Below are positions 1-64,000 of a stretch of DNA of 64,000 nucleotides, piece after piece. Position 1 is the first letter of the stretch, and every line of letters starts with the position of its first letter. The notes beneath the pieces are model-generated. The model was not told where the DNA came from and did no database searches. It saw only the letters and a list, made by a program, of their open reading frames with translations. This DNA comes from Bryobacterales bacterium (GTDB lineage Bacteria > Acidobacteriota > Terriglobia > Bryobacterales > UBA6623). The stretch lies in assembly GCA_028819255.1 (NCBI GenBank), contig JAPPMB010000114.1, forward strand, positions 64,998 to 128,997, read 5' to 3'. The position numbers and the translations under genes are program-made.

Positions 1-71
1 CCCGCCCCGGGGGGCGGGGGTTCCCCCCCCCCCCCCCCCCCCCCCCGCCCCCCCCCCCCCCCCCCCCCCCC
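1..71. repeat. Poly-C low-complexity contig end
   Basis: The first 71 bases are G/C blocks followed by two long C runs broken by a single G. The reading frame of the next gene stays open through them only because CCC codes for proline. No natural DUF1553 protein has such a stretch, so this looks like a sequencing or assembly artefact at a contig end rather than biology. Confidence 0.85.
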
Positions 72-974
72 GACCGCATGGCCTTGGCGCGCTGGCTGGT
101 GTCCCGCGAGAATCCGCTTACCGCGCGGGTCGCGGTCAACCGCGTCTGGCAGCAGTACTTCGGCACCGGCCTGGTCGCGACGCCCGAGGACTTCGGGACG
201 CGCGGCGAGCGTCCGAGCCATCCCGAGCTGCTCGACTGGCTTGCCGTCGAGCTCATGGAGAGCGGATGGGATCTCAAGGCGCTCCATCGCCTGATCGTCA
301 CGTCGGCGACCTACCGCCAGTCTTCGGATGTGCGCCCGGAGCTCCTGGAAGTCGATCCGGGCAACCGGCTCTTGGCTCGGCAGTCGCGTCTGCGGCTGTC
401 CGCCGAGACGATCCGCGACGCGGCCCTTGCCGCCGCGGGCACGCTCGACCGCCGGGTCGGCGGAGCCAGCGTGCGACCGTACCTGCCTGAAGGCGCGACC
501 GAAATCGGATTCGGCAACTTTGTCCAGTGGCCGCAGAGCAGCGGCCCCGACAACTACCGGCGCGGCCTGTACATCTTCCGGCAGCGCACGCTTCCGTATC
601 CCCAGCTCGCTACCTTCGATGCGCCGGACAGCGTCCAGGTCGCGTGCAGGAGGGACCGCTCGACGACGCCGCTGCAGGCCCTCATCCTGCTGAACGACCC
701 GGTGTTCAGCGAGGCGGCCGCGGCTTTGGGGAAGCGCATCGTCGCGGACGGGGGCCCGACGCGCGAGGAGCGCATCCGACACGCCTTCAGGCTTTGCCTG
801 TCGCGGGACCCGACGCGCGCCGAGGTCCGCCGGCTGCTGGAGTACCAGAAGACACAGCGCCGGATTTTCGCAGCTGAGGCCGGCTCCGCGACCGCTTCCG
901 ACGCGGACAGCTCGGCGTGGGCGGCAGTTGCCAGCGTCCTGCTCAACCTTGCAGAGTTTCTCTTCCGGACATGA
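72..974 (+). CDS. DUF1553 (PSD1-type) domain protein, 5'-truncated
   Basis: This is the C-terminal part of a DUF1553 protein. Typical family stretches are visible: the '[24 protein letters not shown]' type opening, '[22 protein letters not shown]', and the later '[16 protein letters not shown]'. Full-length members are secreted proteins with an N-terminal cytochrome-like (PSCyt) region and DUF1549. Those parts are missing because the window begins in poly-C. The catalytic role of the family is not established; it is usually linked to sulfatases and polysaccharide use. The stop overlaps the ATG of the DUF1501 gene (ATGA), so the two are translationally coupled, as is usual for this pair. Confidence 0.85.
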
Positions 975-2425
975 CTAGCCAGACTGGAGCCGCGCCGACG
1001 CGAACCGCTCGGGAATTCCCGTTCTCCCGCCGGGGGTTCCTTCGGGATTCCGCCTGCGGACTCGGCGCGATTGCGCTCGCCCGCCTGTTCGTCGACGACG
1101 GCCTCCTGGCCGCCGCCCCGAGTCCCCTGCAGCCCCGCGACCCACACTTCGCCCCGACCGCCAGGAACGTCATCTTCCTGTTTCAGGCCGGCGGGCCCAG
1201 CCAGCTCGACCTGCTGGATCCCAAGCCTTCGATGCGGCAATGGGACGGGCGGGCCCTGCCTCCGTCGATGGCCGGAGACCTCGAGCTGGCGTTCATTCGG
1301 CCGGACGCAAGGATCTGGGCCAGTCCGAGGCGATTTCGAAGACACGGTCACAGCGGCACTGCGTTCTCCGACCTGCTGCCCCACACCGCGCGCAGGGCCG
1401 ACGACATCTGCGTCGTCCGCTCGATGACGACCGACCAGATCAATCACCACACCGGCCAGCTGATGATGGCCTGCGGCACTCCCTTCGTCGGCCACCCCTC
1501 GATGGGTGCGTGGGTGACCTACGGTCTTGGCAGCGAATCGAAGGACCTTCCGGGATTCGTCGTGCTGAACTCCGGCAGCGGCGCCGACGCCGGCAGCGGA
1601 ATCTGGTCCAGCGGGTTCCTGCCGTCGAGTTACCAGGGGGTCCCGTTCCGCGGCACTGGGGACCCGGTGCTGTATCTCTCCAACCCCGACGGCTACAGCC
1701 GCGCTTCCCAGCGGGCCCGCCTCGATGCCTTGGGAGACCTGAACCGAATGCACCGGGAACTGAGCGGGGATCCTGAGGTGGACGCGCGAATCGCCTCCTA
1801 CGAACTGGCCTTCCGCATGCAGATGGCCGCCCCCGAACTCCTCGATTTCTCTGGGGAGACTCGCGCGACACTCGACGCCTACGGCGTGGAGGACGAGGCG
1901 ACCTCGCAGTTCGGCCGAAGCTGCCTGCTGGCCCGTAGGCTTGTCGAGCGCGGCGTCCGCTTCGTGCAGATCGTGCATGCGAGCTGGGACCATCACGCGG
2001 AGCTGGAGAAGGGCATCGAGAAGGAGAGCCTGGCGACCGACAAGCCGTCCGCCGCCCTTCTGGCGGACCTCAGGCAGCGAGGCCTGCTCGACACCACGCT
2101 CGTCGTGTGGGGCGGGGAGTTCGGGAGGACGCCCATGGTGGAGGACCGCACGCCGAGCCGCCAGGCGAGCCGCGGCCGGGACCACCACCGTCTGGCGTTC
2201 AGCGTCTGGCTGGCAGGGGGAGGGATTCGCTCCGGGCAGGTTGTGGGCAGGACCGACGATCTCGGCCTGCGGGTCGACGAGGATCCTGTCGACGTCAACG
2301 ATCTCCAGGCGACCATCCTGCATTGCCTGGGACTGGACCACAAGCGGCTGACGTTCCGGCATCAGGGGCGCGACTTCCGGCTGACCGACGTGCGGGGGAA
2401 CGTGATGCGCAATCTGCTCGCGTAA
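971..2425 (+). CDS. DUF1501 domain secreted protein
   Basis: A 484-aa DUF1501 protein, a family of the alkaline phosphatase/sulfatase fold whose substrates are unknown. The N-terminus carries a Tat-like signal (RRGFLRDS followed by a hydrophobic stretch ending near AAAP), so export is expected. Family hallmarks are QAGGPSQLDLLDPKP near residue 65 and WGGEFGRTP in the C-terminal half. I chose the ATG at 971 because it overlaps the TGA of the DUF1553 gene by 4 bp and is immediately followed by the Tat signal; the in-frame start at 917 lies inside the upstream gene. Confidence 0.88.
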   Translation: MTSQTGAAPTRTAREFPFSRRGFLRDSACGLGAIALARLFVDDGLLAAAPSPLQPRDPHFAPTARNVIFLFQAGGPSQLDLLDPKPSMRQWDGRALPPSMAGDLELAFIRPDARIWASPRRFRRHGHSGTAFSDLLPHTARRADDICVVRSMTTDQINHHTGQLMMACGTPFVGHPSMGAWVTYGLGSESKDLPGFVVLNSGSGADAGSGIWSSGFLPSSYQGVPFRGTGDPVLYLSNPDGYSRASQRARLDALGDLNRMHRELSGDPEVDARIASYELAFRMQMAAPELLDFSGETRATLDAYGVEDEATSQFGRSCLLARRLVERGVRFVQIVHASWDHHAELEKGIEKESLATDKPSAALLADLRQRGLLDTTLVVWGGEFGRTPMVEDRTPSRQASRGRDHHRLAFSVWLAGGGIRSGQVVGRTDDLGLRVDEDPVDVNDLQATILHCLGLDHKRLTFRHQGRDFRLTDVRGNVMRNLLA

Positions 2426-2583
2426 GGCCCGCGCACTCGCGCACCGCTTTGCGCTGGCCGGCCCCGGGGACACGGGTTCCCGAAGAACCGGTCGCCGCCG
2501 AACACGCCCCCGGGATCGCTTGGCCCCAGCCGATCGATCGGGTTCGCGACTCTCCTTGCGGCGGAAACCTGTCCGGGCTCCGG

Positions 2584-3204
2584 TCAGCGCTTGCGAGGCC
2601 TGCCGCTGGTGCCCTGGTCCGGCGCCAGAGCCGTCTGGAGCAACGCCGCGCAGCAGGGCGAGTACTCAATCGTCTTGGCGGCGTCCTGCCCGCGCCGGGA
2701 CATTTTCCGCCAGGTCTTTCGCAGGATGTTGACCATGCCGTCCTCTTCCTGATCGTCGGCGAACGCCTCGAAGTAGTAGTCGAGAAACACTAGGCACGCC
2801 ACGTCCTCGAGGAGCTGCGCCCAGGGGTCAATCCTGAATCGCTCCTTGCGGATGATGCCCTGGACGCGGCTGACCGTCCCGTCGTCGAATCCGCACGTCC
2901 GCATGATGCGCCCGGCGGTCTCGGCGTGGAACTGTCCCAGCTTCTTTCTCCAGCGAAGGTAGCCGACCCTGCCCTTGGGGTAGCGGCGGCGAGGGATCTC
3001 CCAGCGTCGGATGTGCTGGGCCCGGACCGCGAGCCTCACCTCTTCGGGAGCGTTCGGTTCCAGCCTGTCGAGCCACTCGGACATCCGCCGCGCGTATGTC
3101 AGCTCCTTGGGCTGCCCGTCGGCCTCGCTGCGGGGATCCTCGGAATTCGCCGCGTCGAAGAGATCCATGCAGCGGCGCACTCTCTCGGCGGTCGAGCCCG
3201 TCAC
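2584..3204 (-). CDS. DUF4202 domain protein
   Basis: A 206-aa soluble protein that matches DUF4202 along its length: 'FDAANSEDP', 'KELTYARRMSEWLDRL', 'RAQHIRRWEIPRRRYP', 'LEDVACLVFLDYYF' and 'ILRKTWRKMS'. Conserved histidines (QHIRRWEIP, QFHAETA) hint at an HD-like metal site, but the family has no assigned function. I used the GTG at 3204, whose GTGA overlaps the stop of rsmE directly upstream; longer in-frame starts run into rsmE. The two genes are therefore co-transcribed and translationally coupled. Confidence 0.85.
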   Translation of the reverse strand: MTGSTAERVRRCMDLFDAANSEDPRSEADGQPKELTYARRMSEWLDRLEPNAPEEVRLAVRAQHIRRWEIPRRRYPKGRVGYLRWRKKLGQFHAETAGRIMRTCGFDDGTVSRVQGIIRKERFRIDPWAQLLEDVACLVFLDYYFEAFADDQEEDGMVNILRKTWRKMSRRGQDAAKTIEYSPCCAALLQTALAPDQGTSGRPRKR

Positions 3205-3917
3205 TGCGGGTCCGCCCTTCCGGACCGGTGACAGCAGATCGTTGCGAGCGCAAGCGCCGCAGTTTCGGATCGCAGGACGTTCGCGCCCAGCGCCACCGGC
3301 TCGAAGCCGTGCTCCGCGGCGACCTGCCGCTCGGTCCTGGTCCAGCCGCCCTCGGGGCCGACCAGGAAGGCGGTGCCTCCGTCCATGCCGGCCGCCGCGA
3401 ATCGAGGGGCGCCCGGCTGTGCGAGAAGCCGCAAGGGTGCGGTGCATCTGCCCGTGAACTCGTCCAGCCCGACCGGCGTCCTCACCAGGGGCGCCGCCAG
3501 CCGCCTGGATTGCTGGGCGGCCTCCAGCGCGATCCGCCGCCACCGAGCGACCCGCTTGATCGACGCCGCCCGCAGTGCGGCGTCGCTGCGATCCGCCGCC
3601 ACCGGCGTGACCGAGTTCACTCCGAGTTCTGTGAGCTTCTCGACGGCCCATTCGAACCGGCGGAACCGGATGATCGACAGACCGACGTCCAGCTCCGGGG
3701 CGGGGGCGGGAGGTGGAAGCGGCTCCTCGATGCGGAAGCGCACCTCCCGGGGCGTGCATCTTTCCGTCACGGCCCGGTAGGCTCTGGCCTGGTCGGAGAC
3801 CTCAACCCGCTCCCCCGGACGAAGCCGGGCGACCCGTGCGAGATGGTGCGCGGCACTCCCCTTCGCGACTGCCGCGCCGTCCTCGACACGCTCAACGAAG
3901 ACGCGGCGCAATGCCAT
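3201..3917 (-). CDS. rsmE: 16S rRNA m3U1498 methyltransferase RsmE
   Basis: A 238-aa SPOUT-class RNA methyltransferase that by family assignment makes m3U1498 in 16S rRNA using SAM. The N-terminal PUA-like part starts MALRRVFVE. The C-terminal trefoil-knot SAM site shows LVGPEGGWTRTE and LGANVLRSETA, both diagnostic of RsmE. Length is normal. It is the first gene of a pair with the DUF4202 gene (4-bp overlap). It lies 49 bp from, and divergent to, the EEP-family gene. Confidence 0.93.
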   Translation of the reverse strand: MALRRVFVERVEDGAAVAKGSAAHHLARVARLRPGERVEVSDQARAYRAVTERCTPREVRFRIEEPLPPPAPAPELDVGLSIIRFRRFEWAVEKLTELGVNSVTPVAADRSDAALRAASIKRVARWRRIALEAAQQSRRLAAPLVRTPVGLDEFTGRCTAPLRLLAQPGAPRFAAAGMDGGTAFLVGPEGGWTRTERQVAAEHGFEPVALGANVLRSETAALALATICCHRSGRADPQ

Positions 3918-3966
3918 CTCCCACCAGATTACCCGGCCGGCTGTGATCCCGTCGATAGACTGAAAC

Positions 3967-5199
3967 GTGACTGCCCGACGCAGCGGGGCCTTCGTTGCCG
4001 ACTCGGCGGCGGCCCTGTCGCACGAGGAGGTCGCCCGGATCGTTCGCGAGCGCTTGCGGCCCCGCTTCGCCGAACTGGCCGCCTGCCGGTCGACATCCGA
4101 GCTGCTGGCGCATTCTTCCTACCAGGACATCCGTCCGCTCGCCGAGCGGGTTCTGGGGAACACGGAGACCGGCTGCTTCGCCCCGGACAGCGCACCGCGA
4201 AAGGCCGCCTACCGCCTGGTGGCCTGGAACCTCGAAAGGGGCATTCAGTTCGAGGGACTGCTCGAGGCCATGCGCACGCATGCCTACCTGTCCTCGTCGG
4301 ACGTCTACCTCCTGACCGAGACCGATGTCGGCATGGCGCGCTCGGGGAACCGGAACGTCGCCCGCCAGCTGGCCCGCGCCCTCCGCCTCAACTACGCATT
4401 CGCCCCGTGCTACCTGAACCTGGCCAAGGGCGCCGGCGTCGAGAACGAGGCTGCGGGGGAGAACGCCCTCGGCCTGCACGGCAACGCCGTCCTGAGCCGC
4501 TACCCGATCCGCAGCGCGCGGACAATCCAGCTGCGGAACGGAAAGGACAAGATGCGCGGGCGCGAAAAGCGCCTTGGCCAGCAGGCTGCGGCAGCGGCCG
4601 AAATCAGGTTTCCCGGTCTGGATCTGACGGTCTGTTCAGTCCATCTGGATGCGCAGTCCCGACAGCGCCACCGCCGCGACCAGATGGAAAGGATCATCGA
4701 CGGCCTTCCGCCCTTCCGCCCGGCCGTGATCGGCGGAGACTGGAACACGACGACCTTCGACTCCTCCAGCGCCCGTGCGGCAATCGTCGGCTACTGGGTG
4801 CGCGTGATGCTTGGAGCCCGCAACACGATCCGGAATCACTTCCTGCGCCCGTACACGTTCTTCGAGAGGGGGCTGTTCCGTCTGCTCGAGGAGCGCGGAT
4901 TCGACTGGAGAAGGGCGAACCTGCTGGATGAGAGGACCACGTCCTACGATGTGGAGGACGTCAAGACGCACAGGAACCTTCGCGAGTGGGTTCCGGCGTG
5001 GTGCTTCGACTTCATTCGATGGGCGCTCCGGGAGTTCGACGGCAAGTGCCCGCTGAAGATCGACTGGTTCGCGGTGCGCGGCGCCGAGGTCGCGTCCCCC
5101 GTCGTGATCCACGAGTTCCGGGAAGGCCGTGTGCCGCCGCTGTCCGACCACGACGCGATCGGCATCGACATCATTGCGCCAGCTGGGCCCTCACTATAA
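3967..5199 (+). CDS. Endonuclease/exonuclease/phosphatase (EEP) family protein
   Basis: A 410-aa protein with a ~95-residue N-terminal helical extension followed by an EEP fold. Metal and catalytic signatures visible are VAWNLERG (Asn, Glu), GDWNTTTFD (Asp, Asn) and LSDHDAIG (terminal His). Substrate could be a nucleic acid, a phospholipid or a sugar phosphate; sequence alone does not say. Starts with GTG. No signal peptide is evident. The metW start lies 5-17 bp beyond the stop, with a TATAAT overlapping the end of this gene. Confidence 0.8.
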   Translation: MTARRSGAFVADSAAALSHEEVARIVRERLRPRFAELAACRSTSELLAHSSYQDIRPLAERVLGNTETGCFAPDSAPRKAAYRLVAWNLERGIQFEGLLEAMRTHAYLSSSDVYLLTETDVGMARSGNRNVARQLARALRLNYAFAPCYLNLAKGAGVENEAAGENALGLHGNAVLSRYPIRSARTIQLRNGKDKMRGREKRLGQQAAAAAEIRFPGLDLTVCSVHLDAQSRQRHRRDQMERIIDGLPPFRPAVIGGDWNTTTFDSSSARAAIVGYWVRVMLGARNTIRNHFLRPYTFFERGLFRLLEERGFDWRRANLLDERTTSYDVEDVKTHRNLREWVPAWCFDFIRWALREFDGKCPLKIDWFAVRGAEVASPVVIHEFREGRVPPLSDHDAIGIDIIAPAGPSL

Positions 5200-5200
5200 T
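5195..5200 (+). promoter_or_regulatory. TATAAT -10-like hexamer before metW
   Basis: A perfect TATAAT overlaps the stop codon of the EEP gene, 3 bp before a GTG and 15 bp before the ATG chosen for metW. It could give metW its own promoter with a very short leader. No convincing -35 is visible. Confidence 0.45.
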
Positions 5201-5215
5201 CGGGTGATTGAGTCG

Positions 5216-5842
5216 ATGCCGGTAGCGGAGCCAGCGGAGAGTCTCGGTCTGGTTCCGGAGTCTCTGGCCCGTCGTGACCACCGCATCATCTCCAACCTGA
5301 TCAGCGAGTCATCGCGGGTTCTCGATCTCGGCTGCGGCGAGGGGGACCTGCTTGTCTGGCTGGTCCAGCACAAGAGAGTGCAGGCCCGAGGCGTCGAGAT
5401 CGCCCAGGAGAAGGTCCGCCGCTGCGTCCAGCAGGGTCTTTCGGTGTTCCAGGGGGACATCAACCAGGGACTGGCAGACTACCCGGACGCGTGCTTCGAC
5501 TATGTGATCCTCAGCCAGACGCTCCAGGTGGTGCGGCAGCCGGTCGAGGTTCTCCGGGAGATGCGTCGCGTGGGCCGTCGCATCATCGTCACGTTCCCCA
5601 ATTTCGGGCACTGGACGGTCCGGCTCTCGCTGCTTCGCACGGGCAGGGCTCCCCGCACGAGACACCTCCCGTACCGGTGGTACGACTCGCCCAACATTCG
5701 GGTTCTCACAATCCTGGACTTCGAGGACGTCCTGCGGAAAGAGGGATTGAGAGTGGAGACCGTCCGCTTTCTGCAAGGCGGCAAGCCCGTGAGTGTCTGG
5801 CCGAACGTTCGCGCGGACTCGGCCATCTACCTGCTCAGCTAG
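5216..5842 (+). CDS. metW: MetW-like SAM-dependent methyltransferase-fold protein
   Basis: A 208-aa class I methyltransferase fold of the MetW family: SSRVLDLGCGEGDLL (SAM motif I), 'GVEIAQEKVRRCVQQGLSVFQGDI', 'YVILSQTLQ' and 'ITFPNFGHWTVRL', all typical of MetW. In other bacteria metW partners metX in methionine biosynthesis; metX is not in this window. An in-frame GTG at 5204 is an alternative start. The 3' end overlaps the convergent glycosyltransferase gene by 8 bp. Confidence 0.9.
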   Translation: MPVAEPAESLGLVPESLARRDHRIISNLISESSRVLDLGCGEGDLLVWLVQHKRVQARGVEIAQEKVRRCVQQGLSVFQGDINQGLADYPDACFDYVILSQTLQVVRQPVEVLREMRRVGRRIIVTFPNFGHWTVRLSLLRTGRAPRTRHLPYRWYDSPNIRVLTILDFEDVLRKEGLRVETVRFLQGGKPVSVWPNVRADSAIYLLS

Positions 5843-6857
5843 CGGCCTCGCTCTCAGCCAGGAGTTCCGAGACGGCGGCCCGCACGGCGGAGGCCTCGAC
5901 CGACAGGATGCAGCGCGGCACGTCGAAGGCGTAGCACCGGTCGCCCGGGCAGGGCTTGCAGTCCCAGTCCGTCTCGACGACCCGGTGGGCTGTCCGCCAG
6001 GGATGCCACACCGACGAGTCCGAGGAGCCGAAGATCACGACGGAGGGGACGCCGAACGCCGCCGCGACGTGGGCGGGTCCGGAATCGTTGCCCACGAAGA
6101 CCTGTGCTCCGGCGATCAGGGAGACCAGAGCCGGCAGCGGCAGCCCGAGGCGGACGTCAAAGTCCGCGAATCGCAGGGCGAGCGCCTTCTCGTCCGGGCC
6201 GGCGACGAGGACGGGCGCCAGACGGTGCCGTTCCCGCAGGTCGCGCGCGACGGCGCGGAAGCTCCCGGCCGCCCAGGTCTTGGTGGCATAGGCCGCACCG
6301 GCGTGGATGACGGCGTAGGGGTCCGGCTCCCCGGCCCGGCCGGCCGCCAGGCGGGCGCGGGGGATCTCGCACTGCCCGGCCCCTAGGTGCACGACCGTTG
6401 CTGCGTGGTGCTCCGCCGTGTGCACCTTCGCGTCAGGCTCGCGGCCGAGCACCTGCTGGGCCCGTGGAATCCGGACGTTGTAGGCCCAGGACTGGCGGAA
6501 GTGCGCGAAACCTGCTCGCCACCGAGCTCCCGAGAGGGCGGTCAGCCAAGCCGCCGTGGAGCCTCCGTGCATGTCGATGCAGAGGCTCGGGCGCTTGGCC
6601 CGGATGGCCCGAAGCAGTCGCGCCTTCCCCGCCAGGCCTGAGCGGCGGCGGATGCGCAGGACGCTGTCGAGATCCGGATGACGGTCCAGGAGGCCGGCGA
6701 AACGGTCTTCCATCGCAACATGGATGCGAGCGTCCGGCACGGCGCGGCGCAAGAGCGCGAAGGCGGGTGTCGCGAGAACCGTGTCGCCCAGCGACCGGAG
6801 CCTGATCAGTACGACGCGAGGGTCGGGTCCGAGACGTGACAGGATCTGGCCGCCCAC
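5835..6857 (-). CDS. Glycosyltransferase family 9 (heptosyltransferase-like)
   Basis: A 340-aa GT9 enzyme related to ADP-heptose:LPS heptosyltransferases. N-terminal [16 protein letters not shown] and C-terminal [25 protein letters not shown] are the donor-site signatures. The Cys-rich tail [10 protein letters not shown] is common in environmental GT9 enzymes. Likely role: adding a heptose or related sugar to the LPS core at the inner membrane; exact donor and acceptor are not determined. Starts with GTG, 9 bp after the KDPG aldolase stop, so the two form an operon. Confidence 0.87.
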
Positions 6858-6866
6858 CCGGCCAGC

Positions 6867-7517
6867 TCAGGCGGCGCGGGATTCGGCCACAACGTCCAAA
6901 AAGCCCCTCGCCGCCGATGTGATGCGCCCGAAGTCGTGGTTCAGTAGCCAGCGCTTGTTCACCAGGTCCGAGCCGACCGCGACGGCGCTCGCACCCGCTT
7001 CGAAGAACGACTGCGCGTTGTGGATGTTGACCCCCCCTGTCGGCACCAGCAGAACCTGTGGCAGCGGAGCCTTGACGGCCTTGATGTAGCGCGCTCCACC
7101 GAGCACGCCCACTGGGAAGACCTTGACCATCGTTGCCCCCGCGTTCCATGCCGTCATGATCTCGGTTGGCGTCAACGCCCCCGGGATGACGCACTTCGAG
7201 TAGCGGTGGCAGATTTCGACGGTCGGGAGGTCCAGGGACGGCGAGACGAAGAACTCCGCCCCGGCGAGCATGCACTGGCGGGCCGTGGCGGCATCCAGAA
7301 CGGTTCCGGCGCCCACGATCAGGCTGTCGCCGAACCGGTCGCAGGCCGTCTCCAGGATGTTGATCGCACCCGGAACCGTCATGGTGACCTCCACCAGCGG
7401 CAGACCCGCGATCCGGATGGCCTCGACGGCATGCAGCGCGTGGCTCGCGGTGTCGGTACGCACAATCGGGATGACACCGCTGCTCAGGATCGTATTTAAC
7501 ACTTCCGGTTTGGTCAT
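6867..7517 (-). CDS. eda: KDPG/KHG aldolase
   Basis: A 216-aa class I aldolase that should cleave 2-keto-3-deoxy-6-phosphogluconate to pyruvate and glyceraldehyde-3-phosphate (Entner-Doudoroff pathway) or act on a related keto-deoxy acid. Features: [21 protein letters not shown] (catalytic Glu), IVGAGTVL, and the Schiff-base lysine in TMVKVFPV followed by LVPTGGV. Length is usual. It is first in an operon with the GT9 gene. Substrate specificity within the family cannot be read from sequence. Confidence 0.9.
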
Positions 7518-7930
7518 CCTGCCCGAATCCTAAGCCGATACAGTACCAGAGGCTTGAGGCTTCCGGCAACGCCGTGCGCGGAACGGCCCGTATTAAGTCC
7601 TCGGCGCCCGTGAGGCAAGTGCCGGCTTGGCCGAGAGGGCTGTGCAGAATCCCGCGAGCGGAAGCGTCGGACGCGGGGGAATCCGGTGTTCGCGACCGGC
7701 AGTTCATTCCGGCCCGGGACGGGTTCGGGAGAACCCTCGCAGGACGGCGTCTTGTCCTCCGACAGCCGCTGAGCGAACCCGCCAGTGATCGTCCCGCACC
7801 ACCTGTGAGGGGCGCCCGACGTCTGGACCGTGATCGTCGGCGAGTTGTGCCAGTCGGGTCTCGCACGGCGTGGGGCGCTGCCATCCCGCCTGTCCCGGGA
7901 CGCGTCCGGCTGCCCGTACACTGGGAGGGC
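7518..7930. other. 413-bp divergent intergenic region
   Basis: Lies between eda (minus) and the DegT gene (plus) and should hold both promoters. A reading frame continuous with the DegT gene runs upstream through it, but its translation is Arg/Pro-rich and resembles nothing I know, so I do not call it coding. The only clear signal is TACACT at 7917. Confidence 0.5.
7917..7922 (+). promoter_or_regulatory. TACACT -10 element of the DegT gene
   Basis: TACACT sits 8 bp before the ATG at 7931, one of a series of TAnnnT hexamers placed 8-10 bp before start codons in this window. This spacing would put the transcript start at or next to the ATG. Confidence 0.5.
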
Positions 7931-9145
7931 ATGTCCGGGCGGAAACTGGCCTTGAATGGCGGTGTGGCGGTGCGGAGTGCGCCCTATCCTCCATGGCCGT
8001 CGCTTGGCCCCGGCGACCTCGACCGCGTCAGCGACATCCTCAAGAGCACCCATTGGGGCGGAGGAGGGGAGGCCGTCGAGGCATTCGAGGAGATCTTCGC
8101 CCAGTACCATGACGCTTCCTTTGGAATCGCGGTCAGCAGCGGAACGATGGCGCTCGAGCTCGCGCTGCATGCCCTTGGCATTGGTCCGGAGGACGAGGTG
8201 ATCGTGCCTGCACACAGCTTCGTGGCGACCGCGCTGGCCGTAAGCCGCGTCGGTGCAGCCCCGGTCTTCGTCGACATCGAGCCCGACACCTACAACATCG
8301 ATCCCGTCCGCATCGGGGAGGCCGTGTCCGACCGGACGCGAGCGATGATCCCGGTCCATTTCGGAGGGGTCATGGCGGATCTGGACCGGATCTCGACTGT
8401 GGCCTCGGACCGCGGCATCAGCGTCGTCGAGGACGCGGCCCATGCACATGGTGCGGAGTGGTACGGAATGCGAGCCGGAGGGATCGGCACTTGCGGGATC
8501 TTCAGTTTCCAGAACTCCAAGGCGATGTCGGCCGGAGAGGGCGGAATTCTGATCACCAGCGACGAGACGCTGGCCGCCCGCGGGCGATCTGTCGCGAACG
8601 CCGGTCGCCTGCCGGAGCGGGGCTGGTTCGAGCACTTCGAGATTGGAACGAACCTCCGCATGACTGCGGTCCAGGCCGTCCTGCTGGGATGCCAGCTGGA
8701 GAGACTGCAGGATCAGGTCAGGCTGAGAGAGACGAATTTCCGCCGTTTCGCCGACGGCCTGGCTGAGGTGGAGGGGCTCGAGCTCCAGCGGGCGCCGGCA
8801 GGCGCCATCGTGCAGACGAGGTACATCGTTCCCGGCCGTGTGGACGAGAAGCGGTTCGGCCTGGGCCGTGACGAATTCGTTGCCGCCGTCCAGGCGGAAG
8901 GTGTCCCGGTTCGCCCCTTCTACCCGCACCCCCTGTACGCGAATCCCGTGTTCCGGCAGGTGCGGCACAGGACTCTTCCCTGTCCGGCCGCCGAGCAGGC
9001 CACACGCGACTCGTTCTGGCTGCCCCTTCGACTGTTCATGGGCACGCCCGAGGACGCCGCGGATGCCGCCCGGGCCATCGCCAAGGTGCACCGCGCGAGC
9101 CGACCCCGTCCAGCCTTCCCGACGAACGGCTCGGCTGCAGGCTGA
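7931..9145 (+). CDS. DegT/DnrJ/EryC1/StrS family PLP aminotransferase
   Basis: A 404-aa PLP-dependent sugar-aminotransferase family protein. Visible: SSGTMALELALHALGIGPEDEVIVPAHSF (cofactor-phosphate region), VEDAAHAHGA, and the Schiff-base lysine K197 in FQNSKAMSAGEGG. The family usually aminates nucleotide-linked keto-sugars for surface polysaccharide. It also includes AHBA-synthase-like and Gfo-linked members, and this protein's start (LALNGG) resembles those. I used the ATG at 7931 rather than 7574 because homology begins there and TACACT lies just upstream. It stands alone. Confidence 0.87.
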   Translation: MSGRKLALNGGVAVRSAPYPPWPSLGPGDLDRVSDILKSTHWGGGGEAVEAFEEIFAQYHDASFGIAVSSGTMALELALHALGIGPEDEVIVPAHSFVATALAVSRVGAAPVFVDIEPDTYNIDPVRIGEAVSDRTRAMIPVHFGGVMADLDRISTVASDRGISVVEDAAHAHGAEWYGMRAGGIGTCGIFSFQNSKAMSAGEGGILITSDETLAARGRSVANAGRLPERGWFEHFEIGTNLRMTAVQAVLLGCQLERLQDQVRLRETNFRRFADGLAEVEGLELQRAPAGAIVQTRYIVPGRVDEKRFGLGRDEFVAAVQAEGVPVRPFYPHPLYANPVFRQVRHRTLPCPAAEQATRDSFWLPLRLFMGTPEDAADAARAIAKVHRASRPRPAFPTNGSAAG

Positions 9146-9654
9146 ACTTCGGGCATCCTGCGGCGCCTCCGACCGGGACCCCCCTTGGAAGCCAGTGCTC
9201 ACAGCAAGGCCTTTCGCAGTTTCGGAACAGCCTTCGGTCGACGGGCGAGGACCGGGGTGTCGAGCGCGTCCTCCGACGACCTCATGGGATGGACGGCCGG
9301 GCGCACATGCTTCCACGTGTGCGACGTGCCAGCCTCGGACTCGCGGTTGAATCTGGCGGAAAGCTTCTTCGGGACCTGGGCGAGGAATGCCTGTGCCCCG
9401 TCGAGAGCTGTGGCAGCGGTGTGTGCGGAACCGGAGGCCTCCGTCGATCAGGCGCCGGATCGTGGGGCGGCACCACTGCATCGGCCGGGCCTCGCGCTTG
9501 GCCTCGCTTGAGCGGACCTGCGGTCCGGCGGCCGGTTCGAGCCGCTCCGGAAGGGGCATCCAGACGCAGCCCGAGCCTTGCAAGGCTTCCGAGATCGCGA
9601 TGGCCGCTCCGGCCTGCCGGCGTCGCTCGGTCCGCTGATACAATCGACCGCACC
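9146..9654. other. 509-bp intergenic region, nothing recognised
   Basis: Several overlapping open frames exist on both strands, as expected at this GC content. None has recognisable motifs or a credible start. The only signal is the TACAAT at its right edge. Confidence 0.5.
9639..9644 (+). promoter_or_regulatory. TACAAT -10 element of the ABM gene
   Basis: TACAAT lies 10 bp before the ATG at 9655, with no Shine-Dalgarno between. This fits a leaderless or near-leaderless transcript. Confidence 0.5.
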
Positions 9655-9960
9655 ATGATTCATGTGACCGCGTCACTCCGCGTCAAGGACGGCTGCCGTG
9701 ACGAATACCTGGCCCACTTCAAGGAGAATCTCCCGAACGTCTGGGCCGAAGACGGCTGCATCGAGTACGTCCCGTGTCTGGATGCCGAGACGGGCTGGAA
9801 AGTCCAGAGCCTCGACCCGAACAGGGTCACGGTCGTGGAGAAGTGGGCGAGCATGGAAGCACTGCAGGCCCACGCACGCGCGCCGCACATGAACGAGTTC
9901 CGCAGGAAGGCCTCGCACTTGGTGGAGTCGACGACGCTCCAGGTCGTCGAGGCCGCCTGA
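9655..9960 (+). CDS. ABM-domain (putative quinol monooxygenase) protein
   Basis: A 101-aa one-domain protein of the antibiotic biosynthesis monooxygenase (ABM/YgiN-like) fold. It opens MIHVTASLRVKDG, has 'DGCIEYVPCLD' where the family has its Gly-Cys-x-x-Tyr-like segment, then VVEKWASMEALQAHA and a terminal 'VESTTLQVVEA'. Members are small cofactor-free dimers that oxidise quinols or have unknown roles. It is monocistronic, convergent with the queuosine transporter. Confidence 0.8.
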   Translation: MIHVTASLRVKDGCRDEYLAHFKENLPNVWAEDGCIEYVPCLDAETGWKVQSLDPNRVTVVEKWASMEALQAHARAPHMNEFRRKASHLVESTTLQVVEAA

Positions 9961-9986
9961 CCGGCCCGGTAGCGGGCACTTGGGGC

Positions 9987-10667
9987 TCACGCCGCCTCGT
10001 GGATCAGTCCCCGCCTGCGGGACTCGTCCTTCACGCTCCTGAAGACCGACGAGCCCAGATACAGAAGCGGCGTGTCCGCGGCTGCCACCAGGAGCTTGTA
10101 GGCATAGCTGGCGAGGATGACCGCGCCGATCTGCGACCAGGTCCACACTCCGGCAAACAGGATGGTCACGACGACGGTCGTGTCCAGGAGCTGGCTCATC
10201 ATGGTGGAGGCGTTGTTGCGCAGCCAGAGATGCCTGCCGTTCGTCAGCCTGCGCCAGAAGTGGTATAGGCGCACATCGATGAACTGCGCGAGAAGGTACG
10301 CGGCCATGCTGCCGACAATTGCCCGGCCGCTCTGGCCGAACACCGCCATGTAGTGCTCCTGAATCATCTCGTCCTGGAGATGCGACACCGGCAGGATGCG
10401 CCCGAGCTGCAGCAGTCCAAGCATGTACACGCTGACAACAAAGCCCGTCAGCACAATCGCGTCGGCGCGCTTCTTGCCGTACAGCTCGCTGATCAGGTCG
10501 GTGCAGAGGAACGTGATCGGGTACGGCAGAACCCCGATGCTGATCGTGGCCAGTCCGATGAACGGCAGCGGAACGTCCACGAACTTGAAGACCATGGCGT
10601 TTGCCAGCACGAGGCTCGCGACGAAGAGGCCCGCAAGGACCAGAAACAGCCAGTCGTATCGTGTCAA
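9987..10667 (-). CDS. Queuosine precursor transporter (YhhQ/VUT family)
   Basis: A 226-aa inner-membrane protein with about six hydrophobic helices. YhhQ-family marks are FLVLAGLFVASLVLANAM, 'PYPITFLCTDLISELYGKKRA', 'AAYLLAQFIDVRLYHFWRR' and 'NNASTMMSQLLDTTVV'. It should import the queuosine precursors preQ0 or preQ1. I placed the start at the TTG at 10667 because an AGGAG lies 7 bp upstream; the longer frame to 10736 would overlap the divergent DUF1501 gene and its promoter. Confidence 0.9.
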   Translation of the reverse strand: MTRYDWLFLVLAGLFVASLVLANAMVFKFVDVPLPFIGLATISIGVLPYPITFLCTDLISELYGKKRADAIVLTGFVVSVYMLGLLQLGRILPVSHLQDEMIQEHYMAVFGQSGRAIVGSMAAYLLAQFIDVRLYHFWRRLTNGRHLWLRNNASTMMSQLLDTTVVVTILFAGVWTWSQIGAVILASYAYKLLVAAADTPLLYLGSSVFRSVKDESRRRGLIHEAA

Positions 10668-10684
10668 TTCATTGCTCCTGACGC

Positions 10685-10690
10685 TAATAT
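10685..10690 (+). promoter_or_regulatory. TAATAT -10 element of the second DUF1501 gene
   Basis: TAATAT lies exactly 9 bp before the ATG at 10700, in the 32-bp gap between divergent genes. No Shine-Dalgarno is present. Confidence 0.5.
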
Positions 10691-10699
10691 ATCTATGAC

Positions 10700-12067
10700 A
10701 TGTTGCGTTCGTCAGGCCTGAGTCGCCGCCAGACAATTCGCTCGCTGGCGGGCGGGGGACTGCTGCTTCCCGGCCTGCTCTCGGAAATGCTGGCCGCCGA
10801 GCCGGACGATCCGCTGGCCCCGAGGAAGCCCCATCACGCGGCGAATGCCAAGCAGGTCATCTTCCTGTTCATGACGGGCGGTGTCTCGCATGTGGACACG
10901 TTCGACCCGAAGCCGTTCCTGCGGGCGAACCACGACCAGCCACACGGGCGCAACCGTGTGTACAAGGGAGCCGACTGGGAGTTCCGGCGCTACGGGCAGA
11001 GCGGCATTGAGGTCAGCGACCTCTTCCCGGAAATCGGGAAGGTGGCCGACGAGATCGCGGTCGTCCGCTCGATGAAGAACATCAACGGCGACCACTTCGG
11101 CGCGACCCTCGGGATCCACACCGGCTCGGCGACGTTCAACCGGCCCAGCATCGGCTCCTGGGTGAGCTACGGCCTGGGCACGTTCAACCGCAACCTGCCG
11201 TCCTTCATGGTCATCGCTCCCGAGATCCCCTACGCCGGCGGGCAGGTGTGGGGCTCGGACTTCCTTCCCGTGCTGCATCAGGGCACGCGCATCGTCCCCG
11301 GCGAGGAGCCGATCGCCCACATGAGACGGCGGAACCGCGCCGATCAGCAGAGGACCGAGCTCGACATGCTCGAGTACTTCAACCGCCAGCACCTGCGCGG
11401 GCGGCAGCGCGACACCAACCTGGCTGCCCGCATCCAGTCGTTCGAGACCGCGTTCGGCATGCAGGTCGAGGCGCCCGACGCGTTCGACCTCGCCAGCGAG
11501 TCCGACGCAACCCTGAAGATGTACGGCCTTGAGCGGGGCAGCACCGAAGGCTTCGCATGGCAATGCCTGGTCGCCCGGCGGCTCGTCGAGCGCGGCGTCC
11601 GGTTCGTCGAGCTCATCGACGGCGGAACGATGCTCGACCGGAACTGGGACTCGCACGCCAAGATGGCGAACTACAACAAGCTCGCGAGGAATGTCGACCG
11701 GCCCATCGGGGCTCTGGTCCGCGATCTGAAGGCCCGGGGGATGCTCGATGAGACCCTCGTCGTCTGGACCACCGAGTTCGGCCGCACGCCCACGTGTCCG
11801 TCGCCCGGAGCGGAGGGCCGCGGGCATCACGCGCGGGTCTACAGCTCGTGGCTCGCCGGCGGCGGCATCCGTGGCGGCATGGTCTACGGCTCCAGCGACG
11901 AGATGGGATTCGATGTCGCCGAGAACCCCGTCACCGTGCATGACTTCCAGGCGACCATCCTTGATCGGCTGGGAATGGACCACGAGCAGCTGACGTACCG
12001 GCACGCGGGCCGGGACTTCCGCCTGACCGACGTGCACGGACACGTCGTGGGCGACCTTCTGTCATAG
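10700..12067 (+). CDS. DUF1501 domain secreted protein (second copy)
   Basis: A 455-aa DUF1501 protein with a twin-arginine signal (SRRQTIRSLAGGGLLLPGLL) and the family hallmarks FMTGGVSHVDTFDPKP, 'WTTEFGRTP' and 'GRGHHARVYSSWLAGGG'. It is related to the 971-2425 protein across its length. Unlike that copy it has no DUF1553 partner beside it: the upstream neighbour is a divergent transporter. Function is unknown beyond the sulfatase-like fold. Confidence 0.88.
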   Translation: MLRSSGLSRRQTIRSLAGGGLLLPGLLSEMLAAEPDDPLAPRKPHHAANAKQVIFLFMTGGVSHVDTFDPKPFLRANHDQPHGRNRVYKGADWEFRRYGQSGIEVSDLFPEIGKVADEIAVVRSMKNINGDHFGATLGIHTGSATFNRPSIGSWVSYGLGTFNRNLPSFMVIAPEIPYAGGQVWGSDFLPVLHQGTRIVPGEEPIAHMRRRNRADQQRTELDMLEYFNRQHLRGRQRDTNLAARIQSFETAFGMQVEAPDAFDLASESDATLKMYGLERGSTEGFAWQCLVARRLVERGVRFVELIDGGTMLDRNWDSHAKMANYNKLARNVDRPIGALVRDLKARGMLDETLVVWTTEFGRTPTCPSPGAEGRGHHARVYSSWLAGGGIRGGMVYGSSDEMGFDVAENPVTVHDFQATILDRLGMDHEQLTYRHAGRDFRLTDVHGHVVGDLLS

Positions 12068-12619
12068 GCCGAGCACAGCCCGCTCCGTCCGAAGCGCCTG
12101 CACAGGCGCCGCCTCGCCCGCCTGCATGGCCGTCCAGCGCCTCGAGTGTCCGAGTGCGGTCAGGTCGCGGGGGCCAGTGCCCGGGCTTCGCCATGTGGGA
12201 AGGGCCAGCCGCGACTGGCAGTCAGCGATCCCGCAGCGGGAGATTGAGGAGGTAACCAGACGGAACGGTTGTCAGGACCGGCTGGCCTCATTTGGGCCGA
12301 GGGTTCGTACATGGCCTGATGGTGAAGAAAGTGGCCCTCTCCGTCCCTGAGAATCCGGCCCTTGGGACAGCCGGATCGGAGCTTGGCTGCGGGCCGCCTG
12401 GCCATGACGCATCCCCGTCCGACGGCGCCTGCTTGGTTCGTTCCGCTGCGAGGACGGGTTTCCATGGATCCGCAAGAGGTTTCTTGCCTGAGTCTCGACG
12501 GCATCAAGCCGTGGCGGGTCCTGCCATGGCGGTCGGAATCGCAATCCGTGCAGTGCATGCCGTCCGTCCGTCGCTATGTGCCGGACCGACCAAGTGCGGG
12601 GCGCGGCGCTCTTTGTCTT
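12068..12619. other. Intergenic region downstream of DUF1501
   Basis: No recognisable gene. A 16-base near-palindrome (GCGCCT/GCAC/AGGCGC) at 12093-12108 can form a stable hairpin just after the DUF1501 stop but has no T-run. The frame leading into the TonB fragment is open from 12362, yet its early part resembles nothing. Confidence 0.45.
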
Positions 12620-12874
12620 CCTGACCGCACCGTGCCGGCCGTGGTGCCGGCTGAGCCGGGTGCCCGCGACGCGGCGGGCGGCGGCTTCTCGGCCAACGGC
12701 GTTCGCTCCAACTGACAGAAGAACTTCCTGCTCAACGGCGTCGACAACAGCGTGAACCTCATCGACTTCATCAACCAGACGGCCTACTTGGCCGGCCCCT
12801 CGGTGGAGGCCATCGGCGAGATGCAGATCCTGACGAACGGATTCACACCCGGGTCGCCGGCATCGCCCGAGTGA
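12620..12874 (+). pseudogene. TonB-dependent receptor plug-domain remnant
   Basis: In one frame this reads GGGFSANGVRSN, a TGA at 12713, then NFLLNGVDNSVNLIDF, INQTAYLAGPSVEAIGEMQ and ILTNGFTPG before a final stop at 12872. That is the plug-domain core found in Acidobacteria-type TonB/Oar-like receptors ('NFLLDGVDN... GPSVEAIGE'). The stop, and the absence of the ~900-residue barrel downstream, mark it as a relic. A toxin-antitoxin pair lies 55 bp further on. Confidence 0.8.
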
Positions 12875-12929
12875 AGCGGCGAATTGTTTCCTGCTTGCAA
12901 AATGCTGTCTTTGATTTCACAATGAAAGC

Positions 12930-13166
12930 ATGGCGGTTCAGATCACCATCCGCGGGGTGCCGGAACGCACACGAGACAGGCTGAAGGCACGTGCGGCCCT
13001 GAAGGGCCAGTCGATGCAGGCGTTTCTTCGCTTCGAACTGGAACGGATTGCCTCTCAACCGTCCATTGAGGAATGGCTCGAGGAAGTTCGCGAGCACAAG
13101 CGCATCTTCGGCACCCGCATTCCGACATCCGCCATTCTGGGCGCTCGCGACGCGGACCGGAAGTGA
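12930..13166 (+). CDS. FitA/VapB-like ribbon-helix-helix antitoxin
   Basis: A 78-aa protein with an N-terminal ribbon-helix-helix motif: VQITIRGVPERTRDRLKARAALKGQSMQAFL. The C-terminal tail (EEWLEEVREHKRI) would bind the toxin. It should repress its own operon and neutralise the PIN toxin encoded next. Its stop overlaps the toxin GTG (GTGA), the classic coupled arrangement. Confidence 0.87.
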   Translation: MAVQITIRGVPERTRDRLKARAALKGQSMQAFLRFELERIASQPSIEEWLEEVREHKRIFGTRIPTSAILGARDADRK

Positions 13167-13573
13167 AGGCGGTCCTCGACGCCTCGGTACTCGCCGCAGC
13201 CGTTGTTGACACCGGGCCGGACGGGACATGGTCAGAGGCTGCAATTGCCGCCGGCGGGCTTGCGGGCCCGGAGCTCGTTCTGGTGGAGACCGTCAACATT
13301 CTCCGCCGCATGGAGCTGACTGGGCGAGTCTCCCCGACTGAGGCCAGTCTTCTGCAAGCGCGCATCATGGGGCTTGACCTACAGCTGTTCCCGTTTGCGC
13401 CGTTCGCCGAGCGCGTTTGGGCTTTGCGGCACAACCTGACCTGCTATGACGCTTGGTACGTCGCGATTGCCGAGGCGATCGGCTGCCCGCTGGTCACGCT
13501 GGACCGAAGGCTCAGTCTTGCTCCCGGTCCGACTTGCCGCATCGTGGTCCCGGACGGCGACGGATTGACGTAG
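13163..13573 (+). CDS. VapC-like PIN-domain toxin ribonuclease
   Basis: A 136-aa PIN-domain protein, predicted Mg2+-dependent ribonuclease toxin. Acidic residues expected for the active site are visible: D in 'AVLDASVLAA', E in 'LVLVETVNIL', D in 'NLTCYDAWYVAIAEA', and D in 'LVTLDRRLS'. It starts with GTG overlapping the antitoxin stop, so the shorter frame was chosen over the start at 13073. Likely targets are tRNA or other structured RNA, as for VapC proteins generally. Confidence 0.88.
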   Translation: MKAVLDASVLAAAVVDTGPDGTWSEAAIAAGGLAGPELVLVETVNILRRMELTGRVSPTEASLLQARIMGLDLQLFPFAPFAERVWALRHNLTCYDAWYVAIAEAIGCPLVTLDRRLSLAPGPTCRIVVPDGDGLT

Positions 13574-13859
13574 ATGCAGTGAAGCTTGGAACCGGCGGTG
13601 TCTCGCTGGCCGTTCGAGGACGACAATTGCGGGCACCTAGGGGTGGGCTTGACTGGACAGGTTTGGGCGAACCTGGATCTCCTGCCCGCTCGTTCCACCC
13701 CTCGGTTCTCCCGGCTCGATCGGGTACGCTCCTGCGAGCTTTCCTGGCGGACGACATGCTCAGACCCCCATCCGGGACGCGTCCTGCGGATAACCGTGGA
13801 TCCTGGCCCGTTCAGACGGAAGTCTCTCCTGGCGCCCGTGGTGTCCACCGGATCGATCG

Positions 13860-15191
13860 CTACCTGCGCCGCCGGATGCGGGGCTCCAGCTCGTCCCGCC
13901 AGCCCCGGTAGGATGCGTGAAGATTCTCGACGATCTCGGATCGCGATGCAGCCAGGTCTTGCGATTCGGACAGATCGGCTTCGAGGTCGTAGAGTTCCAT
14001 GTCGCCCCGATCGACCAGCAGCTTCCACCTTCCCTTGCGGACCGCCCAGCCGCGCGCGGAGTCCTTGTCGATCCAGTTCCAGAAAAGGGCGTCATGCAGC
14101 GGACCTTCCAAGGCCCCCGACACGACCGGGAGGAGATCCTTGCTGTCGAGGGGCCTGCTGTCTTCCGCCTTGATTCCGGCCGCCGAAAGGGCTGTGGAAA
14201 ACACGTCGATCGAGATCACGGGTTCGTCCGAGACCGTTCCTGCGGGGATTCGACCGGGCCATCGCAACAGGAACGGCACCCGGATTCCGCCTTCGTAGAC
14301 GCTGTGCTTGTAGCCGCGCAGCGCGCCGTTCTGCGCAGTGGTGCCCCGTGCCCCGCCGTTGTCCGAAAGGAAGATCACCAGCGTGCGGTCTCCGATGCCC
14401 TCTCGATCCAGGGCGTCGAGGATCTCGCCGATTCCCTCGTCCAGGATGGCAAGCATCGCCAGGTAGGTGTTTCGCTTGGGATCGGTGTTCGAGTACCGCT
14501 GAACGTATGCCTGTGGCGCCTGGATGGGGTTGTGGACCGCGTTGTACGGGACGTAGGCGAAGAACGGACGATTCGCGTTCCGCTCGATGAACTCCACGGC
14601 GTGCCGGGTGATGTTGCGAGTCAGGTATCCGGTGTCATCGACCGGAGCGGAGTTGAGGTAGATCGACCGAACCTCGTCCGTGACCGACAGGTCGAAGTAG
14701 TCGTGTCCCCCGTGGCCCAGGAAACCGTAGAACGTCCCGAAGCCCCGCCGGAGGGGCCTGAACCGGGGCTGGTAGCCGAGATGCCATTTGCCGAACACGC
14801 CCGTCGCGTAGCCCGCGCCCCGCAGCAATTCGGCGAGTGTGGTTTCCGAGGTGGGCAGCCCTGCACGCGAGTCCGCTGCGGTGTAGAACCCGAACCGCTG
14901 CTGGTATCGCCCGGTGAGCAGACCGGCCCGGGTCGGGGCGCAAACGGGGCAGCTTGCGTAGCCGTTGGTCATGCGGGCCCCCTCCGAAGCGATCCGGTCG
15001 ATGTTGGGAGTCGACACCTCGTCCGGGTGGGCATGGCAGCTGATGTCGGCGTAGCCCTGGTCGTCGGAGACAATCAGCACAATGCTGGCCCGATCCTGCG
15101 CGGAGGAGAGGCCGCAGCAGAGGAGCAGGAACGCCAGCAGGCGCAGCACTGGGCGTGGCATTGGGAGCCGGTCCGGGATGATTGCCGTCAT
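13860..15191 (-). CDS. Secreted type I sulfatase
   Basis: A 443-aa sulfatase. Metal-binding DDQGY is at ~43 and the formylglycine motif C84-A-P-T-R within 'CPVCAPTRAGLLTGRY', so the enzyme needs maturation of Cys84. Further family blocks: 'GKWHLG', 'FLSDNGG' and 'KGRWKLL'. A hydrophobic signal sequence follows residue 11 (internal Met at 15161 is an alternative start). Substrate is unknown; polysaccharide sulfate esters are most likely. It is co-transcribed with the PQQ-propeller gene 16 bp upstream. Confidence 0.9.
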   Translation of the reverse strand: MTAIIPDRLPMPRPVLRLLAFLLLCCGLSSAQDRASIVLIVSDDQGYADISCHAHPDEVSTPNIDRIASEGARMTNGYASCPVCAPTRAGLLTGRYQQRFGFYTAADSRAGLPTSETTLAELLRGAGYATGVFGKWHLGYQPRFRPLRRGFGTFYGFLGHGGHDYFDLSVTDEVRSIYLNSAPVDDTGYLTRNITRHAVEFIERNANRPFFAYVPYNAVHNPIQAPQAYVQRYSNTDPKRNTYLAMLAILDEGIGEILDALDREGIGDRTLVIFLSDNGGARGTTAQNGALRGYKHSVYEGGIRVPFLLRWPGRIPAGTVSDEPVISIDVFSTALSAAGIKAEDSRPLDSKDLLPVVSGALEGPLHDALFWNWIDKDSARGWAVRKGRWKLLVDRGDMELYDLEADLSESQDLAASRSEIVENLHASYRGWRDELEPRIRRRR

Positions 15192-15207
15192 CTGCCCGGC
15201 TCCCCTT

Positions 15208-16536
15208 CTAGTTGGCGCTGATGCAGAACAGCTCGTCCTCGCTTCGAAGGAACAGGTTCCCGTCGAGAATCACGGGGGACGAGACGAACATCTCGTCGCC
15301 CATGCTGTTGACTGCGAGGACCTCGTATTCGGTGCCGAGCTTGAGCACGATCACGTCGCCCTCCTCGCTGGCCAGATAGAGCTTGCCGCTGGCCGCCACG
15401 GGCGACGCCTTGAACGTGTAGGGCGAGGGCAGCCGCTGCTGGTGATAGTGTTTCTCGCCCGTCACGGCGTCGAAGGCGTTGACGAGGCCGCGGTCGGTCA
15501 CGAAGTACAGGATGCCGTCGTGGAGCACCGGCGAGGCCGAATAGGCGTTGCCCCTCTGGTTGGTCCACTTCACGAACTCAGGATCGTCCGTGATGTCCCC
15601 GCGGCCTCCGAGCTGGATGGCGAGCAGGTTTGGGTCGCGATAGCCGGTCATCGCGATGACCATCTCGTTGTTGACGTTGATGACGGCCGGAATCGCGTTC
15701 GGGCCGAGGCCGCCCGCTTCCCAGATCAGCTCTCCGGTCTCGAGGTCGTAGGACCGCATCCTGGTTGAGCTGGTCACGAGCTGCTCGCGCCCGCCGTAGT
15801 TGACGACGATCGGCTGGGGCCAGCTGCTGCGCTCGTCGCGTTCCGCTCGCCAGCGCTCCTCGCCGGTGCGCTTGTCGAGCACGGCGATGTACGACTGCCC
15901 CTCATGGTCGTTCTGAAGGACGACGGAATCACCATGGAGCAACGGGGCGATCCCTTCACCGAACGCCATCCGCATGCGCATCGGGCCGATGTCCTTCTTC
16001 CAGAGCAGCCCTCCGTCCATGTCGTACGCGTAGACTCCTCTCGATCCGAAGCTCGCGATCAGCGTTTCGCCGTCCGTCACGGGCGAGTTCGAGGCGTAGC
16101 TGCCGTACTTGCGGTGATAGCCCTCGTGCGGTTCGGCCGTGGCGGCGGTTCTGCGCCAGATCTCCCTGCCCGTTTCCATGTCGACTGCAATCACCAGGAA
16201 GTCGTGCTCGACGAGGGCTCCGGTCTCGGTGTCCGTTCCGGCCTCTCGGGCGGTCGTCAGGTAGATCCTTCCGTCCGAAATCACCGGAGTGGAGTGGCCC
16301 TTGCCGGGAATCCGAATCCGCCACTTGACGTTCTCCGTGGCGGAAAACGTCAGCGGTGCGTCGCTCTCGGCGACGCCGTTGTTGTTCGGTCCGCGCCACT
16401 GCCGCCACGCGTCCTTGGCCTCGGGGCCCGCACCGGCCGCGATGCCGGCTGCCAGCGCCAGCCCCAGTCCGAATTGAGTGGCGCGCTTCGCCGGGAGCGC
16501 GGCGTGACGTACGGGTTTCAGGAGGTTTGCGAGCAT
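15208..16536 (-). CDS. Secreted PQQ-type beta-propeller protein
   Basis: A 442-aa protein with a signal sequence (FGLGLALAAGIAAGAG) and repeated PQQ-propeller blades, e.g. 'WRQWRGPNNNGVAESDAPLTF', 'AVDMETGREIWRR', 'AYDMDGGLLWKKD', 'VLDKRTGEERWRA' and 'SYDLETGELIWEA'. Such proteins are common in Acidobacteria and Planctomycetes, often beside sulfatases; most are probably structural or binding proteins rather than true PQQ enzymes. The ATG at 16536 was chosen because a TACGCT lies 9 bp upstream; the longer frame is Arg-rich and without homology. Confidence 0.87.
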   Translation of the reverse strand: MLANLLKPVRHAALPAKRATQFGLGLALAAGIAAGAGPEAKDAWRQWRGPNNNGVAESDAPLTFSATENVKWRIRIPGKGHSTPVISDGRIYLTTAREAGTDTETGALVEHDFLVIAVDMETGREIWRRTAATAEPHEGYHRKYGSYASNSPVTDGETLIASFGSRGVYAYDMDGGLLWKKDIGPMRMRMAFGEGIAPLLHGDSVVLQNDHEGQSYIAVLDKRTGEERWRAERDERSSWPQPIVVNYGGREQLVTSSTRMRSYDLETGELIWEAGGLGPNAIPAVINVNNEMVIAMTGYRDPNLLAIQLGGRGDITDDPEFVKWTNQRGNAYSASPVLHDGILYFVTDRGLVNAFDAVTGEKHYHQQRLPSPYTFKASPVAASGKLYLASEEGDVIVLKLGTEYEVLAVNSMGDEMFVSSPVILDGNLFLRSEDELFCISAN

Positions 16537-16545
16537 TCTGTACTT

Positions 16546-16551
16546 AGCGTA
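16546..16551 (-). promoter_or_regulatory. TACGCT -10 element of the PQQ-propeller gene
   Basis: On the minus strand TACGCT precedes the ATG at 16536 by exactly 9 bp, with no Shine-Dalgarno. It suggests the propeller/sulfatase pair has its own leaderless promoter separate from the tct operon. Confidence 0.45.
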
Positions 16552-16701
16552 TCCGAACGGAGTTCCCGCATGGCCCAGCGGCCAGCCGGCGGAGTCGCGC
16601 AAGGCGCGATACGGAGCAGCACCCGCCCCGGTCGGCCGCCAGCGTCCCACACGAACGAGTGTCGCTTTCCGGCGGCCAGTGGACTGGCCGGGCATGCGCC
16701 G

Positions 16702-18228
16702 TCAGGGTTGAGGGTTCGTGGACGCAAGCTTCCTTCGAATCAATGGCCAGAGCAGCGACAGGACGGTCGCGGCCAGAAAGACCAGCAGGATCGGACGCGT
16801 CAGCAGCCCAAGCCAGTCTCCGCGGCTGAGGATCAGCGCCCGGCGCAGATTGGACTCCATCATCGGCCCGAGAATCAGTCCCAGAACGAGCGGCCCGAGC
16901 GGGATCCGGGCCTTGCGGAACAGGAATCCGGCCAGCCCGGCCGCATACATCGCCCACACGTCCACGGTGGCGTTGTTGAGGGCGTAGGCGCCCACGGTTC
17001 CGAACAGGACGATGCCGGTCCAGAGCCAGGGAGGCGGAATGTTCAGGATCCGGGCCAGGGGCCTCGCGCCCAGCAGGCCCACCGCCATGATCAGCAGCGA
17101 GGCGAAGACGAGCAGGAAGACGATCGAGAAAACGAAGGACTGATTGCCGGCAAACAGCAGCGGGCCGGGCTGGATTCCGTGAATGAGGAGTGCGCCGATC
17201 AGGATCGCCGACACCGCGTCTCCGGGAATGCCCAACGTGAGCATCGTTGTCATCGCGCCGCCGATCGCCGCATTGCATGCCGAGCAGCTGGCAGCCAGTC
17301 CTCGGAGCGACCCCTTGCCGAACGAGTCCTTGTCCTTGGACGCCCTGCGGGCCTGTTCCCAGGCAATCACCGAGCCGATGTCCCCGCCGGCCGCGGGAAT
17401 CGCGCCGACCATCGTTCCGACCGTGGCGCCGCTGAACGTCGCGCCGGCCATGGTCCTCGCCTCCGGCGCGCTCGGCAGAATCCGTCCGATCTCTGCGGAG
17501 GCCGATTTCCGGGCCTTGTGCCGTTCAGAGATCTGGATCAGCACCTCGCCCAGCCCGAACAGGCCGATCATGACCGGCACGAAGGAGATCCCGTCGAGGA
17601 ACTCCGACATTCCGAAGGTGTAGCGCGGGTACGCGGTCATCGGGTCCAGACCGACCAGGGCGAGCGCGAGGCCCAGCATCCCGGCCAGCATGCCCTTGAT
17701 CACGTGCCTGCCTGAAACGCCCGCCATGAGGCTGATGCCAAGGAGGGCGAGGCCGAAGTACTCCGCCGGTCCGAACTGTAGCGCGAATCTGGCGATCGGA
17801 AAGGCGAGAAACGCCAGAAACATGATGCTCGTGAGCTGTCCGACCGCGGATGCGATGGCGTTGACGCCCAGGGCTAGTCCGGCGCTTCCCTTGCGAGTGA
17901 GAGCGTAGCCGTCCCAGGTTGTCGCGATCGACGCGGGCGTCCCCGGGACGTTGATGAGGATTGCCGGGATCCCTCCCGCCGGAATCGCCCCGCAATAGAT
18001 CCCCAGCAGCATGGCGAGGCCCTGCTCGGCCGAGACCCAGAATGTCAGCGGGGTCAGGACAGCGACGCCCATCGTCGCCGTCAGGCCGGGGAGCGAGCCG
18101 AACACGGCGCCGAGGGAGACTCCCACGGCGAGAAAGCCCAGCACTTGCCAGTCGAGAATGGCGGCCAGTCCGGCCAGGATCTCCGCGATCAACGCTCGCA
18201 CCTCGCTGCGGAAGTCGGAGCCCGGCAC
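16702..18228 (-). CDS. tctA: Tripartite tricarboxylate transporter large permease TctA
   Basis: A 508-aa multi-spanning inner-membrane protein of the TctA family. Signatures: GSLPGLTATMGVAVLTPLTF, 'IPAILINVPGTPASIATTWDGYAL', 'GAIPAAGGDIGSVIAWEQARR' and 'LTLGIPGDAVSAILIGALLIHGI'. Works with TctB and the binding protein TctC to import a carboxylate-like solute. The start is a GTG 22 bp after tctB, so the three form one operon in the order C-B-A. Confidence 0.93.
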   Translation of the reverse strand: MPGSDFRSEVRALIAEILAGLAAILDWQVLGFLAVGVSLGAVFGSLPGLTATMGVAVLTPLTFWVSAEQGLAMLLGIYCGAIPAGGIPAILINVPGTPASIATTWDGYALTRKGSAGLALGVNAIASAVGQLTSIMFLAFLAFPIARFALQFGPAEYFGLALLGISLMAGVSGRHVIKGMLAGMLGLALALVGLDPMTAYPRYTFGMSEFLDGISFVPVMIGLFGLGEVLIQISERHKARKSASAEIGRILPSAPEARTMAGATFSGATVGTMVGAIPAAGGDIGSVIAWEQARRASKDKDSFGKGSLRGLAASCSACNAAIGGAMTTMLTLGIPGDAVSAILIGALLIHGIQPGPLLFAGNQSFVFSIVFLLVFASLLIMAVGLLGARPLARILNIPPPWLWTGIVLFGTVGAYALNNATVDVWAMYAAGLAGFLFRKARIPLGPLVLGLILGPMMESNLRRALILSRGDWLGLLTRPILLVFLAATVLSLLWPLIRRKLASTNPQP

Positions 18229-18250
18229 GGGCGGGCGGTGTTGTGCGGCA

Positions 18251-18673
18251 TCATTCCAGCGAGACGTTGAGGCCCATGCTGAAGGCCAGGAATACGAAAG
18301 CGGTCAAGGCAGCCGAGTATCCAGTGGCCGAAAGCCAGCCTTGCCCAAGGAATCGCAGCAGCAATGCAAGGAAGACTGCTGTACGAACAGCAAAGAAGCC
18401 GGTGCCCCACAGCAGCAGATACGCGAAGAGCAGGGCGGCCGTGCCCGCGACCTGCCGAGTGCCGGACATTTCGGGTCTCCGGTCCTCGCCGCCGCTTTCA
18501 CCCTTCAGGAGCAGACCGACCGCCAGCAGGCCCATCAGGCCGCCGATGGCCTGGGGAAAGAACCCGGCTCCGGGCAGGCCTCCCACGCCTGGCGGGAATG
18601 TCCAGCCGCTGGCGACCAATGCGAGGCCGACGGCCAGAAACGCCCCGCCCGCGATGGAGTCGGCCCGCGTCAC
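18251..18673 (-). CDS. tctB: Tripartite tricarboxylate transporter small subunit TctB
   Basis: A 140-aa membrane protein with about four hydrophobic helices, including GGAFLAVGLALVASGWTF and 'GFFPQAIGGLMGLLAVGLLL'; the 'PGAGFFPQAIGGLM' segment is typical of TctB. The GTG start directly follows the tctC stop (TGA-GTG). Sequence conservation in this family is low; position between tctC and tctA settles the call. Confidence 0.88.
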   Translation of the reverse strand: MTRADSIAGGAFLAVGLALVASGWTFPPGVGGLPGAGFFPQAIGGLMGLLAVGLLLKGESGGEDRRPEMSGTRQVAGTAALLFAYLLLWGTGFFAVRTAVFLALLLRFLGQGWLSATGYSAALTAFVFLAFSMGLNVSLE

Positions 18674-19636
18674 TCAGGCCCCTCCAAGGCGCAGCAGCTT
18701 CGGAATCTCGCGCTCGAAGAACCGCTGCTGCTGATTCGCGAACTCGGCGAATCCGTCCTTGTCGAGGAACAGGGCTTCCATGCCGCGTTCGCGGCAGAGC
18801 TTCGCCCACTCCTCGGTGCCGAAGGCCGCCTCGAACGCCCCGGCGAGCAGCTCAACCTGGTTCTCCTGCATTCCGCCGGGCCCGAAGAATCCGCTCCATG
18901 CAGGCGCTCCGATCGGAAAGCCCAATTCGTGGCTGGTCGGAACGTCGGGCAGGACGCCCGAGCGAGCGGCGTCGAAGACGGCGAGGGCGCGGAGTTTGCC
19001 GGCCTGGACGTGAGAGACGACCTCGCCCACGCCGGCCACCGCCGCGTCGGAGTGCTCTCCGATCACCGAGACGAGTGCCGGGGTGGATCCGCCGTAGGGC
19101 AGGTGCGTGAAGCGCGCCCCCGTGCCTTGCTCCATCAGCAGGATGTTGAAGTGCCAGATGGAGCCGATGCCCGAGTTCGCCATCACAATGCCTCCCCGCT
19201 CCCGGACCGCCGCCTCGAGGAATTCCTCGAAGGTGCGCCAGGGTGACGAGGCGCTGACCACCAGCGCGGGCGCGGTCTTGGACACCATGCAGATGAGCGA
19301 AACGTCCGATGGGCCGAGATCGGCATAGCCGAGGGAACGGACGATCGCGATTTCCACCGGGGCGTGTCCGATCGTGTAACCGTCCGCAGGCCTCCGAGCG
19401 ACGTACGAGAATGCCAGCGCACCGCTTGCGCCCGGCTTGTTCTCGCAGACGATCGGCACGCCCAGCCGGGATTCGGCCAGGCTGCCCATCACCCTCGACA
19501 CCGTGTCCGAGGTGCCCCCCGGCGCCGCCTGAACGATGAGCCTGATTTCCTTGGCGGGATACGGCCCTTCGGCGCCGCCGCACGCGGCAAGCAACGCGCA
19601 GGCTGCGAGAATCCATCTGAGCCGCGCAACGACCAC
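18674..19636 (-). CDS. tctC: TctC/Bug-family periplasmic solute-binding protein
   Basis: About 320 aa. Signal peptide with a lipobox (LLAACGG), then the Bug fold: YPAKEIRLIVQAAPGGTSDTVSR, 'VCENKPGASGALAF', 'SGIGSIWHFNILLM', 'THLPYGGSTPALVSVIGEH'. Delivers the solute to TctAB. The first start in frame is at 19693, but a TATAAT at 19649-19654 would lie inside that version and sits 12 bp before the GTG at 19636, which leads straight into the signal peptide; I therefore prefer 19636. Ligand unknown. Confidence 0.9.
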   Translation of the reverse strand: MVVARLRWILAACALLAACGGAEGPYPAKEIRLIVQAAPGGTSDTVSRVMGSLAESRLGVPIVCENKPGASGALAFSYVARRPADGYTIGHAPVEIAIVRSLGYADLGPSDVSLICMVSKTAPALVVSASSPWRTFEEFLEAAVRERGGIVMANSGIGSIWHFNILLMEQGTGARFTHLPYGGSTPALVSVIGEHSDAAVAGVGEVVSHVQAGKLRALAVFDAARSGVLPDVPTSHELGFPIGAPAWSGFFGPGGMQENQVELLAGAFEAAFGTEEWAKLCRERGMEALFLDKDGFAEFANQQQRFFEREIPKLLRLGGA

Positions 19637-19648
19637 CGGCGACGCATG

Positions 19649-19654
19649 ATTATA
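19649..19654 (-). promoter_or_regulatory. TATAAT -10 element of the tctCBA operon
   Basis: Perfect TATAAT on the minus strand 12 bp before the GTG at 19636. No -35 is obvious. Confidence 0.45.
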
Positions 19655-19768
19655 GCGGAGAGGGTCCCCCTCGGATGCTCCGGTCTCGGGCATGTTCGGG
19701 GCTTCGATCCAGCGCCGTTACAAGTCCGGGAGAGGGCGATACACTGGCATTTGGGTCTCTCGAAACGC

Positions 19769-20464
19769 ATGATCCGCGCAGTCCTGTTCGACTTCGACGG
19801 CACCCTCGTCGACAGCGAGTACCTGCATCATGAGGCTTGGCTTGAAGCCGTCGCGCCCTGGGGTGTGGCCGTGAGCTGGGAGGTCTACGTTCGCCGGCTG
19901 GTCGGAATCAGCGACCTGCGCGCCTGCGAGTTCTTCCTCGGCATGGCGGGCATGGAGGTTACCCCGGAGGCTCTCGAGCGGGGCCGGTCGCTGAAGCATC
20001 GGGCGTACCGTGCCCGGTCAGTCGACGAACTCAGGATCGCTCCGCAGGCAATCGAGTGGATCGTGGACAATTGCGGGACGGTGCCGATGGGGGTGGTGTC
20101 GTCCAGCGCCGTCCCCGATGTCGTTCCGATCCTGGAGAGGCAGGGCGTTGCGCGGTGCATGGAGTTCGTCGTTTGCGGGGACCACGTCGAGCGCCTCAAG
20201 CCTGACCCGGCGCCCTATCGCCTGGCGCTGAGCAAGCTTGATGGTGCGTTTGGAATCCGGGCCAGCCGCGAATGCCTGGTGTTCGAGGACTCCTCCACGG
20301 GTGTCCGCGCCGCCTCGGCGGCCGGGATGACGGTCCATGCGCTCGGCGACGCCGGCGAACTGCCGGCGGCGCTGGCGGAGTGGGACGAGCGGATAGCGCG
20401 ACTGGACAGATTCGCCAGCTGCATCCCCGTCGGCGAGCTGCAGGACTTCCGGGCCGACCGGTGA
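19769..20464 (+). CDS. HAD-superfamily phosphatase/phosphomutase (beta-PGM-like)
   Basis: A 231-aa HAD hydrolase with all four motifs: I, DFDGTLVDSE (nucleophile Asp); II, 'MGVVSSSA'; III, the lysine in 'RLKPDPAPY'; IV, 'CLVFEDSSTGVRAA'. The helical cap between motifs I and II is of the beta-phosphoglucomutase/phosphoglycolate type. Specific substrate cannot be assigned. A TACACT lies 23 bp upstream of the ATG. Monocistronic. Confidence 0.87.
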   Translation: MIRAVLFDFDGTLVDSEYLHHEAWLEAVAPWGVAVSWEVYVRRLVGISDLRACEFFLGMAGMEVTPEALERGRSLKHRAYRARSVDELRIAPQAIEWIVDNCGTVPMGVVSSSAVPDVVPILERQGVARCMEFVVCGDHVERLKPDPAPYRLALSKLDGAFGIRASRECLVFEDSSTGVRAASAAGMTVHALGDAGELPAALAEWDERIARLDRFASCIPVGELQDFRADR

Positions 20465-20648
20465 CAGGCCTCCGCGAGACGCGGACCTGTCCCGGAAGCT
20501 TCTCGGGCCGCCTCCACGGAACCCGCAAAACTAGGGCGCGGTGTCGGCGGTCACCGTCGCCCAGCCGGCGCGTCCACCGCATTCCTCGGCCGCAAGCCAC
20601 CGACTTCGCCGAGGTTCCGGCGGATCGCGGCTCCCTGACGGGAAGGCT

Positions 20649-22928
20649 TCAGTCTGCCGCAATGGCCGCAGAGGATGGGGCCCGCACCTGCGCGTCGTGA
20701 ACCACGATCGCCGAGAGCGTGATCACGTCCTCGACATCGAAGCCCTTCTGCAGCACCGCTACCGGCCTGTCCATTCCCATGACGATGGGACCTAGTGAGC
20801 GGGCGCCGGCGAACTGCTTGAGGAGCTTGTATGCGATGTTCGCCGCGGCCAGGTTCGGGAAGATGAGCACGTTCGCCTCGCCCTGGAGCTTCGAGAACGG
20901 GAAGAACTCCTGCATGATCCTCGGGTCGAGAGCGGAGTCGGCCTGCATCTCGCCGTCGACGACCAGGCCCGGGTCCAGTTCGGAGCAGATCTCGGCCGCT
21001 CTCCGGACCTTTTCCGAGTCCGGAGAGCGCGCCGACCCGAAGTTCGAAAAGGACAGCAGCGCCACGCGGGGGACGATTCCAAGCCTGGTGGCCCGCCGGG
21101 CCGCCAGGAGGGCGATCTCCGCCAGGTCCTCGGGATCGGGATCGATGTTGACCGTGGTGTCCGCCAGCAGGTAGATCTTGCGCTGGCGGATCATCATGTA
21201 GAGGCCGGAGACCCTGCGCACGCCGCTCTGGCGGTCAATGATCCTGAGCGCGACGCGCATGGTCTCCGGATAGTGGCGCGTAATGCCGGCCACCATCCCG
21301 TCCACGTCGCCCAGCCTCACCATCATCGCGGCAAAGCCGACAGGGTCGCGCAGCATGGCGAATGCGTCCTCAAGGGTGCATCCCTTGCGCTGGCGCAGCC
21401 GATACAGATCCTTCGCGTACTCGTCGATGCGCGGGAACTCGGCCGGATCCACGATTTCCCAACCGGACCAGCGCAGCCTGAGATCCTCGGCCTTGGCGAC
21501 GACGCGTTCCGGCGGTCCCAGGAGGACCGGCCTCGCGATTCGCTCCTCCGACAGGACGTGTGCTGCCCGCAGGATCTTTTCGTGGTCGCCCTCGGAAAAA
21601 ACGATGCGCCGGGGATCGGCCTTCGCCCGCCGGATGATCAGCTGGAAGACCTCCTGGCTGCTGTCGAGGCGCACCGCCAGATTCTGGCGGTACTCCTCGA
21701 GGGAGATGCGCTTCCGGGCGTCCCCGCTCCTGATCGCCGCCTCGGCGACCTGGTACGCGACCTCGAGCGTCACGCGCGGGTCGAACGGCTTCGGAATGAT
21801 GTAGCGGGGCCCGAACTGGAGCTCTTCGGAGGTGTAGATCCGCCGCACCGAATCGGGAACCGGATCCTTGGCCAGCGCGGCCAGCGCCCTGACTGCCGCC
21901 AGCTTCATCTCGTCGTTGATGCAGGTCGCCTCGACATCAAGGGCGCCCCGGAAGAGGGACGGGAAACAAAGGACGTTATTGACCTGATTCGGGTGGTCCG
22001 ACCGTCCCGTCGCGATGATCGCGTCCGACCGGGTCGCAATGGCCAGGTCGTACGCGATTTCCGGATCGGGATTCGCCAGCGCGAAGACGATCGGCCGGTC
22101 GGCCATGGAGACGAGCATGGCCGGAGTGAGCACGTCGGCCGCGGACAGGCCCACGAAGACGTCCGCCCCGCGCACCGCCTCGGCGAGCGTCCTCAGCCCG
22201 GTGTCCCTCACGAATCGCTGCTTGTAGGGATTCATCCCCGTCGTCCGGCCCTCGTAGATGACGCCCCTCGAGTCGAGCAGCAGGAGGTTGTCCGGCGCGA
22301 TCCCGAGCTTGAGATACAGGGAGGCGCAGGCGATGCCGCTCGCCCCCGCCCCGTTCACGACTACGCGAACGGAATCGAGGTCCTTGCCCGCGATCTCCGT
22401 CGCGTTCAGCAGGGCCGCGGCGCTGATGATGGCGGTGCCATGCTGGTCGTCGTGGAAGACCGGGATGTTGACCCGCTTTCGCAGCTCCTCCTCGACGCGA
22501 AAGCACTCGGGCGCCTTGATGTCCTCGAGATTGATGCCTCCGAACGTCGGCTCGAGGAGTTCGACGACGCGGACGATCTCGTCGGGGTCTTCCGTCGCGA
22601 TCTCGAGGTCGAAGACATCGATGTCGGCGAATCGCTTGAACAGAACAGCCTTCCCCTCCATGACCGGCTTGCCCGCCAGCGGACCGATATTGCCAAGGCC
22701 GAGCACGGCGGAACCGTTCGAGACGACCGCAACCAGGTTCGACCGCGTCGTGTACTGGCTTGCAAGAGCAGGGTTGCGCACGATCTCCAGACAGGCGTCC
22801 GCCACACCGGGCGAGTAGGCCAGACTGAGGTCGATCTGCGTGTCCGACGGCTTGGTGGGGGCAATGGAGATCTTGCCCGGCCGGGGGAGTCGATGGTAGT
22901 CAAGGGCCGACTGGTCGGGAACATTCAT
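20649..22928 (-). CDS. maeB: NADP-dependent malic enzyme with phosphotransacetylase-like domain
   Basis: A 759-aa fusion. Residues ~1-160 are the malic enzyme N-domain ([15 protein letters not shown], '[19 protein letters not shown]'). Residues ~160-400 are the NAD(P)-binding domain ('[16 protein letters not shown]', '[11 protein letters not shown]'). From ~430 a PTA/PTB-type domain follows ('[17 protein letters not shown]', '[14 protein letters not shown]', '[16 protein letters not shown]'). It converts malate to pyruvate and CO2; in characterised MaeB proteins the PTA domain is regulatory (acetyl-CoA) rather than catalytic. The ATG at 22928 fits the family N-terminus; the frame extends further without homology. 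Confidence 0.93.
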
Positions 22929-23180
22929 GCTTTCGTCACTGCCGGGGTCGGCTCCGGTCCCGCGCCCCATCCAAGGGTTGAGGCTAGCACGGCCGGCGGG
23001 CGGGTCCGCCCCCATGGCCGCACCTCCGAACGCGCATCCGAGGACTTCGCGAACCTGATGCCGCGGATCCGCACCTTGGGATCTGCGGCCGGTGTTCCGT
23101 GGGCGCTCGGCCCGCGTGGGAGTACCCTAACGAACAGGGACGGGGCTCGGATCCCGAGTGTGTCCCGGACATTCCGCGCC

Positions 23181-23603
23181 ATGCAGCGCAACGCTTCACG
23201 ATGGATTCTCGGTTCGGCCGGATTTCTTACGCTTGCCGGAGCTGCAGCGACCCAGGAGTCGGCGCTCAAGCCGGTGGCCTCGGTTACGCAGATCATGCAG
23301 GCCATGGTGATCCCGTCCTCGAACGCCCTCTTCGATGTTCCGCGCAATCCGCCCGCGGACGAGAGCGGATGGGCCGCAGTGAGGAACCATGCCGTCGTGC
23401 TTGCCGAATCAGGAAACCTGCTCCTGATCGGGGATCGGGCGCAGGACTCGGAAGTCTGGACCAGAACGTCGCGAGGCCTCGCCGAAGCGGGGGAGGTCGC
23501 GCTGAAGGCCGCTCAGGCGAGGGACGTCGGCGCCATTACGGAGGTCGGCGGCCGGATCATCGAGGCGTGCGAAAGCTGCCACGAAAAGCACTGGATTCGC
23601 TAG
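23181..23603 (+). CDS. Secreted monohaem cytochrome c-like protein
   Basis: A 140-aa protein with an N-terminal signal sequence (ASRWILGSAGFLTLAGAAA) and a single C-terminal haem motif C-E-S-C-H near residue 133. The C-terminal CxxCH after a four-helix-like body recalls class II (cytochrome c') proteins. It is clearly related to the protein at 30849-31349 (both share 'KPVASV', 'AESGNLL/AEAGNLL' and 'HE..W' ending). Likely periplasmic electron carrier or sensor; partner unknown. The start at 23181 was chosen for the signal peptide. Confidence 0.78.
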   Translation: MQRNASRWILGSAGFLTLAGAAATQESALKPVASVTQIMQAMVIPSSNALFDVPRNPPADESGWAAVRNHAVVLAESGNLLLIGDRAQDSEVWTRTSRGLAEAGEVALKAAQARDVGAITEVGGRIIEACESCHEKHWIR

Positions 23604-23669
23604 ACGACGGTCCGCCCGCAGCCGAGACACGGGCCCGGTCGATTCCAACCGCCCTGCTAGCCTTTCCAT

Positions 23670-25649
23670 GTGATCGTCAAACTCGCCACCTGCCTCGCCT
23701 GCAGTCTAGTCGCCGGCGTCACGGCGCTTGCCCAGATTCCCGACAGGGACAGCAGAAACACCGAGATCCGCCACACGGACACGCGCTATTCGCTGCGCGC
23801 GTACACAAGGGCCGAATGGCAGGACCGCGCCGCCGATCTGCGGAAGCGGATCCTCTTCTCTTCGGGTTTGCTTCCGCTCCCGGGCAAGGAGCCTTTGAAC
23901 CCGCGCATGGGCCCGGTCACCAGCCACAAGGACTATTCGGTTGCCAGCGTTCTTCTCGAGACCTATCCCGGCTTCTTTCTTGGGGGCAATCTCTACAGGC
24001 CGGTCGGCACGCCCGGACCCCATCCCGCGGTTGTCTCGCCGCACGGGCACTGGCGGTACGGGAGGTTTGAGAACTCCGAGATCAACTCCGTGCCGGGCCG
24101 CGCGATCAGCCTGGCGCGCCAGGGCTACATCGTCTTCGCACACGACATGGTCGGCTGGAACGACACCATGCAGGCGCCGCATGCATTCGCGGGGCCCAGA
24201 GAGGAACTCTGGCTGCTGGGCACGCTCGGGCTGCAGCTGTGGAACAGCATCAGGGTCGTCGACTATCTCGTATCCCTCGACGATGTCGACTCAAGCAGGA
24301 TAGGAGTCACGGGAGCTTCTGGCGGAGGAACCCAGGCCTTTCTGCTTGCCGCCGTCGACGACCGCGTCGGCTACTCCGCCCCAGTCAACATGGTCTCTTT
24401 CCAGATGCAGGGCGGTTCGCCATGCGAGAACGCCCCTCTGCTGCGAATCGGGACCAACAATGTGGAGTTCGCGGCCGCGTTCGCGCCCAAGCCCCAGCTC
24501 CTCGTCTCCGCAACGGGAGACTGGACGGTGAACGTTCCCTCGGAGGAATTCCCTGCGCTGCAGCGAATCTACCGCCTGCTCGACGCCGAATCCTACGTCG
24601 AATCGCGGCAATTCGATTCGCCCCACAACTACCACAAGGACAGCAGGGAGGCCGTGTACGCGTTCTTCGGCAAGCACATCCTCGGCGAGGTCGACCCGTC
24701 CCGGTTCAAGGAGGACTCCTCGCGCCCGGAGCAGTTGAGCTCGCTGCTCTACCTGTGGGGGCGTTCCCTGCCCGAGGGGGCCGTCGGGTTCGACGAGCTC
24801 CTGCGCCAGAGGATCGCCGCCGCCGAGGCCGACACGCTCGAACTGGCGGTGCGCGACAACCGGTCTCTGGAGCGAGCCAGGGCCGCCTTCGGCGAGCGTT
24901 TGCGACTGGCGCTTCTCGCCAAGCTTCCCCGGCCCGGCGAAACCACGGTGCAGCCACTCGAGGGTCCGGACCTGCTCATCGGGCGCAAGGATGTCGGCGA
25001 CCGTGTTCCCGCCAGGTACTTGAATGCCGATTCCACCAAGGCCCCGCCGACGCTCCTGGTCCACGCCGACGGCATAGCCGCCGCGGAACGGTCGGAGATT
25101 GGGCTGGCCGTGGCAGGGCGAGGGTGGCCGGTGCTGATGATCGATGCGTTCCAGACAGGCGGCGCCGTGGAAGATCGCGACATCGCCGGCGCCGGAAGGA
25201 ACAGTGAGCGCTACTACCACGTGTTCAACCGCAGCGACGACGCCAACAGGGTCCAGGACATCCTCACCGCGGCCGCATTCCTCCGGGAGCGCGGAAACGC
25301 TGACGGGATTCGCCTGGTGGGGATTGGCCGGGCGGGTTTGTGGGCGCTCCTGGCCGGGGCGCTCGATCCCGATCTGCGGTCGATCTCAGCGGACGCCGAC
25401 GGATTCGATGCGGCAACGGATACTGAGTACGTCGAGGGGCTGTTCATTCCAGGTCTGCGGCGTGCGGGGGACTTTCGAGCGGTGGCACCGCTTCTCTCTG
25501 ACAGGGACCTGCTGCTCTACAACGCACACGACGGATTTCCGCTGGCGTGGTATCGGGCGGCATTCGGTGCCGCCGGGCGGTCCGACGGCCTGAGAATCGA
25601 ACAGGGAGCGGCGTCGACGGAGCTCCTTCTCGAATGGCTTTCCCGGTAG
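23670..25649 (+). CDS. Secreted double alpha/beta-hydrolase (acetyl-xylan-esterase-like)
   Basis: A 659-aa protein with a signal sequence and two hydrolase-like halves. The first half carries a nucleophile elbow G-A-S-G-G (Ser217), 'HPAVVSPHGHW' and 'SPHNYHKDSREAVYAFF' (candidate catalytic His), as in large acetyl-xylan esterase/glucuronoyl-esterase-like enzymes. In the second half the equivalent elbow reads G-R-A-G (Ala at ~555), so it looks catalytically dead. Probably removes esters from plant or algal polysaccharide in the periplasm. Starts with GTG, 6 bp after TAGCCT. Confidence 0.75.
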   Translation: MIVKLATCLACSLVAGVTALAQIPDRDSRNTEIRHTDTRYSLRAYTRAEWQDRAADLRKRILFSSGLLPLPGKEPLNPRMGPVTSHKDYSVASVLLETYPGFFLGGNLYRPVGTPGPHPAVVSPHGHWRYGRFENSEINSVPGRAISLARQGYIVFAHDMVGWNDTMQAPHAFAGPREELWLLGTLGLQLWNSIRVVDYLVSLDDVDSSRIGVTGASGGGTQAFLLAAVDDRVGYSAPVNMVSFQMQGGSPCENAPLLRIGTNNVEFAAAFAPKPQLLVSATGDWTVNVPSEEFPALQRIYRLLDAESYVESRQFDSPHNYHKDSREAVYAFFGKHILGEVDPSRFKEDSSRPEQLSSLLYLWGRSLPEGAVGFDELLRQRIAAAEADTLELAVRDNRSLERARAAFGERLRLALLAKLPRPGETTVQPLEGPDLLIGRKDVGDRVPARYLNADSTKAPPTLLVHADGIAAAERSEIGLAVAGRGWPVLMIDAFQTGGAVEDRDIAGAGRNSERYYHVFNRSDDANRVQDILTAAAFLRERGNADGIRLVGIGRAGLWALLAGALDPDLRSISADADGFDAATDTEYVEGLFIPGLRRAGDFRAVAPLLSDRDLLLYNAHDGFPLAWYRAAFGAAGRSDGLRIEQGAASTELLLEWLSR

Positions 25650-25747
25650 GCAAGGCCGCAGTGCTGCGTCTGCGATCATGACTGGGACCCCGCTCGAAGA
25701 GGGCGCCCTCCATGCAGGGGCATGCCGCTCCGCGAGGTGACTTCACG

Positions 25748-26224
25748 ATGCTTGAAACGGGCCAGACAATACGGAAACGGAGCACTAAGACTGTTCCTGC
25801 GCTGATCGCGGCGATTCTCGCTGTCTGCCTGGCGGCACTGGGGTACGTGCAGTGGAAGAAGGATTCCGTCACGCCTCCCGAGCAGATCATCCTGACCGAC
25901 GAAGCGCGCGCCTACCTGCCGATGCTTGATCTTGGCGAGGTCGAGATGGCGGCGCACGAAAACGCTCTGGGCCAGACCCTGGTCGAGATCACGGGCCAGA
26001 TCAGCAATCTGGGCGACAGGCACGTCCGGAGCATTCGAATCAATTGCGTGTTCTTCGACATCCAGGGAATGGAGTTCCATCGCGTGCTCTCGACGATCGT
26101 CCGGTCGAGCCGGGGTCTGGCGCCATCGGCCCAGCAGAGTTTCCGGCTGCCGTTCGACGACATTCCGGAAGGCTGGAACCAGGTCATGCCGAATCTCTAC
26201 ATTGCCGAGATCGTGTTCGACTGA
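25748..26224 (+). CDS. Membrane-anchored FxLYD-like protein of unknown function
   Basis: A 158-aa protein: a short basic N-terminus, one transmembrane helix (VPALIAAILAVCLAALGYV), then a ~110-residue extracytoplasmic beta-rich domain reading 'VEITGQISNLGDRHVRSIRINCVFFD' and ending 'YIAEIVFD'. This resembles the FxLYD/DUF2393-type domains seen in small Acidobacteria membrane proteins. I chose ATG 25748 because GAGGTGA lies 7 bp upstream. No operon partner. Confidence 0.65.
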   Translation: MLETGQTIRKRSTKTVPALIAAILAVCLAALGYVQWKKDSVTPPEQIILTDEARAYLPMLDLGEVEMAAHENALGQTLVEITGQISNLGDRHVRSIRINCVFFDIQGMEFHRVLSTIVRSSRGLAPSAQQSFRLPFDDIPEGWNQVMPNLYIAEIVFD

Positions 26225-26231
26225 GCGCGAA

Positions 26232-26263
26232 CCCGGGGTGCGGTGGAGTCCTCCGCACGCGGG
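26232..26263 (+). terminator. Possible hairpin terminator
   Basis: An imperfect inverted repeat (GTGCGG...CCGCAC with an outer CCCG/CGGG) begins 8 bp after the stop of the 25748 gene and is followed by CTTTCC. The T-run is poor, so intrinsic termination is only a possibility. The rest of this ~305-bp gap up to the convergent reductase holds nothing I recognise. Confidence 0.3.
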
Positions 26264-26529
26264 CTTTCCGATCCAAGGCCCCGAGCCGCAGCGTCCGGCT
26301 CGTCGGCGAGCACGCTCATCGCGGCGGGTCGCAGTGCACCTCTTCGCAGGGAGAGCGACCGCCTCAACACGGGCCCCGGACGTCCGCAATCCGACGGCCG
26401 GACAGACGGACATTGAGGAAGTCGCGTACAGCCTGCCCGCCACTTGTTGGCCGCCGCCCCCCGACGACCCGAAGCCCGACTTCAGGCGCTCAGGACAGCC
26501 CCTCGACTCTGCTGCTCGGTCATTCCCGC

Positions 26530-27495
26530 TCAGTCGCCGAAGTAGTGCTCGCCCGACGAGGCCAGCGTGGCGCCCTGATCGACCTTCCACGACTCGAGGC
26601 CAGCGAAGTCCGCGCTGGCCCACTTTCCGCGCAATGTTTCCATTCGGCTCTCGCTCAGCTTGCTGTGTGCCCTTGCGGCACGCAGGTCGCGGTCCACCTG
26701 CTCGGGCGTCGTGCAGCCCAGAATGGCGGTCGCCACGGGCAGCGACCAGACATAGTCGAGGTTCTCCTCCAGGGTGGAGATCCCCTGCTCGTGCAGGACG
26801 CCGACGCCGGTCGTCTTCATCGCCATGATCCCGACCCCCTTCTCGACCGCCTTGGGAAGGGTGGTGCTCTCGAAGCTGAGCTTGCGGTTTGCTCCGTCGG
26901 TGACGCTCAGCGGCATCAGCACGGTGTCCCAGTCATACAGGTCAAGCATTCTCGAAAGCACGCGCGGGTCCATGTGGCCCGTGAATCCCACGTACCGGAC
27001 CTTTCCGTCGCGGCGAGCCCTCTCGACAAGCTCCATGGTCCCTCGCGGTCCGAAGACAAAGTCGATGTCGTTCATGTGCATCACGTTGTGGACCTGATAC
27101 AGGTCGATGTAGTCGGTCTTAAGGCCGGCGAGGCTCTGGTTGAGGTCCAGTTCGCAGTGACTGAAGGTGCGGTTCCTGGTCTTGGTTCCGTAGATCAGCC
27201 GATCCCGGGGAACGCCTTCCATTGCGATCCCGTACCGCCTCTGGCTCAGGCCGTACGCCCCGGCCGCGGCCGAGTCGAAGTAGTTGATGCCGGACTCGTA
27301 GGAATGCCGGATCGTGCGCAGGGCCTGCTTCTCGTCGCGCATCGTGCCCACGCGGCCGCCCCCCAGGCCGACGATGCTGACCTCCAGACCTGTCTTGCCC
27401 AGCTTGCGCCTGGGAACCGGCTCCGCGGCCTGGGCCGCGGCGGCGACACCGAGGCCCGCCGCCGCCTTGACGAATTCTCTTCTGCTCTCGGACAT
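26530..27495 (-). CDS. Tat-exported aldo/keto reductase
   Basis: A 321-aa aldo/keto reductase. N-terminus has a Tat-type signal (SRREFVKAAAGLGVAAAAQAA). The AKR tetrad is present: Asp in NYFDSAAAGAYG, Tyr in the same segment, Lys in 'YGTKTRN' and His in 'YQVHNVMH'. Later 'VRYVGFTGHMDPRVLSRML' and 'ATILGCTTPEQV' are typical. Would reduce an aldehyde or sugar with NAD(P)H; where it would find cofactor after export is unclear. ATG 27495 chosen for its GGAGGT Shine-Dalgarno 6 bp upstream. Divergent from the Gfo/Idh gene. Confidence 0.87.
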   Translation of the reverse strand: MSESRREFVKAAAGLGVAAAAQAAEPVPRRKLGKTGLEVSIVGLGGGRVGTMRDEKQALRTIRHSYESGINYFDSAAAGAYGLSQRRYGIAMEGVPRDRLIYGTKTRNRTFSHCELDLNQSLAGLKTDYIDLYQVHNVMHMNDIDFVFGPRGTMELVERARRDGKVRYVGFTGHMDPRVLSRMLDLYDWDTVLMPLSVTDGANRKLSFESTTLPKAVEKGVGIMAMKTTGVGVLHEQGISTLEENLDYVWSLPVATAILGCTTPEQVDRDLRAARAHSKLSESRMETLRGKWASADFAGLESWKVDQGATLASSGEHYFGD

Positions 27496-27590
27496 GCTCA
27501 ACCTCCGTGGCAAGTCGTGGACTTTGCACAAACAGCGTAGAACATTCGGGCGCCGCAGGCGGAAGTTCGACGACATCCTTGTTTCGGGGG

Positions 27591-27596
27591 TACACT
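27591..27596 (+). promoter_or_regulatory. TACACT -10 element of the Gfo/Idh gene
   Basis: TACACT sits exactly 9 bp before the ATG at 27606. No Shine-Dalgarno intervenes, so a leaderless transcript is likely. A weak -35-like TTCGAC lies 19 bp upstream. Confidence 0.5.
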
Positions 27597-27605
27597 GGGC
27601 CCGGA

Positions 27606-28886
27606 ATGACTCGAGATGGCCTTACGACGCGCCGCGGTTTCGCCAAGGCCGCCGCAGCTCCGCTCGTGCTCCCGGCCTCGACGCTCGGCCTGGGCGGAGC
27701 GACGCCTCCGTCTGACCGGATCGCCCTCGCCGGCATCGGCATGGGTTCACGGAATCGCCGGAACATCCAGGAGTTTCTCAAGCCGGAGGACACGCAGGTG
27801 GTCGCAGTCTGCGATCTGTTCGCGGACCGGCGTCGGCAAGCCAAGGATCTGGTGGACAAGCACTACGGCAACGGCGACTGCACCGCCACACGGTTCCACG
27901 AGGAGGTCCTTGAGAGGGACGACATCGATGCGGTGGTGATCGGGACCGGTGACCGCTGGCACGCGGTGATGAGTTCGCTCGCCGCCCAGGCGGGGAAGGA
28001 CGTCTACTGCGAGAAGCCCTTCTGCCTGACGATCGTCGAGGGGCGCCAGCTGGTGGAGGCTACGCGCCAGCACGGGACCGTTTGGCAATGCGGGACGCAG
28101 CGCCGCTCGAACCCCGGGTACCAGTTTCTGGTCAACACGATCCTAAGCGGACGCATCGGCGATCTGCACACCGTCCGGCTCTCGTTCGGCGCGACCGGCG
28201 GCTGGAAGCAGAATGCCTTTGCCAAGCCCGAGAAGGCGCCCGATATCGAAGAATTCGACTATGACCGGTGGCTTGGCCAGTCTCCGTGGGCGCCCTACTC
28301 CCCCGAGCGGGTCCGACTGTGGAGGCTTAACTGGGACACGGGGGCAGGCGGCGTCGCGGACATGGGTCCGCACTTCATCGAGACCGTGCAGTGGCTCCGC
28401 GGCAAGCCGCTCGATGCGCCCGTCGAGTACGACGGCGAGGCCGAGTTCCGCGACGAGGGGGGCATCAACAACATCCCGTACTGGTATGAGATTCGCACAC
28501 GCTTCCGGGACGGCCTGCGGCTCAACATGGACACCGGCCGCAAGGGCTTGATGTTCATCGGCGACAAGGGCTGGATCTTCCTCTCGGACATGGGCGGGAT
28601 CGAGGCTAGGCCGGATGCCGTTCTGGCAGGCCTGGATCCGCCCGATGCGCACTACAACGTCATGGGGCCGCACATCCGCAACTTTCTTTCCTGCATGCGG
28701 AGCCGGAAACAGCCGGTTTCCGGCCCGGAGGCCGCCCACCGCGCCCACACGATTGCCCACTGCGCGAACATTTGCCTGCGTCTCGGCAGGCGGGTTCGCT
28801 GGGAACCCGACAGCGAGCGGTTCGAGAACGACGCCGAAGCCAACAACATGCGCTACCGCACGATGCGCGCGCCCTGGAGGGTCTGA
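27606..28886 (+). CDS. Tat-exported Gfo/Idh/MocA family oxidoreductase
   Basis: A 426-aa protein with a twin-arginine signal (TTRRGFAKAAAAPLVLPAS), a Rossmann dinucleotide site (IALAGIGMGSRNRRNI), and the family EKP motif in 'VYCEKPFCLT'. The C-terminal domain contains 'WDTGAGGVADMGPHFIETVQW' with the likely catalytic Asp/His. Such exported enzymes keep a tightly bound NAD(P), as in glucose-fructose oxidoreductase, and act on sugars or cyclitols. A small helical protein follows 2 bp later in the same operon. Confidence 0.87.
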   Translation: MTRDGLTTRRGFAKAAAAPLVLPASTLGLGGATPPSDRIALAGIGMGSRNRRNIQEFLKPEDTQVVAVCDLFADRRRQAKDLVDKHYGNGDCTATRFHEEVLERDDIDAVVIGTGDRWHAVMSSLAAQAGKDVYCEKPFCLTIVEGRQLVEATRQHGTVWQCGTQRRSNPGYQFLVNTILSGRIGDLHTVRLSFGATGGWKQNAFAKPEKAPDIEEFDYDRWLGQSPWAPYSPERVRLWRLNWDTGAGGVADMGPHFIETVQWLRGKPLDAPVEYDGEAEFRDEGGINNIPYWYEIRTRFRDGLRLNMDTGRKGLMFIGDKGWIFLSDMGGIEARPDAVLAGLDPPDAHYNVMGPHIRNFLSCMRSRKQPVSGPEAAHRAHTIAHCANICLRLGRRVRWEPDSERFENDAEANNMRYRTMRAPWRV

Positions 28887-28888
28887 CC

Positions 28889-29296
28889 ATGCAACGCGAA
28901 CGAATCGAGAAGGCGGTTCAGGCGGTGGCGCAGTACGACTACGGAACGTCGACGTCGGCCCTGTTCGAGGTGGACCGGCTGATCAACGAGACGCACGGAG
29001 ACGAGGAGGCGCGGTCCTGGATGGAGCGCGAACTGGCCGCGCTTCTGGGATCGGACGCGAGCTTGGCCGCAAGACAGGAGGTCTGCCGTCGACTGTGGCG
29101 CATCGGCACGGACAGTTCCCTGGACTCGCTGGTCCCGATGCTCGGGTCGGACGATCCGCGGGTGGTTGGCGCCGCCTGCTACGCCATTGGCCGCCGCCCA
29201 TCTGCGAGAGCCGACGAGCTTCTGATGGCGGCGATGCGAAGAGCGCCCGAGCAGTGCAGGGCGCCGATTGAGCACTTGATCGAAGACAGGCGCTGA
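28889..29296 (+). CDS. Small HEAT-like helical protein
   Basis: A 135-aa protein rich in helices. 'LVPMLGSDDPRVVGAACYAIGRR' followed by 'SARADELLMAAMRRAP' looks like one to two HEAT/PBS-lyase-like repeats. No catalytic motif and no signal peptide. It begins 2 bp after the Gfo/Idh stop, so it should be made with that enzyme, perhaps as a partner or cytosolic chaperone. Function unknown. The in-frame extension to 28772 lies within the upstream gene and is rejected. Confidence 0.65.
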   Translation: MQRERIEKAVQAVAQYDYGTSTSALFEVDRLINETHGDEEARSWMERELAALLGSDASLAARQEVCRRLWRIGTDSSLDSLVPMLGSDDPRVVGAACYAIGRRPSARADELLMAAMRRAPEQCRAPIEHLIEDRR

Positions 29297-29360
29297 GGCA
29301 GTGGCTCCGGGGCCGGAGCCGGATTCCGGGCGTGAGTCCGCATTCGCAATAATCAGTTCC

Positions 29361-30830
29361 ATGCAGGGTGTTGCGAACTACGTCGGCGGCCGGTGGGTTC
29401 CCCTCGATGCGCCGGATGTCACTCCCGTGGTCGATCCGGCCACAAACGAGGTCCTTGCGACGGTGCCCTCCGACGGGAGCGAGGGCGTTGCGGAGGCCGC
29501 TGCCGCTGCGGCAAGGGCCTTTCCAGGCTGGCGGGCCGTGCCCGCCGGCGATCGGATCCAGTACCTGTTCCGGTTCAAGCAGCTCTTGGAGGAGGAGTTC
29601 GACGGCATTTCCCGCCTGATCTCGCGGGAGAACGGAAAGACGTGCGCGGAAGCGGCCGGCGAGCTGAGGCGCGGCATCGAGAACGTCGAGGTTGCCTGCG
29701 GCATCCCGACGATGATGCAGGGCTACAACCTGGAGGACATTGCCCGCGGCATTGACGAGACGATGAACCGTGCCCCTCTCGGGGTCGTCGGCGTCATCAC
29801 CCCGTTCAACTTTCCGGTGATGATCCCGCTGTGGTTTCTTCCCTACGCGATCGCCTGCGGAAACACGGTTGTCATCAAGCCGTCGGAAAAGGTTCCGCTC
29901 TCGATCCGGAAGGTGGTTGAGGTTCTCGAGCGAACGGGACTGCCCGAAGGCGTCGTCAATCTGGCACACGGGGGAAGGGCCGCCGCCGATGCGCTGATCG
30001 AGCACCCGGAAGTCCGTGCGATCAGCTTTGTGGGATCGAGCCCGGTCGCCAGGCACGTCTACGCATCCGCCGCCCGCCACGGCAAGCGCGTCCAGTGCCA
30101 GGGAGGAGCGAAGAACCACGTCGTTGTCATGCCGGACGCGGACCTGGAAACCACGACGCAGATCGTCACCGACAGCGCCTTCGGCTGTGCCGGCCAGCGT
30201 TGTCTGGCGGTCTCGACCGTCGTGACCGTCGGCGACGCCCACAGATCCTTCATGGACGCGATTGTCGAAGCGGCGGGATCGCTGCGGGTCGGACGGGGCC
30301 TCAGCAAGGATGTCCAGATGGGACCGGTCATTACAGCCGAGAGCCGCAGCCGCATCGAGGGTGCAATCGCGCGCGGCGCAGTGGAAGGAGCGGAAGCGGT
30401 GCTCGACGGCCGGGGCATCCGGGTGGACGGCTATCCGAACGGGAACTTCGTCGGCCCGACAGTCCTTGACCGCGTCGACGGTGGCGGCTTCCTCGGCACC
30501 ACGGAGGTGTTCGGTCCTGTCCTGGGTGTGACGCCCGTATCCAGTCTCCAGGATGCGATCGACGTCATCGCCCGCAGCCCGTTCGGGAACGCCTCCTCCA
30601 TCTTCACGACAAGCGGCGCCTCCGCGCGAAAATTCCGCACCGAGGTGCCGACGGGCAACGTCGGCATCAATATCGGTGTCGCCGCGCCCATGGCGTACTT
30701 CCCGTTCAGCGGCTGGAAGGACAGCTTCTTCGGAGTGATGCACGGCCAGGGCCGCGACGCGGTCGAGTTCTACACCGACAAGAAGGTCGTGATCGAGCGC
30801 TGGCCGCAGGAATGGTCGCGCCGCTTCTGA
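29361..30830 (+). CDS. mmsA: CoA-acylating methylmalonate-semialdehyde dehydrogenase
   Basis: A 489-aa ALDH-superfamily enzyme of the MmsA/IolA type: oxidises (methyl)malonate semialdehyde to propionyl- or acetyl-CoA with NAD and CoA in valine, beta-alanine or inositol breakdown. Visible: 'ITPFNFPVMIPLWFLPYAIACGNT', 'VKPSEKVPLS', 'FVGSSPVARHVY' and the catalytic C281 in GCAGQRCLAVS, at the position expected for IolA. 'GGAKNHVVVMPDAD' is a family marker. It follows the Gfo/Idh pair by 64 bp with AATAAT 7 bp before its ATG, so a separate promoter is possible. Confidence 0.92.
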   Translation: MQGVANYVGGRWVPLDAPDVTPVVDPATNEVLATVPSDGSEGVAEAAAAAARAFPGWRAVPAGDRIQYLFRFKQLLEEEFDGISRLISRENGKTCAEAAGELRRGIENVEVACGIPTMMQGYNLEDIARGIDETMNRAPLGVVGVITPFNFPVMIPLWFLPYAIACGNTVVIKPSEKVPLSIRKVVEVLERTGLPEGVVNLAHGGRAAADALIEHPEVRAISFVGSSPVARHVYASAARHGKRVQCQGGAKNHVVVMPDADLETTTQIVTDSAFGCAGQRCLAVSTVVTVGDAHRSFMDAIVEAAGSLRVGRGLSKDVQMGPVITAESRSRIEGAIARGAVEGAEAVLDGRGIRVDGYPNGNFVGPTVLDRVDGGGFLGTTEVFGPVLGVTPVSSLQDAIDVIARSPFGNASSIFTTSGASARKFRTEVPTGNVGINIGVAAPMAYFPFSGWKDSFFGVMHGQGRDAVEFYTDKKVVIERWPQEWSRRF

Positions 30831-30848
30831 GCCGCCGTTAGGGTCCTC

Positions 30849-31349
30849 TCAGGGCCGCATCGCCGAAGGAGGCTTCTCCCAGTAGTGCTCATGGCAGAAC
30901 GTGCAGGCAGTGTAAATCTCACCGCCGGCGTCAAACAGCGCAACCGGGTCGTTCGCCTCCGCGGCCTGCAGCGCCAGCTGCGTTGCGTCGATTAGGCCGA
31001 CAGCCCCCTCCATCCACGTTCCCGTGTCCTTGGCACGGCCCTCCATCATCAGGAGGTTGCCGGCTTCCGCAACCGTGAGAGCGCTCTGGAACACCGCCTC
31101 CCACTCCTCGTGGCTCCGGGGCCGAATCTCGTTCGTGCCCTCCACGGTGATGATGGTCCCGACCGAATCCCAGACCACCTCGGCGTTCGGATAGACCACG
31201 TCGTGCATCAGATCCTCAACCGAGGCTACCGGCTTGAATGGGGGCGAATCCCCAACGGCGCCACTCTCGCCACACGCGATCGAGAGCAGCGACGCGGTGG
31301 CGGCCACCACCAAGAGTGCCGTGGATATCCAACAGCCAGCTCGTTCCAT
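30849..31349 (-). CDS. Monohaem cytochrome c-like lipoprotein
   Basis: A 166-aa protein with a lipoprotein signal (LLSIAC then GES, Cys at ~26) and one C-terminal haem motif C-T-F-C-H. Body: 'FKPVASVEDLMHDVVYPNAEVVWDSVG' and 'VAEAGNLLMMEGRAKDTGTW'. It is related to the protein at 23181-23603, with the same layout and a C-terminal CxxCH as in class II cytochromes. Probably anchored in the periplasm. ATG at 31349 chosen because the signal peptide starts there. Confidence 0.8.
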   Translation of the reverse strand: MERAGCWISTALLVVAATASLLSIACGESGAVGDSPPFKPVASVEDLMHDVVYPNAEVVWDSVGTIITVEGTNEIRPRSHEEWEAVFQSALTVAEAGNLLMMEGRAKDTGTWMEGAVGLIDATQLALQAAEANDPVALFDAGGEIYTACTFCHEHYWEKPPSAMRP

Positions 31350-31559
31350 CGCACACCTTCCGTCAGGGCGGGCATTATCGGCGCCTTGCACGGTCGAGGC
31401 CGCGTCAGGGCGCCGCCGCCCGGCCTTCACTGTAGCGCGTGAAAGGAAGGCGCCGTTCGCAAGACGGGCTCTGCACGGCGGCGCTCTGCTAGAGTCTTGT
31501 CTTACGGATCCTGATCGGACTGGGCCGCATCGGACGGATCGCCGGGAGAAGTTCGCGTC

Positions 31560-32057
31560 ATGTCGCTGCCAGCCTTCCTTGAATGGCTTGAAGGTACGTG
31601 GGCCAGTGTCGGGATCCGCGAGTCGATCCTCTTCTATCCCTTTGTGGAGACTTCGCACGTCCTGACGCTCTGCCTCTTCCTCGGGATGACTGCAACCTGG
31701 GACCTGCGGCTCGTCGGCGCCACCCTGCGCAAGGTGCCGGTATCCGAGGTCATCAACCGGCTGTTTCCCTGGGCGATCGCGGGCTTCGTGCTGATGGTGA
31801 TCAGCGGTTCGATGCTCTTCCTTTCCAGCCCGGTCCGCGCCTCGCAGAACATCTTCTTTCAGATCAAGATGGTGACGATCGTCCTAGCGGGCCTGAACGC
31901 GTTCGTATTTCACCGCACAGTCTTCCGATGGGTGGCCGAGTGGGACGTGGCTGACGCGATACCCTTCCGCGCCCGTGCGGCGGGTTTCGCGTCGCTCGTG
32001 CTCTGGAGCATCGTCGTGATCTGTGGGCGCATGCAAGCCTACAACTGGTTCGACTAG
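31560..32057 (+). CDS. DUF6644-like membrane protein (first of a pair)
   Basis: A 165-aa inner-membrane protein with about four hydrophobic helices. Conserved features of this uncharacterised family: 'IRESILFYPFVETSHVLTLCLFLGMTATWDLRL' near the start and 'VLWSIVVICGRMQAYNWFD' at the end. The histidine in helix 1 (ETSHVL) and Arg in the last helix recall haem-binding or redox membrane proteins, but that is inference. The next gene, 12 bp away, is a homologue. Confidence 0.7.
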   Translation: MSLPAFLEWLEGTWASVGIRESILFYPFVETSHVLTLCLFLGMTATWDLRLVGATLRKVPVSEVINRLFPWAIAGFVLMVISGSMLFLSSPVRASQNIFFQIKMVTIVLAGLNAFVFHRTVFRWVAEWDVADAIPFRARAAGFASLVLWSIVVICGRMQAYNWFD

Positions 32058-32069
32058 CGGAGTTGGCGA

Positions 32070-32546
32070 ATGGACCTGCTGCCTGTTTTCCAGTGGCTCG
32101 AGGACACCACGATCGGTGCGGTGATCCGCGAGTCGCTGTGGCTGTTTCCGGTCATCGAGGCCGTCCACCTCCTGGCGCTGGCATTGTTGGGCGGCACCAT
32201 CCTGCTCGTCGATCTGAGGCTCCTGGGATTCGGCTTGCGCAGCCAGCCGGTTGCCGCCCTGGCCGAGGGCGTGCATCCGTGGCTCGTTGGCGGGCTGCTC
32301 ACCATGGTCGCGACTGGCGTTCCGATGTTTCTCTCGGAGGCGATCAAGTGCTACTACAGCCCTCCGTTCTGGTACAAGATGTTCTTCCTGGTCGTTGCTA
32401 CTGCATACACGTTTTCGGTGCGCAAGCGCGTTGCGGCCGCAGATCCTGCCAGGCTGGGACCCGTCTGGGGCCGACTCTCGGCCCTAGCGTCCATGGGGCT
32501 CTGGTTCTGCGTCGGATTCTCCGGCCGCTGGATCGCCTTCTACTGA
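32070..32546 (+). CDS. DUF6644-like membrane protein (second of a pair)
   Basis: A 158-aa homologue of the preceding protein with the same plan: 'VIRESLWLFPVIEAVHLLALALLGGTILLVDLRLLG', a middle pair of helices, and a C-terminal 'GLWFCVGFSGRWIAFY'. The shared His in helix 1 and the final GRW are conserved between the two. The pair probably forms a heteromer. Function unknown; a DUF6152 gene lies convergent just downstream. Confidence 0.7.
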   Translation: MDLLPVFQWLEDTTIGAVIRESLWLFPVIEAVHLLALALLGGTILLVDLRLLGFGLRSQPVAALAEGVHPWLVGGLLTMVATGVPMFLSEAIKCYYSPPFWYKMFFLVVATAYTFSVRKRVAAADPARLGPVWGRLSALASMGLWFCVGFSGRWIAFY

Positions 32547-32582
32547 TGATCGGCGATCGAGCCGGGTAGCGCTCGTTTCCGT

Positions 32583-33020
32583 CTAGCGCCGCGGCTCCGT
32601 CGGGTCCCTGCCGTCTCGCGGTGCTCCGGTTCCGGAGGAGCCCATGAAGAGCCTCCGGCCATCCTCAAAGGTGAGGTTGCGGCCGTTGGCCTTCAGCGTT
32701 CCGTCCTTCGCCTGGTACCCGTCGACCAGAATCACGGTGCCCGGCATGAGCGACTTCTTGGTGAAGCCCCGGCGAAACAGAGTGTTGGGCGTGCCGCCCT
32801 CCACCATCCATTGCTCCACCTCGCCGTCCTGCGCCGACACATCGATGTGAATCCACGCGTGCGGGTTGATCCACTCCATCTTCGTGACTGTGCCCTTCAG
32901 CTGGACCGGACGGTTTGCATCGAATTCGGCTGAAAATGCGTGGTGTGCCCAGACTGGCACGGCCACCGCGAGGGCGGTCAGCACGATGCCGACCGCAACG
33001 TAGGCTGTTCTGCTCGACAT
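32583..33020 (-). CDS. DUF6152 secreted protein
   Basis: A 145-aa protein with a signal peptide (VGIVLTALAVAVPVWA) and the DUF6152 core 'HHAFSAEFDANRPVQLKGTVTKMEWINPHAWIHI'. Later blocks 'EGGTPNTLFRRGFTKKSL' and 'VLVDGYQAKDG' fit an OB-like fold. The family is periplasmic and of unknown role; HHAF and NPHAW histidines may bind metal. A TACACT lies 19 bp before the ATG. Confidence 0.85.
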   Translation of the reverse strand: MSSRTAYVAVGIVLTALAVAVPVWAHHAFSAEFDANRPVQLKGTVTKMEWINPHAWIHIDVSAQDGEVEQWMVEGGTPNTLFRRGFTKKSLMPGTVILVDGYQAKDGTLKANGRNLTFEDGRRLFMGSSGTGAPRDGRDPTEPRR

Positions 33021-33588
33021 GGGTTCAGACCTCGGTTGCAGTGTACCCTACGCGCCGGGGCCATGGCGTGCTGCCATTCGCCCTTCCATGGCTGATTCTT
33101 GTTCTGATCTGTAACCTTGCGCACAATGAGTCAGGGAAGCTTGCAGTGCTCGTCGCTGCTTCTCTACACTTCTCGCACTGTCTGCTAGGTCCGTGCTCTG
33201 CCACTACGGTGACTGTTCCAGGCGGAGCCCTTGCCCGCCGTCGAGGTTCTGCCCTCGTAGGACGAGTGCCGACTACAGGAAGAGGCGCCGCAGCGCGGCT
33301 CGCACAACCCTTGCGGAAATCCCCGCGCGACGGGCCAGCACCTACCACCTATCGGTGAAGACGCCAACCCTTCCCTGGAACGGAGCAATTTCCTCACAGC
33401 CCCTGGACCTCTTTCGCCCGTCCCACAGGGCAACCCAGCGACCCGCGGCGCAGGATCCCCATTTCTTGTAACGCTTCAGATGTCACGTGCCTGACTTCCG
33501 CTATGCTGTGGGCAGGTTCGAGAGTGCTCGCACACTAAGGGGAAATTGCTGTTGTTGGCAATCGACCAAGAAAGCTGAGCAGTTGGAC
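33021..33588. other. Intergenic region upstream of the R-M genes
   Basis: About 570 bp with no credible gene and a visibly less GC-biased, more mixed composition than its surroundings. A TATGCT at 33502-33507 is a possible -10 for the R-M operon, giving a ~90-base leader. An AGTG-N6-CACT element a little downstream could be an operator, but no controller gene is present. Confidence 0.45.
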
Positions 33589-33594
33589 AAGGAG
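33589..33594 (+). promoter_or_regulatory. Strong Shine-Dalgarno of the methylase gene
   Basis: AAGGAG lies 7 bp before the ATG at 33602. It contrasts with the many SD-less, apparently leaderless first genes in this window. Confidence 0.7.
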
Positions 33595-33601
33595 AAAAAG
33601 T

Positions 33602-34486
33602 ATGGCTGAGACGGCCCTGCCGAATGGTATTCCAGTCTCTCCCTATCCGGCTGCCAACGTCGCCTCGGTTGGCCAGCACAGCCCGCTCCGGTACCCCGGC
33701 GGCAAGACGTGGCTCATTCCGCATGTCAAAGCTTGGCTCCGCCGGGTCAGACCGAAGCCCGACCTGCTGCTTGAACCGTTCTGTGGAGGCAGCATCGTAT
33801 CCCTCAGCGCTGTGATCGAAGGCTGGGTCGAGCAGTGCTGCATGTCCGAGCTCGATCGCGACGTTGCTGCGTTCTGGCACGCTGCCCTGCGCCACGGTCC
33901 GGCCTTGGCCGAAAAGATTCTTCGTTTCAATGTTTCCCGGGATGCGGTGAACGCTTTGGTGCGCCAAGCGCCGTGCGACGTCCTTGAGCATGGGTTTCGC
34001 ACGTTGGTCCTGAACCGGACGCGGCGAGGGGGGATCCTGGCACCTGGGGCGGCACTCATCAGGTCGGGGGAAAACGGCAAGGGACTGGCCTCGCGCTGGT
34101 ATCCCCACACGATCGCCAGACGTCTGAACGCGATCAGTGCGCAGGCAGAGCGCATCGGTTTCTTCGAGGGCGACGGAATGACGCTTCTCAAGGCCATGCT
34201 GGGAGCGTCGGGAACGGAGGTCGCCGTATTCGTCGATCCGCCCTACACCGCTGGCGGAAAGAGAGCGGGCAGGCGGCTCTACGCCCATCACGAAATCGAC
34301 CACGGGGGCCTCTTCGCGCTGCTGGACGACAGCTCGGCCCAGTTTCTGATGACGTACGACGCATCTCCGGAAATCGTGGGCCTGATCCGCAAGCATGACT
34401 TCCATGCGGTTCAAGTGGTCATGAAGAACGGACACCACAATCGGATCCCCGAACTGGTCATCACGCCAAGAGCGGTTTTCGATTGA
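33602..34486 (+). CDS. D12-class (Dam-like) adenine-N6 DNA methyltransferase
   Basis: A 294-aa SAM-dependent DNA methylase. N-terminal PLRYPGGKT (28-36) and 'LLLEPFCGGSIVSL' (SAM motif I), then DPPY (212-215, catalytic motif IV) and the D12-type 'LNRTRRGGILAPGA' segment. D12-class enzymes make N6-methyladenine, usually in GATC-like sites, so the target here must contain adenine. Its stop overlaps the TTG start of the restriction gene (TTGA), so the pair is coupled with the protecting enzyme first. Confidence 0.9.
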   Translation: MAETALPNGIPVSPYPAANVASVGQHSPLRYPGGKTWLIPHVKAWLRRVRPKPDLLLEPFCGGSIVSLSAVIEGWVEQCCMSELDRDVAAFWHAALRHGPALAEKILRFNVSRDAVNALVRQAPCDVLEHGFRTLVLNRTRRGGILAPGAALIRSGENGKGLASRWYPHTIARRLNAISAQAERIGFFEGDGMTLLKAMLGASGTEVAVFVDPPYTAGGKRAGRRLYAHHEIDHGGLFALLDDSSAQFLMTYDASPEIVGLIRKHDFHAVQVVMKNGHHNRIPELVITPRAVFD

Positions 34487-35379
34487 GATCTCCGAGGCCC
34501 AGGTACGGCATCGCCGAGTGGTTCGGCGAGCCTTTCAAGGAGATAGCGGCCGATCTTCGCAAGGATCTTGCGATGATCGCCACGCGCTCGGGACGCGAGG
34601 CAGCAGCTAGTCAGCCCAGATTCTGCCCGTTCCAGACTGCTGTGCCATGTCGAAAGCCAGGCGGCGTTTGCTCCATCCGAGCCTACAGCAAAGGGCCAAG
34701 AGGACGGCTTGGAAACCCCGCAGGCGAGCCCGTCATCACCTGCCCCAAGCGCTTTGAGGAGGGGCAGCTACTGGTCCACTGGCTCGCCGATATCGTTGGC
34801 TTCCGCCCGGAAGAAGTGATGATAGCCCGGGAAGTGCCTTTCATGAAGGGTTCGGAGACGGGCAAAGCTGCCGGAATGATTGATTTTGTTGTCGCTCAGC
34901 CGTCCGGCGGAACACTGCCGTGGTACGGGCTTGAAATCCAGGCGGTGTATTTCTCAGGACGAGGCATGGGATCAGAGTTCGACCGCGTACGGCAACATCC
35001 GGACCGTTTGGAGTTCCCTTCGGACGTCCGGCGCCCGGACTGGCGCTCGTCGGGCGCAAAGCGGCTCATGCCGCAACTTCAGATCAAGGTGCCAACGTTG
35101 CGCAGGTGGGGCGCCAAGCTGGCGGTAGCCGTTGACGCCCCGTTCTTCGCCTCGCTGGGGGGCCCGAGTTCGGAGCCCAGCAAGGATCTGGGAGACGGCG
35201 ACATCATCTGGCTCGTGCCCGAGTTGACCGTCGACAAAGAGGGTCGGCATCGACTGGTTCGCGGGCACTGGGAAGTCCTTACGCTTGAGAAATCCAGCGA
35301 CAAGCTCCTCGCGGCGAAGACTGTAAGCCGCAGCGCCTTCGAAGACACTCTGCAAGGTAAGCTCAAGCCCTTGAACTGA
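34483..35379 (+). CDS. NotI-family-like type II restriction endonuclease
   Basis: A 298-aa protein resembling NotI. The N-terminal region has four cysteines (48, 56, 63, 87: FCPF, C, GGVCS, TCPKR) spaced like NotI's iron-Cys4 site, preceded by 'YGIAEWFG' (compare NotI 'FIAEFFG'). A PD-(D/E)XK-like core follows: D134 in GMIDFVV and E151-I-Q153 in GLEIQAV, with Gln in place of Lys exactly as in NotI. It is shorter than NotI (383 aa). Predicted to cut DNA unmodified by the neighbouring methylase. Identification is by eye and should be tested by profile search. Confidence 0.75.
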   Translation: MRSPRPRYGIAEWFGEPFKEIAADLRKDLAMIATRSGREAAASQPRFCPFQTAVPCRKPGGVCSIRAYSKGPRGRLGNPAGEPVITCPKRFEEGQLLVHWLADIVGFRPEEVMIAREVPFMKGSETGKAAGMIDFVVAQPSGGTLPWYGLEIQAVYFSGRGMGSEFDRVRQHPDRLEFPSDVRRPDWRSSGAKRLMPQLQIKVPTLRRWGAKLAVAVDAPFFASLGGPSSEPSKDLGDGDIIWLVPELTVDKEGRHRLVRGHWEVLTLEKSSDKLLAAKTVSRSAFEDTLQGKLKPLN

Positions 35380-35732
35380 TGCGGGCGGAATGATCGAGCG
35401 GGCCATGTCTTCGGCCTTCGGTGGATTCGCCTTGCGATTGAGCCGTGCTCGGCCTGACCCCTAATTCTCGCGGGCGCGCAGGGCAGACATGCGCACTGCG
35501 GGGTCATGCGATTCAACTGAGGCTCCGGCCCGGGCGGGCTTGCCCTTGCGCAACGCCGCTGCTCCGGGTGGTGGCAGTGCCGGGCACCCTGCGAACGGTG
35601 TGCCCGTGCCCTGGATACGGATGACTGCGAACCCCATTCGACACACGGCTGTCGCACGATGCATGACGCTTGGAGCGCCTTCCCGCGAACGCAGCCCACG
35701 CGGAGCAGGGCTGACCTGTGTGAGGACCTTGC
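35380..35732. other. 353-bp intergenic region after the R-M genes
   Basis: Lies between the restriction gene and a convergent secreted-protein gene. Short open frames on both strands have no recognisable content. Nothing like a terminator with a T-run is seen. Confidence 0.4.
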
Positions 35733-36737
35733 TCAGGGCAGATTGGATCCCGTGTGGGGCTTTCCCTCCCGCTCGGCGGCCCTGGCCCCTTCCAGCATCG
35801 TGAACATGCTGTAGTTGCCCTCGTGGCACGCGTACTCGAACATCGGCTGGTCCGTCCTCTTCATCGGGATTGCCGCCGTCCAAGGCCTCTCGAATGACTC
35901 GGCGTCTTCAATCGTGTACTGGTAAAGGACCCGCTCCGGTCCGACGCGGGTGAAGCGCTCGATCAGGCGCATGTTCTTGCCCGAGCCGCGGAAGGAGGTC
36001 TTGTCCGTGAAGTTCGTGGAATCCACAACGAGCGTGTCGCCTTCCCACCGGCCGCGTGCATCGCCGCGCCACTGCCGCATGTGCTCGGGCAGGTGTTCCC
36101 GGCCATCCATGGGCACGATTCGGGCGTCATTGACCATTTCGATCAGCAGGACCGCGTAGCCGGGTGTCTGGAAGATGTGGACGTTGTTGTTGTACGCACT
36201 CGGGGTATAGGGAGGTCCGGCGTTGAATCCCAGAATGCAGCGCTCGGCGACTCCGCGATCCACGGGACTGTGAGGAGGTCGCGCCCTCGCTGCCCGGATC
36301 GCGCCGTAGCGCTCGCGGCCCTTTGCCGTCAGGGCCGGAATCCTTCCATCGCGAGGGGACACGATCAGCGAGGTCCGCCCGTCCTCCAGCAGCTGGTCGC
36401 CAAAGTCCCACCAGAACTGGTTGTAGGCGTTCCGCACATCCTGTTCCGCCGAGATGCCATCCGATGCCCGGCGGTCCTTGTTCCGGCGGCTGAGTTCGCG
36501 CTCCCGGAACGCTTCGGCCTCCTCCCTGCTTGCGAACGCATCCTTGTCCGCCAGGTCTCGCGGCCGCTCCAGCGGTGTGATCGTCCGGAAGTCCCACACT
36601 CCCCGAAGGTCGGGAACTCCCCACGCAGTGCGCGGCGGCGTCCATCTCTCCTGCTCCACGGCTGTAGCGTCGTCGGCCGCCGGCATTTTCGCCGCCAGGA
36701 TCGCGGCCAGGGAAAGTGCGAGCGTCAGGCGATTCAT
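35733..36737 (-). CDS. Secreted protein of unknown function (paralogue A)
   Basis: A 334-aa exported protein (signal LTLALSLAAILAAKMPAA) belonging to a family common in Acidobacteria with no assigned role. Typical text: 'WTPPRTAWGVPDLRGVWDF', 'GRWEGDTLVVDSTNFTD', 'ERVLYQYTIEDAESFERPW' and 'FEYACHEGNYSMFTML'. The C-terminal third is predicted beta-rich. It shares the 'GRWEG-TLVVE-T' and 'E...F.RPW' blocks with the gene 16 bp upstream and has an AGGAGA Shine-Dalgarno, so the two form an operon. Confidence 0.75.
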   Translation of the reverse strand: MNRLTLALSLAAILAAKMPAADDATAVEQERWTPPRTAWGVPDLRGVWDFRTITPLERPRDLADKDAFASREEAEAFRERELSRRNKDRRASDGISAEQDVRNAYNQFWWDFGDQLLEDGRTSLIVSPRDGRIPALTAKGRERYGAIRAARARPPHSPVDRGVAERCILGFNAGPPYTPSAYNNNVHIFQTPGYAVLLIEMVNDARIVPMDGREHLPEHMRQWRGDARGRWEGDTLVVDSTNFTDKTSFRGSGKNMRLIERFTRVGPERVLYQYTIEDAESFERPWTAAIPMKRTDQPMFEYACHEGNYSMFTMLEGARAAEREGKPHTGSNLP

Positions 36738-36753
36738 CTCTCGGTCTCCTGCT

Positions 36754-37581
36754 TCATTCCGGTTCCTTCTTGCGCAGGTGCCCGTACATCATCTCTTCCA
36801 CGAACTCCACGCACTTGAATTCCAGCAGCTGCACGTTCTCCTCCAGCCGCCGGTAAAGGGGCATCTTGATCTTCCAGGGACGGGTGAAGACATTCTCGTC
36901 CTGGATTTCCGCCTCGTACATGAGATGGTTCGGGCCGATCGGCGTGTAGCGCTCGACCACCCTCAGGGCATCGGTGTGGAAGTTGCCGGCGCTGTCGAAC
37001 CAGGTGTCCGGCACGTGGTTGGTCACCTCCACGACCAGCGTCTGACCCTCCCAGCGTCCGCGGGAATGTCCCATCCACGCATCGCCGGGATGCTCGAAGT
37101 CGGGCCGGTTCATGTAGATCACGCGCGAGGCGCTGGCGAATTCGTACGCGAAGAGGATGTGGTCCGGCGTCTGAACGATCTGAAACGGGAACGGCATGTA
37201 CGTGGCGCGGGGGACTCCCGGCATGTAGCACTTCACCACCGGGTCCAGCTTGAGGAAGTCCTTCCGGTTCTCGTCCCTCTTCTTGAGCGCCCAGTCCTGG
37301 TAGGGGATTTCGCTGCCTGCAACGATGCCGAGGCCCCCTGGGATCGCGCCGATCGCACCCATCTCGACAACCGGCCCCGACTCCGCGGAATGGCCCTCAA
37401 TGTTCCAGTGCGCGGTGCCCAGTGCTTGCCAGATGCCGTTCAGGTTGGGATTGCCGTCAGGCGTGAGCGGCGCCTTGTAGTCCTCTGCGGGCAGGGCGCC
37501 CGGCGACAGCGCCAAGGCAACACCCGCCAGCGCGACGATGGCTCGGAAGACGGAAACCGCTGGATCAGGAAAGATTCGCAT
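36754..37581 (-). CDS. Secreted protein of unknown function (paralogue B)
   Basis: A 275-aa exported protein of the same family as its downstream neighbour: 'LTPDGNPNLNGIWQALG', 'MPGVPRATYMPFPFQIVQ', 'GRWEGQTLVVEVTNHVPD', 'MYEAEIQDENVFTRPWKI' and 'LEFKCVEFVEEMM'. It has a signal peptide (IVALAGVALALSPGALPA). Chosen ATG is at 37581, with TACACT 19 bp upstream; the longer frame overlaps dapA. First gene of the two-gene operon, divergent from dapA. No catalytic motif recognised. Confidence 0.75.
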   Translation of the reverse strand: MRIFPDPAVSVFRAIVALAGVALALSPGALPAEDYKAPLTPDGNPNLNGIWQALGTAHWNIEGHSAESGPVVEMGAIGAIPGGLGIVAGSEIPYQDWALKKRDENRKDFLKLDPVVKCYMPGVPRATYMPFPFQIVQTPDHILFAYEFASASRVIYMNRPDFEHPGDAWMGHSRGRWEGQTLVVEVTNHVPDTWFDSAGNFHTDALRVVERYTPIGPNHLMYEAEIQDENVFTRPWKIKMPLYRRLEENVQLLEFKCVEFVEEMMYGHLRKKEPE

Positions 37582-37711
37582 CGTGTGCAACTCCAACCAG
37601 AGTGTACCCCCAATCGTCCGTGCCGGCGGTCGCCACAGGCTCGCCGGGCTTCGAATCGGTTTCCATCGGGCACTGTCCGGCGTGCGAGAATGGACCCGGT
37701 TGCACACCGCC

Positions 37712-38617
37712 ATGTTCAAGGGCTGCGGAACCGCTCTCATCACCCCGTTTGCCGCAAACGGCTCGCTTGACGAGTCGACCCTTCGTCGTCTAGTTCGTCG
37801 CCAGGTCGGGGACGGCGTGCATTTCCTCGTGCCGGGCGGCACGACCGGCGAGAGTCCCACGCTGACGAGGGCTGAGCACCTGCGGCTGGTCGAGGTGACG
37901 CTCGAGGAGGCCGCCGGCCGGGTTCCGGTCGTTGCCGGCTGCGGAGGATACAACACCGCAGGGATCGTCAGCCTCGCGGCGGACCTGCAGGGGCTCGGCG
38001 CCGACGGACTGCTCTCCGTCACTCCGTACTACAACAAGCCGACCCCAGAAGGCCTGTTCCGGCACTACGAGGCGCTGGCCGGCGCGACGGATCTGCCGAT
38101 CGTCGTGTACAACGTGCCCGGCCGCACCTGCTGCAACATCACGCCGGACCTGCTTTGCAGACTGGCCGGTCTGCCGAACATCGTCGCTGTCAAGGAGGCC
38201 TCCGGCGACATCGGGCAGATGGCCCGCGTCTGCCAGTCCGTTCCCGCGGGATTCTCCGTGCTGTCCGGTGACGACTCGGTGACCCTCCCGCTGATGGCTC
38301 TCGGCGGCGTCGGCGTCATCTCGGTCGTTTCGAACGAGATTCCGGGAGAGATGGCCAGGCTCTGCGATCTTGCGCTCGATGGGGACTTCGCGGGGGCTCG
38401 CGCCGTGCACCGCAAGTATCTCTCGCTGATGGAGGCCAACTTCTGTGAGACCAGCCCCGGTCCCGTCAAGGTGGCGATGGAGGGCATGGGTCTGCTGGAC
38501 GAGGCCGTCTACCGCCTCCCCATGACGAGGCCGTCGGCGGCCAGCTGCGCGATCGTCGACGAGGTGTTGGAGCGCCTCGGGCTGCTTCGCCGGGCGGCGG
38601 AGGCCGCGACCGCCTAG
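37712..38617 (+). CDS. dapA: 4-hydroxy-tetrahydrodipicolinate synthase
   Basis: A 301-aa class I aldolase-fold enzyme. Family marks: GCGTALITPF, 'VPGGTTGESPTL', Tyr133 in SVTPYYNKP and the Schiff-base Lys161 in IVAVKEASGD, both at the numbering of E. coli DapA; 'VYNVPGRTCCNI' is also typical. It condenses pyruvate with aspartate semialdehyde in lysine and diaminopimelate synthesis. No other dap gene is adjacent, and close relatives act on other keto acids, but these motifs favour DapA. Its 3' end overlaps the convergent TonB receptor by 4 bp. Confidence 0.92.
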   Translation: MFKGCGTALITPFAANGSLDESTLRRLVRRQVGDGVHFLVPGGTTGESPTLTRAEHLRLVEVTLEEAAGRVPVVAGCGGYNTAGIVSLAADLQGLGADGLLSVTPYYNKPTPEGLFRHYEALAGATDLPIVVYNVPGRTCCNITPDLLCRLAGLPNIVAVKEASGDIGQMARVCQSVPAGFSVLSGDDSVTLPLMALGGVGVISVVSNEIPGEMARLCDLALDGDFAGARAVHRKYLSLMEANFCETSPGPVKVAMEGMGLLDEAVYRLPMTRPSAASCAIVDEVLERLGLLRRAAEAATA

Positions 38618-41600
38618 AACCGCAGCCGGATGGCGGCCTGCAGGGTGCGGCCCAGCCCGGACATCCTGGCCACGCCGAAGTACACGTGGTCGATGTTGTT
38701 GAACGGCGCCGCCCAATTGCGGTTGCCGAACGCGTTCAGCACGTCGAAGCCGAGCTCCATGGAGACTAGCTCACCGGCCTCGACCGGCCGCGAGATTCGG
38801 AAGTCCCATTGCTGGAATCCCGCAATGCGGTACTCGTTGCGCGTCGATGTGCCCCGCCGCACGTCGTGAAAGCTTCTTGGTCGCACCGCCTGAAACGATG
38901 TGGGATCAAACGCGAAACGGCCCACGAGATCCTGGCCGCTCTCCGTCGGAAAGGTCCTAAGGCTCCCTGGGTCCAGCCGCTGGTGCGGCTTGATGCGGTC
39001 CGGCCTGCCGACCCGTTCGAACGTGTACGTGGGATCCTCGGTCTGGCGGATGTCGAGCGGCAGGCCGGAGCGCCACCTCCAGATGCCGCTCACGACCCAG
39101 CGGTCAGCCCATCGAGCCCTGTCCGTCCAGCGCCGGGGCATGCGCACCTGGTAGTGCCATACGGCAGTGAGAGAGTGCCGCCGGTCGAAGTTCGAATACG
39201 TCCACTCCTCGCCGACGAGCTCGTCTCCAAGAACCGTGCTGCCGTTGTCGAAGGACTGGCTCCAGTTGTATCCCACATCCAGCGCCAGGCCGCGATGCAG
39301 GTAGCGGTTGGCCCGCAGCTGCACCGCCTTGTAGCGCGCTCCGCCCGAACTCTCGAAGGACCGGACGTTGTCGAATCTGGAGAACTTCCGCATGTTGCGC
39401 ACGGATCCGAAGCTGCGCAGCGGGTTGCGCACGAAGACATTCAGCTCGCGCTGCTGCTGCAGCCGCCGGGACCGCGTGCCCAGGTAGCTTCCTGTCAGGA
39501 ACACCCGGCCGGGCAGCAGCCGCTGCCAGCTGAAGTTCCAGTGCTCGGCGCGGGCATTCTCGAAGTCCGGGGCGAACACGAGGATCGGGTATCGCGCCAC
39601 GTCGGGCCGGAAGGTGGTCGGGCGGAGACTCGGCAGGGCCGCGATCGGAGCCTGGAAGGCTCCCTGCGGGTCACGCAGGGCGAACCGGTTGTCGACGCTG
39701 AAGGGGGGATAGGTCGCCTGGAACAGTGCCGCGGCGCTTGACCCGGCGAACGTGCCGTGGTCGAAGAAGACTCCGTATGCGGCCCTCAGCACCGATCGGC
39801 CCGACTCGCCCAGAATCCATCGCGCCGCCCGCCCGTCCCATGACGGCGAAAACGCCAATCCGATGCGCGGCGAGAAATTGCGCCCGCGGGAGCGGATCGT
39901 GGACCGGGGCAGGACATTCCCCTCCGGATCCATGTCGCCCGGAAACAGCAAGTTGGGGAGGGACTCCGGAAACCGCCTGCTTTGGGTGCCCTCGCGAAAC
40001 GTCATCAGGCGGTCCCACCTGTCCGTGCCCGGCGGCTGATTCTCGTACCGCATGCCGAATGTGACTTTCAGGTCCCGCCAGGGGCGGATCTCCGCCTCGG
40101 CGAATGCGGCGAACTCCCGCCACTGGAGGTCCATGCTGCGGGGCGTCTGCAGGCGGTACTCGCCGGGCCGGCCCAGCAGCAGGTCCCGAAGTCCCTGGCC
40201 CCGAAACCGCGCGGGCGGGGCGGGCGGGGCGGGGAAGCTGAAGCTGCCTGCGGAGTTCTCGGCGTTTGCGAACGGCCAGGATCCGCGTTGGGCCATCAGG
40301 CCGGCTCTTACCAACTGCCGACGGAACCGCACCTCGAGGTCGTAGAGCAGCTGGAGCGTCGTCTGAACGGAATTCTCGGAGTGGATGAACGGCCCCACAT
40401 AGAGCTGCAGCTGGCCCGTGTCGTGCCACAGCCGGACGTCCGGAATGGTCGTCGGATTCACGTCGGAGCCGGAGTAGTCGAACCCGAACTCCTCGGCGCT
40501 GACGTCGCGCAGCGTCCTGTGGCCGCCGACCTGTTCGCTCGAAAGCCGCTGCAGGGCGAGGCGCAGCGAATGCACGAAGTGCGGCGTCAGCTCCTGGCTG
40601 ACCGCGTACTGGGCGTGGTGGGAGATCTGCCTGCGGTCCCTCACGGTGCCGGGCGAGGTCGTGAACTCCTCCGCCGTGGGCTCCCGCACCGTGTTGCTGA
40701 ATGCGTAGTGGCTCAGGGAGTGGTTCAGCGACTTTGTCCGGGCGTCGACCCTCGCCAGCAACACGCCTCCGTAGCTCCTGAGATCTTCCTCCGACTGCAG
40801 CCAGCCGCCCTCGAGGTTGGCCGGCGGGACGAACGTGTTGAGGTAGCTCTGCATGAGCGGGTCGAGCCGGTACGGAGGGATCTTCGCATTCGGGAATTCC
40901 TCGCCGTTCAAGGGGTCGACTGGGGCCTTCTCGAAACCGAAGAAGTTGCCGCTCCTCTCGTTGTCGCTCAGCACCCGTCGCAGGGACCGGTGCGAACGGT
41001 CGGTGGCCCACGCCTCGGCGTCAAGAAAAGCGTGAATCTGATGGCGGCCGTGCAGCGGCCCGCCCAGCTGGCCCCCTCCCGTCCAGCCGGCGACCCGGTC
41101 CACGGACCCGTCGAAGGCCCCATAGGATTCGTTCCACGGCGGGCGCATGTAGCCGCGAACATGCCCGTGCCAGCGGTCCGCGCCCGAGCGGAACCTGGGG
41201 GCCACGACGGCGCCGGCATTGCGGCCCTCGCGGGCCGAGTAGGTGTGCGTGATCACCTGGAGCGACTCGATCGCTTCAGGGACCGGTCCGTAGTTTGCGG
41301 CCTGCGCGCCCGTGATCCGGTTTTGCGCGTTGTTTGAGGCTCCCTCGAGCTTGTAGTTGATGAACGAGCTGCGGGAGCCGTTCGCCGAGACCGCTGCGGC
41401 TCGTCCGGTGAACGGATCGATGTCGAGAGCCGTGGCCGGTGTGAGGCCCGGCACGAGGTGGAGCAGCTTGTCGACGGTCGTTCGTCCCTCCGAGCCGACC
41501 ACGACCGGCAGCGCCTCGATCTGCTCCCGCACCAGGCCGTACTCGAGCGCCATTTCCTCCAGTCCCGAGCGGGGCCTCGTCAGGGGTGCCGGGAGCTGCT

Positions 41601-41928
41601 GCAGCTCGATCGGAGGGAACGCTACCGGGATCCCCGGCAGCACTTCGAACGCTGCGCTCCGCCACGCGGAATAGCGCGTGTGCAGCAGGGTCAGGGAGTA
41701 CTTGCCCGAAGGCACGGCTTCAAAAAGGAAGCCGCCGTCTGGACCGGTGCTCCGGCGCAGGACCTGGGCGTCGCCCAGATTGATGAGCTGCACCTCGACG
41801 CCGGGGAGCGGCTCCTGTCGCTCGTCGAGGACGTGCCCGTAGACATCCTGTGCGCTCGCAGGGAGAATCGCCAGCCACGCCAGCAGGAAGATTGCAGCTA
41901 CAGAACCACCCTTAAGGGCGTGATGCAC
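38614..41928 (-). CDS. TonB-dependent receptor with carboxypeptidase-regulatory-like domain
   Basis: A 1104-aa outer-membrane protein of the Oar-like Acidobacteria type. Signal peptide (FLLAWLAILPASAQ), then a CarboxypepD_reg/CNA-B-like domain at ~28-110 ('VYGHVLDERQEPLPGVEVQL'), a plug domain at ~130-240 ('FINYKLEGASNNAQNR', 'EAIESLQVITHTYSAREGRNAGAVV'), and a ~850-residue beta-barrel ending in an aromatic-rich 'QAAIRLRF'. Probably takes up a large substrate such as a glycan. Starts with GTG, 9 bp after TAGACT. The sigma/anti-sigma pair lies just upstream on the same strand. Confidence 0.9.
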   Translation of the reverse strand: MHHALKGGSVAAIFLLAWLAILPASAQDVYGHVLDERQEPLPGVEVQLINLGDAQVLRRSTGPDGGFLFEAVPSGKYSLTLLHTRYSAWRSAAFEVLPGIPVAFPPIELQQLPAPLTRPRSGLEEMALEYGLVREQIEALPVVVGSEGRTTVDKLLHLVPGLTPATALDIDPFTGRAAAVSANGSRSSFINYKLEGASNNAQNRITGAQAANYGPVPEAIESLQVITHTYSAREGRNAGAVVAPRFRSGADRWHGHVRGYMRPPWNESYGAFDGSVDRVAGWTGGGQLGGPLHGRHQIHAFLDAEAWATDRSHRSLRRVLSDNERSGNFFGFEKAPVDPLNGEEFPNAKIPPYRLDPLMQSYLNTFVPPANLEGGWLQSEEDLRSYGGVLLARVDARTKSLNHSLSHYAFSNTVREPTAEEFTTSPGTVRDRRQISHHAQYAVSQELTPHFVHSLRLALQRLSSEQVGGHRTLRDVSAEEFGFDYSGSDVNPTTIPDVRLWHDTGQLQLYVGPFIHSENSVQTTLQLLYDLEVRFRRQLVRAGLMAQRGSWPFANAENSAGSFSFPAPPAPPARFRGQGLRDLLLGRPGEYRLQTPRSMDLQWREFAAFAEAEIRPWRDLKVTFGMRYENQPPGTDRWDRLMTFREGTQSRRFPESLPNLLFPGDMDPEGNVLPRSTIRSRGRNFSPRIGLAFSPSWDGRAARWILGESGRSVLRAAYGVFFDHGTFAGSSAAALFQATYPPFSVDNRFALRDPQGAFQAPIAALPSLRPTTFRPDVARYPILVFAPDFENARAEHWNFSWQRLLPGRVFLTGSYLGTRSRRLQQQRELNVFVRNPLRSFGSVRNMRKFSRFDNVRSFESSGGARYKAVQLRANRYLHRGLALDVGYNWSQSFDNGSTVLGDELVGEEWTYSNFDRRHSLTAVWHYQVRMPRRWTDRARWADRWVVSGIWRWRSGLPLDIRQTEDPTYTFERVGRPDRIKPHQRLDPGSLRTFPTESGQDLVGRFAFDPTSFQAVRPRSFHDVRRGTSTRNEYRIAGFQQWDFRISRPVEAGELVSMELGFDVLNAFGNRNWAAPFNNIDHVYFGVARMSGLGRTLQAAIRLRF

Positions 41929-41937
41929 AGTAGTTTC

Positions 41938-41943
41938 AGTCTA
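41938..41943 (-). promoter_or_regulatory. TAGACT -10 element of the TonB receptor gene
   Basis: On the minus strand TAGACT precedes the GTG start by exactly 9 bp. It overlaps the 21-bp gap after the anti-sigma gene stop, suggesting a leaderless promoter of its own. Confidence 0.45.
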
Positions 41944-41949
41944 TGCCAG

Positions 41950-43671
41950 CTACTGCCTGAGAGCGTCCTTGAGCCAGCGGGTGTGCTGCCGAAGCCTGGC
42001 CAGCAAGGTTGCGCCGGAGAGGTTGCTCTCCCTCGCATCCAGGGCGTCTCCGCCTGCGAAAAGCAGTGAATTCAACGCCCGGTCGAGTGCCAGTGCATCT
42101 TCTCGCAGCCTGGAGCTTGTCGCTCCGACGCTTTCAGTTCCTGAGGCGTCGTTGCTGCCGGTGCCCCGGTGCGCCCAGAAGCGGCGTGGGAGCGCCTCGG
42201 CCAGCAAGCCGTAGATGCCGGCCTCGTGACGCGAAATCGCGTCAAGATGGAAGCGGGCCACCTTGGGGAAGCTCTCGGTGCGGACCGCCTCGGCGATGTC
42301 CTGTCGGCTCAGCAGGCTGTCCAGCGCATGCGCATGGGAAAGCAGTTCTGCGTCATGCCGGAGAATCTCGCTGACGTAGCGCTCGAGCTCGCTCTCCAGC
42401 AGGCTTCGGTCAGGCTCCTGGAACGAGCGCCTGGCCGCGTCCTGGTAATGCTCCAGCAGGGAGGCTCTTACTATGCCGCCGGCACTCCGGGACCGCCCGA
42501 TCCCGGCAGTCGCCGCGATTCCGGGCGCCGCCGCCCTGGGGGCCAGCACGGAGATTGCAAGGTCCATGGGCTGTCCGCCGGCCGCGGCGAGCAGCCTGCC
42601 CTCCGCCTCGACGCGCTCCTGCTCGCTGGACACCGAGCCTGTGATCCGGATCCGGCCTTCGGAGCCGCCGGCGTCGAATCCTCTTTTCCAGAACCCGGTC
42701 TGGACCAGGATCCACCTGCCCTCGACCACCGTCGTTGCGTCGTCGGAAGGCAGAGGCGCCGCACTGGCCAGCTCCGGCTCGGCGGACGGCATGCCCGGCA
42801 GGTCCGCCAGAGAAGGCAGGTCGAGATCCAGGGTTCTAGTCGCCCGTGCAAGAGACTCGATCTCCGGTGGCGCACCGCCGGCGAGCATTGCCAGGGCCTG
42901 CGGCACGACCGGTGCCGGGGCGAAATCAAGATTGAAGCGCCGCGCTGCGGGGGCGGGCCGTGCCGCTTCCCGTGCTGTTGACGCGACAGGCGCGCGCTGC
43001 ATGAGTTCGGGGGCGGCGGGAGCTTCAAGCCGAGCAAGAGACTCGGGAGCCGGGATGCGTTCCGTGAGCGAGCCCGCCGACCACACGAGCATGGCAAGGC
43101 AGGCGGTTGCGAAAGCGCTCGCGTACGGCGCGAAGGCGGGAATCCGCGGCAGGGTGAAGGTCGGCAGCCAGCGCCAGCGGGCCGCTGCAACGGCAGTCCG
43201 GCGCTCGACTTCCTCCTCAAGTCGGACGCGCAGCGCAGCCAGCGCGGCCGCCCGGCGTTCTGCCGGAAGTTCGAAAGCGAACTGGCTGTGCAGCTGCGTT
43301 TCGATCTTGGCGAGCTGCACATGGAGGTCGGCTGCCCGGTGCTGGCAGCCGGCGCACGCCGCGAGATGTGCCTGTCCGTCGGCGCCGAGACCGTTCTCGA
43401 CAGACAGCAGCAGGTCCTCGGTCGAAAGGTGGGCGGCGAGCATCTCGGCTTCGGTCGCCAGACGCTGGCGCAGCCTCTGCAGCTGGGCCGGCTGCGCGCG
43501 GGGCGCCTGCGTATGGATGCGAATCGCCTGCGCCGCAAAGACGTATGTTTCCTGCAGGTCGACGAGCTGCGCCTTGCATTCGACGCAATCCGACACGTGC
43601 TGGCAGAGCGCTTGCTCGTCCAGCTCGCCTTCAGCGTAGAGCAGTAGTTCTTCTGGGGACAGATGTCTCAC
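41950..43671 (-). CDS. Anti-sigma factor with two zinc-finger motifs
   Basis: A ~573-aa single-pass membrane protein. Two repeated N-terminal modules, each starting 'HLS-E-LLL', carry H-x3-C-x2-C zinc motifs (H25/C29/C32 and H102/C106/C109), the signature of zf-HC2 anti-sigma domains. A transmembrane helix follows at ~183-201 (FATACLAMLVWSAG), then a long Pro/Ala-rich and helical outer part of unknown kind. It should hold the adjacent ECF sigma factor inactive. GTG 43671 chosen because homology begins there; it overlaps the sigma gene by 41 bp. Confidence 0.8.
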   Translation of the reverse strand: MRHLSPEELLLYAEGELDEQALCQHVSDCVECKAQLVDLQETYVFAAQAIRIHTQAPRAQPAQLQRLRQRLATEAEMLAAHLSTEDLLLSVENGLGADGQAHLAACAGCQHRAADLHVQLAKIETQLHSQFAFELPAERRAAALAALRVRLEEEVERRTAVAAARWRWLPTFTLPRIPAFAPYASAFATACLAMLVWSAGSLTERIPAPESLARLEAPAAPELMQRAPVASTAREAARPAPAARRFNLDFAPAPVVPQALAMLAGGAPPEIESLARATRTLDLDLPSLADLPGMPSAEPELASAAPLPSDDATTVVEGRWILVQTGFWKRGFDAGGSEGRIRITGSVSSEQERVEAEGRLLAAAGGQPMDLAISVLAPRAAAPGIAATAGIGRSRSAGGIVRASLLEHYQDAARRSFQEPDRSLLESELERYVSEILRHDAELLSHAHALDSLLSRQDIAEAVRTESFPKVARFHLDAISRHEAGIYGLLAEALPRRFWAHRGTGSNDASGTESVGATSSRLREDALALDRALNSLLFAGGDALDARESNLSGATLLARLRQHTRWLKDALRQ

Positions 43672-44194
43672 TGTTGGTAGCAACCGCTTTCCGGAGCTTC
43701 TTGACCGCCCGAGCCACGTAACTCGCGACCGTCGAGATCGAAACTTCCAGTACCTCCGCAATCTCTCGAAATGTCAGTCCTTCCGCCCGCAAAAGCAGGC
43801 ACTCCTTCTCCGTGTCGGTCAGCAGGTGCCAGGGCAGCGCCGGTGACCGCAGTGACCGCTCGTCCGCGGTCAGGGACGGCCGATAGGCCTGGTCCGCCTC
43901 CGCCTTTCGCCATCCCGCCTCGTCGAGCAGCACGGGCTTGGACTTCTTTACATAGTCCAGCGCCAGGCGACGCCCCACCCGGTACAGCCAGCCCTTTGGG
44001 TTGTCGATCGACTCTCCATTGCTGCGGACCCGAAAGTAGCGGATGAACGCTTCCTGCGCGATGTCCTCGATGTCCGGAACATTGCGCACGCTGCTGCGCA
44101 GGTAGCCGATCAGACCAGGAGAGTGCTTCGTGAAAAGCTGCTCCGTCTCGCATGCCGCCTGGCGGATCGCCTCGGACTGGCTAAGCCTCGACAC
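43631..44194 (-). CDS. ECF-type RNA polymerase sigma factor
   Basis: A 187-aa sigma-70 family protein with region 2 ('LIGYLRSSVRNVPDIEDIAQEAFIRYF', 'NPKGWLYRVGRRLALDYVKK') and region 4 ('LTDTEKECLLLRAEGLTFREIAEVLEVSISTVASYVARAVKKL'). No region 3, so extracytoplasmic-function type. It overlaps its anti-sigma gene downstream, and the TonB receptor follows on the same strand. That order (sigma, anti-sigma, TonB receptor) is typical of systems controlling nutrient uptake, although this receptor lacks the usual signalling extension. Confidence 0.92.
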   Translation of the reverse strand: MSRLSQSEAIRQAACETEQLFTKHSPGLIGYLRSSVRNVPDIEDIAQEAFIRYFRVRSNGESIDNPKGWLYRVGRRLALDYVKKSKPVLLDEAGWRKAEADQAYRPSLTADERSLRSPALPWHLLTDTEKECLLLRAEGLTFREIAEVLEVSISTVASYVARAVKKLRKAVATNSETSVPRRTTALR

Positions 44195-44656
44195 AGAAGA
44201 CCTGTCAAGCCCCCTTGGCCATCCAGAACCCTAGACGATTGAGCCCGGGATTCTTACGGCAAGGATGCTCTCACCTAAGATTGTGGGCCCGTTCCGCCGA
44301 ACTGTCAACCTCGATCGCTCCACCGGCGTACGACATCATCTTGATTCCACGAGACACCGGAAGTTGGCGGCGGGCCAACGAGGCCGGTGACGGTGCCTGT
44401 CGGCAGTTGGTGATTGGTTGGCCGGCGCTGCATCCCCTTCCCATTCTTGCCCGAGTCTCGCTGAGACCCGGAGCGCGGCGGCGCAGTCGCTGCGTGCCTG
44501 CGAGAGAGAACCCTGCTGCCAGAAGGAGGAACTTGCTTCCAACCCCAAGAGTTCTGCGAAAGAGGCAATCTCATTTTGCAGTTTCGATCCTGTCTTGCGC
44601 ACCTCGCGCATCCAATCCGGTACTGTCCAGTTCTCTGGAGCTAGGCTGGGTCTAGG
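44195..44656. other. Divergent intergenic region containing a dispersed repeat
   Basis: 462 bp between the sigma gene and the SDR gene. Its right half holds one copy of a ~120-bp repeat, listed separately. No credible ORF. Confidence 0.5.
44425..44546 (+). repeat. Dispersed ~120-bp repeat, copy 1
   Basis: Resembles 58416-58538 along its length. The best blocks are 'GACCCGGAGC', 'GGCGCAG' and 'TGCGAGAGAGAACCCT' followed by 'CTG-GAAGGAG'. Identity is imperfect but colinear with few gaps. Both copies lie in intergenic DNA in the same orientation. On the minus strand a similar protein frame (QQ-GSLSQ, then LRV) is visible in both, so it may derive from a coding or mobile sequence. Confidence 0.65.
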
Positions 44657-46162
44657 TTGCGCGCTAACTCGACAACAGTTCCCGTTTCCGGGTCGGCGGG
44701 GCCGAAGCCGACGGTGCTGATCGCGGGGGCCTCGGGATACATTGGCGGAAGGCTGTTGGCGCAGCTTGAGTCGCGAGGCTGTCGGGTCCGGTGCCTCAGC
44801 CGTGATCCGGATTCCCTCCGGCCTCGTGTCGGGAGACTGACCGAGGTCGTGCGCGGGGACGTGCTTGACGGATCGTCGCTGCGGCCGGCGTGTGCTGGCG
44901 TGGACGTCGCGTATTATCTTGTTCACTCCATGGCCGCGGGGGCCGGCTTCCAGGAGTTCGACCGCCGCGCAGCGGAGACCTTCGGTCGCGCGGCGCTCGA
45001 ACAGGGAGTCAGCCGGATCATCTACCTGGGAGGCCTCGGAGCGGGCGCAAACCTGTCGTCGCATCTGGAGAGCCGCCAGGAAGTCGGCAGACTGCTTCGG
45101 GCGTCTGGCGTGCCGACCTTGGAATTCCGGGCATCGATCATCCTCGGCTCGGCCAGCCTGTCCTTCGAGATCGTTCGAACGCTTGTCGACCGCCTTCCCG
45201 TGATGGTGACGCCGCGGTGGACCAGCACTCTGTCACAGCCCATTGCCGTTGAGGACGTGGTGTCGTACCTGGTCGCGGCCCTTGATCTGGACCTCCCGGC
45301 AAGCAAGGTGCTCGATATCGGAGGCGCCGACCGGGTCTCGTACCTCGACCTGATGCGCGAGTACGCCCGTCTCCGGGGCCTTCGCAGGCTGATCGTGCCC
45401 GTTCCGTGCCTGACGCCCAGGCTCTCCAGTCTCTGGCTCGGTCTGGTCACGCCAGTGTACGCGCGCATAGGGAGGCATCTGATCGAGGGCGTGCGCAACG
45501 AAACAGTCGTGACTTCGGACGCGGCGCTCGCGACGTTCGACATCCGCCCGATGACGGCCCGCACCGCCATGGAGCGGGCTCTGACGAACGAGGATCGCGA
45601 ATTCGCCCGGACGCGCTGGTCCGACGCGTATCCGGCCCGGAAGAGCGATTCCAACTGGGGAGGCGTGCGCTTCGGCCAGAGGATAGTCGACTCCCGTACG
45701 GTCGCGTTAACGCTTCCGGCGGAACAGGTGTTTCGCAGCGTCGAGGCAATCGGCGGGAACACGGGCTGGTATTTCGCGAACTGGCTCTGGCGCTTGCGCG
45801 GATTCGTGGACCTGCTGGTCGGAGGAGTCGGCATGCGCAGAGGTCGCCGGAATCCGCGTCGACTCCAGCCCGGCGACACAGTCGATTTCTGGCGTGTCGA
45901 ACTGATCGAGTCCAACAGGCGATTGCGGCTCCATGCGGAAATGCTTCTTCCCGGCCGTGCGTGGCTCGAGTTCGAGGTCGAGCCGGACGGCCCGAACTGC
46001 ACGCTGCGGCAGACGGCCGAGTTCGACCCGTCCGGCTGGCTGGGTCATCTCTACTGGTATTCGCTCTATCCCGTCCATCGGTTGATCTTCGCCGGCATGC
46101 TCAGGAATCTGGCTCGGGCCGCCGGCAAGCCAGGACGAAGCCCGACCGCTGGAGCGGCCTAG
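44657..46162 (+). CDS. SDR/NmrA-like NAD(P)-binding protein fused to DUF2867
   Basis: A ~501-aa two-domain protein. Residues ~20-310 form an atypical SDR with the glycine motif VLIAGASGYIGGRLL and 'YLVHSMAAGAGFQEFDRRAAETF'. Residues ~335-490 match DUF2867: 'VALTLPAEQVFRSVEAIGGNTGWYFANWLWRLRG', 'PGDTVDFWRVE', 'FDPSGWLGHLYWYSLYPVH'. The combination is found in many bacteria without a tested activity; a nucleoside- or quinone-related oxidoreductase is possible. The TTG start is tentative; GTG 44714 would begin at the Rossmann motif. Confidence 0.82.
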   Translation: MRANSTTVPVSGSAGPKPTVLIAGASGYIGGRLLAQLESRGCRVRCLSRDPDSLRPRVGRLTEVVRGDVLDGSSLRPACAGVDVAYYLVHSMAAGAGFQEFDRRAAETFGRAALEQGVSRIIYLGGLGAGANLSSHLESRQEVGRLLRASGVPTLEFRASIILGSASLSFEIVRTLVDRLPVMVTPRWTSTLSQPIAVEDVVSYLVAALDLDLPASKVLDIGGADRVSYLDLMREYARLRGLRRLIVPVPCLTPRLSSLWLGLVTPVYARIGRHLIEGVRNETVVTSDAALATFDIRPMTARTAMERALTNEDREFARTRWSDAYPARKSDSNWGGVRFGQRIVDSRTVALTLPAEQVFRSVEAIGGNTGWYFANWLWRLRGFVDLLVGGVGMRRGRRNPRRLQPGDTVDFWRVELIESNRRLRLHAEMLLPGRAWLEFEVEPDGPNCTLRQTAEFDPSGWLGHLYWYSLYPVHRLIFAGMLRNLARAAGKPGRSPTAGAA

Positions 46163-46494
46163 GATCCGCAATGAGGCCCGCCGGTCGGTCTGGCCGGCTG
46201 GCCGAAACGGGTTTCGGGGCTGAACCGCGGGAGCGCCCCGACCGCCCAGCCCTTCGCGATGTGCCAGGCCGGCTGCGAAGCGAGGTTCCGGCAGCGTGCG
46301 GGGCGCATGCCCTGAATCGTCCGGGTGGAGGTCAGGGATGGTCCCGGTCGGGCCCGGCAGGGCCGGGCGGCTGCCCAGCGTTTGAGAACTCTGCGCGGAC
46401 GCCGACCGACCAGACGGAACAACCCCGCGTTCCTATAATGGGTGTCCGGCCAGCCCCCGGACAGCGTGCCAGGCACGGTGTGGGGGTGTGGCCG
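46163..46494. other. Intergenic region upstream of the xanthine dehydrogenase-family operon
   Basis: About 330 bp with no credible gene. It carries the operon's likely promoter (TATAAT at 46434-46439) near its right edge. Confidence 0.45.
46434..46439 (+). promoter_or_regulatory. TATAAT -10 element of the molybdoenzyme operon
   Basis: A perfect TATAAT 71 bp before the TTG start. Unlike the leaderless pattern elsewhere, this unit has a real leader and Shine-Dalgarno. Confidence 0.5.
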
Positions 46495-46501
46495 AAGGAG
46501 G
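46495..46501 (+). promoter_or_regulatory. Shine-Dalgarno that fixes a TTG start
   Basis: AAGGAGG lies 9 bp before the TTG at 46511, where homology to the FAD subunit begins (LHWVDYLRP). It supports this start over the GTG at 46442. Confidence 0.7.
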
Positions 46502-46510
46502 GTCCGGCTC

Positions 46511-47407
46511 TTGCACTGGGTTGATTATCTCCGCCCGCACACTCTTCACGAGTGCCTGCGGGCATTCGCCAAGCATGGTTCCGACGCCCGTGCTCTTGCG
46601 GGCGGCACGGACCTGCTCGTGCAGATGCGGAGCGGACGCCGAAGGAACCGTGTCCTGGTCGACGTCAAGGCTGTCCCTGAACTCAACGAGCTCAGCTTCG
46701 ACAGCGAGTCCGGCCTCACGCTCGGCGCGGCGGTTCCCTGCTACCGCATTTACGGCGACGAGACGGTCTGCCGCAAGTATCCCGGCCTCATCGACACCGT
46801 TTCCATGATCGGCGGCACCCAGATCCAGGGGCGTGCCACGGTGGGCGGGAACCTCTGCAACGCCGCGCCCAGCGCGGATGCGGTGCCGGCCCTGATTGCT
46901 CTCGGAGCGACCTGCCGGATCGCCTCGGCATCCGGAGAGCGAAAGGTCGCGGTCGAGGACTTCTGCATCGCTCCCGGCAGCAGCGTCCTGACTCCGTCCG
47001 AGGTCCTGGTGTCCCTGCAACTGCCCCCGCCCGCTGCGGAATCCGGGGCCTGCTACCTGCGCTTCATCCCACGGAACGAGATGGACATCGCAGTAGCGGG
47101 CGCGGGCGTTGCGGTCACCCTTTCGAACGGCATGTTCCGCGACGCGCGGGTCGCTCTCGCCTCGGTCGCTCCCACCCCGCTGTTCGTCGAGGCAGCGGGC
47201 GCGGCTCTCCGCGGGCAGCCCGTCGGGCGCGCGGCGGTCGCGAAGGCTGCAGCCGCAGCCAGGGAGGCCGCAAGGCCGATCAGCGACATGCGGGGAACTG
47301 CCGAGTACCGCAGAAACCTGTGCGAGGTCCTGACCCGTCGCGCGCTGGGCACGGCGGTGCGGCGCGCAGGCGGATCGCTCGACGGGAAGGAAACTCCAGC
47401 GCCATGA
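46511..47407 (+). CDS. Xanthine dehydrogenase-family FAD-binding subunit (CoxM-like)
   Basis: A 298-aa FAD subunit of a molybdenum hydroxylase. FAD-contact loops: 'ALAGGTDLLVQMRSG' and 'IQGRATVGGNLCNAAPSADAVPAL'. It passes electrons from the 2Fe-2S subunit to NAD or another acceptor. Order of genes is medium-small-large (M-S-L) as in carbon monoxide dehydrogenase-like operons. Its stop overlaps the ATG of the next gene by 4 bp. Confidence 0.9.
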   Translation: MHWVDYLRPHTLHECLRAFAKHGSDARALAGGTDLLVQMRSGRRRNRVLVDVKAVPELNELSFDSESGLTLGAAVPCYRIYGDETVCRKYPGLIDTVSMIGGTQIQGRATVGGNLCNAAPSADAVPALIALGATCRIASASGERKVAVEDFCIAPGSSVLTPSEVLVSLQLPPPAAESGACYLRFIPRNEMDIAVAGAGVAVTLSNGMFRDARVALASVAPTPLFVEAAGAALRGQPVGRAAVAKAAAAAREAARPISDMRGTAEYRRNLCEVLTRRALGTAVRRAGGSLDGKETPAP

Positions 47408-47889
47408 GACTGACTCACGTCCGAACGACCGTCAACGGCCAGCCGACCGAGTTCCTCTGCGAACCGCGACAGTCCCTGCTCGAGGTCCTGCGCGACAACC
47501 TGCGTCTCACCGGCACCAAGGAGGGCTGCAACGACGGCAACTGCGGCGCATGCACCGTCGAGATGGACGGCCGCATCGTGCCCGCCTGTCTGGTGCTGGG
47601 CGTGGAGGCCGAGGGCTCCGAGATCCTCACGATCGAGGGCATCGCCGACGGCAGTGCGCTGCACAGCGTGCAGGCCGCGTTCCTCGAGGGCGCCGCCTTG
47701 CAGTGCGGCGTCTGCACGCCGGGCTTCATCGTCGCCTCCAAGGCTCTACTGGATCGGAATCCGGACCCCACCGAGGACGAGATCCGGCTATGGCTCGCCA
47801 ACAACCTCTGCCGCTGCACCGGGTACGACAAGATCATCCGCTCGGTGCAGGCGGCCGCAATCCGAATGCAGCAGGAGACCGCATCATGA
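47404..47889 (+). CDS. Xanthine dehydrogenase-family 2Fe-2S subunit (CoxS-like)
   Basis: A 161-aa protein with two 2Fe-2S sites: a plant-ferredoxin cluster (C-x4-C-x2-C in GCNDGNCGACTV, last Cys in 'VPACLVL') and the C-terminal helical cluster ('CGVCTPGFIVA' and 'NNLCRCTGYDKI'). It carries electrons from the molybdenum site to FAD. ATG chosen because it overlaps the preceding stop; 4-bp overlap with the large subunit too. Confidence 0.93.
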   Translation: MRLTHVRTTVNGQPTEFLCEPRQSLLEVLRDNLRLTGTKEGCNDGNCGACTVEMDGRIVPACLVLGVEAEGSEILTIEGIADGSALHSVQAAFLEGAALQCGVCTPGFIVASKALLDRNPDPTEDEIRLWLANNLCRCTGYDKIIRSVQAAAIRMQQETAS

Positions 47890-50231
47890 GCACAGCTACC
47901 GTTGATCCCGCGATCGCCCCGGCGGCGCCCGCCAAGCCCACCGGCAACGGTGTCCCGGGCCGGAACGGCTATGAGCCGAACATGGTGCTCGCCACCAGGA
48001 CCTTCGACGTGGTCGGCACGCGTCCGGTGCGTCACGACGGTGCCGACAAGGTCACCGGCCGTGCGCTCTACGGCGCGGACGTGCAGCTGTCCGGCATGCT
48101 GCACGGTGCGATCCTTCGCAGCCCGCACGCCCACGCCAGGATTCTCTCGATCGACACCTCCCGGGCGGAGGCCATGGACGGAGTCCTGGCGGTCGTGACC
48201 GCCGAGGACCTGCCTCCCGCCGAGGACAAGCTGGTCGATGTCGGCGAGGGGGACACCCGGCTCTCCTACGTCCACGGCAACATCCTTGCCAAGGACAAGG
48301 TCCTCTACCAGGGCCACGCAGTGGCCGCCGTGGCCGCAGCCAGTCCGCACGTCGCGGAGGAGGCGGCCAACGCGATCGAGGTCCGCTACGAGCCCCTCCC
48401 GAGTTCCATGACCGCCCCCGAGGCGATGCGGTCCGAGGCGGCGCTTCTGCACGAGGACCTTCGCATGAAGGAGTTCGGCGAGGTGAGCGAAAAGCCGTCC
48501 AACGTTGCCGACCACTTCATGTGGTCGCTCGGCGATGTGGAACGGGGCTTCGCGAACTCCGACGTCACGGTCGAGAGGACGTTCGACACGGCTACCGTGC
48601 ACCAGGGATACATCGAGCCCCACAACGTGACTGCGCTGTGGAATCACGACGGCCGCCTTCATATCTGGTGCTCCACGCAGGGAGCTTTCGTCGTCCGCGA
48701 CGTGACGGCCAAGGTTCTGGAACTACCGGTGTCGAAGATCAAGGTGACGCCGATGGAGATCGGCGGCGGCTTCGGCGGCAAGATTCCGGTCTACATGGAG
48801 CCGGTGGCGGCGCTGCTGTCGAAGAAGACCGGGCGTCCGGTCAAGATCGTCATGTCGCGCGAGGATGTCTTCCTCGGCACCGGCCCCACCGCCGGTTCGC
48901 ATGTGCGGGTGAAGGTCGGCGCGTCCTCCGACGGGAAGATCCAGGCGCTGGACGCCACGCTGGCCTACGAGGCCGGAGCGTATCCCGGATCCTTTGTCGT
49001 TCCCGGCGGCATGTGCATCTTCGCCGCATACGATTGCGAGAACGTCGCGGTCGACTGCTTCGACGTTGTCGTGAACAAGCCGAGCTGCGCCGCATACAGG
49101 GCGCCCGGCGCGCCCCAGGCCGCATTCGCCGCCGAACAGGTGATCGACGAGGTTGCCCGAAAGCTCGGTCTGGACCCGGTCGACTTCCGGCTGAGGAATG
49201 CCGCAAGAGAAGGCACGCGCCGGGTGGACGGGCCGAAGTTCCGCAGGATCGGATGCGTCGAAGTGCTGGAGGCCGTGAGGAACCACCCCCACTACTCGGC
49301 GCCGATCGGAGGCCCGAACCGGGGGCGCGGGGTCGCCTTGGGGTTCTGGTTCAACGTCGGCCTTGAGTCGACCTGCACGCTCAACGTCAACTCCAACGGC
49401 ACGGTCCACCTCGTCGAGGGATCTACAGACATCGGAGGCACCCGCACATCGATCGCCATGCAGGCCGCCGAGGTGCTGGGAATCCCGGCCGAGGACATCC
49501 TACCCGAGGTCGTCGACACCGATTCGGTGGGATTTACCTCGGTGACCGGCGGCAGCCGCACAACGTTTGCGACGGGCTGGGCGGCCCACGACGCCGCCCG
49601 GAAGGTCGTCAGTGAGATGAAGGCGCGGGCGGCCAAGCTGTGGAAGGTCGACGCGTCGGAGGTGGAGCACGTCAAGGGCGTGTACTCCGCCGGGGAGCGC
49701 AGCACCACCTTCCAGGAACTCGCGGGCAAGAACAGCAGGACGGGCGGCCCCGTCAGCGCCACCGCGACGGTCAAGCCCCGGGGCGTCGGAGGGTCGTTCT
49801 CCGCGAACATCGTGGATGTCGAGGTCGATCCCGAAACGGGCAAGGTGGACATTCTCCGATTCACTGCCGTGCAGGACGTCGGCAAGGCCGTGCATCCCAG
49901 CTACGTCGAGGGCCAGATGCAGGGCGGCTCGGTCCAGGGCATCGGGTGGGCCCTCAACGAGGAGTACTTCATGGGCGACGACGGCACCATGAAGAACGGC
50001 ACGCTCCTCGACTACCGCATGCCGACCTCGCTGGACCTGCCGATGATCGACACCTGCATCGTCGAGGTCGCCAATCCCGGCCACCCCTTCGGCGTAAGGG
50101 GTGTCGGCGAGGCCAACATCGTCCCCCCGCTGCCCGCAGTCGCGAATGCGATCAAGGACGCCGCCGGCGTCAGGATGCAGCGCCTGCCGATGAGCCCGCC
50201 CGAGGTATGGGCGCGGATCGCCGGGGCCTGA
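47886..50231 (+). CDS. Xanthine dehydrogenase-family molybdenum-binding subunit (CoxL-like)
   Basis: A 781-aa catalytic subunit binding molybdopterin cytosine dinucleotide-type cofactor. Seen: 'DKVTGRALYGADV', 'MEIGGGFGGKIPVYMEP', 'SCAAYRAPGAPQAAFAAEQVIDEVARKLGLDP', 'EGSTDIGGTRTSIAMQAAEVLG', and the catalytic-Glu loop 'GVRGVGEANIVPPLPAVANAI'. The active-site loop reads AYRAPGAPQ, not the AYxCSFR of form I CO dehydrogenase, so CO is not the substrate. A purine, aldehyde or N-heterocycle is likelier. No maturation factor gene is adjacent; purC follows by 84 bp. Confidence 0.92.
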   Translation: MSTATVDPAIAPAAPAKPTGNGVPGRNGYEPNMVLATRTFDVVGTRPVRHDGADKVTGRALYGADVQLSGMLHGAILRSPHAHARILSIDTSRAEAMDGVLAVVTAEDLPPAEDKLVDVGEGDTRLSYVHGNILAKDKVLYQGHAVAAVAAASPHVAEEAANAIEVRYEPLPSSMTAPEAMRSEAALLHEDLRMKEFGEVSEKPSNVADHFMWSLGDVERGFANSDVTVERTFDTATVHQGYIEPHNVTALWNHDGRLHIWCSTQGAFVVRDVTAKVLELPVSKIKVTPMEIGGGFGGKIPVYMEPVAALLSKKTGRPVKIVMSREDVFLGTGPTAGSHVRVKVGASSDGKIQALDATLAYEAGAYPGSFVVPGGMCIFAAYDCENVAVDCFDVVVNKPSCAAYRAPGAPQAAFAAEQVIDEVARKLGLDPVDFRLRNAAREGTRRVDGPKFRRIGCVEVLEAVRNHPHYSAPIGGPNRGRGVALGFWFNVGLESTCTLNVNSNGTVHLVEGSTDIGGTRTSIAMQAAEVLGIPAEDILPEVVDTDSVGFTSVTGGSRTTFATGWAAHDAARKVVSEMKARAAKLWKVDASEVEHVKGVYSAGERSTTFQELAGKNSRTGGPVSATATVKPRGVGGSFSANIVDVEVDPETGKVDILRFTAVQDVGKAVHPSYVEGQMQGGSVQGIGWALNEEYFMGDDGTMKNGTLLDYRMPTSLDLPMIDTCIVEVANPGHPFGVRGVGEANIVPPLPAVANAIKDAAGVRMQRLPMSPPEVWARIAGA

Positions 50232-50315
50232 CGCCGAGTCTCGCCCCGACTCCCATCTCGCGGCGGCCAAGCCGCACCACCGCAACTGAATTTCCAAGGA
50301 CACCTGAAAACCGAA

Positions 50316-51212
50316 ATGCCAACTTCACAGCCACTTGTCGAATCCAACATTCCCGAGCTCCCGCTGCTTTCCCGCGGCAAGGTCCGCGACCTGTATGCCG
50401 TGGGGGACGACCGTCTTCTGATCGTCGCGTCCGATCGGATCTCGGCCTTCGACGTCGTTCTGCCGACCCCCATCCCCCGCAAGGGCGAGGTGCTCACAAA
50501 GCTGTCCATCTTCTGGTTCGACTTGCTCAAGGACGTTGTGGGCACCCACTTCATCACCGCCGACGTCGCGGAGTATCCCTCCGAAATCCAGAAGCACCAC
50601 GACCAGCTCGAGGGCCGCTCGATGCTCGTCAGGCGGCTGGAGATGTTCCCGATCGAGTGTGTGGTGCGGGGATACATCGTCGGCTCGGGCTGGAAGGACT
50701 ACCAGCGGACCGGCTCCGTCTGCGGCGTGCGGCTGCCGGAGGGGCTGCGACAATGCGCGAAGCTTTCCAGCGCCATCTTCACTCCTGCGACGAAGGCCGT
50801 CACCGGTCATGATGAGAACATCGGGTTCGACGAGGCTGCGCGGATCGTGGGCGCCGAGGCGGCCGGGAGGCTGCGGGACCTCACGCTGGAGGTATACGAT
50901 CGGGCGTCCCAGCACGGACTGGCTCGCGGACTGATCCTTGCCGACACCAAGTTCGAGTTCGGCACCTCCGGCGGCGAGATCGTTCTCGGCGACGAGGTGC
51001 TGACGCCGGACTCCTCGCGCTACTGGCCGCTGGATCTCTACCAGCCCGGCCGGGGCCAGGAGTCCTTCGACAAGCAGTACCTCCGCGACTACCTCGAGGA
51101 GATCAGTTTCGACAAGAATCCGCCCGGCCCCGAACTGCCGCCCAACGTCGTCGCGAAGACCTCGGAGAAGTATGTCGAGGCGTACGTCACGCTCACCGGC
51201 GAGGACCTCTAG
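50316..51212 (+). CDS. purC: SAICAR synthase PurC
   Basis: A 298-aa phosphoribosylaminoimidazole-succinocarboxamide synthase, which joins CAIR to aspartate with ATP in purine synthesis. Motifs: 'RGKVRDLYAVGDDRLLIVASDRISAFDVVLP', 'ECVVRGYIVGSGWKDYQRTG', 'GHDENI', 'LILADTKFEFG' and 'DEVLTPDSSRYWPLD'. This is the longer form typical of many bacteria. No other pur gene is nearby. Confidence 0.95.
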   Translation: MPTSQPLVESNIPELPLLSRGKVRDLYAVGDDRLLIVASDRISAFDVVLPTPIPRKGEVLTKLSIFWFDLLKDVVGTHFITADVAEYPSEIQKHHDQLEGRSMLVRRLEMFPIECVVRGYIVGSGWKDYQRTGSVCGVRLPEGLRQCAKLSSAIFTPATKAVTGHDENIGFDEAARIVGAEAAGRLRDLTLEVYDRASQHGLARGLILADTKFEFGTSGGEIVLGDEVLTPDSSRYWPLDLYQPGRGQESFDKQYLRDYLEEISFDKNPPGPELPPNVVAKTSEKYVEAYVTLTGEDL

Positions 51213-51227
51213 CCCCGGAGCGGGTGC

Positions 51228-51233
51228 TAGAAT
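51228..51233 (+). promoter_or_regulatory. TAGAAT -10 element of the TIM-barrel gene
   Basis: TAGAAT lies exactly 9 bp before the ATG at 51243 with no Shine-Dalgarno, in the 30-bp gap after purC. Confidence 0.5.
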
Positions 51234-51242
51234 CCGATTGCG

Positions 51243-52112
51243 ATGAAGAACCCAGCCAGCAAGACGACGCGGCGGACCGCCATGCGCGCCGCAGCGTCCT
51301 TCGGTGTCCTCTCGGCCGCCACCAGGGCCGGACTGGCCGCCGAGAACGCCCGCTCCGACGGCCGGCTCAACCAGTCCGTATGCAAGTGGTGCTACCGCAA
51401 CATGGACCTCGAGGCGCTCTGCGAGCACGCCGCCGGGATGGGAATCGTCTCCGTCGAACTGCTTGATAGGGAGCAGTGGCCGACGGTCGCGAAGTACGGC
51501 CTGACCTGTGCCGTCGGCCGTGGGATCTGCAACATCCCCAACGGAACCAACCGCACCGAGAACCACGCGAGCATCGAGGCGAACGCCCGCGAGCTGATCG
51601 CCGCGGCCGGCAAGGCCGGCGTGCCCAGCCTGATCGTCTTTTCCGGCAACCGGCGCGGCATGTCGGATGAGGAGGCCTGGGAGAACTCGGCGGCCGTGCT
51701 GAACCGGATCAAGGCGCAGGCCGAGGACCAGGGCGTGACGATCCTCATGGAGCTGCTCAACTCCAAGGTCAACCACGCCGACTACCACTGCGACAGGACG
51801 GCGTGGGGCGTCGAGCTGATGAAGCGGGTCGAGTCTCCCCGAGTGAAGCTGCTGTACGACATCTACCACATGCAGATCATGGAGGGCGACGTGATCCGCA
51901 CGATCCGGGACAACATGGACTACATCGCCCACTTCCACACGGGGGGCAATCCCGGCCGCCACGAGATCGACGACACGCAGGAGCTGAACTACAAGGCGAT
52001 CTCGAAGGCGATTGCGGACCTCAAGTTCGAGGGCTACTTCGCGCACGAGTTCATCCCGGTCAGGGATCCGATGACCTCCCTGCGCCAGGCGGTCGAGATT
52101 TGCACTGTCTAG
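51243..52112 (+). CDS. Tat-tagged TIM-barrel sugar isomerase-like protein
   Basis: A 289-aa xylose-isomerase-like TIM barrel related to hydroxypyruvate isomerase. Twin-arginine signal KTTRRTAMRAAASFGVLSA precedes 'NQSVCKWCYRNMDLEALCEHAAGMGIVSVELLD'. Metal ligands expected: Glu in 'ILMELLNSK', Asp in 'LLYDIYHMQIMEGD', His in 'IAHFHTGGNPGRHEIDD', Glu in 'FAHEFIP'. This is a common Acidobacteria/Planctomycetes exported family acting on an unknown keto-sugar or cyclitol. It is the last chromosomal-type gene before the island. Confidence 0.87.
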   Translation: MKNPASKTTRRTAMRAAASFGVLSAATRAGLAAENARSDGRLNQSVCKWCYRNMDLEALCEHAAGMGIVSVELLDREQWPTVAKYGLTCAVGRGICNIPNGTNRTENHASIEANARELIAAAGKAGVPSLIVFSGNRRGMSDEEAWENSAAVLNRIKAQAEDQGVTILMELLNSKVNHADYHCDRTAWGVELMKRVESPRVKLLYDIYHMQIMEGDVIRTIRDNMDYIAHFHTGGNPGRHEIDDTQELNYKAISKAIADLKFEGYFAHEFIPVRDPMTSLRQAVEICTV

Positions 52113-52184
52113 GTGCTCCTTCCCGATGGTCTATCGTGTCGTTCTTCGGCAAGACCTGAGGGCGAGGCTGTGTTGTGCAGTCTT

Positions 52185-52394
52185 GCAAGCGTATGATATG
52201 GCGCAAGTTCGTAGGACCAATAGGAGCCGGAATCCACACGCCTTCCAGAGGGCGAGCTTTGATTTGTAGTTCATGCCCTCCACTGGGCTAGAGGAGAAGG
52301 CCCGCCCGGTACGAAACCGGTTCAGGACCAGCGGCCGGTGCCGGCGCAGCGTCTGCGGGAGAAATCCATGCCGAGAAACCCGCTTCCAGCCCAC
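52185..52394 (-). pseudogene. ISL3-like transposase C-terminal remnant
   Basis: The minus frame reads 'LRRHRPLVLNRFRTGRAFSSSPVEGMNYKSKLALWKACGFR', matching the last part of ISL3-family transposases (VEG-N-K-K followed by K-YGFR). Only the C-terminal ~50 residues remain, with no upstream catalytic domain in frame. Confidence 0.72.
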
Positions 52395-52512
52395 AACTCC
52401 TGCGGAAGAGGCTGCCGGGCCTCACCCTTCGAACCGGAAGGCCTCCTCGGCGATCATGGTGCAGACCCTTGCAGGCCGCAGCAACTGCCGCAACCTAAGG
52501 TGTCCACCAAAT
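52185..52512 (+). repeat. ~330-bp island-flanking repeat, copy 1
   Basis: Colinear with 57843-58169 in the same orientation. Both start GCAAGCGTATGATAT-GCGCAAG and share 'GAGAAACCC', 'GAAGAGGCTGCCGGGCCTCACCC' (one mismatch) and the ending 'GTGTCC-CCAAA'. By eye roughly four bases in five agree. On the minus strand each copy contains the end of an ISL3-like transposase, so these are decayed copies of one mobile element. Confidence 0.85.
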
Positions 52513-52950
52513 CTGTCCCGGCTTCATCGGCTTTCTGTACTGTCTCCACCCCGCCACCTCAAACGCCGCATGCAACGCGTCCCACAGCAGCCGCACATCC
52601 TTCGGGTACTCCATGTCCGTTTCCACTACGAACGAATTACACCGTGTCTGCAAGGGCTGCCCGGGCCCCAGCCCATGCAACCGGCGACCCTGCCTGCACC
52701 ACGACGTGACTGATCTCGTCCAGCAACGCCGTCGTGAACAGCGGCACATTGCGCAGCATGGTCCGATACGAGAATCTACCCCGGTCGAAGAGATCGCTGA
52801 GGCCCATCGTGCGCCTCACATCGAGGTGCATAAAGATCAACTCGTGCAGCCGGTCGTAGTCGCAGTCCAGCGTTTCTTCAGTATGGCCAGCACCAGAATG
52901 GACCACAGACTCATTTCCGGGCGACCTAGGTTGGGATTGATTCTGTTCCG
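52495..52950 (-). pseudogene. ISNCY-like transposase N-terminal remnant, frameshifted
   Basis: Pieces of one transposase appear in three successive minus-strand frames: 'NPNLGRPEMSLWSILVLAILKK', then 'TLDCDYDRLHELIFMHLDVRRTMG' through 'LLDEISHVVVQAG', then 'NSFVVETDMEYPKDVRLLWDALHAAFEVAGWRQ'. Together they follow the N-terminal half of ISNCY-type transposases (SLWSILVLG, FVVETDVHYPTDINLL). At least two frameshifts and a missing C-terminal half show it is dead. Confidence 0.8.
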
Positions 52951-53145
52951 GTTCCGGTTCTCTCGAGCGCGATTGGAATCCCCTTCAGATTCCACGTTCC
53001 GGAACAGGTGACCTATCAGCAGGTTGAGAATCGTCTGCAGCAGATCCTTGCCGCGATGAACGAAGTGGATCCCTTACAACGCAGCCGGGATTTCATCGCG
53101 GGACTGGGAATCCAGAGCGACATCATCGATGACGACTTGGCCTAA
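52928..53145 (+). pseudogene. Orphan C-terminal ORF fragment
   Basis: An open frame with no start codon of note ends at TAA 53143. Its last part reads 'RFHVPEQVTYQQVENRLQQILAAM', then 'DPLQRSRDFIAGLGIQSDIIDDDLA', a natural-looking amphipathic and acidic protein tail rather than a random frame. I do not recognise the family. It is probably the end of a gene cut off by the transposase insertion next to it. Confidence 0.45.
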
Positions 53146-53287
53146 GCAAAGGACGTTGTTGTTGTCAACTCTCGCGGCGTTTCCTTGCCGAAGATTATGC
53201 AGAAGAGAGCCAATAGTACTCAAACGCTTGGAGAAGCTCCCATTTTGGATCCTGCACAGCTCACGTAACTCGCCGTTCTACCTAAAC

Positions 53288-53316
53288 TTGACACATTTTG
53301 GCGCGAGCACTAGTTA
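53288..53316 (+). promoter_or_regulatory. Possible sigma-70 promoter upstream of the YhaO-like gene
   Basis: TTGACA followed after 17 bp by TAGTTA, within a noticeably AT-richer stretch (53146-53400). The -35 is perfect, the -10 weak. It could serve in addition to the TATACT nearer the gene. Confidence 0.4.
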
Positions 53317-53368
53317 GTGCGCGTGTGTGGATCAACTCCGGTATTGGCGGAGCACTGAAGACTTCAGC

Positions 53369-53374
53369 TATACT
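53369..53374 (+). promoter_or_regulatory. TATACT -10 element before the leader ORF
   Basis: TATACT lies exactly 9 bp before the ATG of the nine-codon leader ORF at 53384, matching the spacing of other leaderless-type promoters here. Confidence 0.5.
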
Positions 53375-53383
53375 GACGGCAGC

Positions 53384-53413
53384 ATGAATCCCGAACCAAC
53401 CGGAATATCGTGA
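53384..53413 (+). CDS. Nine-codon leader ORF overlapping the YhaO-like start
   Basis: ATG AAT CCC GAA CCA ACC GGA ATA TCG TGA encodes MNPEPTGIS. Its TGA overlaps the GTG start of the nuclease gene (GTGA). With TATACT 9 bp upstream of this ATG, ribosomes could load on a leaderless mRNA, translate nine codons and restart on the GTG. Inference only; it may instead be coincidence. Confidence 0.4.
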   Translation: MNPEPTGIS

Positions 53414-54684
53414 AGCCGTTTCGCTTCGTGCATGCAGCAGATCTGCATCTTGACAGCCCCTTCACTGGACTCGCGTCCAGAACGCCAGAGCAGGTTTCGA
53501 AGAGCCTTCGCCAAGCCACATTCGACGCCTACGACAATATCGTCGAACTCTGCATCTCCGAAGGAGTGGACGCGCTGCTCATCGCAGGCGACGTCTACGA
53601 TGGAGCTGACCGCAGCCTTCGGGCCCAACGGTGGTTCATTGATGGGCTCAATCGGCTCCACCAAGCGGGTATTCGTTCTTTCGTCTGCCATGGCAACCAC
53701 GATCCGCTGGACGGCTGGGAGGCACGGCTGACGTATCCCCCGAGTTGCCATCGATTCGGCTCGGAATTCCAAGCTGTGCCAATCTTCGAGGACGATCCGG
53801 CGCACGCCGTCGTCCATGGTGTGAGCTACCCGACTCGCAACGTCAAGAGCAACCTGATCCGCCGCCTCGGTCCGGTCGATTCCCAATCTTTCAATATTGG
53901 CTTGTTGCACGCCAACGTCGACAACGACGCGAGCCACATGGCATACGCGCCGTGTTCTCTGAACGACCTGGCGGTAACGGGAATCGACTACTGGGCGCTT
54001 GGCCATGTCCATACGCGACAAGTGTTGAACGCACAGAGCCCGACTGCGGTCTATCCGGGGAACCCGCAGGGGAGGCACCTGAACGAAACCGGACCTCGGG
54101 GGGCGTATCTGGTCTCCATCGACGAGTCGGGTCGGCCCTATCTCGACTTTCGGTCCGTGGACACCATTCGTTGGGAACGCATAAGTATTGATATTGCGGA
54201 TGCCGACACGGAACAGAATCTGTTGGATGAACTGCACCAGCGTGTCGGCGAATCCCTCGAGCAAGCAGAAGGCCGTTCACTTGTGTTGCGGATGACGTTG
54301 GCCGGTCATGGTGGGTTGCATTGTTTCCTTTGCCAACCAAATGCCATTGCCGATCTGTTGGACGACATAAACCAGGCTTGGGCACAGTTGGATCCTTTTG
54401 CGTGGTGCGAGCGTATTGAAGATCGGACGGCACCAGTGTTTGATCGGGCACGACGCCTTCAGGGATCGGATTTCGTGGCAGACGTACTGCGCCTGTGTGA
54501 CCGTGCGAAACAGGATCCTGAACTCCTCCACGAACTGCGTGAGGGCCTGTCGGAACTCTTCCAACACCGGAGGTACAGGCGTTTCCTGAAGGATTGGATC
54601 CCGGACGACGCGGGACTGTCCATTCTTCTGGGGGAAGCCGAATCCATGGTCATGAACCTGCTGGTCGAGGACGATGGACCGTGA
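53410..54684 (+). CDS. YhaO/SbcD-like metallophosphoesterase nuclease
   Basis: A 424-aa calcineurin-like phosphoesterase of the YhaO/Mre11 group. Metal motifs in order: D11-x-H13 (HAADLHLDSPF), GD (60-61), GNHD (95-98), H167 in LLHANVD and GHVH (198-201). The ~180-residue C-terminal region would bind the ATPase partner. Predicted Mn-dependent nuclease acting on DNA ends or hairpins with the YhaN-like protein encoded next (GTGA overlap). Codon use is less GC-biased than the neighbours, and the gene lies between transposase relics, so it was probably acquired. Confidence 0.88.
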   Translation: MKPFRFVHAADLHLDSPFTGLASRTPEQVSKSLRQATFDAYDNIVELCISEGVDALLIAGDVYDGADRSLRAQRWFIDGLNRLHQAGIRSFVCHGNHDPLDGWEARLTYPPSCHRFGSEFQAVPIFEDDPAHAVVHGVSYPTRNVKSNLIRRLGPVDSQSFNIGLLHANVDNDASHMAYAPCSLNDLAVTGIDYWALGHVHTRQVLNAQSPTAVYPGNPQGRHLNETGPRGAYLVSIDESGRPYLDFRSVDTIRWERISIDIADADTEQNLLDELHQRVGESLEQAEGRSLVLRMTLAGHGGLHCFLCQPNAIADLLDDINQAWAQLDPFAWCERIEDRTAPVFDRARRLQGSDFVADVLRLCDRAKQDPELLHELREGLSELFQHRRYRRFLKDWIPDDAGLSILLGEAESMVMNLLVEDDGP

Positions 54685-57600
54685 GGATTCAGCGGTGTCA
54701 AATTGAGGGATTCGGACGATTTTCCGACCGTTCCGTGGGACCGTTCGAGAATCCGCTCACGCTGATCTACGGTCCAAACGAAGCGGGGAAGAGCACTTTC
54801 CTAGCATTCATCCGAACCATCTTCTTTGGATTTCCCGGTCGCTTGGGACACCAACACTATCCGCCCCTGTTCGGTGGCCGTCACGGCGGCCGCATCGACC
54901 TCATCGGCAGCGACGGTGGCCATTATGCGGTCCATCGCCTTCAGGGCCGGGGTGCCGGACCGGTGACCGTCACCGGGGGGGACGGGGAAATCTTGGACGC
55001 CGGAGTGCTGGACCAGCTGTTGGGACACCATGGCCGCGATGTCTTCGAGAGTGTTTTCGCCTTCACGCTCCAAGATCTGCACAGCGGTGACCTACTGGGA
55101 AAATCCAGCGTCAACAGCCAGATCTACAGCGCCGGCATGGGAGTCACAAGGCTTCCGGCGGCCATGAAGACGCTTAGAGCGGAGCGGACCAAGCTCTTTC
55201 TCAAGGGGGGCAGCGTCAACCCGATCGCCCGGACGGCTAGAAAGTTGGATGCCATCGAGGCGAAACTTCGAGATGTGGCTACCAACGCGGCCGAGTACGG
55301 ACGCCTCACCACTCGTCTCGAGGAGGTCGAGGTCAGACTGTCGGATCTGAAGCGTATCCAGCGAAAGGGCAAGAGCCGCCTCGACCATCGTCGTCAACTG
55401 CGGGACGCTTGGAAAGATTGGAACGACCTGATCACCGTCGACCGGCGCTTGTCCGATCTTCCGCCGATCGACGAGTTCCCGACGGACGGAATCCGTCGAC
55501 TGGAGGCCCTAGAGGAACGGTTGAGGGGCGCGAGGCGGGAATACGATTCTGCTGAGACCAGCGTCGACGAAGCTAGGGCCAAGGCAACCGTCCAAATCGA
55601 GCACGCTTCCATATTTGACAGAACGATGGAGATCCGGAATCTGGTACGGCTTCGAGGAGCGTTCGACCAGTCGCTGCGTGATGTTCCAAAGCGCCAAGCG
55701 GAACTTGAGAACTACCAGAATGATCTGGCCAAGACCCTCCAGGAATTGGGGCCCGATTGGGACGAACAGCGGATATCGCATTTCGACCTGTCAATCGCCG
55801 TCCGTGAAGAGATTTCGGAGCACGAGGAACGGTTGCGTCAGGGACAGGAGCGTCTGGGGCGTGGCGAGTCGGCTTTGGAACAGGCGGACGCCCTCTTTAA
55901 CGAAGCCTTCCAAACGGTCCACAGAGCCAAGAAGGAACTGGCGACTGCCCCCGAGCCGGCGTACGACACGGACGGAATCAGGAGGCGCCGAAGTCAGCTT
56001 CGAAGGGCCCGGGTTAAATTGAACCGGCTCGCCGGGGAGAAACAGCGGGTATCGGACTTGAAACGCCAGCTGGACAGCGTCTATCGGCAGGGGTCTCCCG
56101 AGGCCGGGAACGGAATGCGGTGGTCCGCCGTTCTGTGCGCGGTGGTTGGTGTCGTGCTTCTGGTCGCCGGACTCATGACCGGTGGCAGGGTATTGGCCAT
56201 GGGTGTTGTGACTAGTCTGATCCTGATGGGCATGGCAGCTTACTTCTTCGTCCAAAATCACGGCTCTGCGGGAAAGTCGGAATCGCCCGTTGGAGACCCC
56301 CTTCGGCGGTCGCTTGAAGATGCCCGCCGCCGGCTCGTGGCCATGCGGGCCGAGCTGGGTGAGGCCGCCAGCCGGTTGGGCCTTAAAGAGATCAATGAGT
56401 CCGTCATCACCACCGCCGAGGAGTTGCTGGATGCAGAATCCCAACGGCTCATGCATCGTGAGCAGCTGGCACGGACCGTGGCCCAAGCAAGTGAATCCCT
56501 CGAAACGCGAGCGGTCAGAAAGCACGAAATGGCCGAGAACGTGGAACAGGTTCGGAGGCAACTCGACGCTGCGAGAAGGGCGTGGCTGGTCTGGCTCGAA
56601 AAGCGCAGTCTACGGACGACTCTTACCCCGGAAGCCATGGGAGAACTTAGAGGACAGGTCGAATTGGGACGAAAACAATTCGCAGACGTTCGAAACTGGC
56701 ACCAACGGATCACGGCGATTCAAGGAGATATTGACTCGTACACCGCGATGGTGGTGCCCTTGGCGTCAGCCTTCCATGTGGAATTCGATCTCAACGACGG
56801 TCAGGCGGTCTGCAGTACGGCCGACTTCCTTATCGACCTGCACGAGCGAGTCCGTCAACAGGTCGGGGATCGGGCCAACGCCGCCACGGAGTTGCAAAAC
56901 GCCGAGTCCGAATTGAGGGAGCGGAAAAGGCAGCTCTCTGACGCGGAATCTGATTTGATCCGGCTTCTTGAATCCGGCGGCGCCACGGATCCAGAACACT
57001 TTCGAAGACGAGCCGAGAGGTACCGCCAGCGCACCGAGGTCAGTAATCGGAGGCGGGATATTGTGGGCCGTATCCAGCGCATCAGTGGTCCTGGAGACCT
57101 CCTAGATTCATTGCTGCAGAGGTTCAAGAACACCGATCTTTCGTCTGTTCTCGCCGAGATGGACCAAGTGCGTGAAGAACTTGTCGCGGCCGGCGAGGAG
57201 ATCCAAGCCCAATCCACCGAACGTGGTGGAATCCGTAGCGATCTGGATCGGCTCATCGGAGAGGAGGAGTCCTCTGGATGGCGGCTGGAGCGTCATCTGC
57301 GGCTGGAGCAGATTCGAGGCCATGCCCGGGAATGGGTGATTCGCACATTGGTTCAACAGTTGCTGGAGATGGCCCAGAACAAGTTCGAGAGGGAACGGCA
57401 GCCCGGCGTCGTTCGGCATGCAGAGAGTTTTTTCGATTCCATCACCGGGGGCCGATATCCGCAGGTCTATGCTCCCTTAGGTGAACGGAAGATAATCGTC
57501 ACCGATGCTGACGGTCGGCGGAAGTCACCGAACGCGTTGAGCCGAGGTACCAGGGAGCAGTTGTTCTTGTCGTTGCGTTTTGGACTCATACGGGAATTGG

Positions 57601-57803
57601 GGCAGCGGACGGAGCCGTTACCGGTCGTCGTAGATGAAGTGTTGGTGAATTTCGATCCTGAGCGTGCATTGCGGGCGGCCCGCGCCTTCGTTGAACTATC
57701 CCGGACGAACCAGGTTCTAGTATTCACTTGTCACCCGGAAGTCGTTAAGTTATTTCAGGATGCGGCTGGGGCGAAGTGCCCGGATTTGATGCGCCTAGAG
57801 TAG
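54681..57803 (+). CDS. YhaN-like SMC/Rad50-type AAA ATPase with membrane segments
   Basis: A 1040-aa ABC-type ATPase. Walker A is GPNEAGKST (31-39). Two long coiled-coil arms flank a central pair of hydrophobic helices at ~481-527 (WSAVLCAVVGVVLLVAGLM; VLAMGVVTSLILMGMAAYFF), the hallmark of YhaN compared with SbcC. The C-terminal half has the signature 'ALSRGTREQLFLSLRFGL' (~950), Walker B 'LPVVVDEVLVNFD' (~985) and the switch His in 'VFTCHPE'. Works with the YhaO-like nuclease, likely tethered to the membrane. GTG start overlaps the yhaO stop. Confidence 0.88.
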   Translation: MRIQRCQIEGFGRFSDRSVGPFENPLTLIYGPNEAGKSTFLAFIRTIFFGFPGRLGHQHYPPLFGGRHGGRIDLIGSDGGHYAVHRLQGRGAGPVTVTGGDGEILDAGVLDQLLGHHGRDVFESVFAFTLQDLHSGDLLGKSSVNSQIYSAGMGVTRLPAAMKTLRAERTKLFLKGGSVNPIARTARKLDAIEAKLRDVATNAAEYGRLTTRLEEVEVRLSDLKRIQRKGKSRLDHRRQLRDAWKDWNDLITVDRRLSDLPPIDEFPTDGIRRLEALEERLRGARREYDSAETSVDEARAKATVQIEHASIFDRTMEIRNLVRLRGAFDQSLRDVPKRQAELENYQNDLAKTLQELGPDWDEQRISHFDLSIAVREEISEHEERLRQGQERLGRGESALEQADALFNEAFQTVHRAKKELATAPEPAYDTDGIRRRRSQLRRARVKLNRLAGEKQRVSDLKRQLDSVYRQGSPEAGNGMRWSAVLCAVVGVVLLVAGLMTGGRVLAMGVVTSLILMGMAAYFFVQNHGSAGKSESPVGDPLRRSLEDARRRLVAMRAELGEAASRLGLKEINESVITTAEELLDAESQRLMHREQLARTVAQASESLETRAVRKHEMAENVEQVRRQLDAARRAWLVWLEKRSLRTTLTPEAMGELRGQVELGRKQFADVRNWHQRITAIQGDIDSYTAMVVPLASAFHVEFDLNDGQAVCSTADFLIDLHERVRQQVGDRANAATELQNAESELRERKRQLSDAESDLIRLLESGGATDPEHFRRRAERYRQRTEVSNRRRDIVGRIQRISGPGDLLDSLLQRFKNTDLSSVLAEMDQVREELVAAGEEIQAQSTERGGIRSDLDRLIGEEESSGWRLERHLRLEQIRGHAREWVIRTLVQQLLEMAQNKFERERQPGVVRHAESFFDSITGGRYPQVYAPLGERKIIVTDADGRRKSPNALSRGTREQLFLSLRFGLIRELGQRTEPLPVVVDEVLVNFDPERALRAARAFVELSRTNQVLVFTCHPEVVKLFQDAAGAKCPDLMRLE

Positions 57804-57842
57804 CTTCCAAGTGATTTTTCACAAAGCTCACTAGCCTCATCC

Positions 57843-58169
57843 GCAAGCGTATGATATAGCGCAAGTTGGCAGGAGCTAGTGGGATTGGAAACCATACGCC
57901 TTCCTGAAGGTGCGCTTTGCCTTGTTGTTTATGCCGTCCACTGTGCCGAAGGAGAAGGCGCGACCGGTGCGCAACTGGTTCAGCACCAGCGACCGGCTTC
58001 GGCGCAGCGTCCGCGGGTTAAATCGCTGCCGAGAAACCCAATTCCAGCCCACAATTCCTGCGAAAGAGGCTGCCGGGCCTCACCCCTGAAACCAAACGAC
58101 CTCCACGGAGAATATCGTGCAAACCCGTGCGGGTCGGAGCAACTCCCGCAACTGAGAGTGTCCGCCAAA
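57843..58169 (+). repeat. ~330-bp island-flanking repeat, copy 2
   Basis: Second copy of the 52185-52512 repeat, same orientation, beginning 40 bp after the ATPase gene. The two copies bracket the accessory genes like the arms of a composite element. Confidence 0.85.
57876..58016 (-). pseudogene. ISL3-like transposase C-terminal remnant (second copy)
   Basis: The minus frame reads 'TLRRSRSLVLNQLRTGRAF' then 'GTVDGINNKAKRTFRKAYGF' before a TAG at 57876. It is closer to intact ISL3 enzymes (VEG-NNKAK, KAYGF) than the first copy but equally truncated. Confidence 0.75.
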
Positions 58170-58415
58170 GTGTAGTAAGCCCATCCGCGGATGCACCGCA
58201 ACCTCCAGACGCTCCCGTTCACCTTCCGCCCGGCCTGCACCAGCCAGATTCGGGCGCACACGGATCCGGGCGGCCGGTAGACCCGGTTCGGGATTGTCTT
58301 CAGTTCCGTCCGTCTCTCTCCTCCTCATCCTGCTGTCGCCGCTCCCCCACTCCCGCTGCCCTTGCCGCGCTGTGCGCCTGAAGGCCGTACGCAGCGTCTG
58401 CTGGGGGCACGGCTA
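58170..58415. other. Intergenic remainder of the island's right flank
   Basis: About 245 bp between the two repeats on the right side of the island. Minus-strand frames contain protein-like bits but nothing identifiable. No gene called. Confidence 0.4.
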
Positions 58416-58538
58416 ACGCTGTGCTCCCTTCCAGTCTTTCCTGAACTTCGTTGCGACCCGGAGCACAGTGGCGCAGCCATTATGCGGCTGCGAGAGAGAA
58501 CCCTACTGCTGGAAGGAGACAATGGCTTCTAGCCCATA
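58416..58538 (+). repeat. Dispersed ~120-bp repeat, copy 2
   Basis: Partner of 44425-44546, same orientation. It ends 30 bp before the aldo/keto reductase ATG and marks the right edge of the disturbed region. Confidence 0.65.
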
Positions 58539-58567
58539 GATGATGCCTGAGCGGGTATCATGTAGGC

Positions 58568-59716
58568 ATGTCGGCGTTCGCACGCTGGAATCGGCGCGAC
58601 TTCCTTCGTTCGGGCGGAACCGGCGCTCTGTTTGCCGCCTTGCAGTCCAAGGCTGACGCGGGCGATCCCGGGGACAGCCCCGAATGGAGGAACCGCAGTC
58701 CCGAAATGGCCTACCGGCGCCTCGGGCGGACGAACTACATGATCTCGGAGATCGTCTGCGGCGGGAACACCATCGCTCCGGACAACTTCCGGCACGTGGA
58801 GGAGGCCATCGAGCGGGGCCTCAACTATCTCGACACCGCTCCCGCCTACGGACGCGGGCGGAGCGAGCAGGGGTACGGCGAGGTCGTCGCGGGCTCGAAA
58901 CGCGACCGAGTCTTCCTCAACACCAAGGTGAGCGTCTGGGACATCAACAGGAATGCGATCTTCCGAGGGATCTACGATGAGCTGGCGTCGAGCGAGCAGG
59001 CGAGGATCCAGGGCAGGGTGAGAGAGGAGATCGAGCGCCGTCGGGCGCTGGACCCGGATCACATTTGCCATTACTTCGGGGGGCAGCAGAGAGAGCTGGA
59101 GGCCTCGCTTCTGAGCAACGCGATGGAGCCCGACTTCGGCGACAGGATCGACCGGCCCGCCGAGTACCGGGCCCGCGTGTTGAATTCCGTCGAGGACAGC
59201 CTGCGGGCGCTTCGCACGGACTACCTCGACCTGCTCATGGTTCCGCACGGCGCGAGCAGCGCGCACGAAGTCAAGGCCTTCCCAGAGATCTTCGAGGCGT
59301 TCGAGACCCTGCGGAAGGCAGGCAAGGCGCGCCACCTGGCATTCTCGGCGCACAGCGATCCGGGCGGCGTGCTGGAGGGCGCGGTGGAGTCCGGGCAGTA
59401 CTCCGCCGGAATGATCGCGTACAACATCGTGAACCGGGCCTACGTCGACGCCGCACTGGACAAGGCGGCAGAGGCCGACGTCGGAGTGATTGCGATGAAG
59501 GTGGCGCGTCCCTGCCACCACGGTCGGGACAACGGCCAGCCCAACGACCCCCGCCGCGTGGCGATGATCGAGGAGGCCGTCCCGGGCAGGCTGTCCGTTC
59601 CCCAGAAGTGCTACCTGTGGGCGCTTCGGGATTCCCGGATCGCCGGGGTCAACTCCGAGCTCAAGAACTCCACGATGGTTGCCGAGAACCTGCCTCTGGC
59701 CGCTGCCAAGGCATAG
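58568..59716 (+). CDS. Tat-exported aldo/keto reductase (long form)
   Basis: A 382-aa aldo/keto reductase. Tat signal WNRRDFLRSGGTGALFAA. AKR tetrad visible in LDTAPAYGRG (Asp, Tyr), 'LNTKVSVWD' (Lys) and 'MVPHGAS' (His). Between the Lys and His there is a ~70-residue insertion ('ICHYFGGQQRELEASLLSNAM') not present in the shorter homologue at 26530-27495. Probable periplasmic sugar or aldehyde reductase. TATCAT lies 6 bp before the ATG. Convergent with the beta-propeller gene. Confidence 0.85.
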   Translation: MSAFARWNRRDFLRSGGTGALFAALQSKADAGDPGDSPEWRNRSPEMAYRRLGRTNYMISEIVCGGNTIAPDNFRHVEEAIERGLNYLDTAPAYGRGRSEQGYGEVVAGSKRDRVFLNTKVSVWDINRNAIFRGIYDELASSEQARIQGRVREEIERRRALDPDHICHYFGGQQRELEASLLSNAMEPDFGDRIDRPAEYRARVLNSVEDSLRALRTDYLDLLMVPHGASSAHEVKAFPEIFEAFETLRKAGKARHLAFSAHSDPGGVLEGAVESGQYSAGMIAYNIVNRAYVDAALDKAAEADVGVIAMKVARPCHHGRDNGQPNDPRRVAMIEEAVPGRLSVPQKCYLWALRDSRIAGVNSELKNSTMVAENLPLAAAKA

Positions 59717-59745
59717 AAGCCCGCCGACGTCAGAGCAGTACGGCG

Positions 59746-60699
59746 CTACCGGATCACGTCCCCCTCGACATCCAGGAGCAGGTTGGCGCAGAGATCATTG
59801 CCGAAGGTCTCCCAGTCGAGAAAGCTCCAGACAAGCTCCTTGTCGCGGGTCACCTCGAAGATCTGGGGCGTCTCGCCCTCGGCATGGGTGTTGGTCACCA
59901 CGATGTTTCCCCCGGGGAGAGCCTGCAGCTGCGTCACCCAGAAGAGCCGGATGCCTGGGACGTCGCCGCTCTCGAGGCTCCAGACGATCTCGCCGGCCGG
60001 GTCCACCTCAAGCACCCGGTTGTTGTTGCCCCCGCCGATGAGGGTGTTGCCGCCGGGCAGCCGATAGGCCGAATACACGTCCGTGCCGTGCCCGCGGTGC
60101 GTGGGCGTCGGCTGGCCGTTCAACTCCATGCGGTATTCCCAGATCACGTTCCCGTCCCGCTCGTACTCGCGCACGGCGCCGTCGGCCTCGTGTGCCACGA
60201 GATAGGTGTCCGCCGCCGTCCGCCGGACGAGCCGGGTGTCCTTGTGCCAGTTCGGCTGTTCCACTTCAAGCGGGATCTCGTGCTGCACCTCGCCCTGCCG
60301 GTCGACCTCGACGAGCCTCCGGTTGCCGGACTCGGCGACCATCGTCAGGCCGTTCTCAAGTCGCTCGAACGCATGGATCTCTACCATCTCGATCTCGTCT
60401 GAAACGGGCGCGGACCGCCACCGCCAGACGACCTCCTTCTCCGGGGTCAGCTCGACGATCGTGTCCCAGCCCGTCGGCGCGAGCACGTTGCCGTTGGGCA
60501 GCAGGTGCATGTCGTGGGCGATTGCGCCGTTTTCCCACGACCACTCCACGGAGCCGTCGGCCCCGACCACGGCGACGCGGCCCTTGTCCTGGGCCATCAG
60601 GCGGTGGGAGGCCGCCTCGGCTCCGCTGCGGTGCCGACCGCAGGCTCCCGCTAGGAGCGGGCCGGCCAGTCCGGCCTTGAGGAACTCGCGTCGATGCAT
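59746..60699 (-). CDS. Exported beta-propeller (PQQ/arylsulfotransferase-like) protein
   Basis: A 317-aa protein with a combined Tat and lipoprotein-type signal (RREFLKAGLAGPLLAGAC). The body is a propeller of WD/PQQ-like blades: 'VVGADGSVEWSWENGAIAHDMHLLPNGNVLAPTGWDTIVELTPEKEVVW' type repeats and 'LPGGNTLIGGGNNNRVLEVDPAGEIVWSLE'. Related proteins are annotated arylsulfotransferase-like, but I see no proof of catalysis. GGGAG upstream of the ATG supports this start. It follows the Gfo/Idh gene by 55 bp in the same direction. Confidence 0.78.
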   Translation of the reverse strand: MHRREFLKAGLAGPLLAGACGRHRSGAEAASHRLMAQDKGRVAVVGADGSVEWSWENGAIAHDMHLLPNGNVLAPTGWDTIVELTPEKEVVWRWRSAPVSDEIEMVEIHAFERLENGLTMVAESGNRRLVEVDRQGEVQHEIPLEVEQPNWHKDTRLVRRTAADTYLVAHEADGAVREYERDGNVIWEYRMELNGQPTPTHRGHGTDVYSAYRLPGGNTLIGGGNNNRVLEVDPAGEIVWSLESGDVPGIRLFWVTQLQALPGGNIVVTNTHAEGETPQIFEVTRDKELVWSFLDWETFGNDLCANLLLDVEGDVIR

Positions 60700-60754
60700 G
60701 ACGGCTCTCCCTGCTGCCCGACGCGGCGCGCTGGCCGCTCGCGCGAGCGGTCCG

Positions 60755-62068
60755 CTAGACGAACTCGTACTCTCCCGGGCGCGGCAGCTCGGGCACTTCG
60801 TGCTCCCCTTCCAGCGACGGATTGTTCGGAATCAGGTTCTGCTTCGAGTTCATCACCATGTCCCAGGTCACCTCGATCCCGGCATAGGCCGATTCCCGGC
60901 CCATGATTGCCGTCATCGTCGAGTAGGCCACCGCCAGGGCCTGGTTCTTGTAGGGGCCGCTGCCGGTGATCGACGCCACCATGTCGATGTGCTCCTGCAC
61001 GTACGGGCTCGTATTCGACGGCGTTCCCAGGTCCCTTGCCGTCGAACGGCCGCGCGTCCCGACGACAAGCTCGTTGACCCGGCGGACCTTGCGGTCGGGA
61101 TACTGCCGGCAGTGACTGCTCATCCGCACGCCGTTCGTGTACACGAAGTCCGCATGCACATGGTCGTAGATGTTGCCGTACAGCTTCTCGCGGGGACGCC
61201 AGATGGCGCCGCCGGACGCCACGACGCTCTCGGGATGGGTGTCCCCCATCACCCAGTTGATGACATCGATGTTGTGCAGGTGCTGCTCGACGATCTGGTC
61301 GCCGCAGATCCACACATGCGAGTACCAGGCGCGTTGCTGCCATGCCAGGGAATTCTCGTCGAGCCTGTCCTCGAAGTCTGCGCCCTTGATCACGGGTCCC
61401 GAGATCCAGTTCGCGTAGGTCGCCACCACGTCGCCGATCTCGCCGTCTTGGATGCGCTGTACGGACTGGACGTACTCCCTCTGCGACCGACGCTGGGCGC
61501 CGATCATGACGGTAAGCTTCTTCTGCTCCGATTCCTTGGCCAGCCGGATGACCTTCTGGGCCCCCATGCAGTCGGTTGCGAGGGGCTTCTCGGCGAAGAC
61601 GTGCTTGTTGGCGTTGATCGCGTACTCCAGGTGCAGCGGGCGCCAGCCCGGGGGTGTGTGCAGAAAGACGACATCCACTCCGGAATCGACGACCTTCTTG
61701 TAGGCGTCGTAGCCCAGGTAGCGGTTCTCCGGAGCAACCTTGATCTGCTGCTTCACCTCGGGCTGAAACTCGTCGGAGTCCCGAAGCCTGCGCAGCGAAC
61801 GCTCCAGCTGGTCCTCGAAAAGATCGCCCATCACACGGAGTTCGTAGTTGGGATTGCCGCGGATGGCCTCGGCCACTCCGCGCGTGCCTCGTCCGCCACA
61901 GCCCACGATGCCGATCGACAGCTTGTCGCCGTCCTGTCCTCGCAGTGCCGGCGGCGCGACCTGGAGGGCCGTCGCGGCCGCCGTGGCGGTTGCGGCCGAG
62001 CCTTTCATGAAGGACCGGCGCGTGACGTCCGTCTCCCTCGCGTTCTTCTGGGCTGTCTTTTCTGGCAT
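60755..62068 (-). CDS. Tat-exported Gfo/Idh/MocA family oxidoreductase
   Basis: A 437-aa exported dehydrogenase. Tat signal 'VTRRSFMKGSAATATAAATALQ', Rossmann motif IGIVGCGGRGTRGVAEA, EKP in 'VFAEKPLATD', and 'CGDQIVEQHLHNIDVINWVMGD' carrying the active-site His. The C-terminal 'GYEAYKK'-type 'LGYDAYKKVVDSGVDVVFLHTPP' segment is usual for this Acidobacteria/Planctomycetes subgroup. ATG 62068 has AAGGA 9 bp upstream. Substrate is probably a sugar or inositol-like compound. Transcribed with the beta-propeller gene. Confidence 0.88.
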   Translation of the reverse strand: MPEKTAQKNARETDVTRRSFMKGSAATATAAATALQVAPPALRGQDGDKLSIGIVGCGGRGTRGVAEAIRGNPNYELRVMGDLFEDQLERSLRRLRDSDEFQPEVKQQIKVAPENRYLGYDAYKKVVDSGVDVVFLHTPPGWRPLHLEYAINANKHVFAEKPLATDCMGAQKVIRLAKESEQKKLTVMIGAQRRSQREYVQSVQRIQDGEIGDVVATYANWISGPVIKGADFEDRLDENSLAWQQRAWYSHVWICGDQIVEQHLHNIDVINWVMGDTHPESVVASGGAIWRPREKLYGNIYDHVHADFVYTNGVRMSSHCRQYPDRKVRRVNELVVGTRGRSTARDLGTPSNTSPYVQEHIDMVASITGSGPYKNQALAVAYSTMTAIMGRESAYAGIEVTWDMVMNSKQNLIPNNPSLEGEHEVPELPRPGEYEFV

Positions 62069-62187
62069 GCGTCCGATTCCTTGCTTGCTTGGCGTCGCGC
62101 AGCCGGAGGTCCGGCGGCGGCACGCGCGATTGATCATTGTACGAACATTCCCGGGCGCATTCCGGCGGCGAGCGTCTCGGCGGTGCG

Positions 62188-62823
62188 CTAGACCTCCCGG
62201 ATCGTGTCCGACATCACGTAGAACTGGAACCTCTCCGGCGGCAGCGACGCCTCTTCCTCCCTGCTCGCCCCTGCCCAGGCATGGTAGGCGGTCGAGGCCA
62301 GCGAAGAGTTGAGGAGGAAGAGGAACTTCTCCGACAGAAACTCGATCGGCGGCGGCTGACGGAACGTCAGCCTGTAGCCCATGGCGTTCTCGAGGACGAT
62401 GTCGGTGTCGGTCGCCTGCTTGTCCTCCAGCAGCGTCACAAAACTCGCACGCCCCGCGTGAGGCCAGACGTCCGGGCGCAGCAGCGACCGGAGGTTCGGC
62501 TGCGTCTCAAAGCTGATCTCGCATTGCCGGATCCATTCGAGTACGGACTCCCCCCAGGTCCAGTGCCGGACGAATCTGCGGTACTGGTCGACCAGGCTCG
62601 CCGCGAGTCCGAACCGGGCGTTCTCAAGCTGGTTCTCCGCGTTCAGGGCGTCCTGGGTCGGGCCGGGGATCAGGGACTCCGACTCCACGATGCTGCCCGC
62701 GCTGTAGAACAGCGCTTCCAGCTCGCTGAGGTCGGGACTCGACTTGAGCATCAGCGGTGGCAGCTCGAAGGCGCGGTCTCCCGGAATCTCGACGTACTTC
62801 CGGTTGCCCAGAATCACCACCAT
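62188..62823 (-). CDS. Conserved-looking protein of unknown function
   Basis: A 211-aa soluble protein with no signal peptide. Composition and codon use look like a real gene: 'MVVILGNRKYVEIPGDRAFELPPLMLKSSPDLSELE'-type opening, mid 'WTWGESVLEWIRQCEISFETQ', and end 'ERFQFYVMSDTIREV'. No family recognised and no catalytic motif apparent. A TACAAT at 62875-62880 may be its promoter, giving a ~45-base leader. Between the Gfo/Idh gene and the PcaB-like gene, same direction. Confidence 0.6.
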   Translation of the reverse strand: MVVILGNRKYVEIPGDRAFELPPLMLKSSPDLSELEALFYSAGSIVESESLIPGPTQDALNAENQLENARFGLAASLVDQYRRFVRHWTWGESVLEWIRQCEISFETQPNLRSLLRPDVWPHAGRASFVTLLEDKQATDTDIVLENAMGYRLTFRQPPPIEFLSEKFLFLLNSSLASTAYHAWAGASREEEASLPPERFQFYVMSDTIREV

Positions 62824-62917
62824 CTCCGCCGCGCCGGCTGCTGGGCCGGCTCCTCCGGTATTCCCTTGGCCATTATTGTAGTGACATGCGGCGGTCGGCT
62901 GCGAGGTTCGTCGCTCG

Positions 62918-64000
62918 CTACGGTGCGTTCGCCGACTCGATCGCGCGGTCGATGAAGGCGTCGGCGGAACCCAGAAGGGTTGAAGGGTCCCTCAGGGAAG
63001 CCCAGTCCACGGGGGCGCGGGTCTCCCGCTCCAGGATGTCGAGCAGGCCCTCCCCGCTCGCCCTCGCCGCCCGGGCGGCCTTTCCGACGATCCGCCGGGC
63101 CTCCTCCCATGAGCAGTGCTCCCCCAGCGCGATGGCGGCCGCTTCAGCCAGGACCGTCCCGGCGGAGGACTCGATGTTCCGCATCATGCGCTGCTTGTCC
63201 GCCTCGATCGACCGCGCCACCTCGAGTCCGAGCCGCAGCGACGCTCCGGTGAGAACAGTCATCTGCGGCAGCGTCAGCCATTCGAGGGTCCAGGCGCTTC
63301 CGTCGCGCTCCTGTTCCTGGATCACGGCCTGATGCATCGAGGCCAGCAGGCCCGAGTTGGCGCGGCCGATCGCGACCAGTGTTTCCGACCGCACGGGATT
63401 GGACTTGTGCGGCATCGCACTGGAATCCCCGCGACTCCCCTCGCTCACCTCGCCGACTTCCGACTGCGCGAGCAGCACGAGATCCCTGCCCATCTTGGCC
63501 AGCGATCCCGAGACCAGCGAGAGCCAGCTTGCGAGTTCCGCAAGGCCGTCGCGCTGGCCGTGCCACGGTGTCGGCGGCGCGGCCAGCCCCAGTTCCCGGG
63601 CAAGCCCCTCCATGACCGCGATCCCGCGGCTGCCGAGAGCGCCCAGCGTTCCGGCGGCACCGCCCAGCTGCACGGTCAATACGCGGGGGCGCAGTTCCGC
63701 AAGGCGCCTGCGGTGCCTGCCGAGAGGCGCCAGCCAGCCCGCCGCCTTCAGTCCGAAGGTCGTCGGGACAGCTTGCTGGCTCCTTGTGCGCCCCGCCATC
63801 ACGGTGCCGCGGTGTCGGCGCGCAACCCCCGCGAGGGTGCCGACGATGGCTGCAATGCGCTCGTCGAACACGTCGAGCGCCGTGCTCAGGCGCATGGCCA
63901 GAGCCGTGTCGAGGACATCCTGTGCCGTCGCTCCGCGATGGACATGGTCGGCGGCGGGGCCGCATTCCTTGCGCAGCAGGCCCACAAGCGCTGCGACCGG
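62918..64000 (-). CDS. PcaB-like lyase (3-carboxy-cis,cis-muconate cycloisomerase), 5'-truncated
   Basis: The C-terminal ~360 residues of a fumarase/aspartase-superfamily enzyme; the frame is open to the window edge so the N-terminus is missing. The superfamily signature reads 'SSAMPHKSNPVRSE'. 'VMAGRTRSQQAVPTTFGLKAAGWLAPL' and 'VLTVQLGGAAGTLGALGSRG' point to PcaB of the protocatechuate pathway rather than adenylosuccinate lyase. The upstream His of the 'HRGATAQDVLDT' segment is present. No other pca gene is in view, so a different lyase substrate remains possible. Confidence 0.83.
   Translation of the reverse strand, partial: PVAALVGLLRKECGPAADHVHRGATAQDVLDTALAMRLSTALDVFDERIAAIVGTLAGVARRHRGTVMAGRTRSQQAVPTTFGLKAAGWLAPLGRHRRRLAELRPRVLTVQLGGAAGTLGALGSRGIAVMEGLARELGLAAPPTPWHGQRDGLAELASWLSLVSGSLAKMGRDLVLLAQSEVGEVSEGSRGDSSAMPHKSNPVRSETLVAIGRANSGLLASMHQAVIQEQERDGSAWTLEWLTLPQMTVLTGASLRLGLEVARSIEADKQRMMRNIESSAGTVLAEAAAIALGEHCSWEEARRIVGKAARAARASGEGLLDILERETRAPVDWASLRDPSTLLGSADAFIDRAIESANAP

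Follow-up and report, generated by a model that had tools for sequence, protein, structure and literature searches.

R.NotI from Nocardia otitidiscaviarum (3bvq, 3c25), present in the PDB as a protein of 383 aa, recognizes GCGGCCGC; because this site has no adenine, we infer that NotI's own methylase (MTase) must be of the cytosine type. In its catalytic core, Gln is found in the position of Lys (review, PMC4081073), and its Cys4 centre is mono-iron (PMC4176176). In RefSeq plasmid records, a 'NotI family restriction endonuclease' is annotated beside a 'DNA adenine methylase'; when known specificities were sought in the literature, the phrase 'NotI family restriction endonuclease' was found in no paper searched, and two methanotroph methylome papers contained nothing on a NotI-family/D12 system. 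The D12-type PADLOC model PD-Lambda-5_B derives from a system which, according to its authors, is a compacted restriction-modification (RM) system combined with abortive infection (PMC9519451). That sponge symbionts exchange RM genes laterally has been reported in general terms (Robbins et al. 2021, PMC8163846).

The window, a stretch of 64,000 nucleotides from a Bryobacterales bacterium, contains an MTase gene followed by a nuclease gene, in tandem on the + strand, where the stop of the former and the start of the latter share 4 bp (TTGA). The features are the following.

33602..34486, + strand: D12-class (Dam-like) DNA adenine MTase, 294 aa, ATG start; presumed protective partner
34483..35379, + strand: NotI-family (PF12183) restriction endonuclease, 298 aa, initiated at TTG; shares 4 bp with the MTase gene
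34624..34743, + strand: codons of C48, C56, C63 and C87; putative DNA-binding element of the metal-Cys4 type, proposed from the analogy to NotI
34882..34941, + strand: codons of the putative catalytic core D134 ... E151-I-Q153
33055..35733, no strand: approximate extent of the insertion with the pair, flanked by a DUF6152 gene and its conserved downstream neighbour

The pair is very probably a complete Type II RM system acquired by horizontal transfer, in which the D12 mark would protect the host and the NotI-family nuclease would cut the unmethylated site.

The nuclease is matched by the Pfam NotI profile (PF12183) with E=5.1e-45 and 154.1 bits, the curated cut-off being 22, so that the profile check proposed by a sequence-only reading of the locus was positive; 52 of 52 aligned sequences match the same profile. 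The protein contains exactly four cysteines (48, 56, 63 and 87), plus D134 and E151-I-Q153. C56, C63, C87, D134, E151 and Q153 are invariant in all 52 aligned sequences, C48 in 51 of them. In profile alignments, C42, C55, C65 and C81 of NotI are aligned with the four cysteines, and NotI D160/E182/Q184 with D134/E151/Q153: the NotI layout, recognized in the sequence-only reading, is therefore confirmed. A further hallmark of this branch is the strongly conserved stretch RRPDWRSS..KRLMPQLQIK. That reading had also stressed that the nuclease is about 85 residues shorter than NotI; the figure holds (298 vs 383 aa), but lengths near 300 aa are ordinary within the family.

The relation to crystallised NotI was evaluated at several levels. 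Profile A1, a broad one made from 12 sequences of the family, retrieves 3bvq with E=1e-11, and hhalign, comparing the family profile with NotI, reports a probability of 97.5% (E=5e-12). A narrower profile (A2), searched against the PDB, found nothing, NotI included; aligned directly with NotI, it covers the cysteine region only, at 78%. A phmmer search of the PDB with the window nuclease did not return 3bvq. PF12183 itself, for all its name, shows no match at E<=0.01 to residues 13-248 of 3bvq. The AlphaFold model of the nuclease is confident (pLDDT 95.6), and Foldseek, run with it against PDB and viral models, gave no match at E<=0.001. NotI, the structure proposed for comparison in the sequence-only reading, is not among the 50 Foldseek matches listed; the best nuclease among them is BamHI (probability 0.6-0.7). 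Nearer to NotI is the nuclease of another locus, L013 (27% identity, E=2e-17), which adjoins a cytosine-5 MTase. As judged from these comparisons, the window nuclease belongs to the Pfam NotI family, in a branch far removed from NotI, and its kinship to NotI is remote, at the profile level only.

The MTase is matched by Pfam D12 (PF02086) with E 1.3e-5 and 25.5 bits (cut-off 22), and by the D12-type models of PADLOC with E values down to 1e-43 (PD-Lambda-5_B). It contains the motifs RYPGGK, EPFCGG and DPPY, the last at position 212; its AlphaFold model (pLDDT 90) matches, by Foldseek, 7m6b, E. coli Dam and DpnM with E from 1e-11 to 1e-16. With a profile score above the cut-off, the DPPY motif and a Dam fold, it belongs to the D12 class of N6-adenine DNA MTases. 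It does not belong to the Dam subfamily TIGR00571, where it scores 25.3 bits against an NCBIfam cut-off of 114.85. Both genes lie at the coordinates given in the sequence-only reading, and the coupling of the nuclease to a D12 adenine-type MTase through the TTGA overlap is confirmed.

The surroundings of the pair were compared with those in related genomes. The nuclease is absent from 10 of 10 genomes of the same genus and from 7 of 7 other genomes of the same family; genomes of the same order yield just two weak partial matches, with E about 2e-4. Two congeners, G300 and G303, have the flanking genes side by side, with alignable flanks 253 bp and 196 bp apart, respectively, versus about 2.8 kb in the window. 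A third congener, G298, aligns likewise, and flank positions in the remaining ones agree, G304 excepted. As the flanks adjoin without the pair in congeners, the window lineage has gained the two genes by an insertion of about 2.6 kb. No terminal repeats or mobile-element ends of the insertion are recognisable: only imperfect two-copy matches of the chance type are found, such as arms of 16 nt, 88% complementary, at 33383 and 35719. With a GC content of 62.1%, the pair is on the low side for the genome, but not extreme (8.5th percentile). No match was found in the phage records searched.

In G304, the same junction contains a different insert of ~5.6 kb, with a gene for a TonB/Oar-like (outer-membrane receptor-like) protein (L195, G304:C1:5244000-5250400); the junction, therefore, may accept insertions repeatedly. 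Elsewhere in G304, downstream of a selB-like gene (L199:4159-5130, G304:C1), a D12 MTase gene is found, 58% identical to the window MTase. No NotI-like nuclease was detected beside it or elsewhere in that genome, and the gene is likely to be an orphan from a separate acquisition.

The existence of such orphan D12 homologues, G304 being an example, suggests a different reading of the window pair: a decayed remnant, with a nuclease that no longer cuts and an MTase serving as an orphan regulator. In the window, however, both reading frames are intact and the nuclease keeps the residues invariant in its family, which makes a remnant very unlikely.

Relatives of the nuclease were sought by scanning one genome per species; at least 478 were found, and the best 80 of these were retained. 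In almost every close relative found, a D12 MTase adjoins the nuclease; among the relatives sampled, this is the partner normally seen. Pairing of D12 MTases with NotI-family nucleases is common and, as the plasmid records show, already annotated; that the adenine MTase would be exceptional, as the sequence-only reading implied, is not supported. By branch, the partner is D12 in most cases, a C5 MTase in L005, L013, L082, L089 and L096-L100, and a PF01555 (N4/N6) MTase in L014 and L015. The C5 MTases of L005, L013, L089 and L096-L100 share a near-identical GGSWRDIP...SDHTKRYGR, in the region of target recognition, while their nucleases diverge strongly. Beside one C5-paired nuclease, a reading frame for a Vsr-like (very short patch repair) endonuclease was noted by eye (L082:1033-1773, - strand).

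Relatives at about 51-62% nuclease identity form, with the window, a clade of 62 rows with an SH-aLRT of 100 (62 loci: L016-L077 except L075, and L087). Its members come from at least 10 phyla, which are intermixed on the nuclease tree; on the MTase tree, too, the clade loci form a group separate from the remaining NotI-family partners. Gene order is constant, MTase then nuclease on one strand, and the 4-bp overlap is found in most members, a recurrence which supports the TTG start assigned to the window nuclease. Within the clade, nuclease and MTase distances are correlated (Mantel r 0.71; the maximum in 2000 permutations is 0.14). Linked and co-inherited restriction endonuclease and MTase genes, as in Type II RM systems, are thus present.

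These data also bear on the hypothesis of a nuclease with a GC-only target like that of NotI, the D12 MTase being an unrelated neighbour or having some other role. The name of the family and the conservation of both Cys4 and D...E-x-Q would fit with it. Throughout the clade, however, the D12 gene adjoins the nuclease gene in an unvarying order and co-diverges with the nuclease, and a branch closer to NotI, that of L013, has a C5 MTase instead. The hypothesis is very improbable, and the MTase is better seen as the presumed protective partner of an RM system. A point of the sequence-only reading, that N6-adenine methylation could give no protection to a GC-only site, is upheld.

That reading had further proposed that the target contains A and differs from that of NotI. 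For one group of relatives, that of L003 (plasmid pEST4011; L002, L003, L092 and L093), partner exchange supports this proposal. L082 and L089, at 85-88% nuclease identity to L003, have a C5 partner, and no D12 homologue was found in the genome searched, some of the genomes compared being incomplete. L092 and L093, with nucleases 94-99% identical to L003, have a D12 partner, and their C5 matches are remote (34-45% identity). L079 and L090, at 63-64% nuclease identity to L003, also have a D12 partner and show no C5 match, some genomes again being incomplete. At 85% identity, the L003-group nucleases most likely cut one common site; since near-identical nucleases are paired with either C5 or D12 MTases, that site would hold both C and A, and should be unlike the GCGGCCGC of NotI. 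For the window's own branch, it is the D12 partner that indicates a site probably containing A.

The recognition site was sought among avoided palindromes of 4, 6 and 8 bp. None was specifically avoided in ~0.64 Mb of clade loci plus window, nor in ~0.73 Mb of the host, compared with 0.40 Mb of a nuclease-free genome of the same order. CTCGAG, CGATCG, GGGCCC and many other palindromes are low in all sets compared. For GTGCAC, GACGTC and CACGTG, low counts are confined to the host and the clade, which, given a single control and many tests, is no evidence for a site.

A modification-dependent nuclease, or one working with the MTase other than by classical Type II restriction, might be suggested by the resemblance of the MTase to PADLOC PD-Lambda-5_B (PMC9519451) and by the putative nature of the nuclease activity, but this is extremely improbable, as the exchange of C5, PF01555 and D12 partners around a constant nuclease family is consistent with protection of the classical Type II kind.

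The mechanism of the Type II RM system would thus be ordinary. The D12 enzyme would put N6-methyladenine on a short, probably palindromic site of the host. The nuclease, probably a dimer, would bind DNA with a contribution of the putative metal-Cys4 element, and its D...E-x-Q active site would cut incoming DNA where the site is unmethylated. The site is probably A-containing and the cassette horizontally mobile.

About half of the clade carries sponge-linked names or sample codes. The codes jk18x, found on 15 of the 62 loci, correspond to Caribbean Ircinia sponges (PMC9531527); CAR, IRC, RHO and APA codes are found on 12 loci, and would correspond, as judged from the initials, to sponge species of Robbins et al. 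(PMC8163846); three loci have sponge-linked organism names. In the window organism's genome 65 ankyrin-repeat matches are found, and 34-60 in its genus; such abundance is only suggestive of a sponge association. It may be speculated that one cassette, with a single specificity for a site containing A and C, has been repeatedly passed among unrelated phyla in the same sponges, generating a shared community mark which favours DNA exchange inside and excludes outside DNA, although this appears doubtful.

The new elements reported here are the ~2.6 kb insertion and the supported clade of MTase-nuclease cassettes from at least 10 phyla; no description of a multi-phylum NotI-family/D12 cassette was found in a literature search. 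The interest of the pair lies in an unexplored specificity, in partner switching and in the distribution across phyla. Should the site contain A, enzymes with specificities other than that of NotI, and possibly rare cutters, would be available from this branch. Nearly identical nucleases with either a C5 or a D12 partner amount to a natural experiment on how a restriction enzyme comes to exchange one protective methylase for another. The cassette, finally, provides a concrete, testable case of RM genes moving laterally between sponge symbionts, a process so far described in general terms (PMC8163846).

In comparison with known systems, the nuclease shares with R.NotI the N-terminal Cys4, the D...E-x-Q core and a KR...Q...K motif, but is remote from it in sequence, about 85 aa shorter, and coupled to an adenine-type MTase, while the NotI site is without adenine. 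The MTase has in common with Dam and DpnM the fold and the motifs RYPGGK, EPFxGG and DPPY, but is only 15-17% identical to them in the structural match, and "Dam-like" is not to be taken as a GATC assignment. The plasmid pairs (pEST4011, Aeromonas, Thermus) also consist of two adjacent genes of the same protein families; in them, however, the nuclease gene comes first and the nuclease is about 40% identical at best. The clade cassettes, carried by MAGs from multiple phyla, feature the same order, mostly the same 4-bp overlap, and nucleases and MTases about 51-68% identical to those of the window, and differ from the window pair in host organism and insertion site.
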